Positions 1 through 34,670 of a stretch of DNA of 34,670 bases are shown here, in pieces. Under the pieces are notes generated by a model. The model ran no database searches. It saw only the letters and a program-made list of their open reading frames with translations, and had not been told where the DNA came from. The stretch is from Frankia nepalensis (lineage in GTDB: Bacteria; Actinomycetota; Actinomycetes; Frankiales; Frankiaceae): positions 10,581 to 45,250 of the forward strand of contig NZ_JADWYU010000095.1 of the NCBI RefSeq assembly GCF_016786325.1, written 5' to 3'. The number at the start of each line of letters is the position of its first letter. Position 1 is the stretch's first letter. Position numbers and translations under genes: made by a program.

Positions 1-75
1 ACCAACGATCATCACGTTCCGCGGAACCAACGATCATCACGTTCCGCGGAACCAACGATCATCACGTTCCGCGGA
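1..75. repeat. Three tandem copies of a 25-bp repeat with an internal palindrome
   Basis: Positions 1-25, 26-50 and 51-75 are identical. Each copy, together with the first bases of the next, contains the 12-bp palindrome GTTCCGCGGAAC (16-27, 41-52, 66-77). The array is cut by the window edge, so more copies may lie upstream. There are no spacers, so it is not CRISPR. It lies about 110 bp upstream of a TetR gene and could be a multi-site operator or simply an intergenic tandem repeat. Confidence 0.9.
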
Positions 76-85
76 ACGCCTCGGG

Positions 86-110
86 CGCCGAGGCGCCCTC
101 GGCGGTTTTG
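86..110 (+). terminator. Hairpin with short T tract, probable intrinsic terminator
   Basis: CGCCGAGG (86-93), a CGC loop and CCTCGGCG (97-104) form a perfect 8-bp stem followed by GTTTTG. An overlapping alternative stem (77-84 with 88-95) shares bases with it, so two exclusive folds are possible. It probably ends a transcript entering from upstream of the window. Confidence 0.55.
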
Positions 111-186
111 TGGACTTGGCCCGGGCCGCGGCGGACCGACGGCAGCGTCCTGTTCAAGGGTGGCGTGGCCTACGGTGGATGTCGCC

Positions 187-1059
187 ATGACCACTGGGCC
201 CCGTGAGACCCGCGCGCGTCGCCGTCGCCGGACTGATCTCGACGAGCGGCAGATCGTCGACGCCGCGACCCGGGTCGTCGCCCGTGTCGGGATCGATGGC
301 CTCACCATGCGGGCCGTGGCCGCCGAGCTCGGTCTGTCCTCAATGGCCAGCTATTACTGGGTGCCGAGCAAATCGGCCCTGTTCGAGTTGATCGCCGACG
401 CGGTGCTCGAACGGATCGAGATCTCGCGCTCAGACGAACCATGGGACGCCAAGCTGCGGAAGCTGTTCGTCTCCGCTCGCGCGGAGCTCAGCCGCTATCC
501 CGGCCTCGCCGAACTGCTGCTCCACCGGACCACCCACACGCCCAACACGGTCCGACTGGAGAACGAGCTCCAGGACCTGCTACGCGGGGCCGGGTTCGGT
601 ACCGAGGCCGGGGCGCTCGCCGAGGCGTTCGTCGTCTACCTGTACGGCTGGGTGAGCTACGAGAACCGCCCCGCCGATCCCGACGCCACCCAGACGCCCA
701 GGTGGGGCGGAGGGCCGCCCCTTCCCGGCACCGCCCAGGGCTTCACCTTCGGCCTCGACCTGCTCATCGAGGGCGCCCGACGGCGACAGCCGGGTACCAC
801 CAACCCCGGGACCTCCGCGACCGGCATCCCCACCACCCAGCCGGCCGCCACCGCCACTTCCGCCACCGCCACATCAGCCACCGCCACGTCCGCCACCGGC
901 GCGTCCGCCGGCGCCAGCGCGGGCACTCCCACTCCCGCCGCCACTCCCACCAACGCCGGCGCGGGCACTCCCACCGGCGCGGGCACTCCCACCGACGTCG
1001 GCATTTCCACCGACGTCGGCACCACCACATCCGCCAGCGCCGGCACCACCATCCGCTGA
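187..1059 (+). CDS. TetR-family transcriptional regulator with long low-complexity C-terminal tail
   Basis: A DNA-binding repressor of 290 aa if started at ATG 187, which has GGTGGA 7 nt upstream; an in-frame start at 160 is possible. An Arg-rich N-terminus precedes a TetR helix-turn-helix at about residues 20-65, with the recognition segment LGLSSMASYYWVPSKSALF. The middle fits the TetR_C class ligand-binding region. The last ~90 residues are almost only Thr, Ala, Gly, Ser and Pro, encoded by short GC-rich repeats, and are probably disordered. The ligand is unknown. The next gene on the same strand is a P450, a natural regulatory target, but that gene has its own promoter, so the link is inference. 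Confidence 0.85.
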   Translation: MTTGPRETRARRRRRTDLDERQIVDAATRVVARVGIDGLTMRAVAAELGLSSMASYYWVPSKSALFELIADAVLERIEISRSDEPWDAKLRKLFVSARAELSRYPGLAELLLHRTTHTPNTVRLENELQDLLRGAGFGTEAGALAEAFVVYLYGWVSYENRPADPDATQTPRWGGGPPLPGTAQGFTFGLDLLIEGARRRQPGTTNPGTSATGIPTTQPAATATSATATSATATSATGASAGASAGTPTPAATPTNAGAGTPTGAGTPTDVGISTDVGTTTSASAGTTIR

Positions 1060-1170
1060 TCCGCCGCCGGGCCGCCGGCCGCCGAGGCGCCACCGACCGC
1101 GCCCGGTCCGACCAGCGCGCCGGCCTCGCGCCTCCCTTGGCGCGCCGCCGGCGCCGGCGCCGGCGCCGCT

Positions 1171-1245
1171 TGATCGCCGTTTGTGCCCTCCGGGGGTCGT
1201 GATTCAGCCCCGCCGACGACCCCGGGAGGGCACAAACCGCGATCA
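1171..1245. repeat. Palindromic intergenic repeat, copy 1
   Basis: A 30-nt left arm (1171-1200) and a 30-nt right arm (1216-1245) are inverted with 28 of 30 matches around a 15-nt loop. The outer end reads TGATCGCCGTTTGTGCCCT. A related element with nearly the same outer sequence lies at 18424-18502, so this looks like a dispersed palindromic family (REP- or MITE-like) rather than a one-off terminator. Confidence 0.8.
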
Positions 1246-1295
1246 CGACGGGATCGAGCACCTGATTCACCGCGGGGCCGCCGGCTCGGCCGTGG

Positions 1296-1325
1296 TTGAC
1301 AGGCTCGATTTGAGCGACGTAAAAA
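1296..1325 (+). promoter_or_regulatory. Sigma70-type promoter for the P450 gene
   Basis: A perfect -35 TTGACA (1296-1301) is followed after 18 nt by TAAAAA (1320-1325) inside the A-rich run TAAAAATAAG, which stands out in very GC-rich DNA. It lies about 100 bp upstream of the GTG at 1427. Confidence 0.6.
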
Positions 1326-1426
1326 TAAGCCGGTCGAGGCCGTGTGGGCGTTCATCGTGATCCAGGCGGCGCCACGCGGGTGACGGACCGGAGCCGTGCG
1401 GCGGCACCCGGCGTCGAGGAGGATCC

Positions 1427-2653
1427 GTGGGCGGCGACCATGCGGCGGGGCTGGCGGCCCCCGGTCCGGTCGGGCTGGAGTTCGACCCCTTCTCGGAGGC
1501 GTTCTTCGCCGACCCGCATCCCGTCTACCGTTTGATGCGCGAGCGGCAGCCGGTCTACTACAGCGAGCGGCACGACTTCCACGCGCTCACCCGCTACGAC
1601 GACGTGTCGACGGCCCTCAAGGACTGGGAGACGTTCTCCTCGGCGCGCGGCGTCGACCTGGAATCCATCAAGAAGGGCGCGGTCGCCCCCGCCGGAATCA
1701 TCGCGCTCGATCCGCCCGACCAGACCCGCTTACGCGTCCTGGTCAGCCGCGCGTTCACCCCCCGGGCCATCCTCGGACTCGAGCCCATGGTCAAGGAGGT
1801 GATCGACCGGCGCCTCGACGCGCTTGGGGACACGTTCGACGCGGTCGAGGACTTCTCAGCCCTCTTCCCGATAGAGATCATTTCTCGCATGCTCGGGATC
1901 CCGCCTGAGCGGCACGCCTTCGTCCGGCGCTCGGTCGACCGGATGCTCGCGCGCCGGGACTCCCTGGCGATGAGCGACGACCAGCTGGCCGTGGCCATCG
2001 AGCTCGGCGCCTACTACTACACACTGTGCGTCGAACGTCGCGACAACCTCGGCGACGACATGATCAGTCGACTGATCGCCGCCGAGGTGGAGCGCGACGA
2101 CGGTACCCGCCTGGGCCTCACGGACGTGGAGATCGCCAGCTTCGTCTCCCTGCTCGGGAATGCCGGGTCGGAGACGGTCACCAAGCTGGTCGCGAACGCC
2201 TTCGTGCTGTTCTTCCAGAACCCCGACCAGTGGCGGCTGCTCCAGGAAAATCCCGCGCTGATCCCCCGGGCGGTGGAGGAGATCCTGCGTTTCGACCCCC
2301 CGGTCAGCTATGTCGGCCGATACGCGACGCGGGACGTCACCCTGCACGGAAGGACCATTCCGCGTGGCGGCGCGGTCCTGCTGGCCATCGGCGCCGCAAC
2401 CCGTGACGAGGCCGCGTACGCCGACCCGGACCGGTTCGACATCACCCGGCCGGTCCGGCACAACCTCGGCTTCGGTTACGGGGTGCACAACTGCCTCGGC
2501 GCCGCCCTCGCCCGGATAGAGAGCCGGCTGGCGCTCACGGAGATGCTCCGCCGGATGCCGACGTACCGCGTCGACCTTTCCGGCCTCCAGCGGGTACGCA
2601 TGGCGAACGTGCGGGGCTTCGCGCACGTGCCGGTCGAGGTCGTCGGCCGGTAG
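1427..2653 (+). CDS. Cytochrome P450
   Basis: A soluble bacterial class I P450 of 408 aa, expected to take electrons from ferredoxin and insert oxygen into a small hydrophobic substrate. All hallmarks are present: the I-helix oxygen-activation motif AGSET (246-250), the K-helix ExxR at E285-R288, and the heme loop FGYGVHNCLG with Cys356 as thiolate ligand. The GTG start at 1427 is chosen for the strong GAGGAGGA just upstream. No ferredoxin or reductase gene is adjacent. It ends 16 bp before the convergent DUF5682 gene. The CYP family cannot be fixed by eye. Context next to a TetR gene suggests induction by a substrate. Confidence 0.93.
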   Translation: MGGDHAAGLAAPGPVGLEFDPFSEAFFADPHPVYRLMRERQPVYYSERHDFHALTRYDDVSTALKDWETFSSARGVDLESIKKGAVAPAGIIALDPPDQTRLRVLVSRAFTPRAILGLEPMVKEVIDRRLDALGDTFDAVEDFSALFPIEIISRMLGIPPERHAFVRRSVDRMLARRDSLAMSDDQLAVAIELGAYYYTLCVERRDNLGDDMISRLIAAEVERDDGTRLGLTDVEIASFVSLLGNAGSETVTKLVANAFVLFFQNPDQWRLLQENPALIPRAVEEILRFDPPVSYVGRYATRDVTLHGRTIPRGGAVLLAIGAATRDEAAYADPDRFDITRPVRHNLGFGYGVHNCLGAALARIESRLALTEMLRRMPTYRVDLSGLQRVRMANVRGFAHVPVEVVGR

Positions 2654-2669
2654 CCACGCGACCCGGCCG

Positions 2670-5600
2670 TCAGCGGCCGATCAGGGCCGCGACGGCGGCG
2701 GCCGTCGTCGGGAAGCGGTCCAGCAGAGCCGTGGCCTCGCTGTCGGGCCCGGCGACGTTGTCGGACCCGGCTACCGGGTCCGCCTGATCCGCCCGGCCCG
2801 CGCCGGTCGACGAAGGCCACTCGGTCTCCAGATCTAGCAGGGCCGCCAAGGCGTCGGTGGTGGCCGGATGGCCGACGAGCAGATCCGTCAGCGGCCCCGC
2901 GACCACCGGGCGCGCGGCGGCCCACGCGCCGCCAGGTCCAGTCGCCGCCTGGCCCGGCGGCGCGGCCGGGGCCGACCACGGCGCGGTCCAGGCGTCCAGG
3001 TCGGCGAGGCCGGCGGGGAACGTGCGCCCCGCCTCCCGGACCAGCGTGGGCACGTGCTCGGCGGCGTGGTCCCGCAGGGTCCGGATCAGCGTGGGCAGCC
3101 ACGGGAGCAGGACGTGGTCGGGCAGCCGGGCGAACGCCTTGGAGATCACCTCGACGACGAACGGCGCGAGCGTCGGCACGGGCTCCAGGGCCTGCACGAA
3201 GCCGGCGAGGTAGCGCGGGAACGCGGGGATGACCAGCGGGTTGGCGAGCAGCCCGTCGCAGCGCGCCCGCAGCTCGGCCATCGACAGCTGGCCGAGCCGA
3301 GTCTGCGCGGCCCACAGCAGCGCCGTCCGCGCCGGCTCCTCCGGATGGGACTGGCGCACCGCCAGCTCCAGCTGCGCGCGGTCGCAGCCGAGGGCGAGCG
3401 CCAGGTTCTCCAGCGTCAGCAGGAAGCCGAGCATGGAGGCGACCTGGCGCACCGTGGTGTCCTCGGCCGCGAAGGCGATCGGCAGCAGCGTGCAGTAGTG
3501 CGCGTAACCACGCGTGACGAACTGCTCGCACCAGGCCGGCAGCGTGGGCTCACTGACGCGGTAGTGGTCGAGCAGCCGCCGGATCCGGCGCAGCACCTCG
3601 GGCGCGTCGTCCACGGTCCGCTCGCTGGTCAGCAGCTCGACGGCGCGGGCTCCGAGCTCGTCCGCCAGGCGCCGGCTGTCGAGGAAGGTGACGGCGTCCT
3701 CGACGGCGGCGAGCGCGCCGGCCGCCGTCGCGTCCGGCGCCCAGGCGGCGCGGCGCAGTCGCTGCTCCAGGGCCTGCTCGACGGTGACCGCCTCGTAGCC
3801 CAGCTCGATGAGCACGCGCTGATGCCGGCCGATCGCCAGGTCCCAGCTTTCCTGGGGTGACCGCTCCCCCAGCCGCCGTACGCCGAGGATCGGGCGGACC
3901 GCGCCGTCCGGCAGCAGGTAGCGCAGCATCCACAGCAGGTGTGAGCAGGGCGCCAGCTCGGGGTTCGCGGTCAGGTCGAGCAGCGCCCGCTGCACCGTGC
4001 GCTTGGAGAGGTCGAGCCCCAGCGGCGCCAGCCGGTCGTGGACGTCGCGGGCCAGCGGCGGGAGCGCGTCGTAGCCGACCTGGCCGACCCGGTCGCCGCC
4101 GAGCAGGATCTCGCACAGCCGGCGCACGTCGCGCCGGCCGGGCACCACGTCCTTCTCGATGCAGGTGACCGCGGCGTCCTGGAAGTCGTAGGGCGTCGGG
4201 CGGGCGCGGTTGCGCATGCCGGCCAGCAGGATCGACGACTCGAACACCGCGATGGCGTCCGCCGTGCTGGCGAGGTAGCCGTTGCGGCGCGCCAGCCGGA
4301 CGATGTCGACGCTCCAGCCGAGCAGTTCGTCCTCGTCGATCCCGTCCAGCGCGGGCGGGCTCTCCAGGAAGCCGGACAGCCGCTCGGCGCCCTCGGCCGG
4401 CCGGCTCGTGCCACCAACCGGCCCTGCGCCTGACCGGGTCGCCGCGCGGGACTTCGCGGGCCGCGCGCCCTTGGCGGCGCCACGCTGGCCGGACAGGCGG
4501 AAGGGGGCGACGCCGGTGCGGGCCACCGCCTTCGCCCAGGTGGCCGCCGCGATCGACACGGAGCCGCCAGCCAGGCCGAACTGCGCCTCGATCGCGGAGT
4601 GGCTCGACGGGATGAGCCCGTACAGCCAGCGGGTTCCCGTCACGGGCGGGATCTCGTGGCCGGCCTCCGCCGCGCCGGGCGCCGGCGGGCCGGGCGCGGC
4701 CGGTTGGACGGCGGCGGACGCGGCCGGGAGGGCGGGCTCGGGGGCGGGAACCGGATCCACGGCGGTGCTGGCGGCGTCCGCGGCCGGCGCGGGTGCGCCG
4801 AACTCGGGAACGCGGCTGACCGCGTGGAAGGCGCCGCACACGTGCAGGCAGTCCGCCGGGTCGACGCCGGAGCTGGCCAGGTGCTCCCGGATCCGGGTCC
4901 ACATGTGCCGCTCGCGGGCCTCGTCCCGGGCATGCCGGCCGTCGTCGTCGGAAGGCCGCAGCCGGCGGAACAGGCTGCCGACGAGCGCCATGGCCTGGCG
5001 ATAGGTGTCATGGTCGGCGCCGGCGAGCGGCTGCTCGACGTACTGGTCCCACCATTCCGACCAGTGCCGGACCCTGCCGTGACGCAGCAGGAACTCCTCC
5101 AGTTCCGCGAACCGGGGCCGCAGGTCGCCGATCTCGACGCCGACCGCGTCGCCGTGCAGCGCCGGCTGGTCGCCGTCGCGCTCCGGGTCGGCGGCGTCCG
5201 CCGGCGCCGGCCCCGCGCCGTCGTCGGTCGAGGGCCCCGCCGCCGGGCGCCGGCGGTTCTCCCACTGGAAGAGGTGGTCGGCCGACCAGTCGACGAGCAC
5301 CAGCTCGACGCCCGGGGTCTCCAGCGCGTAGGCGATGGCCTGGTACTCCGCGGACGCCTCGGTGATCGGGGCGATGACGCTCAGCGGCCCGGACCCGGCC
5401 GGGAAGCCCGTCAGCTCGTGGGCGAACGCCTGCAGGGCCACGGGCAGCGAGCAGTTGCGCAGCTCCCCGAGCAGCGGGCGCAGGTCCTCGCACAGCTCCA
5501 GGTAGATGACCTTGGGCCGCTTCTCCCGCAGCCGCCGGGCCATCGCCAGCGCGGAGGCCGGCGAGTGATGGCAGACCGGGAAGATCTCCAGCCGTTCGTC

Positions 5601-5840
5601 CAGCGCCCAGGCGACGTCGTCGACCAGGCCGGCGAGGATCTCCGCCAGCGTGGCGGAGTCCGCGGCGAAGGCCGCCGCGGCGTCCACCAGCCGCCCCCGC
5701 AGCTGTCCGAACGAGTTGTGGCCCTCCACGGCCGCGGCTCGCGGGTCGGCGAGCCGGGCGTCCCCCGCGTTCACCGCGCCGTTCACAGCGTTCACCGCGT
5801 TCACAGCGGGCTCGTTCACCACGTTCACCACGGGGCTCAC
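2670..5840 (-). CDS. DUF5682-type large protein (YehM-like) of a MoxR/VWA/SWIM operon
   Basis: A 1056-aa protein of unknown biochemical role, last gene of the five-gene operon. The GTG start at 5840 overlaps the ATPase stop as GTGA, indicating translational coupling. The N-terminus is a short Val-Asn repeat stretch (about residues 4-24). The family core starts near residue 85 with the motif FPVCHHSPASA (C90, H91, H92), followed by an acidic YLELCEDL segment and, further on, CGAFHA. Such His/Glu signatures recall the EreA/ChaN/TraB-like superfamily, but that is inference. A Pro/Ala-rich insert separates this part from a long helical C-terminal half. A longer frame running upstream to 7115 is a shadow over the ATPase gene. 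E. coli YehM is the nearest counterpart I know by context. Confidence 0.75.
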   Translation of the reverse strand: MSPVVNVVNEPAVNAVNAVNGAVNAGDARLADPRAAAVEGHNSFGQLRGRLVDAAAAFAADSATLAEILAGLVDDVAWALDERLEIFPVCHHSPASALAMARRLREKRPKVIYLELCEDLRPLLGELRNCSLPVALQAFAHELTGFPAGSGPLSVIAPITEASAEYQAIAYALETPGVELVLVDWSADHLFQWENRRRPAAGPSTDDGAGPAPADAADPERDGDQPALHGDAVGVEIGDLRPRFAELEEFLLRHGRVRHWSEWWDQYVEQPLAGADHDTYRQAMALVGSLFRRLRPSDDDGRHARDEARERHMWTRIREHLASSGVDPADCLHVCGAFHAVSRVPEFGAPAPAADAASTAVDPVPAPEPALPAASAAVQPAAPGPPAPGAAEAGHEIPPVTGTRWLYGLIPSSHSAIEAQFGLAGGSVSIAAATWAKAVARTGVAPFRLSGQRGAAKGARPAKSRAATRSGAGPVGGTSRPAEGAERLSGFLESPPALDGIDEDELLGWSVDIVRLARRNGYLASTADAIAVFESSILLAGMRNRARPTPYDFQDAAVTCIEKDVVPGRRDVRRLCEILLGGDRVGQVGYDALPPLARDVHDRLAPLGLDLSKRTVQRALLDLTANPELAPCSHLLWMLRYLLPDGAVRPILGVRRLGERSPQESWDLAIGRHQRVLIELGYEAVTVEQALEQRLRRAAWAPDATAAGALAAVEDAVTFLDSRRLADELGARAVELLTSERTVDDAPEVLRRIRRLLDHYRVSEPTLPAWCEQFVTRGYAHYCTLLPIAFAAEDTTVRQVASMLGFLLTLENLALALGCDRAQLELAVRQSHPEEPARTALLWAAQTRLGQLSMAELRARCDGLLANPLVIPAFPRYLAGFVQALEPVPTLAPFVVEVISKAFARLPDHVLLPWLPTLIRTLRDHAAEHVPTLVREAGRTFPAGLADLDAWTAPWSAPAAPPGQAATGPGGAWAAARPVVAGPLTDLLVGHPATTDALAALLDLETEWPSSTGAGRADQADPVAGSDNVAGPDSEATALLDRFPTTAAAVAALIGR

Positions 5841-6952
5841 GACAGGGCCGCGATGGCCTGGCGGCCGCCCTCGAGGAAGTCGGGCCACAGGCCGCCGTCG
5901 GACTTGCCGCGCGGCTCGACGACGGTGTGCAGGTACTTGTTGAGGATCGCGAGGTCCTCTGGGCTGCGGCGGGCGAGCGAGCCGACCAGCGAGCCCGCCA
6001 ACGTGCCGGCCCGCAGCACGCGCTCGCCGAAGAACTGGCTGTGCAGGATCGCGTCCTCCAGGACGCCGATCTGCTCGGCGGTCGACAGCGCCGACTCGAG
6101 CTTCTCGTCGTCGCTGGTCGCGGACGCGGCGGCGCCGCGCAGGTCGGCGAAGCTCTGCAGCAGGATGTCGAGCAGCGTCGGTGGGACGTCCAGCTCGATC
6201 TGGTGGCGGCGCAGCAGCTCGGCGGTGCGGAACCGGACGATGTCGGCCTCGCTGCGCTTGTTCGTCACCACCGGGATCCGGACGAAGTTGAACCGCCGCT
6301 TGAGGGCCGAGGACAGGTCGTTGACGCCCCGGTCCCGGCTGTTGGCCGTCGCGATGATCGAGAAGCCGGGCCTGGCGAACACGACGTTGTCGCTGTCGAG
6401 CTCCGGGATCGACACGTACTTCTCGGAGAGGATCGAGATCAGCGCGTCCTGGACGTCGCTGGTCGAGCGGGTCAGCTCCTCGAACCGGCCGATGACGCCG
6501 CGCTCCATCGCCGTCATGATCGGCGAGGGGATCATCGACTCGCGGGACTGCCCCTTGGCGATCACCATCGAGACGTTCCACGAGTACTTGATGTGGTCCT
6601 CGGTCGTGCCCGCGGTGCCCTGGACGACCAGTGTCGAGTCGCGGCTGATCGCGGCGGCGAGCAGCTCGGCGAGCCAGCTCTTGCCCGTGCCGGGGTCGCC
6701 GATCAGCAGCAGGCCCCGGTCCGAGGCCAGGGTGACGATGGCGCGCTCGACCAGGCTGGTGTCGCCGAACCACTTCTGGTCGATCTGGCGGTCCAGCCCG
6801 TCGGACCTCTGGGACCCGAGGACGAACAGGCGGACCATCCGAGGGCTCAGCCGCCAGGAGAACGGCTTCGGCCCGTCGTCGACGGACTCCAGCCAGTCCA
6901 GCTCTTCGGCGTACTTGGCCTCGGCGGGTGCACGCAGCTGCTCGGCGGTCAT
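5837..6952 (-). CDS. MoxR-type AAA+ ATPase (YehL-like)
   Basis: A 371-aa AAA+ ATPase, probably a ring-forming chaperone-like machine that acts with the neighbouring VWA protein. Walker A is GDPGTGKS (85-92). The Walker B region reads IGRFEELTR, with Glu-Glu where Asp-Glu is usual. Sensor 1 is IIATANSRDRG, and ALKRRF supplies the conserved arginines. The C-terminal helical lid is complete. The ATG at 6952 follows GAGGAGAA. It lies 69 bp after the VWA gene and overlaps the DUF5682 gene by 4 bp. MoxR ATPases are typically paired with VWA proteins. The combination with SWIM and DUF5682 proteins points to the YehL subfamily. The substrate is unknown. Confidence 0.88.
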   Translation of the reverse strand: MTAEQLRAPAEAKYAEELDWLESVDDGPKPFSWRLSPRMVRLFVLGSQRSDGLDRQIDQKWFGDTSLVERAIVTLASDRGLLLIGDPGTGKSWLAELLAAAISRDSTLVVQGTAGTTEDHIKYSWNVSMVIAKGQSRESMIPSPIMTAMERGVIGRFEELTRSTSDVQDALISILSEKYVSIPELDSDNVVFARPGFSIIATANSRDRGVNDLSSALKRRFNFVRIPVVTNKRSEADIVRFRTAELLRRHQIELDVPPTLLDILLQSFADLRGAAASATSDDEKLESALSTAEQIGVLEDAILHSQFFGERVLRAGTLAGSLVGSLARRSPEDLAILNKYLHTVVEPRGKSDGGLWPDFLEGGRQAIAALS

Positions 6953-7021
6953 GCGCGGTTCTCCTCAGCGCGGGGGAAGCTCGGGAACGTCGGGAAGGCG
7001 GAAATCTCGGGTGCCGAGGCG

Positions 7022-8446
7022 TCAGGCAACGAAGTTCTTCAGTTCGAGGACGAGCTTGCGAATGTGTCCGGAGATGACCGGCGTGCCCAGGTCCTTGAAG
7101 CGCTGCCGGAACCACGGGTTCACGCTCTGGTGGCCGGAACTGTTCACGGAACCGACCGGGATGAACTTCACGCCCGACCGGTGAACAGCCTCGATGCCGT
7201 CGAACAGCGGTTGGGAGCGGTCGAACTCATAGAAGTCCGAGATCCACACCATGACGGTGTTACGTGGATCGGTGATCTTCGGCCGGGCCATCGCCATCGC
7301 GACCGGGCCGTCGTTGCCGCCGCCGAGCTTCGTCCGCAGCAGCACCTCGAACGGGTCGTGCACCCAGGGGGTGAGGTCGAGGGCCTTGGTGTCGTAGGCG
7401 ATCAGATGTACGTCGACCTTCGGCAGGCCCGCGAAGATCGACGCCAGGATGGTGCAGTTGACCATCGAGTCGGTCATCGACCCGGACTGGTCGACCACCA
7501 CGATCATCCGCGCGGGGCTGGTACGCCGCGCGGTCTGCCGGTAGTAGAGCCGGTCGACGTAGAGGCGCTGGTCCTTGTCGTTCCAGTTCGGCAGGTTCTT
7601 CCAGATCGTCCGGTCGAGGTCGAGGTTGCGGAACACCCGCTTGGGCGGCACCGAGCGGTCGATCGTGCCCGCGCTCGCCTTCTCCACCTGGGTGCGCAGC
7701 ACCTCGGCGACCTCGTCGACGAACCTGCGGATCAGCGCCTTCGCGTTGGCCAGCGCGACGCCGGAGAGATTGTGCTTGTCACGCAGCAGCTGCTCGATCA
7801 GCGACATGCTCGGGGTGAGCTTGCTGGCCAGTGCGTTGTTCGCCAGCACCTCGCGCAGGTGCATCCGGCGCACGAGGTCGGCCTCGAGGTCGGCGAGCGT
7901 GCCGGAAAGGCCGCCCGCGTCGCCGGCCCCCGGCCCGAGCGCCGCCTTCAGCCAGGCCGCGTCGGACTGCCAGCCGGCGAGCTGGGTGGCGCTGACGCCG
8001 CCAGACCCCGTCGCGAACACGTTGAGCAGCAGTTTGGAGACCAACGCCGCGTTGCGCGCCTCGGCCCGGCCCACCGCGGCGTCGGGCCGCGTGCCGGCGC
8101 CAGGCCCGGCCGCGTCGGGCTCGATCTCGTCGGGCCCGGTCTCGTTGCCCGCGGCCGCCGGCGCGGGCCCGTCGCCAGCCGCCTCCCCACCGGCCAGCAG
8201 GCCAGGCAGCTCCTCGCCGAGCGAGGGGAAGCGCTGCACGATGTTGTCCACGGACACCGTGGGATCCAGCAGCGCGGCGGGCAGGCCGAGATCGTCCACG
8301 ATCGCCAGGCTGGCCGACTCCAGCGCGGCCTGCTCGTCCGCGGCGAAGATCCTCGACAGCAGCCGCCAGTACAGCACCTGGCGACGGTTCTCGTACGCGG
8401 CCGGGTCGACGTCGCCGGCCACCGGCCGGGTCATGTTCTCGGTCAT
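7022..8446 (-). CDS. VWA (von Willebrand A) domain protein, CoxE/YehP-like
   Basis: A 474-aa cytoplasmic protein without signal peptide. The C-terminal third is a VWA domain with an intact MIDAS motif, VVVDQSGSM (DxSxS, near residue 318), expected to bind a divalent metal and a protein partner. The N-terminal part is helical with a Pro/Ala/Gly-rich linker around residues 85-130. VWA proteins of this kind are adaptors for MoxR ATPases. Its ATG overlaps the stop of the 480-aa gene as ATGA, and the ATPase gene follows 69 bp downstream. By order and domains it matches E. coli YehP. No target can be deduced from the sequence. Confidence 0.87.
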   Translation of the reverse strand: MTENMTRPVAGDVDPAAYENRRQVLYWRLLSRIFAADEQAALESASLAIVDDLGLPAALLDPTVSVDNIVQRFPSLGEELPGLLAGGEAAGDGPAPAAAGNETGPDEIEPDAAGPGAGTRPDAAVGRAEARNAALVSKLLLNVFATGSGGVSATQLAGWQSDAAWLKAALGPGAGDAGGLSGTLADLEADLVRRMHLREVLANNALASKLTPSMSLIEQLLRDKHNLSGVALANAKALIRRFVDEVAEVLRTQVEKASAGTIDRSVPPKRVFRNLDLDRTIWKNLPNWNDKDQRLYVDRLYYRQTARRTSPARMIVVVDQSGSMTDSMVNCTILASIFAGLPKVDVHLIAYDTKALDLTPWVHDPFEVLLRTKLGGGNDGPVAMAMARPKITDPRNTVMVWISDFYEFDRSQPLFDGIEAVHRSGVKFIPVGSVNSSGHQSVNPWFRQRFKDLGTPVISGHIRKLVLELKNFVA

Positions 8447-9885
8447 TTCCGCAGCAGCCTTCCGGCCCGCTCGCGCAGCACGGCGACGGAGTCGCCCTGC
8501 TTGGCCAGCACCTTCGCGATCTTGGGATCGGTCACCCCGAGCGCCCAGTCGCCGGCGTGCGCCGTGACCGCCTTGCGCCTGACCACGGCCTGGGCCGCGA
8601 GCGGGCGCAGCCGCCAGGCGCCGTCGTCCCAGCGCAGCAGCCCAAGGCAGGCGGACGAGGCGGCGAGCAGCTCGGCGGTCAGCGGGCCGTGGCTCGCCGC
8701 CGGGTTGTCGGCCGGGCCGACGTCGACGCCGAGTGGGATGCCGCCGAGGTCGAACGCGAGCGCGTGCCCCTCGTCCACGGAGGTCGCGTAACCCTCCAGC
8801 AGCACCGGCTCGGCGATCCGGACGGGGTGGCGGTCCAGCGGCACCGCCGCCGGCGCGGCCGCGCCGGCGAGCAGGACCCGGGCGGTCACGAACGGGTCCG
8901 CCGCCTCACCGAGGCGGACGCCGTCCTCCCGCCACACCAGGTCGCCGCCCGGGAGCAGCGCCAGGTCGGTGACCTCCACCGCGCGCCGCTCGGCGAGCGC
9001 GCCCAGCAGCACGGGGTACGCGTCGAGAAGCCGCCACAGCGCCGGGCCCACGATCGTGTCCACCTTCGCGGCGGTCACGCCGGCGCGCACCAGTGCCGGG
9101 CCTTCGTCCGCCCCGCCGGCGGGCTCGAGGACGCCGTGGACCTGGACCCGGACCGCGGTGTCGTGCTCGGCGACCTCGGCTCCGAGGATCAGCAGCCGTC
9201 CGGACACCCGCTTCGCCGGCTCGGACGGGCCGGGCGGCCACGCTCCCTTCCAGGCGAGCAGCTGCGCGCGGGCCCACAGGTCGGCCCAGCGCCGCGCCGG
9301 CAGCCGGGCCGCGGCACCGACCGGGCAGGAGGCACGCAGCTCGGCGGCCAGGCCGTCGAGGAGCACCGCCAACCGGCGCAGTCCCGGCTCGGCCCGCGCG
9401 GCCTGGCGGGCCTGGGCGGAGGCCGACACCAGCTCGTCGTCGACGCCGCGCCAGCCGGCGATCGCCAGCTCGCGCAGCCAGGACCGGCACCCCGCGAGCG
9501 CGGCCGCCCACCCCGGTGGGGACGCGTTCACCGCCGCCGGCGCCGCCTCGACGGCCGGCCTCGCCCGGCCCGCCGCGGCGTCGAAGCCAGCGAGCAGGGC
9601 GTCGTGCGCCGCCCCGAGCAGCGCGGCGCGCGCGCCGGCCAACGTCACCAGTACCTCGTCGCTCACGGACCCGGCGGCGGCCTTGTCCGCCGCCTCCCGA
9701 GCACGGGCGCCGAGCGGCGTCGCACCCACGGCGGACGCCAGCGCGGCGAGCGCCTCCGCGCCGCCGGCGCCGAGGCGGCCAAGCCCCGCCGCCAGGGCGT
9801 CGTCGAAACCGTCCACCACGGCCAGCGCCGCGTCGACGCCTACCGGCGGGGCGCCGGCGAGCTCGTTCAGCTGGGTCGCGAGCAC
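8443..9885 (-). CDS. Uncharacterised Ala-rich protein of the MoxR/VWA operon
   Basis: A 480-aa protein without signal peptide or membrane segment. The first ~150 residues are Ala-rich and helical; the rest is a mixed alpha/beta region with many Trp, Leu and Val residues. I recognise no catalytic motif. The GTG start at 9885 immediately follows the TAG of the SWIM gene in the same frame, and no better start or strong ribosome site is visible, so its translation must depend on reinitiation or readthrough. It overlaps the VWA gene by 4 bp. It may correspond to the C-terminal part of a single-chain YehQ-like protein; that is inference from position and size. Confidence 0.72.
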   Translation of the reverse strand: MLATQLNELAGAPPVGVDAALAVVDGFDDALAAGLGRLGAGGAEALAALASAVGATPLGARAREAADKAAAGSVSDEVLVTLAGARAALLGAAHDALLAGFDAAAGRARPAVEAAPAAVNASPPGWAAALAGCRSWLRELAIAGWRGVDDELVSASAQARQAARAEPGLRRLAVLLDGLAAELRASCPVGAAARLPARRWADLWARAQLLAWKGAWPPGPSEPAKRVSGRLLILGAEVAEHDTAVRVQVHGVLEPAGGADEGPALVRAGVTAAKVDTIVGPALWRLLDAYPVLLGALAERRAVEVTDLALLPGGDLVWREDGVRLGEAADPFVTARVLLAGAAAPAAVPLDRHPVRIAEPVLLEGYATSVDEGHALAFDLGGIPLGVDVGPADNPAASHGPLTAELLAASSACLGLLRWDDGAWRLRPLAAQAVVRRKAVTAHAGDWALGVTDPKIAKVLAKQGDSVAVLRERAGRLLRK

Positions 9886-10389
9886 CTACAGCACCACCCG
9901 TTCCGTCGGGAACCAGTCCAGCTCGGGGACGGGGCCGGCGACGTCGGGCAACTCCAGGTAGCCGAGGTGGCGCAGGAAGCCGCTGAACACGGTCGCCGCG
10001 GGCTGCTTCTCCTGCTGCCCGCGCAGGGCGTCCATCAGGTCGGCGGCCGACGCCGGGCCGTCGCCGAGGTCGGCGCGCAGGTAGCGGGCGACCCGGTCGA
10101 CGCCGTACTGGAGCGCCGCGGCGTCGACGAGCGCCTGGAGGTGCTTGCACATCGCCCAGGCGTTGAGCCCGCCGCAGGGCCGGTTGTTGTTGGTGCTGCA
10201 GTAGTAGGCGTGCGTCCCGGCGGTGATCGACGAGACGTAGACCCGCTCGATCTCCGAACCGCTCGACACGACCCCCTGCAGCCGCCCGTCAGCCAGCTCG
10301 GCGAAGGGCACCTTCGCCAGCGCCCGCGGCGGCACCGGGGCAGCCACCCGCCCGATGCCGCGCCGTTCCCCGCCGCCCGTGGACACCAC
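9886..10389 (-). CDS. SWIM-type zinc-finger protein, first gene of the MoxR/VWA operon
   Basis: A 167-aa protein with a SWIM-like metal site: C64, C72, then CKH at C81-H83 (segment YYCSTNNN ... AMCKHLQALV). The first two Cys are seven residues apart rather than the classical CxC, so this is a variant. SWIM fingers bind DNA or protein. The GTG at 10389 has GGAGG 7 nt upstream. The frame ends in TAG (9888-9886), directly followed in frame by the GTG of the next gene. The combination SWIM, VWA, MoxR and DUF5682 recalls E. coli yehQ, yehP, yehL and yehM. The partner and role are unknown. Confidence 0.8.
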   Translation of the reverse strand: MVSTGGGERRGIGRVAAPVPPRALAKVPFAELADGRLQGVVSSGSEIERVYVSSITAGTHAYYCSTNNNRPCGGLNAWAMCKHLQALVDAAALQYGVDRVARYLRADLGDGPASAADLMDALRGQQEKQPAATVFSGFLRHLGYLELPDVAGPVPELDWFPTERVVL

Positions 10390-10534
10390 GCACCGACCTC
10401 CATCGCCCGGTCCATCGCCGCCCGGTCCATCGCCCGATCAGCCCGTCTGCCCGCTGTTCTATCGCGCGGGTCCGACAGTTCTTATCGGGACGATCCGGGT
10501 CAGGTCGGGCCAGGAACGGTATCGGCGCCGGCCG

Positions 10535-11467
10535 TCAGCCGGCCGGGAGGCGGTAGCGGTAGCCGACGCCGCGGACGCTCTCGATCGACCAGGGGGTCTC
10601 CGCCGTGTCACCGAGGCGGCGGCGCAGCCGGCGGACGTGCACGGCGAGCGTGTTCGAGTCCATCGTCGAGGCACCCCAGACCAGCTCGAGCAGGCTCTCG
10701 CGCGGCACGACCCGGCCGGCCCGTTCGAGCAGCACCCGCAAAAGGCGGAACTCTCGCGGCGGCACCGCGACCGGCACCCCGTCGACCGACACCTGGTGCG
10801 CGCCGACGTCCAGGGTGACGGCGCCGACTCGCAGCACCTCCGGGTCGGCCCCGCCGGCCGGCAGCCCGTGGACGGCGGGAACGGTCAGCTCCGGGCCGCC
10901 GCGGCCGGCGGCGTTCGCGCCGCCGGCGACGCCGACGCCGTCCGGCCCGAGACCGGCCAGCGCGAGGACCTCGCCGACCAGGTACGGCTTGGCCACGCAG
11001 GCGCTCGCGCCGGCCTCCAGGCCGGCGGCGGCCAGGGACCGGTCATGCGGGCCGACACCGAGCAGGATCGTCACCTCGCCGCGGTCCCGCGTCGCCCGCA
11101 GCGCCCGGACCACCCCGACGCCGTCGAGCACCGGCAGGGCCGCGTCGACCAGGACGGTGGCCGGCGCGAGGCGTCCGGCCTCGAGCAACGCAAGCGCGCC
11201 GTCACCGACCACCCGTACCTCGACCCCGCGGGAGGTGAACGCGTTAACGAGCCCGTCATCCACCTCCGCGTCGGCGATCAGCACCACCGCGGTCGAGACC
11301 ACCGGCGTCGCCCCGGTCACGGGAGCCCGCGAAGGCCCAGGGACGCTCAGGCCCGCCGGTCGGTCGGGCTCCGGCGACCGCTCGGGACGGGCTCGCGCGA
11401 GCGCGCCGGATGAGCCGGCCGCGGCCGGGAGGCGCCGAGCGTCGCCTGGCTCCAACGTAACCGACAC
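10535..11467 (-). CDS. OmpR/PhoB-type winged-helix response regulator behind pstB
   Basis: A DNA-binding regulator of up to 310 aa. The first ~57 residues are low-complexity, so the true start may be internal. A receiver-like domain follows: the acidic pocket reads IADAEVD instead of a DD pair, a phospho-acceptor-like Asp lies in VLVDAALP, and a Lys in VAKPY, but the usual Thr/Ser after the fourth strand is replaced in ILLGVGPHD. The C-terminal winged helix is complete (PPREFRLLRVLL ... VHVRRLRRRLG ... RGVGYRYRL), of the PhoP/RegX3 kind. The GTG lies 2 nt after the pstB stop, so it is the last pst-operon gene. Orphan or partly phosphorylation-independent control is likely but unproven. Confidence 0.85.
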   Translation of the reverse strand: MSVTLEPGDARRLPAAAGSSGALARARPERSPEPDRPAGLSVPGPSRAPVTGATPVVSTAVVLIADAEVDDGLVNAFTSRGVEVRVVGDGALALLEAGRLAPATVLVDAALPVLDGVGVVRALRATRDRGEVTILLGVGPHDRSLAAAGLEAGASACVAKPYLVGEVLALAGLGPDGVGVAGGANAAGRGGPELTVPAVHGLPAGGADPEVLRVGAVTLDVGAHQVSVDGVPVAVPPREFRLLRVLLERAGRVVPRESLLELVWGASTMDSNTLAVHVRRLRRRLGDTAETPWSIESVRGVGYRYRLPAG

Positions 11468-11469
11468 GA

Positions 11470-12249
11470 TCAGCCGAAACGACCCGAGACGTAGTCTTCG
11501 GTCGCCTTCTCCTTGGGGTTGCCGAAGATGATGCTGGTGTCGTCGAACTCGATCAGCTTTCCGGGCTTACCGGTGCCGGCGATGTTGAAGAAGCCGGTCT
11601 TGTCGCTGACCCGGGCGGCCTGCTGCATGTTGTGCGTGACGATGACGATTGTGAAATCGTTCTTCAGCTGCTGCATGAGGTCCTCGATCGCCAGGGTGGA
11701 GATCGGGTCGAGCGCCGAGCAGGGCTCGTCCATCAGCAGCACGGCCGGCTTGGTCGCGATCGCGCGCGCGATGCAGAGCCGCTGCTGCTGGCCACCGGAG
11801 AGGCTGGAACCGGGCCGGCCCAGGCGGTCCTTGACCTCCTCCCACAGGTTGGCGCCGCGCAGGGTGTTCTCGACCATTTCGTCGAGCGCCGCCTTGCGCA
11901 GCCGGCCGCCGTTCAGCTTCACACCCGCGATCACGTTGTCGTAGATCGACATCGTGGGGAACGGGTTGGGGCGCTGGAACACCATGCCGATGTGCCGCCG
12001 GACGACGACCGGGTCGACGCCGGGGCCGTAGAGGTCCTCGCCGTCCATGACGACCTTGCCCTCGACGTAGGCGCCGGGAATGACCTCATGCATCCGGTTG
12101 AGCGAGCGGAGGTAGGTCGACTTGCCGCAGCCGGACGGGCCGATGAGGGCCGTCACCGTGCGCGGCTCGATGGTCATGTTGACCTGCTCGACGGCCCGGA
12201 ACTTGCCGTAGTAGATGTCGAGGTCGGACGCTTCGATTCGCTTGGACAC
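11470..12249 (-). CDS. pstB: Phosphate ABC transporter ATP-binding protein PstB
   Basis: The 259-aa ATPase that powers high-affinity phosphate uptake at the inner face of the membrane. Walker A GPSGCGKS (37-44), the signature LSGGQQQR, Walker B VLLMDEP and the switch His in IVTHNMQQA are intact. The length and the early phrase LRSLNRMHE are typical of PstB. The start is GTG at 12249 with AAAGGA upstream. It lies 21 bp after pstA, and the winged-helix regulator gene follows after 2 nt. Confidence 0.97.
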
Positions 12250-12270
12250 TTGTCTCGGTCCTTTCCGCGC

Positions 12271-13341
12271 TCAGCGGGTCGGCAGGGCGAAGACCCTGGA
12301 GATGACGCGGGCGATCAGGTTCAGAAGCAGCACGATGAGGACCAGGGTCAGCGCCGCCGCCCAGGCGCGCTCCAGGCCGAACTCCGCGCGCGCCCCGGGG
12401 TTTGCGTTGGAGTTGAAGATGTAGACCGGCAGGGTCGTCATCCGGCCGTCGAAGAGGTCGTAGTTCGTCCGCGTCGCCATGCCGGCGATGACCAGCAGCG
12501 GCGCGGTCTCGCCGATCACTCGGGCGATGGCGATCGTCACGCCGGTCGCGATGCCGGCCGCCGCGGTGCGCAGCACGACCCGGATCACCGTGAGCCACTT
12601 CGCGACGCCGAGTGCGTAGGAGGCCTCACGCAGCTCGTTCGGCACCAGCTTCAGCATCTCCTCGACCGACCGGACCACGACCGGGATCATCAGCAGGGAC
12701 AACGCGACGGCGCCGCCGATGCCGAACCGGATACCCGAGCCGAAGAAGATCGAGAAGAAGGCGAACGCGAACAGGCCGGCGACGATCGACGGGATACCCG
12801 TCATGACGTCGACCAGCAGGGTGATCGACCGGGCGAGCCAGCCGCGGCCGTACTCGACCAGGTAGACGGCGCACATCACACCGATCGGCACCGAGATGAT
12901 CGTGGCGGCCGCGGTGATCTCGAGGGTGCCGATGATGGCGTGGTAGGCGCCGCCGCCCTCGCCGACGACCCGGTTCATGTCATCGGTGAGGAACTTCCAG
13001 TCGAACCGGTGCCGGCCCCGGTCGACGACCGTGGACAGCAGGGACAGCAGGGGCAGCAGCGCGAGGACGAAGGCGAGCGTCACCAGGAGCGTGGCGAGCC
13101 GGTCCTTCGCCCGGCGGACGCCCTCCACGCCCCAGGAGACGGCCGGCACGACCACCAGGGCCGCCACCGCGCCCAGCACGAGCGCCAGGGCCGTGCTGAA
13201 ACCGGTGGTGAGCCCGATCAGCAGGCCGACTACCAGGCAGGCGCTGACCATCGACCACTGCGCCCACGGGGGGAGCTGGCCCTGGGTGAGCGACTTGCGG
13301 GCCTCGAGGACCTCGGCCGGCGGCGGCGAGATGGTGGTCAT
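12271..13341 (-). CDS. pstA: Phosphate ABC transporter permease PstA
   Basis: A 356-aa inner-membrane subunit that with PstC forms the phosphate channel. An N-terminal pair of hydrophobic segments (about 30-80) precedes another near 90-110 and the binding-protein-dependent transport domain. The coupling (EAA-like) loop is seen around ELREASYALGVAKWLTV, and GIPSIVAGLFAF is typical of PstA. The ATG at 13341 overlaps the pstC stop as ATGA, with GGAGCG just upstream. A longer frame extending upstream only shadows pstC. The extra N-terminal helices are common in actinobacterial PstA. Confidence 0.95.
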   Translation of the reverse strand: MTTISPPPAEVLEARKSLTQGQLPPWAQWSMVSACLVVGLLIGLTTGFSTALALVLGAVAALVVVPAVSWGVEGVRRAKDRLATLLVTLAFVLALLPLLSLLSTVVDRGRHRFDWKFLTDDMNRVVGEGGGAYHAIIGTLEITAAATIISVPIGVMCAVYLVEYGRGWLARSITLLVDVMTGIPSIVAGLFAFAFFSIFFGSGIRFGIGGAVALSLLMIPVVVRSVEEMLKLVPNELREASYALGVAKWLTVIRVVLRTAAAGIATGVTIAIARVIGETAPLLVIAGMATRTNYDLFDGRMTTLPVYIFNSNANPGARAEFGLERAWAAALTLVLIVLLLNLIARVISRVFALPTR

Positions 13342-14363
13342 GCGTTCGCTCCGGAGAACTCGCGGCGGCGGTTGACGATGGCCCGGGCGACGTAGTTGAC
13401 GAAGAAGGTCACCGCGAACAGGACCAGACCAGACGCGATCAGCGCGTTCAGCCGGATCCCGCTGGATTCGGGGAAGTCGAGGGCGATGTTCGCGGCGATC
13501 GTGCTGCTGTTCGTCGAGCTGATCACGTCGAAGCTGACGACGTCGGTGGCGGAGAGCACCATCGCGACCGCGAGCGTCTCCCCGAGCGCCCGGCCAAGAC
13601 CCAGCATGCTGGAGCTGACGATTCCGGACTGCGCGAACGGCAGGACCGTCATCCGGATCATCTCGTAGCGGGTGGCCCCGAGCGCCAGCGACGCCTCCTC
13701 CTGGAGCCGGGGCGTCTGCAGGAAGACCTCCCGGTTGACCGCCGTCATGATCGGAAGAATCATCACCGCGAGGACCAGCCCGGCGGTGAGCATCGTCCGC
13801 CCGGTGGCCGAGGTGGGGCCGTCGAAGAAGGGCAGCCAGCCGAGGTACTTCTCCAGCCAGCGGAACACCGGCACCGCGTGCGGAGCCAGGAAGAAGATGC
13901 CCCACAGGCCATAGACGACGCTGGGGATCGCGGCGAGCAGGTCGATCAGGTAACCGAGCCCCTGAGCGAGCCGGCGCGGGGCGTAGTGCGAGATGAACAG
14001 CGCGATGCCGATCGACAGCGGAGTGGCGATCAGCAGGGCGATCACCGCCGCGAACACCGTGCCGAACAGCAGCGGGCCGACGAACGACCAGAAGTTCTGA
14101 TCGCCGGGCAGGTCCGACGGGTCAGCGGTGAACGCCGGAAGGCCCTCGATCAACAGGAAGACCGCGACGGCGGCGAGGGCGACCAGGATCAGGATGCCGG
14201 CGCCGACCGCGGCGCCGGAGAAGATGCGGTCACCTAGGCGGACCGGCGACCGCTTTTTCCGCACGTACTTGTTCGGTGGCTCCGTCACCGACGAGCCGCC
14301 TTGCGACGCGCCAGGCGGCGAGCCGCTCGATGGGGAACCGCTGTTCGCGGCTGGCTGCGTCAC
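13338..14363 (-). CDS. pstC: Phosphate ABC transporter permease PstC
   Basis: A 341-aa membrane subunit of the Pst importer. A Ser/Gly/Pro-rich cytoplasmic N-terminus (about 1-45) is followed by a first helix near 50-72 and five further helices. AIPSVVYGLWGIFFLAP and the coupling loop ASLALGATRYEMI are characteristic PstC features. The GTG start at 14363 is preceded by GAGGAGCGAG. It follows pstS by 131 bp containing a hairpin and overlaps pstA by 4 bp. Confidence 0.95.
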   Translation of the reverse strand: MTQPAANSGSPSSGSPPGASQGGSSVTEPPNKYVRKKRSPVRLGDRIFSGAAVGAGILILVALAAVAVFLLIEGLPAFTADPSDLPGDQNFWSFVGPLLFGTVFAAVIALLIATPLSIGIALFISHYAPRRLAQGLGYLIDLLAAIPSVVYGLWGIFFLAPHAVPVFRWLEKYLGWLPFFDGPTSATGRTMLTAGLVLAVMILPIMTAVNREVFLQTPRLQEEASLALGATRYEMIRMTVLPFAQSGIVSSSMLGLGRALGETLAVAMVLSATDVVSFDVISSTNSSTIAANIALDFPESSGIRLNALIASGLVLFAVTFFVNYVARAIVNRRREFSGANA

Positions 14364-14412
14364 GGATCTCGCTCCTCAGGCCTGTCGTGACGTGGTACGG
14401 GAGACACCGCGA

Positions 14413-14440
14413 GTCCGGGCGGCCAAACGACCGCCCGGAC
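14413..14440 (-). terminator. Hairpin between pstS and pstC, possible attenuator
   Basis: A perfect 10-bp stem, GTCCGGGCGG (14413-14422) with CCGCCCGGAC (14431-14440), closes an 8-nt loop. No U run follows. In the pstS-pstC gap it could act as a partial terminator or mRNA-stabilising stem that raises PstS over the membrane subunits, as is common for binding-protein genes. Confidence 0.55.
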
Positions 14441-14494
14441 CCGTGGGCCAGACATTCAGTTAGCTGCGGATACCCAGGTCAGCCCGGGAACCGC

Positions 14495-15604
14495 TCAGGC
14501 GACACCGATGGCGGCGATGCCCTTCAGGGCGTTCGTGCGCTGGGTGTCGGAGATCGGCGCCGAGCCGGCGTTCTCCGCGGCGGCCGCCTGGCCCTCCTCG
14601 CTGACGACGTAGGTGAGGTACGCCTTCACCGTGTCAGCGGTGGCCTGGTCGTCGTACTTGGTGCAGGCCAGGGTGTAGGAGACCAGCACGATCGGGTACA
14701 CGCCCGCCTCGGTGGTGTCCCGCGGGATGTCGATCGCGAAGCTGTACTGCGGCCGGCCCGAGACGGTCTTGCCGGCATCCACGACCGCGGCCGCGGCCTC
14801 GGGCGTGTACTCGACGAACTCGCTGCCGACCTGAATGTGGGCGACACCCAGGTCGGTGGCCCGCGAGGCGTCGAGGTAGCCGATCGTGCCCTCGCCACCC
14901 TTCAGCGTCTCGGCCACACCCGAGGTCCCGTTGGCGCCCTCGCCACCCGAGACCGGCCACTCCTGCGCGGCGTCATAGGTCCAGTCGGCCGGCGCCGCCT
15001 TGTGCAGGTAGTCGGTGAAGTTCTGGGTGGTGCCCGACTCGTCCGACCGGTGCACCGGGGTGATGTTCGAGTCCGGCAGCGTCGTGCCAGAGTTGAGGCC
15101 GGCGATCGCCGGGTCGTTCCACTTGGTGATCTTACCGTCGAAGATCTTCGCGATCACCGAGGCCGAGAGCTTCAGGTCCTCGACACCGGGGAGGTTGTAG
15201 GCCACCGCGATCGGGCTGATGTAGCCCGGGAACTCGACGAAGTCCCCGCCGCACTGCTCCTGCGCCTTGGTGACTTCTTCGGGCTTGAGGTACGCGTCCG
15301 AGCCGGCGAACTGCACGCCGCCCTCGGTGAACTGCGTGCGACCGGCGCCAGAGCCCGCCGGGTCGTAGGTGACCGTCGCGTCCGGGTTGGCCTCGGTGAA
15401 CCCAGCGATCCAGGCCTCCATCGCGGAGCCCTGGGCAGAGGAGCCGGCACCGGCGATGGTCCCGCTGACCTCGGCGGCGGCGGGCGCGCTGGCGCTACCG
15501 GCCGGCTCCGGGGTGTCCTCATCGTCGCCGCCGCAGGCCGCGAGCGCGAGCGTAGCGGTGAGCGCGATGCTGAGCATCGCGGTCTGGGTCTTCTTCAGCT
15601 TCAC
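14495..15604 (-). CDS. pstS: Phosphate-binding lipoprotein PstS
   Basis: The extracellular phosphate receptor, 369 aa. A lipoprotein signal peptide ends at the lipobox LAAC (C24), followed by an acidic linker. The phosphate-binding loops are visible: GAGSSAQGSAMEAW near the mature start, AGSDAYL, and HRSDESGTTQNF. The GTG at 15604 is chosen because it has GAAGAGGGG upstream and gives an exact signal peptide; a longer in-frame start at 15733 would spoil it and would run through the PHO-box region. It is the first gene of pstSCAB, followed by the winged-helix regulator. Confidence 0.96.
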   Translation of the reverse strand: MKLKKTQTAMLSIALTATLALAACGGDDEDTPEPAGSASAPAAAEVSGTIAGAGSSAQGSAMEAWIAGFTEANPDATVTYDPAGSGAGRTQFTEGGVQFAGSDAYLKPEEVTKAQEQCGGDFVEFPGYISPIAVAYNLPGVEDLKLSASVIAKIFDGKITKWNDPAIAGLNSGTTLPDSNITPVHRSDESGTTQNFTDYLHKAAPADWTYDAAQEWPVSGGEGANGTSGVAETLKGGEGTIGYLDASRATDLGVAHIQVGSEFVEYTPEAAAAVVDAGKTVSGRPQYSFAIDIPRDTTEAGVYPIVLVSYTLACTKYDDQATADTVKAYLTYVVSEEGQAAAAENAGSAPISDTQRTNALKGIAAIGVA

Positions 15605-16216
15605 TAGCGAGCCCCTCTTCGTCACGCCTTCCGGCGCGCAGTCGTGTTCCCCCCCAGCGAAGGGGTGTCGGTGCAGCATCGAAGCGAGGACAGATGAACG
15701 AACAGTGAATCCAGGCGAACGCAAACCGGACACACACTGGAACAGCTAGCCGTTTGGGTCCATCTCCTACCGATGGCGACGGTCATCTCCACAATCAGTT
15801 ACAACCGGGGGCGACAGCCGTGGTTTTTCCCACGGACGAGCTTGGCCAGGACCACGCCAGCCACCCCTTCAGCCACCTTCGGGCCACCTTCAGGCCACCC
15901 ACCCGCCGGGACATGCGGCCGCGCCGGCGAACCCTCTCGACGACCCGCCATCAGGCCACCGCCGGCCATCCTCACCACACCCCCAGAGAAAACCCAGCAC
16001 ACAATGGCCGAATGGCTACGTAACGCAACACATTGTGAGCTGAGCGCTACTCGGCGCCCCATCTGCCCCGAGATCACCCTTCACCGATTGGCCACCAGAA
16101 CCGAGCGCCGGTCGGCGGCAGCGCGGTAGCTGACAGCATGTGATTGGTAGCCAGGGGTTATGGGACGACGGCGTCCCGCCACCTTGACGGCGCCACCTGG
16201 GCCGAAGGAGACCTGC
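15605..16216. other. Divergent intergenic region between pstS and a small unknown gene
   Basis: This 612-bp region holds the pstS leader and the PHO-box candidate. Around 15851-15900 there are degenerate 10-11-nt repeats of the type TTCAGGCCACC. The rest shows no credible gene; the frames crossing it are His/Pro/Arg-rich and lack ribosome sites. Confidence 0.6.
15693..15720 (-). promoter_or_regulatory. Candidate PHO box (PhoP-binding direct repeats) upstream of pstS
   Basis: On the minus strand GTTCGCC (15720-15714), ATTCACT (15710-15704) and GTTCATC (15699-15693) are spaced 10 and 11 nt apart. This fits the GTTCAnC direct-repeat units of about 11 nt known for actinobacterial PhoP sites. The box lies 89-116 bp upstream of the pstS GTG. 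Confidence 0.6.
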
Positions 16217-16534
16217 ATGGAAGACACCGCCACCGACGTCGGTGCGCTTGCGCCCGAGCCGGGGCAGCTCGCCGAGCTGCCCCGTTCACTTGCCGAAGTG
16301 GTCACCGCCCACGACGGGAACCTGGTCCAGCACCGGCTACGCCTGTCCCCCGGCGCCACGGCGGCCGAGATCACGGCCGCGATGATCCTCATGCCGCCGG
16401 CCGCGGCCCTGGTCGGCGACCACGGCGACGCCGGCGTGTCGCTGGTATTCCGGGAGCCGGCCCGCCCGTCGTCCGACGCGGCCGGCCTGCCGGCCGGCGC
16501 CGGCGCGGGCCGCGCCGAGGACGACAGCTCCTGA
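16217..16534 (+). CDS. Small protein of unknown function
   Basis: A 105-aa acidic protein without signal peptide or membrane helix. The ATG at 16217 has AAGGAGA 5 nt upstream, which argues for a real gene; an in-frame start at 16160 lacks one. The middle (HDGNLVQHRLRLSPGATAAE and on to VSLVFREPA) could form a small alpha/beta domain. The tail is Ala/Gly-rich. I do not recognise a family. It lies upstream of proS on the same strand but is separated by 271 bp containing repeats, so an operon is uncertain. Confidence 0.6.
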   Translation: MEDTATDVGALAPEPGQLAELPRSLAEVVTAHDGNLVQHRLRLSPGATAAEITAAMILMPPAAALVGDHGDAGVSLVFREPARPSSDAAGLPAGAGAGRAEDDSS

Positions 16535-16591
16535 GGACGCGATCCGGGATCTGGAGAACGTGGTCCGGTCGACACTCCGCCTTGCCTGCTT

Positions 16592-16639
16592 GGACGAACC
16601 CAACCGGAGTCGGACGAACCCAACCGGGGTACTGACCCC
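16592..16639. repeat. Tandem 20-bp repeat followed by a small hairpin
   Basis: GGACGAACCCAACCGG begins both 16592-16611 and 16612-16631; the two 20-bp units differ at two positions. Directly after comes GGGGT-ACTG-ACCCC (16626-16639). The block lies about 170 bp upstream of proS. It does not show T-box landmarks that I can recognise. Confidence 0.7.
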
Positions 16640-16805
16640 AGACCAGACCAGCCCTCGCCCTACAGGTCCAATCCGGCACCAGACCAGTCGGGGCGCCCCG
16701 GCGCCCCGACGGCGGAGCGGCGATGGACGCGCCAGCGTCCTTATCGCCGACCGCCGCACCGAGGGCAGACGCGGAAACGGCCGCGCAGCGCAATATCGTG
16801 GACGG

Positions 16806-18212
16806 GTGGCAGTGCTGACGCCTCGTTCCGAGGACTTCCCCCGCTGGTATCAGGACGTGATCGCCAAGGCCGAGCTGGCCGACAACGGCCCGGTCCGGGG
16901 GTCCATGGTCATCCGACCGTATGGCTACGCGCTCTGGGAGCGGATGCAGGCCGACGTCGACCTGCGGATCAAGGCCGCGGGCGCGGTGAACGCCTACTTC
17001 CCGCTGTTCATCCCCGAGAGCTACCTGCGACGGGAGGCCGAGCACGTCGAGGGGTTCAGCCCCGAGCTCGCCGTCGTCACGCACGGCGGCGGCAAGGAGC
17101 TGGAGGAACCGGTCGTCGTCCGGCCCACCAGCGAGACGGTCATCGGCGAGTACATGGCCAAGTGGACCCAGAGCTACCGCGACCTGCCACTGCTGCTCAA
17201 CCAGTGGGCCAACGTGGTCCGCTGGGAGCTGCGGCCGCGGCTGTTCCTGCGCACCAGCGAGTTCCTCTGGCAGGAGGGGCACACCGCGCACGCCGACCAG
17301 GCGGACGCCGCCGCCTACGCCCGCCGGATCGCGCTGGAGGTCTACCAGGACTTCATGGTGTCGGTGCTCGCGCTGCCGGTGTTCGTCGGCCGCAAGACCC
17401 GCAAGGAGCGGTTCGCCGGCGCGATCAACACCCTCACCTGTGAGGGCATGATGGGCGACGGCAAGGCGCTGCAGATGGCCACCAGCCACGAGCTCGGCCA
17501 GAACTTCGCCAAGGCGTTCGACATTACCTACCTCGGCGCCGACGGCGGCCGTCACCTGGCCTGGACGACCTCCTGGGGTTCGTCCACCCGGATGGTCGGC
17601 GGGCTGATCATGGCGCACGGGGACGACTCCGGCCTGCGCGTCCCGCCCAGGCTCGCGGCGACCCAGGTGGTGGTGCTGCCGGTGCGTGACGACGAGAAGG
17701 TCGTCGCGGCGGCCTCCCAGATCACCGACGAGTTGAAGGCCGCCGGGGTGCGGGTGTCGCTGGACGCCCGGCCCGGGCTGTCGTTCGGCCGGCGGGTCAC
17801 CGACTGGGAGCTCAAGGGCGTGCCGGTGCGGGTCGAGGTCGGCCCGCGCGACCTGGCGGTGGGCAACATCACCCTCGCCCGCCGCGACACCGGGGAGAAG
17901 GTCACCGCGCCGCTCTCCGAGGCGGCGACCCGCGTGCCCGGGCTGCTCGACGCCGTGCAGCAGAACCTGTACGACCAGGCACTGGCGCTGCGCGACTCCC
18001 GGACCGCCGACGTGACCACGCTGGCGGAGGCGGTCGAGGCGGCCGCCACCGGCTTCGCCCGGCTGCCGTGGCGCCTGGTCGGCGACGAGGGCGAGGCGCG
18101 GCTGGCCTCCGAGTCCCTCACCGTCCGCTGCATCCAGAACCCCGACGGCACCCTGCCCGACGGCACGGACGACACCGACGACCTCGTCTGCCTGGTCGCC
18201 CGCTCCTACTGA
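16806..18212 (+). CDS. proS: Prolyl-tRNA synthetase, archaeal/eukaryal type
   Basis: Charges tRNA-Pro with proline in the cytoplasm; 468 aa from GTG 16806 (a second GTG lies at 16812). Class II motifs are visible: motif 2 around RWELRPRLFLRTSEFLWQEGHTAH and motif 3 near TSWGSSTRMVGGLIMAHGD. The segment RPTSETVIGEYMAKW binds proline and adenylate. It lacks the bacterial INS editing domain between motifs 2 and 3, and it ends in a C-terminal Tyr (VARSY), both typical of the short archaeal/eukaryal form (ProS type 3) that many actinobacteria use. A strong palindrome follows as terminator. Confidence 0.96.
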   Translation: MAVLTPRSEDFPRWYQDVIAKAELADNGPVRGSMVIRPYGYALWERMQADVDLRIKAAGAVNAYFPLFIPESYLRREAEHVEGFSPELAVVTHGGGKELEEPVVVRPTSETVIGEYMAKWTQSYRDLPLLLNQWANVVRWELRPRLFLRTSEFLWQEGHTAHADQADAAAYARRIALEVYQDFMVSVLALPVFVGRKTRKERFAGAINTLTCEGMMGDGKALQMATSHELGQNFAKAFDITYLGADGGRHLAWTTSWGSSTRMVGGLIMAHGDDSGLRVPPRLAATQVVVLPVRDDEKVVAAASQITDELKAAGVRVSLDARPGLSFGRRVTDWELKGVPVRVEVGPRDLAVGNITLARRDTGEKVTAPLSEAATRVPGLLDAVQQNLYDQALALRDSRTADVTTLAEAVEAAATGFARLPWRLVGDEGEARLASESLTVRCIQNPDGTLPDGTDDTDDLVCLVARSY

Positions 18213-18270
18213 CCCATCACGCCGACCCATACTCGCCGGGCCCCTCGGGTGCCCGAACGTTCGACCGCCG

Positions 18271-18306
18271 ACAAGCCCTGCCTCTCGATCGAGAGGCAGG
18301 GCTTGT
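18271..18306. terminator. Perfect 36-bp palindrome, terminator of proS
   Basis: ACAAGCCCTGCCTCTC, GATC and the exact inverse of the left arm form an uninterrupted 18-bp inverted repeat 58 bp after the proS stop. There is no T run, as is common for terminators in GC-rich actinobacteria. Confidence 0.75.
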
Positions 18307-18423
18307 GGCATGACCGGCACGAACACGAGTGGGCACGGACACGAGCTGACACGACGCGGTGAGCGCGGCGCCGACCCGCTCCAGCGCCGGCCTCGCCAGG
18401 CTTCGCCCTGCCTGGACGCCGGA

Positions 18424-18502
18424 CATGATCGCCGTTTCTGCCCTGGGAAGGTCGTGACCTGGCCTTGCCCGCGACCTCCCCAGGGCACCGTCAGCGATCA
18501 TG
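18424..18502. repeat. Palindromic intergenic repeat, copy 2
   Basis: The left arm (18424-18454) and right arm (18472-18502) are inverted and imperfect (25 of 31 positions). The outer sequence TGATCGCCGTTTCTGCCCT matches the element at 1171-1245 at 18 of 19 bases, and GGTCGTGA follows in both. It is therefore a second member of one repeat family. Confidence 0.8.
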
Positions 18503-18532
18503 CACAACAGATCAACGTCGGCGGCTGCGATG

Positions 18533-18547
18533 CTAGAACATGGTTTC
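18533..18547. promoter_or_regulatory. Candidate KstR-like operator upstream of the amidohydrolase gene
   Basis: CTAGAACATGGTTTC matches CTAGAACAGAGTTTC at 22130-22144 at 13 of 15 positions. The AAC-N3-GTT core resembles the KstR box TnnAACnnGTTnnA with one extra spacer base. It lies 222 bp upstream of the ATG. Confidence 0.45.
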
Positions 18548-18655
18548 GGTATCGGACAGGGGTGCGCCGAGGAGCGCCCGAGCGCGGCGCGGCCCTCGAC
18601 CAGCCTGGCACCACCAGGGCAGTTGAGCCTCGCACTTCATGATCGTCAACAGCCC

Positions 18656-18684
18656 TTGACTCTCATGAAACCGGATTTCAGACT
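18656..18684 (+). promoter_or_regulatory. Promoter candidate with palindrome in the spacer
   Basis: TTGACT (18656-18661), a 17-nt spacer and CAGACT (18679-18684) fit an actinobacterial sigma70-type promoter with a weak -10. The inverted repeat TGAAA-N5-TTTCA (18666-18680) lies inside the spacer, where a bound repressor would block polymerase. The start of the amidohydrolase gene is 85 bp further on. Confidence 0.4.
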
Positions 18685-18768
18685 GAGAGCAAGCCAGCCA
18701 GGGTGACCAGTCGCGAGCAGGGGCAGGTGGCCCGCGCCGGCTCCTGACACCGTTGACGAGGATGTGAG

Positions 18769-19632
18769 ATGGCCCTACCGACCGGAGTCCCGATCATCGA
18801 CACGATGATCGGGTTCCCGCATCCGGACACCTCGCAGTACGACTTCATCCGTCGCCAGCTCAAGGACGAAGAGTCCAAGGCGTTCGCGTTCCCGGCGCAG
18901 TACATGTTCAAGCAGGTCCCGGAAGACCTGCCCGGCGACGACCCGATCAGCGTGACGCTGCGCAAGATGGACGAGTACGGCATCGAGAAGGGCATGATCG
19001 GCGTCGCCGGCGAGCCCGCTCAGCTGGCCTTGAAGAGGTTCCCGGACCGGTTCGTCCCCAGCGGCAACATCGACGATCCGAACGACGTGATGGGCACCGT
19101 CCGCAAGATGGTCCGCGAGTACGAGGAGTTCGGGATCCGCGCGGTGGGCGCCTTCCCCTCCGGCATGTTCCCGCAGGTCGCGATCAACGACGAGAAGATG
19201 TACCCGGTCTACGCGAAGTGCGTCGAGCTGGGCATCCCGATCTTCTGCTGTGCCGGCGTGCCCGGCCCGCGGCTGAGGTTCGAGCCGCAGCGGGTCGAGC
19301 TGATCGACCAGGTGATGTTCGACTTCCCCGACCTGGTCTTCGTCACCCGGCACGGCTGCGAACCCTGGACCGACCTGGCCGTGAAGCTGCTGCTCAAGTG
19401 GCCGAACCTTTACTACTCGACGTCCGCGTTCGCGCCCAAGCACTACCCAAAGGCGATCATCGACTTCGCCAACTCCCGGGGTGCCGACAAGATCATCTAC
19501 GCCGGCTACTACCCGATGGGGCTCTCGCTCGACCGGATCATGGCCGACATGCCGAACGTGCCGTTCCGCGACCACGTCTGGCCGAAGTTCCTGCACGAGA
19601 ACGCCCGCAAGGTCCTCAAGCTCGACGCCTGA
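18769..19632 (+). CDS. Amidohydrolase-family (amidohydrolase_2 fold) protein with altered metal motifs
   Basis: A 287-aa TIM-barrel protein of the amidohydrolase_2 type, which includes decarboxylases and C-C hydrolases acting on aromatic or acyl substrates. The ATG at 18769 has GACGAGGATGTGAG before it. The family outline is clear (GIRAVGAFPSG, CVELGIPIFCCAG, FPDLVFVTRHG, NLYYSTSAF, HENARKVLKL). The usual N-terminal HxH is missing (IIDTMIGFPHPD), H195 in TRHG is kept, and the usual late Asp of GSDxP is replaced in IYAGYYPMG. Metal binding may be lost or changed. It precedes a FadE34-like acyl-CoA dehydrogenase by 100 bp, so a role in a CoA-linked degradation pathway is inferred. Confidence 0.82.
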   Translation: MALPTGVPIIDTMIGFPHPDTSQYDFIRRQLKDEESKAFAFPAQYMFKQVPEDLPGDDPISVTLRKMDEYGIEKGMIGVAGEPAQLALKRFPDRFVPSGNIDDPNDVMGTVRKMVREYEEFGIRAVGAFPSGMFPQVAINDEKMYPVYAKCVELGIPIFCCAGVPGPRLRFEPQRVELIDQVMFDFPDLVFVTRHGCEPWTDLAVKLLLKWPNLYYSTSAFAPKHYPKAIIDFANSRGADKIIYAGYYPMGLSLDRIMADMPNVPFRDHVWPKFLHENARKVLKLDA

Positions 19633-19732
19633 GGCGCGCCGAGCTGGTGACCAAGCCCGTTCAGATCCGCGTACCGGCGCCGCGCGCCGGGTGGTCTCGC
19701 CCCGAGATGCCACGAGATCCCGAGGAGTCGCC

Positions 19733-22087
19733 GTGTCGATTGGCCTGACGGAGGAGCACTCCGCTCTTGCCTCATCCGTTCGGGGCTTCGTCGCCCGCCA
19801 TGCCCCGTCCACGGCGACCCGCGCCGATCTCGACAGGTACGCCGCCGGCGAGCCGGTCCCCTACTGGGACGGCCTGGTCGAGCTCGGGCTGACCTCGCTG
19901 CACCTGCCGGAGGAGTATGGCGGCGCCGGTGCCAGCTACGTCGAGCTCGCCGTCGCGCTGGAGGAGACCGCTCGCGGCCTGCTCCCCGGGCACCTGCTGC
20001 CGTCCGTCCTGACCAGCGCGCTGCTGGCCACGCGCGCGAGCGAGGACCTGCGCAAGCGGACGCTGCCGGGGCTGGCCGCCGGAACCCGGGCGGCCAGCGC
20101 CCTCACCGCCACCGGGCTGAGCGCGGCGCCGGCCGGCGGCGGGGACGGCGGTGGGGACGGCCGCTATGCCGTCACCGGCACGACCGTCCCGGTGCTCGGC
20201 GCCGCCGGGGCCGAGCTTCTCCTGCTCGGCGCCCGCCTCGGTGGCACCGAAACCGGCAACCGGGCGGGCGGCACGGCGGGCGGCGGCGAGGTGTGGTTCG
20301 TCGTCGACGCGAACGCCCCCGGCGTCCGGGTCGAGCCGGCCGCGGCCGTCGACCTGACCCGCGGCGTCGCCCAGGTGCGCCTCGACGGCGTCACCGTCGA
20401 CGGCGAGCAGATGGTGGCCGTCGACACCGAGGGCGTCCGCGCCCTCGCCGCCGTGCTGTTCGCCGCGGAGGCGGTCGGCCTCGTCCGCTGGCTGCTGACC
20501 ACCGGCGTGGAGTACGTCAAGGTGCGCGAGCAGTTCGGCCGGCCGGTCGGCTCGTTCCAGGCCGTCAAGCACCGCTGCGCGCGGATGCTGGTGCGCGTCG
20601 AGACGATGTCCGCCGCCGCGTGGGACGCCGCCCGCGCCGTCGAGCAGGGCGAGGAGCAGCTGGCGCTCGCCGCCGCCGAGGCCGCGATCCTGTGCCTCGC
20701 GGGCGCGACCGAGCTGGGGCTCGAGACCGTCACGCTGCTCGGCGGCATCGGCTACACGTGGGAGCACGACACCCATCTGTACTGGCGGCGCGCGATGACG
20801 CTGGAAAGCCTGCTCGGGCCGGTGTCCGCGTTCGAGCACCGCCTCGGCGAACTCGTCGGCGCGACGCCCCTGAGGACCTCCGGAGGCGCGGAAGAGGAGC
20901 ATTCTCGCGCCTCCTCCGCGACGCCGCTGAGCGCCTCCGGAGGCGCGGAGGAGGAGCATTCTCGCGCCTCCTCCGGCCTGGCCCGCGACTTCAGCCTCGA
21001 GGTGCCCGAGGAGGACCCGGCCTTCCGGAACCGGATCGCGGCCGTTCTCGGCGAGGTGGCGGCGCTGCCCGCCGAGGGCCCGGCGCGCCAGCGCAGGCTC
21101 GCCGACGAGGGCCTGGTGCTGCCGCACTATCCGCGTCCTTACGGCATCGCGGCGACGCCCGTCGAACAGCTCGTCATCCAGCAGGAGTACGAGCGCAGCG
21201 GGGTCACCCAGCCGAAGACGGTCATCGGCGAGTGGGCGATGCCGACGATCCTGGCGCACGGCACCGACGAGCAGAAGGCGGCCCTCGTGCCGGCGACCCT
21301 GCGCGGCGAGATCACCTGGTGCCAGCTGTTCAGCGAGCCCGGCGCCGGCTCGGACCTCGCGGCGCTGTCGACCCGGGCGGAGAAGGTCGACGGCGGCTGG
21401 CGGCTCAACGGCCAGAAGGTCTGGAACTCGATGGCGGACCGGGCCCACTACGGCATCTGCCTGGCCCGCACCAACCCGGACGTCCCCAAGCACCGGGGGA
21501 TCTCCTACTTCGTCATCGACATGAAGTCGCCGGGTATCGAGGTACGCCCGCTTCGCGAGGCCAACGGCCACTACCTGTTCAACGAGGTCTTCTTCAGCGA
21601 CGTCTTCGTGCCGGACGGGTGGCTGGTGGGCGAGGTCGACAAGGGCTGGGCGCTGGCACGCACCACGCTGGGCAACGAGCGGGTCGCGATGGGCGGCATG
21701 CGCGAGCTCCGGCTGGACCTGCCGGGGCTCGCCGCGTCCGGTCAGCTCGTCGCCGACCCGGCGGATGTCCGCCGCGACGTCGGCGCGCTGTACGCGCACG
21801 CGTACGCCCTGTCCGCGATGAGCCTGCGGGGGACGCTGCGCGCGCTGTCCGGCCTGCGGCCGGGCGCCGAGGCGAGCGTCGCGAAGGTGGCGGCGAGCTT
21901 CCTGAACACGGACGTGGGCGCCCGCGCGCTGCGCTGGTTCGGCCCGTTCGCGGCCAGCGCCGAGGGCCCGGCCGCGGCCGCCGTGCACCAGTACCTGAGC
22001 CTCCCGCCGCACCTGATCGGCGGCGGCACCCTGGAGATCCAGCTCAACGTCATCTCCGAGCGGGTTCTCGGCCTCCCCCGCGGCTGA
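19733..22087 (+). CDS. Fused two-domain acyl-CoA dehydrogenase (FadE34-like)
   Basis: A 784-aa flavoenzyme made of two acyl-CoA dehydrogenase units. Domain 1 (about 1-375) shows REQFGRPVGSFQAVKHR and GGIGYTWEHDTHLYWRRA. Domain 2 (about 415-784) shows the signature LFSEPGAGSDLAALS, GQKVWNS and GGGTLEIQLNVISERVLGLP. Each family member is normally about 380 aa. Steroid acyl-CoA dehydrogenases of mycobacteria form alpha2beta2 pairs, and FadE34 is a natural fusion acting on bulky CoA thioesters such as sterol side chains; FadE34 lies next to kstR in M. tuberculosis, as here. The GTG at 19733 follows CGAGGAG. The linker carries a duplicated 19-residue insert. The substrate is inference. Confidence 0.9.
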   Translation: MSIGLTEEHSALASSVRGFVARHAPSTATRADLDRYAAGEPVPYWDGLVELGLTSLHLPEEYGGAGASYVELAVALEETARGLLPGHLLPSVLTSALLATRASEDLRKRTLPGLAAGTRAASALTATGLSAAPAGGGDGGGDGRYAVTGTTVPVLGAAGAELLLLGARLGGTETGNRAGGTAGGGEVWFVVDANAPGVRVEPAAAVDLTRGVAQVRLDGVTVDGEQMVAVDTEGVRALAAVLFAAEAVGLVRWLLTTGVEYVKVREQFGRPVGSFQAVKHRCARMLVRVETMSAAAWDAARAVEQGEEQLALAAAEAAILCLAGATELGLETVTLLGGIGYTWEHDTHLYWRRAMTLESLLGPVSAFEHRLGELVGATPLRTSGGAEEEHSRASSATPLSASGGAEEEHSRASSGLARDFSLEVPEEDPAFRNRIAAVLGEVAALPAEGPARQRRLADEGLVLPHYPRPYGIAATPVEQLVIQQEYERSGVTQPKTVIGEWAMPTILAHGTDEQKAALVPATLRGEITWCQLFSEPGAGSDLAALSTRAEKVDGGWRLNGQKVWNSMADRAHYGICLARTNPDVPKHRGISYFVIDMKSPGIEVRPLREANGHYLFNEVFFSDVFVPDGWLVGEVDKGWALARTTLGNERVAMGGMRELRLDLPGLAASGQLVADPADVRRDVGALYAHAYALSAMSLRGTLRALSGLRPGAEASVAKVAASFLNTDVGARALRWFGPFAASAEGPAAAAVHQYLSLPPHLIGGGTLEIQLNVISERVLGLPRG
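20861..20974. repeat. Tandem 57-bp palindromic repeat inside the acyl-CoA dehydrogenase gene
   Basis: Units 20861-20917 and 20918-20974 match at 53 of 57 positions and keep the frame, encoding ATPL-x2-SGGAEEEHSRASS twice. Each unit contains a 9-bp inverted repeat (GGAGGCGCG with CGCGCCTCC) around the EEEHS codons. They lie exactly in the linker between the two enzyme domains. Confidence 0.9.
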
Positions 22088-22129
22088 GTGGGCCGGGCTC
22101 GCGCGAGCCGGCGCGCGCCCGGGCACTCA

Positions 22130-22144
22130 CTAGAACAGAGTTTC
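22130..22144. promoter_or_regulatory. Candidate KstR-like operator upstream of the TetR gene
   Basis: CTAGAACAGAGTTTC, nearly the same as 18533-18547, lies 103 bp upstream of the regulator's GTG and 43 bp after the acyl-CoA dehydrogenase stop. With flanking bases it reads TAGAAC-AGA-GTTTCA, a KstR-type half-site pair with a 3-nt spacer. Confidence 0.5.
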
Positions 22145-22216
22145 AATTGTGACGCCGGGCTCAACGTCCCCCCGGACGACACGGCGCCTGGTCGAACACA
22201 CTCCCGGGGTTTCGAA

Positions 22217-22233
22217 CTGGAACCAGCTTCCAG
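22217..22233. promoter_or_regulatory. Inverted repeat just upstream of the KstR-like gene
   Basis: CTGGAA-CCAGC-TTCCAG ends 13 bp before the GTG at 22247. Such a position suits an autoregulatory operator of a TetR protein. It differs from the CTAGAACA motif. Confidence 0.45.
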
Positions 22234-22246
22234 GTAGCCTAGGAAG

Positions 22247-22903
22247 GTGGCGAAAGAGGAGACGCTGCCGCAGCCGGTGAGCACCATGACGTCGGCGCAG
22301 CTCGCGCGCCGGCGCCGGCTGACCGACGCGGTCATCGAGATGATCGACCAGGTACCGCCCGAGCAGCTGCAGATGCGTGACGTCGCCGAACGCTCCGGTG
22401 TCGCGCTCGGCACGGCATACCGCTACTTCTCCTCCAAGGACCATCTGCTCGCCGCCGCCTGGGCCGACTGGCAGCGCCGGCTCACCGACCGGGTACGCGG
22501 TGAGGTGTCCCGCGACCAGGCCCGCGTCAGCACGGGTGCCGCGCCAACGCAGGGCGCCTGTACCCGAGTACTCGCCTTCCTGCACCGGGAGCTACGCGCG
22601 TTCCAGCGCCATCCGAACTTCGCGCGGCTCGTCGCCCACGTCGAAAGCTGCAGCGACCCGTTCGCGAGCGAGGAACTCGCCGGCCTCGCCAACGACAACC
22701 AGGCCGTCATGGCCGCCCTCATGGAGGACGTTCCCGCCGAGGTCGCCAGGCCAGCCATGACCGCCATCAACGCGACCCTGGCCTCCGGCCTGGTCTCCTG
22801 GACCGCCGGCCGCCTCACCTTCCCCGACCTGGTCCGCCAGCTCGAGGACGTCACCCGCCTCGTCCTGGGCCCCTACGACACTCCCACCCCGGCCGGGCCC
22901 TGA
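22247..22903 (+). CDS. KstR-like TetR-family transcriptional regulator
   Basis: A 218-aa repressor with the TetR helix-turn-helix QMRDVAERSGVALGTAYRYF at about residues 43-62, very close in wording to mycobacterial KstR, which controls sterol and lipid catabolism and releases DNA on binding a CoA thioester. The C-terminal half is the helical ligand and dimer domain. The GTG at 22247 abuts AGGAAGG; GTG 22277 or ATG 22286, downstream of AAAGAGGAGA, are alternatives. It follows the FadE34-like gene on the same strand by 159 bp containing two operator-like motifs, so autoregulation and control of the upstream genes are likely. The ligand is unknown. Confidence 0.87.
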   Translation: MAKEETLPQPVSTMTSAQLARRRRLTDAVIEMIDQVPPEQLQMRDVAERSGVALGTAYRYFSSKDHLLAAAWADWQRRLTDRVRGEVSRDQARVSTGAAPTQGACTRVLAFLHRELRAFQRHPNFARLVAHVESCSDPFASEELAGLANDNQAVMAALMEDVPAEVARPAMTAINATLASGLVSWTAGRLTFPDLVRQLEDVTRLVLGPYDTPTPAGP

Positions 22904-22915
22904 GGCGGGCCGCTC

Positions 22916-22970
22916 GGCGCGCCAAGCCCCTTCCCGCGGAGCACGTCCACGGGAAGCGCCCGGGCGCGCC
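22916..22970 (+). terminator. Nested hairpin after the KstR-like gene
   Basis: An outer pair GGCGCGCC (22916-22923) with GGCGCGCC (22963-22970) encloses an inner stem CTTCCCG (22930-22936) with CGGGAAG (22950-22956). It starts 12 bp after the stop and probably ends the transcript. Confidence 0.55.
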
Positions 22971-23206
22971 CTCGGCCGGAGCCGCGTCCACGACCTCAGA
23001 ACTTCCCAAAATGGGACGCATGGCGCTCGCCCACCAGACCAGAATGACGATCAAGACAGGAAGAGTGGATCGTCCCGTCGGGGTGATCTGAGCGCGTCCT
23101 CCAGGACCGTCGCGCGCGGCGACGGCCAGCCACCGGACCGCCGAGCCGACTCCCGCCGGGGCTCCGCCACGCCGCTGGTCCCGGTGGCAGCCAGGGAAGG
23201 AAACCC
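22971..23206. other. Upstream region of the small lipoprotein gene
   Basis: Apart from the terminator at its left edge, the 303-bp gap between genes shows only a short palindrome TCCCA-AAA-TGGGA (23004-23016) that could be an operator. I see no clear promoter boxes and no credible coding frame. Confidence 0.45.
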
Positions 23207-23494
23207 GTGAAGATCCGGATGGTCAGCGCGGCACTGCTCGCCGTGGTCGGAGTCGCCGCCGTGACGACCGGCTGCTCGGAGAAGGCCAAGGAACGCGGCC
23301 GGGACGCGCCGATCAGCACCCACGACGACAGCCCGGCCCGGATCATCAACATGCCGGATGGTTTCAGCAACGTCGCGGCGAAGTGCGACGGGCCGAACAT
23401 GGTCTACGTCGTCTATCACGGCGACAGCCCCTACGGCTCGATCGAGATCGCGCCGAACGACCCGCGCTGCGCGCCGGCGGGCACGACCGGGTAG
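23207..23494 (+). CDS. Small secreted lipoprotein of unknown function
   Basis: A 95-aa protein with a lipoprotein signal peptide: a KIRM start, a hydrophobic core and the lipobox VTTGC (C23). The mature part is about 72 residues, with two further Cys (in AAKCDG and DPRCAP) that could form a disulfide, and a beta-like stretch MVYVVYHG. The GTG at 23207 follows GGAAGGA with good spacing. Similar small lipoproteins of unknown role occur in actinomycetes. It stands alone between terminator-like DNA and a convergent ABC operon, so there is no functional clue from the neighbours. Confidence 0.75.
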   Translation: MKIRMVSAALLAVVGVAAVTTGCSEKAKERGRDAPISTHDDSPARIINMPDGFSNVAAKCDGPNMVYVVYHGDSPYGSIEIAPNDPRCAPAGTTG

Positions 23495-23570
23495 CGCCGC
23501 CGCCCCGACGCGGACCGGCCGGCACAGGCAGGTAGACGCAGGCAGGTTGACGCAGGCCGGCCGACCGGCC

Positions 23571-23595
23571 GACCGGACCGGACCGGACCGGACCG
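23571..23595. repeat. GACCG microsatellite
   Basis: Five perfect copies of the 5-bp unit GACCG lie between the convergent lipoprotein and ABC-transporter genes, with degenerate copies on the left. No gene is affected. Confidence 0.85.
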
Positions 23596-23714
23596 GTACA
23601 GGCCGACACGGACCAAACCCGGCACAGCCGGCCGACGCGGACCGGCCGACACGGACGGCCCGTCACCGGTCCGGTCAGCGGGCAGGCGCCGGATGGTTGC
23701 CGGACTGCCGCCGG

Positions 23715-24752
23715 TCAGCCGGCGGGCAGGTACGCGTTGGTGACCACGTCGGCGGCCCTGACCGGCTTGTCGATGAGGTTCTCGGCGGCCATCCAGTCGG
23801 CGAAGGACTGCCAGGCGTCGAGGTCGTGGTGGCCGAAACCGGCCGGGTTACGCAGCAACGGGACGGTGGCGTCGACCATCTTGGGCAGGATCCGCGGGTC
23901 GTAGCCTTCGGCGACCTTGGCGATCGTCTGGGCGGCGGTCGCCGGGTCGTCGAGGACGACGGCGTTGCCGCGGGCGAGCGCGCCGAGGAAGTCGCGCACC
24001 AGCCGCTGGTAGGCGGGATCGGACTTCAACCGGCTGGCCTGGGCGATGATGACCAGCTCGTCGTAGTTCGGCACGCCCGCCTCGGTTACCGGGATGACCG
24101 TCGGATTCAGACCCTGGTCGGCGAGCTGGACGGCCTCGATGTTGCGGAATGCGCCGAGGGTCGCGTCGACGTTGCCGGTGACCATCGCGGCGAGCAGGTC
24201 CTGCCCAACGTTGATCTTTTCCACCGAGGACGCGTCCAGGCCGTTCTGCGCGAGGATCGTCTTGAAGAACGCTTCCTGGGTGGCGAGGCCGGCAGTAGCC
24301 AGCTTCTTGCCAGCCAGGTCGTTGACCGAGCGCACCCCGGACTTCTCCGTCGCCATGATCGACGTCAGCGCGGTCGGGACGAGAGCGCCAACCGCGACGA
24401 CGTCGAGCCCCATCGAGCCGGCGATGATGGTCTCCGGCTCGTAGGAGATCCCCAGATCGATCTTGCCCGTACTGACCAGCTTGGTCGGGTCCGAGGGGTC
24501 GGACGGCGGCTGGAGCGTGACGTCGAGGCCAGCGGCCGTGAAGTAGCCGGCATCGCGGGCCGTGTAGAGCGCGACGTGATCCGGGTTCGGATCCCAGTCG
24601 AGCAGCACGGTCGTCGCCCGCGTGCGCGCGCCGCCGTCGGAGGACCCGTCCCCGTCGTCATCACCGCCGCAGGCGGACAGCACGACCGCTCCCGCCAGCA
24701 GGGCCGAGGTCAGGCCGGCACCCACGCGGAGCCGAGACCGGTGCGCCGTCAT
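23715..24752 (-). CDS. ABC transporter substrate-binding lipoprotein, NMT1/ThiY-like
   Basis: A 345-aa extracellular receptor. The signal peptide ends in LSAC (C28), followed by an acidic Gly-rich linker. The mature N-terminus LDWDPNPDHVALYTARDAGYF is the hallmark of the NMT1/THI5 group, whose ThiY members bind thiamine pyrimidine precursors; other members bind sulfonates or nitrile-like compounds. DLGISYEPE and the two-lobe pattern fit. The ATG at 24752 overlaps the permease stop as ATGA and has GGGAAG upstream. It is the last gene of an ATPase-permease-receptor operon. No thiamine riboswitch is seen, so the substrate is open. Confidence 0.88.
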   Translation of the reverse strand: MTAHRSRLRVGAGLTSALLAGAVVLSACGGDDDGDGSSDGGARTRATTVLLDWDPNPDHVALYTARDAGYFTAAGLDVTLQPPSDPSDPTKLVSTGKIDLGISYEPETIIAGSMGLDVVAVGALVPTALTSIMATEKSGVRSVNDLAGKKLATAGLATQEAFFKTILAQNGLDASSVEKINVGQDLLAAMVTGNVDATLGAFRNIEAVQLADQGLNPTVIPVTEAGVPNYDELVIIAQASRLKSDPAYQRLVRDFLGALARGNAVVLDDPATAAQTIAKVAEGYDPRILPKMVDATVPLLRNPAGFGHHDLDAWQSFADWMAAENLIDKPVRAADVVTNAYLPAG

Positions 24753-25609
24753 CGTGCGTTCTTCCCTTCGACAGCCCAGCCGACCAGCACCCGTTCCAGG
24801 GCGGCGACCAGGGTAAACAAGGCTATGGACATGGCCGAGAGCAGCACGACCGCGGCGAACACCAGGGCGCTCTGCAACTGCGGGACGGCCTGGCGCATCA
24901 CGTGCCCCAGCCCGTCGGACGAGCCGGAGTACTCGCCGAACACGGCCGCCGTCGCGGCGTACGCGGCCGACAGCCGCAGCCCGGTGAACAGCGACGGCAG
25001 CGCCGCCGGAAACTCCACCCGCCGGAAGATCGACCAGCGAGTGCCGTACAGGGTGCGCATCATCCGTTTGAGGTCGGCGTCGACGGTGGCCAGGCCGTCC
25101 AGCGCCCCGACCACGATCGGAAAGAAACAGAGCAGCGCGACCAGGATGAGCTTCGGCGTGAGCGAGTAGCCGAAGATGATCGCGAGAATCGGTGCGATCA
25201 CCACGACCGGCACGGTCTGTGATCCGATCAGCCACGGATAGAGCGCGGCCCGGGCCACCGGCACGAAATGCAGGGCGCACGCGATCAACAGCCCGGCGGT
25301 GACCGCGCAGGCGAACCCGAGCAGCACCTCCGTCAGCGTCACCCAGGTGGCGCTCGCCAACGTGCCGTCCCACCGGTCGACCATCGTCCGGGCGACCGCG
25401 CGCGGCGCCGGCAGGATGTAGTCCTCGACGCCGAACGCCGCGGTCGCCAGTTGCCAGGCCGCCAGCAGGGCGACGAACACGGCCGCCGCCGGCCCGTGCC
25501 GACGCGCCAAACGGCCCGGCGCCCGTCGCGACGCCGCCGGCCGTCCGGCCCCGGCGCGCGGCGTGGAGTCGGCCGTCGGACGGGCCGACGAGCGGGATGG
25601 CAACCGCAT
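24749..25609 (-). CDS. ABC transporter permease, SsuC/ThiX type
   Basis: A 286-aa inner-membrane permease with a Pro/Arg/Ala-rich N-terminus of about 40 residues and roughly six hydrophobic helices. The coupling-loop (EAA-like) motif is FPAALPSLFTGLRLSAAYA, and the family segment PWLIGSQTVPVVVIAPIL is clear. It starts 3 nt after the ATPase stop and overlaps the receptor gene by 4 bp, so the three subunits are made together. Confidence 0.93.
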   Translation of the reverse strand: MRLPSRSSARPTADSTPRAGAGRPAASRRAPGRLARRHGPAAAVFVALLAAWQLATAAFGVEDYILPAPRAVARTMVDRWDGTLASATWVTLTEVLLGFACAVTAGLLIACALHFVPVARAALYPWLIGSQTVPVVVIAPILAIIFGYSLTPKLILVALLCFFPIVVGALDGLATVDADLKRMMRTLYGTRWSIFRRVEFPAALPSLFTGLRLSAAYAATAAVFGEYSGSSDGLGHVMRQAVPQLQSALVFAAVVLLSAMSIALFTLVAALERVLVGWAVEGKNAR

Positions 25610-25612
25610 TGA

Positions 25613-26602
25613 TCAGTCCTCCGCCGCCGGCTCGGCGACCGGTGAGACGAGCGCCGGTCGCGGGCCGCCCGAGGCCACCGCGTTCGAAGCCACCGCGTTC
25701 GAAGCCACCATGTCCGAACCCACCATGTCCGAACCCACCACGTTCGAAGCCACCACACCCGACGACGCCGCGCCCGACGACGCCGTGGCCGACGACGCCG
25801 TGGCCGTGGCCGTGGCGGGCGCCTGGCTCCCTTCCAGGGCGGCGAGAACCCGGTCGCGGAGCCGGACGAACTCGGCCGAGGCGAGCAGCTCCCGGCGCGA
25901 CCCGCCGGCGGGGAGCTCCACCGGTATCCGGGCCGCGACCCGGCCGGGCCGGCCCGTCAGCACGACGACCTCGTGGCCGAGCAGCAGTGCCTCCTCGACG
26001 TCGTGGGTGACCAGGACGACCGTGCGCGGTTCGGCGTCCAGCGCGGCCCGCAGCCAGTCCCGCGCCTCCGCCCGGGTGATCGCGTCGAGCGCGCCGAACG
26101 GCTCGTCCAGCAGCAGGACGTCCTTGCCCGCGACGAAGGTGCGCAGGAAGGCGACCCGTTGGCGCATCCCGCCAGAAAGCTGCGCCGGCCGGTGGTCCTC
26201 GAACCCGGCCAGCCCGAAGCGAGCGAACAGGGGACGGACCGTCGCCCGCGCCGCGCGCCGCGACATTCCCCGGTTCTCGAGGGACACGGTCGCGTTGGCG
26301 AGCGCGGACCGCCACGGCAGCAGCAGGTCGCGCTGCGGCATCAGGGCGCAGCGGCCCAGCCGGTCGCCCGGCGCCGTCGCTCCGAACACCTCGACGATGC
26401 CCGCGTCCGGCTCGTCCAGCCCGCTGATCAACCCGAGCAGCGTGGACTTCCCGCACCCGCTCGGCCCAACGACCGCGAGCCGGCGATGCCGGGGAATGGT
26501 CAGGTCGACCCGCTCAACAGCCACGACGTCCCCGAATCGCCGGCTAACACCGACGAGCCGAATCTGGGCGGGTTCCTGGGCGGGTTCGCGGGCCGGGCCC
26601 AT
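25613..26602 (-). CDS. ABC transporter ATP-binding protein, SsuB/TauB/ThiZ type
   Basis: The ATPase of the NMT1-type importer, 329 aa from ATG 26602. An in-frame GTG at 26725 would add 41 residues of Arg/Asp-rich, non-family sequence; neither start has a good ribosome site. Walker [11 protein letters not shown]-loop MPQRDLLLPW, signature LSGGMRQR, Walker B VLLLDEPFGALD and switch VTHDVEEA are intact. The usual protein of about 260 aa is extended by a tail of Ser/Ala/Val pentapeptide repeats (about 275-329), unlike any known functional domain. It is the first gene of the operon. Confidence 0.9.
   Translation of the reverse strand: MGPAREPAQEPAQIRLVGVSRRFGDVVAVERVDLTIPRHRRLAVVGPSGCGKSTLLGLISGLDEPDAGIVEVFGATAPGDRLGRCALMPQRDLLLPWRSALANATVSLENRGMSRRAARATVRPLFARFGLAGFEDHRPAQLSGGMRQRVAFLRTFVAGKDVLLLDEPFGALDAITRAEARDWLRAALDAEPRTVVLVTHDVEEALLLGHEVVVLTGRPGRVAARIPVELPAGGSRRELLASAEFVRLRDRVLAALEGSQAPATATATASSATASSGAASSGVVASNVVGSDMVGSDMVASNAVASNAVASGGPRPALVSPVAEPAAED
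25675..25764. repeat. 15-bp coding tandem repeat in the ABC ATPase tail
   Basis: Six in-frame 15-bp units, of the types CCACCGCGTTCGAAG and CCACCATGTCCGAAC, encode V-A/G-S-N/D-A/M pentapeptides on the minus strand. Adjacent pairs are identical, which suggests recent duplication. Shorter degenerate repeats continue to about 25815. Confidence 0.9.
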
Positions 26603-26875
26603 GTCGTTGGTGAGGCCGACGATTCTGGGGCTGTCGCCGTCGTGATCGGTCCGCTGGCCGCCGACCGCCGACCGTTCGGAAAACGAGCCGGGCACAACCG
26701 GTACATCCCGCCTGCGCCATGCCACGGTGGCCGATACAACCCAGCCCGGGCGTCGTGGGTCAAGCCGTCCCGGCCAAAGTCACGTCCGCGCGGTGGCCGC
26801 CCGCCCTGTTGCACGCGGCCCAGACACCTGAGTCAGACACAGGAGCGGCCGGGCTGCCGCGGGCCGGTACGTGGC

Positions 26876-27970
26876 CTATGCCACCGGGCGCTCCGTTCGC
26901 GGGACGCTGGATCCCGGGCTGGACCGGGCAACGCGGAGCACAGTCGCTTCATGGTCGTCGGACCGGGCGACGCTGGCGGTCAGGAAATGCCGGCAGGCAG
27001 CGGCGACAAGGGCCGGGGCCTGGTCGATCGTGGTCTCGACGAGTAGACAGCCGGTGGGCGCGAGCCAGTCGGCGGCGCCCGCGATCACCCGGCGAAGGAC
27101 GTCGAGGCCGTCCGCGCCGCCGTCTAGGGCTGCTAGCGGTTCGTAGTCGCGGGCCTCCGGCGGCAGCAGTCCGATCGCCTCGGTCGGCACATAGGGCGCG
27201 TTGGCGATCAGGATGTCCACTTGTCCGCGAAGCTCCGCGGGAAGAGGGTCATAGAGATCGCCCTCATGGACCTGACCGCCGATCTCGGCGAGGTTTCGCC
27301 GGGCGCAGCGCACCGCGACCGGATCGATGTCAGCGGCATGCAGTTCCACAGTGACGGCCCACTCGCCGGGAGCATGCGCCTTCACGGCTGCTGTTTTCTC
27401 CGCTGTTTTCTCCGCCGGTATCGTGCGCTCCTCCGCCGGTATCGCGCGCTGTCGGGGCGGGTAGGCCGCATCGCCGCCGCTCGACCCGGAATCCAGATCG
27501 CCGGGGAGCCGTGCCGGCAGACCGGGTGCCCGCATGCCGGCCGGCTCGGCCAGGCGGGTGGCGAGCACGGCGCCGAGCGCGCCGGAGCCACAGCAGAGGT
27601 CGACGACGACGAGCCGAGCAGGTCGGCGGGCCGCGGCTCTCAAGGCCAGGCCTGTCGCCAGGTCGACGAGGAACTCGGTGCGATGGCGAGGGACGAACAC
27701 GCCGTCGTCGACGGCGATCCGCTGGCCGGTGAATTCGGCCCAGCCGAGAATGTGCTCGATCGGGACCCCGGCGGCCCGCCGGGTGACCATTTCGGCGAGG
27801 GCAGCCGGTCCCTCGGCCGCGGCGATCAGCAGGGCCGCCTCGTTCTCGGCAAACACGCAGCCGGCGGCACGAAGCGTCTCAGTGAGCGTCGCCGCGGAAC
27901 GCGCGGCCCACACGGGGGAAAGTGATCTGAAGTCGGAAAGCCGCGATGAGGGCTCAAGGTGGTGCGACAT
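26876..27970 (-). CDS. PrmC/HemK-related protein-(glutamine-N5) methyltransferase, substrate unknown
   Basis: An SAM-dependent methyltransferase of 364 aa. An N-terminal helical domain like that of PrmC (GVPIEHILGWAEFTGQRI, VFVPRHRTEFLV) precedes the SAM motif VVVDLCCGSGALG and the catalytic loop ANAPYVPTEA, in which NAPY replaces the NPPY of true release-factor methyltransferases; this variant marks the PrmC-related paralog group. A Pro/Ala/Lys-rich insert of about 55 residues lies near 146-200. The ATG at 27970 has AAAGG upstream; the same frame runs further through repeats, with no better start. It stands alone and is divergent from the ABC exporter genes. Confidence 0.87.
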   Translation of the reverse strand: MSHHLEPSSRLSDFRSLSPVWAARSAATLTETLRAAGCVFAENEAALLIAAAEGPAALAEMVTRRAAGVPIEHILGWAEFTGQRIAVDDGVFVPRHRTEFLVDLATGLALRAAARRPARLVVVDLCCGSGALGAVLATRLAEPAGMRAPGLPARLPGDLDSGSSGGDAAYPPRQRAIPAEERTIPAEKTAEKTAAVKAHAPGEWAVTVELHAADIDPVAVRCARRNLAEIGGQVHEGDLYDPLPAELRGQVDILIANAPYVPTEAIGLLPPEARDYEPLAALDGGADGLDVLRRVIAGAADWLAPTGCLLVETTIDQAPALVAAACRHFLTASVARSDDHEATVLRVARSSPGSSVPRTERPVA

Positions 27971-28073
27971 GGAGGAGCCTTTCGGAGCGCGTGGGCGCTC
28001 TCGCGGTGACCGGTACCGGCCTACCGCGCGCCCCATGGGGGGAGCACCCAACCTGACGTGACGTTGATGGGTC

Positions 28074-28083
28074 TCACCTCCTT
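28074..28083 (-). promoter_or_regulatory. Perfect Shine-Dalgarno sequence without a standard start codon
   Basis: AAGGAGGTGA on the minus strand complements the 16S tail exactly. Eight nt downstream of AGGAGG is ATC (28068-28066), opening a 15-codon frame that ends in TAG at 28021. No ATG, GTG or TTG lies at a usable distance. It sits about 100 nt upstream of the methyltransferase start and could mark a leader peptide with a rare start. Confidence 0.35.
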
Positions 28084-28184
28084 GTCCGTCGCCGTTGGGC
28101 CAGAGATTACCAGTACGTCGATCACCCGATATTCCACGCCGTTTCGGGCGGTCCAGCCGGCGCGCTCGGGGCGCCGGGCGGCCT

Positions 28185-28245
28185 GTCGAGCCGTCGAGCC
28201 GTCGAGCCGTCGAGCCGTCGAGCCGTCGAGCCGTCGAGCCGTCGA
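28185..28245. repeat. 8-bp tandem repeat GTCGAGCC, seven copies plus a partial
   Basis: Seven perfect units run from 28185 to 28240, followed by GTCGA. A change in copy number would shift the spacing in the divergent promoter region by 8 bp per unit. Confidence 0.95.
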
Positions 28246-28278
28246 CCAGCATCCGGCTCGGCGGCCGGCGCCACTGGC

Positions 28279-28316
28279 GGCGTACCTCTCGAGGCGTGGC
28301 GTACCTCTCGAGGCGT
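28279..28316. repeat. 19-bp tandem direct repeat containing CTCGAG
   Basis: GGCGTACCTCTCGAGGCGT occurs at 28279-28297 and immediately again at 28298-28316. The core CCTCTCGAGG is nearly symmetric, so paired operator sites are possible upstream of the ABC exporter. Confidence 0.9.
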
Positions 28317-28516
28317 ACGGCCCGCTACCTGAGCCGTAGAGCGCGGGCTCCGAAAGATCGGCCGCGCGGGCGTCGGCGGCGACGCCATAGATCTCTAGCG
28401 TTCTGGAACGTCCAGCCGGTGGCCGGCCGCTACCCGGCCGCTTCGGTGGTCGGCGCGCGCCGTCGGCGAGCCGAAGGCCACCTCCGGGAAAGATGACGAC
28501 AGACGCGAGGTCAAGC

Positions 28517-29503
28517 ATGATCGAGGCGCGAGGGCTCACCAAGCGCTACGGCGGGAAGGTCGCCGTCGACGACCTTTCCTTCACCGTCCGGCCCGGGGTG
28601 GTGACCGGGTTTCTGGGGCCGAACGGGGCCGGCAAGTCGACGACGATGCGGATGATCCTCGGTCTCGACCGGCCGACCAGCGGAACCGTGCTCGTCGACG
28701 GCCGCCACTACCGCGACCTTCCCGCGCCGGCGCGGCACGTCGGCGCGCTGCTGGAGTCGCGGGCGATCCACCCGGGGCGGACCGCCGAGAACCACCTGCT
28801 CACGCTGGCCCGGACGCATGGGATCTCCCGGCGCCGCGTCGACCAGGTGATCGACCTGGTCGGCCTGCGCGGCGTCGCCCGCAAGCGCGCCCGCGGGTTC
28901 TCGCTGGGCATGAACCAGCGCCTCGGCATCGCCTCGGCGCTGCTGGGCGACCCCTCGACGCTGGTCCTCGACGAACCCGTCAACGGGCTCGACCCGGAGG
29001 GCATCCGCTGGATCCGCGACCTGCTGCGCGGGCTCGCCGCCGAAGGACGGTCGATCATGGTCTCGTCGCACCTGATGAGCGAGATGGCGCTCACCGCGAC
29101 CGAGCTGATCGTGATCGGGCGTGGGCGGCTGATCGCGCAGACCTCGGTCGACGAGTTCGTCCGCGCCGCCTCGGGCACCCACGTGCGCGTCCGCGCGCCC
29201 CGGGCCTCCGAGCTCGGCGCCCTGCTGGTCCACGCGGGCGCGACGGTCCACGCCGGAACGGTCCACGCCGGAACGGTCCACGCCGGAACGGTCCAGTCCG
29301 CGGGAGAGCCGGCTGGCGAGCCCGACGTGATCGAGGTCGTCGGCCTCCCCAGCCCGCGGATCGGCGAGGTCGCCAGCGCCCACGGGATCACGCTGCATGA
29401 GCTCACCCCGCGCCTCGTCTCCCTCGAGGAGGCGTTCATGGACATCACCCGCGACGCCGCCGAGTTCACGGCAGCGCCGGCCCTGGCAGGAGGAAACCGA
29501 TGA
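28517..29503 (+). CDS. ABC exporter ATP-binding protein (drug/bacitracin-export type)
   Basis: A 328-aa ATPase of the ABC-2 exporter class. Walker A GPNGAGKST, signature SLGMNQRLGIA, Walker B LVLDEPVNGLDPEG and switch VSSHLMSEM are intact; the family phrase GALLESRAIHPGRTAENHL is seen in bacitracin- and lantibiotic-type exporters of actinomycetes. The ATG at 28517 has GAGG 5 nt upstream; an in-frame ATG at 28493 would add eight residues but abuts its purine tract. The C-terminal part contains a VHAGT repeat. It overlaps its permease gene by 4 bp, and a two-component system follows. Confidence 0.92.
   Translation: MIEARGLTKRYGGKVAVDDLSFTVRPGVVTGFLGPNGAGKSTTMRMILGLDRPTSGTVLVDGRHYRDLPAPARHVGALLESRAIHPGRTAENHLLTLARTHGISRRRVDQVIDLVGLRGVARKRARGFSLGMNQRLGIASALLGDPSTLVLDEPVNGLDPEGIRWIRDLLRGLAAEGRSIMVSSHLMSEMALTATELIVIGRGRLIAQTSVDEFVRAASGTHVRVRAPRASELGALLVHAGATVHAGTVHAGTVHAGTVQSAGEPAGEPDVIEVVGLPSPRIGEVASAHGITLHELTPRLVSLEEAFMDITRDAAEFTAAPALAGGNR
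29246..29290. repeat. 15-bp coding repeat (three copies) in the ABC ATPase gene
   Basis: GTCCACGCCGGAACG occurs three times in tandem, encoding VHAGT, with a degenerate copy just before. It lies in the variable C-terminal region outside the ATPase core. Confidence 0.9.
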
Positions 29504-30369
29504 ACACGCGGGCTACCACCCCGGCTGGCCCCGTGGACGGCGTCGAGCGCCTTCACGGAACCGCCCGGCCCGACCGGCCCAGCCGCGCTCACAGAGCCGC
29601 CGGCACGGGCGAGCTGACCTTTCTCGGAGTGGTCCACTCCGAATGGACCAAGCTGCGCTCCCTGCGGTCGACCGTCTGGACGCTGGCGAGCGCGGTCGTC
29701 CTGATCGTGGGCCTCTCGGTGATGTTCTGCGCGACGGAGGCCCACGAGACCGACGCCGAACCCGCGTTCGACTCGACCTTCTTCAGCCTGGCCGGACTCT
29801 TCCTCGCGCAGGTCGCGGTCGGGGTGCTGGGGGTCCTGACCATCACCGGCGAGTACGCGAGCGGCATGATCCGGGCGACGCTGGGCCTGGTGCCCCGGCG
29901 GCTGCCCATGCTGTGGGCCAAGGTGATGGTCTTCGCCGCCGTGACCTTCACCCTGATGCTCGCCACCTCGTTCGTCGCCTTCCTGGTGGGGCAGCGGCTG
30001 CTGGCCGGCAAGGACCTCGACGTCACCCTCGGCGACCCCGGCTCGCTGCGCGCGGTCGTCGGCTGCGCCTTCTACCTGACCATCGTCGGCCTGCTGGGCC
30101 TCGCCGGCGGCGCGCTGCTGCGGCACACCGCGGGCGCCGTCTCGGCGCTGCTCGGCGTGGTCCTCGCGCTGCCGATGATCGTCGGCATGCTGCCGGCGAG
30201 CCTGCAACGGATCGACGCCTACCTGCCCACGACGCTCGGCGAGACCCTGGTCACGATCCAGCCGCGCGAGGAGCTGCTCTCCGTCGGCTCGGCGGTGGCC
30301 GTGCTCACCGGCTACGTCGTCGTCCTCCTGGCCGCCGCGGCCGTGACGCTCACCCGGCGCGACGTCTGA
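29500..30369 (+). CDS. ABC-2 type exporter permease
   Basis: A 289-aa membrane partner of the preceding ATPase. A cytoplasmic N-terminus of about 45 residues leads to the typical entry GVVHSEWTKLRSLRSTVWTL, then six hydrophobic helices. EYASGMIRATLGLVPRR is the conserved cytoplasmic coupling segment of this family. The ATG at 29500 overlaps the ATPase stop as ATGA and has AGGAGGA upstream. Together they probably export a peptide-like or lipophilic compound or mediate its resistance; the substrate is unknown. Confidence 0.92.
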   Translation: MNTRATTPAGPVDGVERLHGTARPDRPSRAHRAAGTGELTFLGVVHSEWTKLRSLRSTVWTLASAVVLIVGLSVMFCATEAHETDAEPAFDSTFFSLAGLFLAQVAVGVLGVLTITGEYASGMIRATLGLVPRRLPMLWAKVMVFAAVTFTLMLATSFVAFLVGQRLLAGKDLDVTLGDPGSLRAVVGCAFYLTIVGLLGLAGGALLRHTAGAVSALLGVVLALPMIVGMLPASLQRIDAYLPTTLGETLVTIQPREELLSVGSAVAVLTGYVVVLLAAAAVTLTRRDV

Positions 30370-30402
30370 TCCGTTCGCTCCAGGAACAGGCAGGCCACCG
30401 CG

Positions 30403-30444
30403 CTCGGGTCACCATGAGAGGCACTCGGGTCACCATGAGAGGCA
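30403..30444. repeat. 21-bp tandem duplication across the kinase start region
   Basis: The unit beginning CTCGGGTCACCATGAGAGGC occurs at 30403-30423 and 30424-30444. It duplicates an in-frame ATG (30414 and 30435); a third ATG lies at 30444. Confidence 0.9.
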
Positions 30445-32066
30445 TGACGACGACCGTGGACCGCGCCGCAGTGAGTTCCGGCCGGCTCGTGGCCCGCTGG
30501 GCCGGCGGCGCGCGCCGCGCGGCGCGCGCCGGCCGGGCTCCGGTGGAGGCGCCGGACGTTCCCGGCGTCATCTTCGGCCGGATGCGGCACGGAGCCATCG
30601 GTCGGATGCTGCGGGCCCGGCCGGTGCTCGTCGACTCCGCCCTCACGGGCGCGCTGGCCATGGTCGTGCTGCCGCCGAGCCTCACGGTTCCACGGCCGCT
30701 GGTCGTCGTCGTGCCGTTCACGCTCGCCGCGCTGGCCCCGCTGTGCCTGCGCCGCAGGTTCCCGGTCACGGCGTTCGTCGCGGTCACGGCCATCGGTTTC
30801 ACGCAGCTCGCGCTGCGCGTGCCGACCTTCGGGATGACCGGCGCGCTGGTGGCCTTCTACACGGTCGCGGTGTGGCGGCCCCGCCCGGTCACCGCGGTCG
30901 CGGCCAGCGCCCTGATCGCCTGGATCTGCTGGCTGTGCGCCATCGTCCCCAGCGCCCGGCTGTACGACCGGGTGGCGGTCGCGATCTTTCTGGGGGCGTT
31001 CGTCGTCACCGCCGGCGTGCTCGGGGTCAACGTCAACACCAGGCGGGCCTACCTCGCCTCGGTCGCCGACCGGGCGGCCCGGCTGGAACGGGAGCGCGAC
31101 CAGCAGGCCAGGCTCGCGGCGGCGGGCGAGCGCGCCCGGATCGCCCGCGAGATGCACGACATCGTCGCCCACAACCTCTCGGTGATGATCGCCCTCGCGG
31201 ACGGGGCGACCTTCGCCCTTCGGGACCCGGCGCCGGGAGAGCCACCGCCGGCCGGGTCCCCGCCGACGGGGTCCCCGCCGACCGGCTCGGCGGGGCCGGC
31301 CGCCCAGGCCGAACGGGTGGCGCTGGCGGCCCGCGCCGTCGAGTCCATCTCGGCGACGGGCCGCGAGGCGCTCACCCAGATGCGCGGCCTGCTCGGCGTG
31401 CTGCGCGACGACCGCCCCGACGCCGCGTCCCCCGCGACCGCGGCGGGGACCCCCGGGGCCGTTCCGGCGCCCGCCGCGGCGCGGGGCGGGGCCATGGCCC
31501 CGCAGCCGCGGCTCGACGAGCTGGCCCAGCTCGTCGAGCAGGTGCGTCGCGCCGGGCTTCCGGTCACCCTCGTGGTCGAGGGCGAGCGCCGGGAGCTGAC
31601 GGCGGACGTCGAGCTGACGGTCTTCCGGATCGTCCAGGAGTCGCTGACGAACGTGCTCAAGCACGCCGGCTCCGGGGCCCGCGCCGCCGTGGCCCTGCGG
31701 TACGCGCCCGGGAGGATCGACGTCCGGATCACCGACTCCGGCGGCGCCGGCCGGCCCGCGGTCACCGCGTCGCGAGACGGCCGGGGGATCAACGGGATGC
31801 GGGAGCGGGCCGCGCTCCACGGCGGCACGTTGACGGCCGGGCCCGACCCCGGCCTCGGCGGGTGGCGGGTGAACGCCTCGATCGGCGCCGCCTCGGCGGC
31901 CGCGCCGCGGCCACGCGCGGACGCCGCGTCGTCGCCGCCGGCGGCGACGGCCAGGCCGGTCGGGGAGGGGTCGGCGGACTGGGTGCCGGCGAACGGGACG
32001 CCAGCCGAAGGGTCGCCGGCGAACGGCGCGCCGGCCAAGGTGCCAGCGCCGGAGGAGGGGGCATGA
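30414..32066 (+). CDS. Sensor histidine kinase of the NarL-partner (HisKA_3) class
   Basis: A membrane-bound sensor of 550 aa from ATG 30414 (in-frame ATGs at 30435 and 30444 are alternatives). Four to five hydrophobic helices lie at about residues 65-215. A short coiled coil leads to the phospho-acceptor motif ERARIAREMHDIVAHNLS with His248. The ATPase part has the N box ESLTNVLKHAG and the G box GRGINGMRERAALHGG. Pro/Gly-rich inserts lie near 280-300, and the C-terminus is a Pro/Ala/Gly-rich tail. No extracellular sensor domain is evident, so it may sense the membrane or the nearby exporter. It overlaps the regulator gene by 4 bp. Confidence 0.92.
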   Translation: MRGTRVTMRGMTTTVDRAAVSSGRLVARWAGGARRAARAGRAPVEAPDVPGVIFGRMRHGAIGRMLRARPVLVDSALTGALAMVVLPPSLTVPRPLVVVVPFTLAALAPLCLRRRFPVTAFVAVTAIGFTQLALRVPTFGMTGALVAFYTVAVWRPRPVTAVAASALIAWICWLCAIVPSARLYDRVAVAIFLGAFVVTAGVLGVNVNTRRAYLASVADRAARLERERDQQARLAAAGERARIAREMHDIVAHNLSVMIALADGATFALRDPAPGEPPPAGSPPTGSPPTGSAGPAAQAERVALAARAVESISATGREALTQMRGLLGVLRDDRPDAASPATAAGTPGAVPAPAAARGGAMAPQPRLDELAQLVEQVRRAGLPVTLVVEGERRELTADVELTVFRIVQESLTNVLKHAGSGARAAVALRYAPGRIDVRITDSGGAGRPAVTASRDGRGINGMRERAALHGGTLTAGPDPGLGGWRVNASIGAASAAAPRPRADAASSPPAATARPVGEGSADWVPANGTPAEGSPANGAPAKVPAPEEGA

Positions 32067-32806
32067 GCCCGTCGACGTCCGTGCTGCTGGTCGATGACCA
32101 GCCGCTGCTGCGGATGGGTTTTCGGATGGTGCTCGAGTCGCAGCCGGACCTCACGGTGATCGGCGAGGCGGGCGACGGAGCGGACGCCGTCCGGCTCACC
32201 GCGGAACTCGCGCCCGATGTCGTGCTGATGGACGTACGGATGCCCGGGATCGACGGCATCGAGGCGACCAGGCGGATCGCCGCCGCCGGCGGCGCGTCGC
32301 GCGTGCTGATCCTGACGACGTTCGACCTGGACCGGTATGTGCTCGCCGGACTGCGCGCGGGGGCGAGCGGCTTCCTCCTCAAGGACGTGCCACCAGCCGA
32401 CCTGCTCGCCGCGATCCGCACCGTAGCCGCCGGCGACGCGGTCGTCGCCCCGAACGTCACCCGGCGGCTCCTCGACGCGTTCGCGCACCGCCTGCCCGAC
32501 CCCGACGCCTCGGAAGGCGACGCGGCGGGCAGGGGCACCGACGGCCACGGGACCGCCCAGGCCGCGGGCGCCGACCGGCTCGCGCGGCTCACCGACCGGG
32601 AGCGCGACGTCCTCGGCGAGGTCGCGGCCGGGCTGTCCAACGCGGAGATCGCGGCTCGCCTGGTCCTTTCCGAGGCGACCGTGAAGACCCACGTGGGCCG
32701 CATCCTCGCCAAGCTGGAACTCCGCGACCGCGTCCAAGCCGTCGTCTTCGCCTACGAAACCGGGATCGTCCGCCCCTCCGCGAACCCGCCCCGTCACCCG
32801 GACTGA
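32063..32806 (+). CDS. NarL/FixJ-family response regulator
   Basis: A 247-aa partner of the upstream kinase. The receiver has D11-D12, phospho-acceptor D57 in VLMDVRMPG, Thr in ILTTFD and Lys in FLLKDVPP, all intact. A Gly/Asp-rich linker precedes the LuxR-type helix-turn-helix LTDRERDVLGEVAAGLSN ... SEATVKTHVGRILAKL. The ATG at 32063 overlaps the kinase stop as ATGA behind GGAGGAGGGGG. It probably controls the adjacent ABC exporter in response to membrane or antibiotic stress, by analogy with similar clusters; that is inference. Confidence 0.95.
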   Translation: MSPSTSVLLVDDQPLLRMGFRMVLESQPDLTVIGEAGDGADAVRLTAELAPDVVLMDVRMPGIDGIEATRRIAAAGGASRVLILTTFDLDRYVLAGLRAGASGFLLKDVPPADLLAAIRTVAAGDAVVAPNVTRRLLDAFAHRLPDPDASEGDAAGRGTDGHGTAQAAGADRLARLTDRERDVLGEVAAGLSNAEIAARLVLSEATVKTHVGRILAKLELRDRVQAVVFAYETGIVRPSANPPRHPD

Positions 32807-32885
32807 CCGACGGTTCCGGGAGACGGGGCGCCCACGGTTGTGGAAGGCCGCGATACCTGGCCGTCCCTGGCGACGGGAACGGCAA

Positions 32886-32910
32886 GGACCCGGCGGCGCG
32901 CGCCGGGTCC
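32886..32910 (+). terminator. Terminator hairpin after the response regulator
   Basis: GGACCCGGCG (32886-32895) and CGCCGGGTCC (32901-32910) form a perfect 10-bp stem around a GCGCG loop, about 80 bp after the stop. No U run follows. The rest of the gap to 33069 shows nothing else. Confidence 0.65.
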
Positions 32911-33069
32911 CTGCTATGCGCGGCAGGTGCGGCGCGCCGCGCGGCGCCATCCGATGCTTCTGGAACATGGCTGTTCTGTTTGTCGCTGGGTACGGGTTAG
33001 GCCCGCGAGTCAGCTGCGTGAGTCAGGTGCGGAGGTGCCGGCCAAGGACCAACACTCGGGCACAGGCTG

Positions 33070-33231
33070 TCAGAAGCCCCAGCCCCAGCCACCGCCCCAG
33101 CCCCAGCCGCCACCCCAGCCCCAGCCCCAGCCGCCGCCCCAGCCGCCGAACCCAATGCCAAAGAAGTAGCCGGTGCGCTCACGGAAGGACCCTGAGTCCT
33201 GAAGCGTAGGCGTGTGGTACGTGGCCTTCAT
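33070..33231 (-). CDS. Putative RiPP precursor: lasso-type leader with a Gly/Trp-rich core
   Basis: A 53-aa peptide. The ATG at 33231 has GGAGGA 6 nt upstream, the best ribosome site nearby; in-frame ATGs at 33249 and 33258 lie upstream. Residues 1-21 carry Y5-x2-P8-x-L10-x3-G14-x-F16-x3-T20-G21, the pattern of actinobacterial lasso-peptide leaders recognised by the RRE/PqqD-like protein, with Thr at -2. The predicted core (22-53) is YFFGIGF followed by Gly/Trp repeats with eight Trp and a final Phe. It has no Asp or Glu, so a lasso isopeptide ring cannot form. No cyclase, protease or transporter gene is adjacent. The opposite strand would read as Pro/Gln repeats without such a start. The product and its maturation are unknown. 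Confidence 0.68.
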   Translation of the reverse strand: MKATYHTPTLQDSGSFRERTGYFFGIGFGGWGGGWGWGWGGGWGWGGGWGWGF

Positions 33232-33450
33232 GCCGGTTCCTCCGTCCATTGGTGACATTCACCTGGCCGGTCGGGTTTCTCGGCGGTGAGCGGCTGCTCC
33301 GGTCGAACACCGGTACTGGGCACCAGCCGTTGTCGACACCTGGTCGCCGTCCGAAGCCGACCAATCTCAGCGTGCCACCGGCCGGTTCGCTCAAGGTTCA
33401 GCGCGTTGCGCGACGACAGCAGGGGGAACGACAACCAGGAGAAACGAAAA

Positions 33451-33479
33451 CAGGGGCGTGATCATCGATCACGCCCCTG
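33451..33479 (-). terminator. Intrinsic terminator of tRNA-Pro
   Basis: A perfect 13-bp stem, CAGGGGCGTGATC (33451-33463) with its inverse (33467-33479), closes a 3-nt loop. On the minus strand it is followed by TTTTCGTTTC. It lies 3 bp beyond the CCA end of the tRNA. Confidence 0.92.
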
Positions 33480-33482
33480 CGC

Positions 33483-33559
33483 TGGTCGGGGTGGCGGGAT
33501 TTGAACCCACGGCCTCTTCGTCCCGAACGAAGCGCGCTGCCAAGCTGCGCCACACCCCG
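33483..33559 (-). tRNA. tRNA-Pro, anticodon CGG
   Basis: The minus-strand sequence folds as a full cloverleaf: acceptor CGGGGTG with CACCCCG, anticodon arm CTTCG-TTCGGGA-CGAAG giving anticodon CGG, and T arm GTGGG-TTCAAAT-CCCGC. The discriminator is A, and the 3' CCA is encoded (33485-33483). It reads the CCG proline codon, which is common in such GC-rich genes. Confidence 0.97.
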
Positions 33560-33658
33560 TCGACCAACGGTGGTCAGCATACCTGATGCCATGAGGGTCG
33601 CGGCGATCCGGTCACCCCGAACGTGGCCGCCCGGGGTGAGCCCGCCGGCCGGTGGACG

Positions 33659-34597
33659 TCACCGGGCGGGGACGAGGGTCAACAGGGTGGCCTCGGGGCG
33701 GCAGAGGAGCCGGACAGGCGCGAACGGGGACGTGCCGAGGCCGGCGGAGACGTGCAGCCAGGATGAGCGGAGAGTGCCGGTCCTGGGGGCGAAGTGCCAG
33801 CGGGACAGGCCGCGGGCGCGCCCCGTGTCCAGGCCGCAGTTGGTGACCAGGGCACCGACGAACGGCAGCCGGAGCTGCCCGCCGTGGGTGTGGCCGGACA
33901 GGGTGAGCTGGACGCCGTCGGCGGTGAAGGCGTCCAGCACTCGCGGTTCCGGGGTGTGCGAGAGGCCGAGGACCAGGTCGACGCCGGGCTCCGGCGGCCC
34001 GGCGACGAGCGAGACCTGGTCCCGGCGCAGCCGGGCGTCGTCGACGCCGCGGACGTCGAGGCGCCGCCCGCCGATCATGAGCACCTCGTGGATGTGCGTC
34101 ATCTCGTGCCAGCCCGAGTCGGCCGCCAGGTCCCGCGCGAACACCGCCCAGTCCATCGCGGGGCCCTTGGGGGGTGCCTCGGCGCCGCGCCGCAGGTAGC
34201 GGTGCGGGCTGTGGAAGGTCGGCACGTAGTAGTCGTTGTTCCCGGGAATGAAGACCCCGGGAAAGCCGAACAGCGGGGCCAGCGCCCGCCGCAGCGGCTC
34301 CGACGCGTCCGGATGCGAGAGCACGTCGCCGGTCAGAGCGACGAGATCGGGAACGACCCGGGCGAGCTCACCGAGGAAGCGCAGCTTGCCGGCCTCGCGC
34401 GGCAGCACGTGCAGATCGGACAGGTGCAGGATCCGCAGTGGGGGCTCCCCGGCCGCGAGCACCGGAACCTCCCGCTTGGTCAACGTGTACGAGCTTCCCT
34501 CGTACAACCCGTATCCCAGGGCGGCGGCGCCGGCGATCCCGATCCCGGCCGCCGCCCGGCGAACCCCCGGCCGTCCCTTCCGCGTCTCTCCTCGCAT
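33659..34597 (-). CDS. Membrane-anchored metallophosphoesterase, YkuE-like
   Basis: A 312-aa calcineurin-like phosphoesterase. A basic N-terminus and one hydrophobic helix (about 15-34) anchor it to the membrane. The two-metal site is complete: DLH (D61, H63), LTGDVL, PGNNDYY, the histidine of GLSHTP and SGHTHGGQ near the C-terminus. YkuE-type relatives hydrolyse phosphate esters or lipid-linked pyrophosphates at the cell envelope; the actual substrate is unknown. The ATG at 34597 is the first good start, though its ribosome site (GAGACTGG) is modest. It lies upstream of tRNA-Pro on the same strand, with a 99-bp gap in which I see nothing. Confidence 0.93.
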   Translation of the reverse strand: MRGETRKGRPGVRRAAAGIGIAGAAALGYGLYEGSSYTLTKREVPVLAAGEPPLRILHLSDLHVLPREAGKLRFLGELARVVPDLVALTGDVLSHPDASEPLRRALAPLFGFPGVFIPGNNDYYVPTFHSPHRYLRRGAEAPPKGPAMDWAVFARDLAADSGWHEMTHIHEVLMIGGRRLDVRGVDDARLRRDQVSLVAGPPEPGVDLVLGLSHTPEPRVLDAFTADGVQLTLSGHTHGGQLRLPFVGALVTNCGLDTGRARGLSRWHFAPRTGTLRSSWLHVSAGLGTSPFAPVRLLCRPEATLLTLVPAR

Positions 34598-34641
34598 ACG
34601 TCCAGTCTCACCCCGCCGTCGCCGAACCCGAGCGACCGGCG

Positions 34642-34670
34642 TCTTTCGGCGCCGAAAAGACGCCGAAAGA
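34642..34670. repeat. Inverted repeat at the window edge
   Basis: TCTTTCGGCG (34642-34651) is the exact inverse of CGCCGAAAGA (34661-34670), and an overlapping stem pairs CGTCTT with AAGACG. It may be a terminator of the next gene or an operator, but it is cut by the window end. Confidence 0.5.

Follow-up and report, generated by a model that had tools for sequence, protein, structure and literature searches.

The minus-strand ORF at 33070-33231 of the window (the whole stretch of DNA analyzed, 34,670 nt) is a genuine coding gene, in which a lasso-type leader precedes a Gly/Trp (GW) core. The core holds no ring acceptor, the genome gave no match to the lasso cyclase of the family, a locus of lasso-type B1, B2 and ABC genes is retained on another contig, and a flavin monooxygenase (FMO) recurs beside GW peptides across differing gene contexts and behind other leaders. 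On balance we lean towards an explanation in which cyclase-free lasso machinery would trim and export linear GW peptides in trans, with the FMO oxidizing their Trp residues. Together these features are a hint of a modified and exported peptide of a kind not yet described.

The precursor gene and its family

The ORF encodes 53 amino acids, reading MKATYHTPTLQDSGSFRERTG in the leader and YFFGIGFGGWGGGWGWGWGGGWGWGGGWGWGF in the rest. The features of this part of the window are as follows.

33070..33231, minus strand: precursor gene, 53 codons plus stop (translation, coding substitution pattern)
33169..33231, minus strand: lasso-type leader, residues 1-21, with Y5, P8, L10, G14, F16 and T20 (PF19397; NF033521 just below its cut-off; alignment)
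33073..33168, minus strand: Gly/Trp core, 32 residues, eight Trp, no Asp/Glu (translation)
33238..33243, minus strand: ribosome-binding site GGAGGA, ending 6 bases 5´ of the ATG (sequence)
33450..33480, minus strand: terminator-like hairpin after tRNA-Pro (pattern match only)
33483-33559: tRNA-Pro

An earlier note on this DNA had recognized a lasso-type leader, and the leader indeed passed Pfam PF19397 (DUF5972; 29.0 bits, cut-off 22.6, E 7.6e-7) and came just under the cut-off of 19 for NCBIfam NF033521 (lasso_leader_L3) with 17.3 bits. PF19397 spans the leader only and names no function, and no paper on DUF5972 was found among open-licence PMC papers. The ribosome site that the note had described was likewise present, as was its 32-residue core with eight Trp and no Asp/Glu, which leaves no ring acceptor. 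We place the presumed start of the core after T20-G21 by analogy with lasso leaders, which carry Thr at the penultimate place (PMC10368454).

On one side of the gene lies a response-regulator/LuxR-type gene ending at 32806 and on the other the tRNA-Pro, with the terminator-like hairpin, a pattern match only, as the separator. No other ORF in the window satisfied our GW rule (at least four Trp and at least 15 Trp plus Gly within 25 residues), a rule chosen after the first loci had been seen. The note's statement that no maturation genes are nearby stood for the window copy, beside which none were found between 32400 and 34000, but not for the sister copy that lies 50 kb off, as the FMO gene begins 114 bp after its end. 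When the window copy was compared with 11 other orphan loci, we detected no informative common neighbours, the two partial matches concerning other genes only.

The precursor is also not an orphan, as the note had supposed, but one of three copies in its genome and of a family-wide set. The two extra copies, 47 and 50 kb away on the same contig, have near-identical leaders and ribosome sites and differing GW cores, with the frame intact in all three; their leaders scored 26.1 and 20.5 bits against NF033521, both above the cut-off. Between the window leader and that of the nearer paralogue (C365:90332) we counted seven synonymous changes in 14.3 sites and two nonsynonymous changes in 45.7 sites, and between it and the other paralogue (C365:93604) seven and five, respectively. 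A search with the leader alignment returned 60 places in 31 of 35 Frankiaceae genomes, Y5, P8, G14, F16 and T20 being invariant in the 22 aligned rows, and mean entropy over 38 distinct GW-type leaders was 0.56 bits at each of the first two codon positions and 1.19 bits at the third. Of the two outcomes that the note had named as refuting, a lack of leader conservation in relatives and a lack of coding constraint on the minus strand, neither was seen, and the precursors almost certainly form a coding family. A chance ORF on a G-rich repeat was rejected on the coding pattern and the recurrence in relatives; weak matches to the leader model in long frames of the same genome were set aside as noise. 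Across 396 genomes of the phylum, with few candidates scored per genome (at most 21), the leader search matched only the genome of the window. We also noted a short GGTC tandem repeat (L020, ~9265-9325) about 280 bp 5´ of the FMO-linked copy in this genome.

Gly/Trp cores and their flavin monooxygenase partner

Of the 60 leader places, 23 have an FMO gene no more than 4 kb downstream and 17 a B2 gene no more than 6 kb downstream; the window copy is among the other 20, seven of which reach contig ends. In 12 of the 17 B2-linked precursors, core position 8 or 9 is Asp (for example GRWGWGRDWLWRSF), and these 12 look like lasso precursors. Removing the 17, two lasso-like cores (G007 and G028) and one match starting at residue 2 left 40 GW-type rows, including those cut by contig ends; one precursor row containing N was excluded. 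These cores, 1482 residues in all, consist of 54% Gly and 25% Trp, with Arg at 3.7%, His at 2.9% and no Lys. Since 37 of the 40 have neither Asp nor Glu, a classical lasso ring or a side-chain lactam is impossible for those 37. GW-type precursors were present in 24 Frankiaceae genomes, all 24 of which also have B2, and copies are undercounted because the repeats fall at contig ends or poly-G errors (drafts L173, L178, L193, L198, L255, L263 and L269). Genera are labeled here as Pseudofrankia (g1, the genus of the window), the Parafrankia group (g2, with one record titled Frankia sp. EI5c) and Frankia (g6). In three Pseudofrankia lasso precursors (L152, L154 and L063) long Gly-rich tails follow a ring-like GRWGWGRD, and two of them end in GGGGGGWGW or GGGGGGW; in these tails GW and lasso cores are alike.

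The note had advised looking for a co-occurring modifying enzyme, and a candidate emerged in the VioD-like FMO beside sister copies, which in this genome has 412 residues. FMO genes were present in 23 of the 35 Frankiaceae genomes and missing from 12; in 18 of the 23, a precursor with the leader lies upstream in the same orientation. As for the remaining FMO genomes, in G003 a GW tail is visible within a broken poly-G run, three FMO contigs (L178, L193 and L198; by coordinates G007, G025 and G027) begin inside or at a GW tail, and no GW sequence was found within 1.5 kb of the FMO of G013. Across ten FMO loci from three genera (Frankia contributing one locus), the FMO was the sole ORF of at least 110 aa common to all; a response-regulator ORF had 34-37% matches in two Parafrankia-group loci. 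Bystander synteny was set aside, as gene contexts differ between loci. GW precursors also occur in FMO-free genomes, such as G030, G032 and G033.

In five of six Pseudofrankia loci (L020, L052, L053, L055 and L069) a perfect 11-14 bp hairpin lies between precursor and FMO, perhaps a partial terminator holding the enzyme low relative to the precursor. A second FMO (L122, G002:C1:4983391-4984416), 40% identical, has no GW ORF within the 4 kb examined.

VioD acts on the indole ring. With a structural model of the FMO (mean pLDDT 89.1), the top four Foldseek matches were VioD (TM by query 0.74-0.77, 26% identity), as were the two best matches among PDB sequences. Against NCBIfam the FMO reached 177.5 bits for NF053547 (VioD; cut-off 620) and 328.6 bits for NF006101 (salicylyl-CoA 5-hydroxylase; cut-off 1078 over a two-part protein), the latter match, which these scores favour over VioD, covering profile positions 1-346 of 768. 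The enzyme therefore resembles VioD and the first domain of salicylyl-CoA 5-hydroxylase in fold and sequence, but it falls below both cut-offs and, unlike either, is paired with a ribosomal peptide. The most parsimonious guess as to its reaction is that it hydroxylates Trp in the GW core, and we hold Trp oxidation by the FMO tentatively, at a little short of an even chance.

Beyond Frankiaceae, we examined the best 80 of 571 confirmed FMO relatives (12 Frankiaceae loci and 68 others). In 48 of these 80 (8 of the 12 and 40 of the 68) a GW ORF in the orientation of the FMO lies no more than 2.6 kb upstream, and in 42 no more than 700 bp, compared with four GW ORFs in 528 kb elsewhere in the same 80 loci, all four being Saccharopolyspora genes beyond an exporter. 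By genus, the best 80 gave upstream GW ORFs in 20 of 21 Nocardia and 10 of 15 Streptomyces loci; the strict rule fitted poorly in Saccharopolyspora, with 1 of 13 upstream and a GW gene on the far side of the exporter in four others, and in Pseudonocardia, with 1 of 9 upstream and Asp-rich variants in three further members under a looser scan. The 32 loci lacking an upstream GW ORF include four Frankiaceae contig breaks in or at the GW tail and the four Saccharopolyspora cases across the exporter, which leaves 24 of the best 80 where the strict rule found no GW ORF, contig break or far-side copy. In the FMO tree, GW and non-GW loci are mixed within clades, and one Saccharopolyspora group consists of second copies without GW ORFs. 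Asp-rich GW variants lie beside an ABC gene and the FMO in Pseudonocardia L245, L246, L249 and L250 (for example MGDHWGGDDHHHGWGGG). Locus L191 also contains a 217-aa ORF with relatives in eight loci of other genera.

Judged by eye, as were all signal peptides, the GW leaders outside Frankiaceae are Sec-like in Nocardia and Streptomyces and of a short M[RKQ]IK type in Saccharopolyspora and Pseudonocardiales, and the GW ORFs of Pseudonocardia have no obvious leader. In some loci outside Frankiaceae an ABC exporter stands between the GW ORF and the FMO. An ABC transporter adjoins the FMO in 19 of the best 80 loci, 59-99% identical to the transporter of L190 or L246, with two further matches of ~31-33% in Nocardia; the two scanned carry PF00664 and PF00005. 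Since GW peptides outside Frankiaceae stand beside the same FMO family without a lasso leader, the leader looks exchangeable, and the functional unit looks like FMO plus GW peptide, with the leader as a replaceable export handle. Given Sec-type export in Nocardia and Streptomyces, the FMO would need to act before export. The parts of the GW system are of known types; among open-licence PMC papers we found no description of a GW-FMO system.

The same loci bear on the best surviving alternative, a secreted peptide that stays unmodified, for instance one that is Trp-rich and acts on membranes, beside an FMO that makes a small molecule and is merely co-regulated. The composition of the cores, the Sec-like signals and ABC exporters, which indicate export, and the best NCBIfam score, that of a small-molecule hydroxylase, are in keeping with this view. 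However, the cores are nearly uncharged, which speaks against an antimicrobial, and the FMO remains beside GW ORFs while other neighbours change, a constancy not easily accounted for unless the substrate is shared. We regard this alternative as unlikely.

Lasso-type machinery without a matched cyclase

The note had suggested that a leader-recognition protein is encoded elsewhere, and a single lasso-type locus with the gene order regulator, B1 (a stand-alone RRE), B2 (a peptidase), ABC was found on contig C354, holding the only B2 match of the genome and not adjoining the window precursor. Its B1 passes NF033530 and its B2 passes NF033537. The family cyclase P0002 had no match at 1e-10 in this genome (G000), nor beside B1/B2, and at the same threshold it was unmatched in G005, six Parafrankia-group genomes, G015 and G018, all of which have B2. 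PF00733 had three matches in the window's genome: one protein passes TIGR03104 (N-acetylglutaminylglutamine amidotransferase), one match is weak, and the third is an asparagine-synthase-like protein on C396 that falls below every NCBIfam cut-off, so that a divergent cyclase may exist. A classical lasso peptide was set aside on the core without Asp/Glu together with the lack of a P0002 match.

In the cyclase-free Parafrankia group, median pN/pS was 0.40 for B1, 0.27 for B2 and 0.21 for ABC; for genomes with the cyclase the corresponding values were 0.23, 0.28 and 0.24 in Frankia and 0.29, 0.35 and 0.33 in Pseudofrankia. By these ratios the Parafrankia-group genes appear to be under much the same constraint as in cyclase-bearing genomes, with B1 more relaxed. 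The single cyclase-free Pseudofrankia pair, G000/G005, gave 0.40, 0.46 and 0.38, all above the medians of its cyclase-bearing congeners, and some mild relaxation is possible there. The B2 motifs GC[LV]PR and AHAW were kept in all 23 proteins compared.

Locus L170 of G018 (4492-8571) is a cyclase-free regulator-A-B1-B2-ABC locus with its precursor in place, which reads GYYGYHRRNYY where the precursor of cyclase-bearing G021 (L264) reads GYYGGHRRDYY, with Asn in place of Asp9; it is a candidate for a lasso cluster turned linear. Acceptor and cyclase are mismatched elsewhere, G015 having Asp in the core without a cyclase, and G029 and one G024 precursor lacking Asp8/9 although a cyclase is present. 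The lasso-type recognition and cleavage genes seem to have been kept, for another product, after the ring-forming enzyme was lost.

Compared with the lasso peptides of Actinobacteria (genes A, C, B1, B2 and D), the window precursor has a like leader motif, YxxPxL...G...T with Thr penultimate, and its genome has the stand-alone RRE B1, the peptidase B2 and the ABC type. It differs in that the core lacks an Asp/Glu acceptor at position 7-9, the genome has no match to the family cyclase (the asparagine-synthetase-like C), and the precursor does not lie beside B1/B2. As two tested defining features of lasso peptides, a matched cyclase and an acceptor, are lacking, we do not class the gene as a lasso peptide. 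The linear polyphosphorylated peptides (LPP) of Bacillota offer a precedent for a lasso-like leader on a non-lasso product (PMC13381572). In LPP the leader is lasso-like and bound by an RRE although the peptide is no lasso, cleavage falls to a SipW-like peptidase, and there is a polyphosphorylated intermediate. The present system departs from LPP in its B2 peptidase of lasso type, its GW core and its FMO.

The missing cyclase and the mild relaxation in G000/G005 could also mark a lasso precursor relic, duplicated, drifted in its core and without a product, given that lasso precursors in this family have the leader as well, some of them with W-rich rings and Gly-rich tails. Against this stand the protein-level constraint on the leader, the preservation of ribosome site and reading frame in all three copies, and the recurrence of GW cores in 24 Frankiaceae genomes and, under other leaders, elsewhere; a relic is accordingly improbable. 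Cyclization or tailoring by some unlinked enzyme could draw on the unassigned C396 protein and would fit the FMO-free genomes with GW precursors, but the 37 cores without Asp/Glu exclude a side-chain lactam for themselves, and we rate this reading as quite improbable. Least credible is an attenuation leader whose Trp codons would sense tryptophan and, by way of the intervening hairpin, regulate the FMO: a short ORF rich in Trp codons does precede a flavin enzyme, with the perfect hairpin in the Pseudofrankia loci, but the window copy and 19 other places lack an FMO within 4 kb downstream (7 of the 20 cut by contig ends), the leader retains amino-acid motifs, Sec-like signals occur in Nocardia and Streptomyces, and in Saccharopolyspora L190 the GW and FMO genes lie on opposite strands.

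Proposed route and significance

In the explanation we favour, with cyclase-free lasso machinery acting on linear GW peptides, the window gene would be one of three precursors of an exported Gly/Trp-repeat peptide, and its lasso-type leader would serve as a handle and would not mark a lasso product. B1, the RRE encoded by itself on the other contig, would bind the leader, and the B2 cysteine peptidase would cleave behind T20-G21; the core would then be exported by the ABC protein that the locus also encodes. No macrolactam would form, as the core lacks an acceptor and the genome has no match to the family cyclase. Such ring-free trimming and export by B1, B2 and ABC is probable. The VioD-like FMO encoded beside the sister copy would oxidize Trp side chains before export, most likely by indole hydroxylation.

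A wider and rather doubtful reading is that of an actinobacterial module in which a GW chain, its indoles hydroxylated in bulk by the VioD-like enzyme, is then exported with an interchangeable leader and export route. That route would be a Sec-like signal in Nocardia and Streptomyces, an ABC exporter in Saccharopolyspora and Pseudonocardia, and the cyclase-free lasso RRE/B2/ABC in part of Frankiaceae. Because what the cores retain is composition and not sequence, the product may be a bulk redox-active or cross-linking surface material and not a sequence-specific antibiotic.

A low-complexity Gly/Trp peptide is tied to one flavoenzyme family across several actinobacterial families while its leader changes, and because this tie persists, the enzyme and its likely substrate are testable with few genes. 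If the Trp residues are oxidized, chains rich in hydroxyindole would be made by a ribosomal route; if the module reading is true, the GW product may be a peptide counterpart of melanin.
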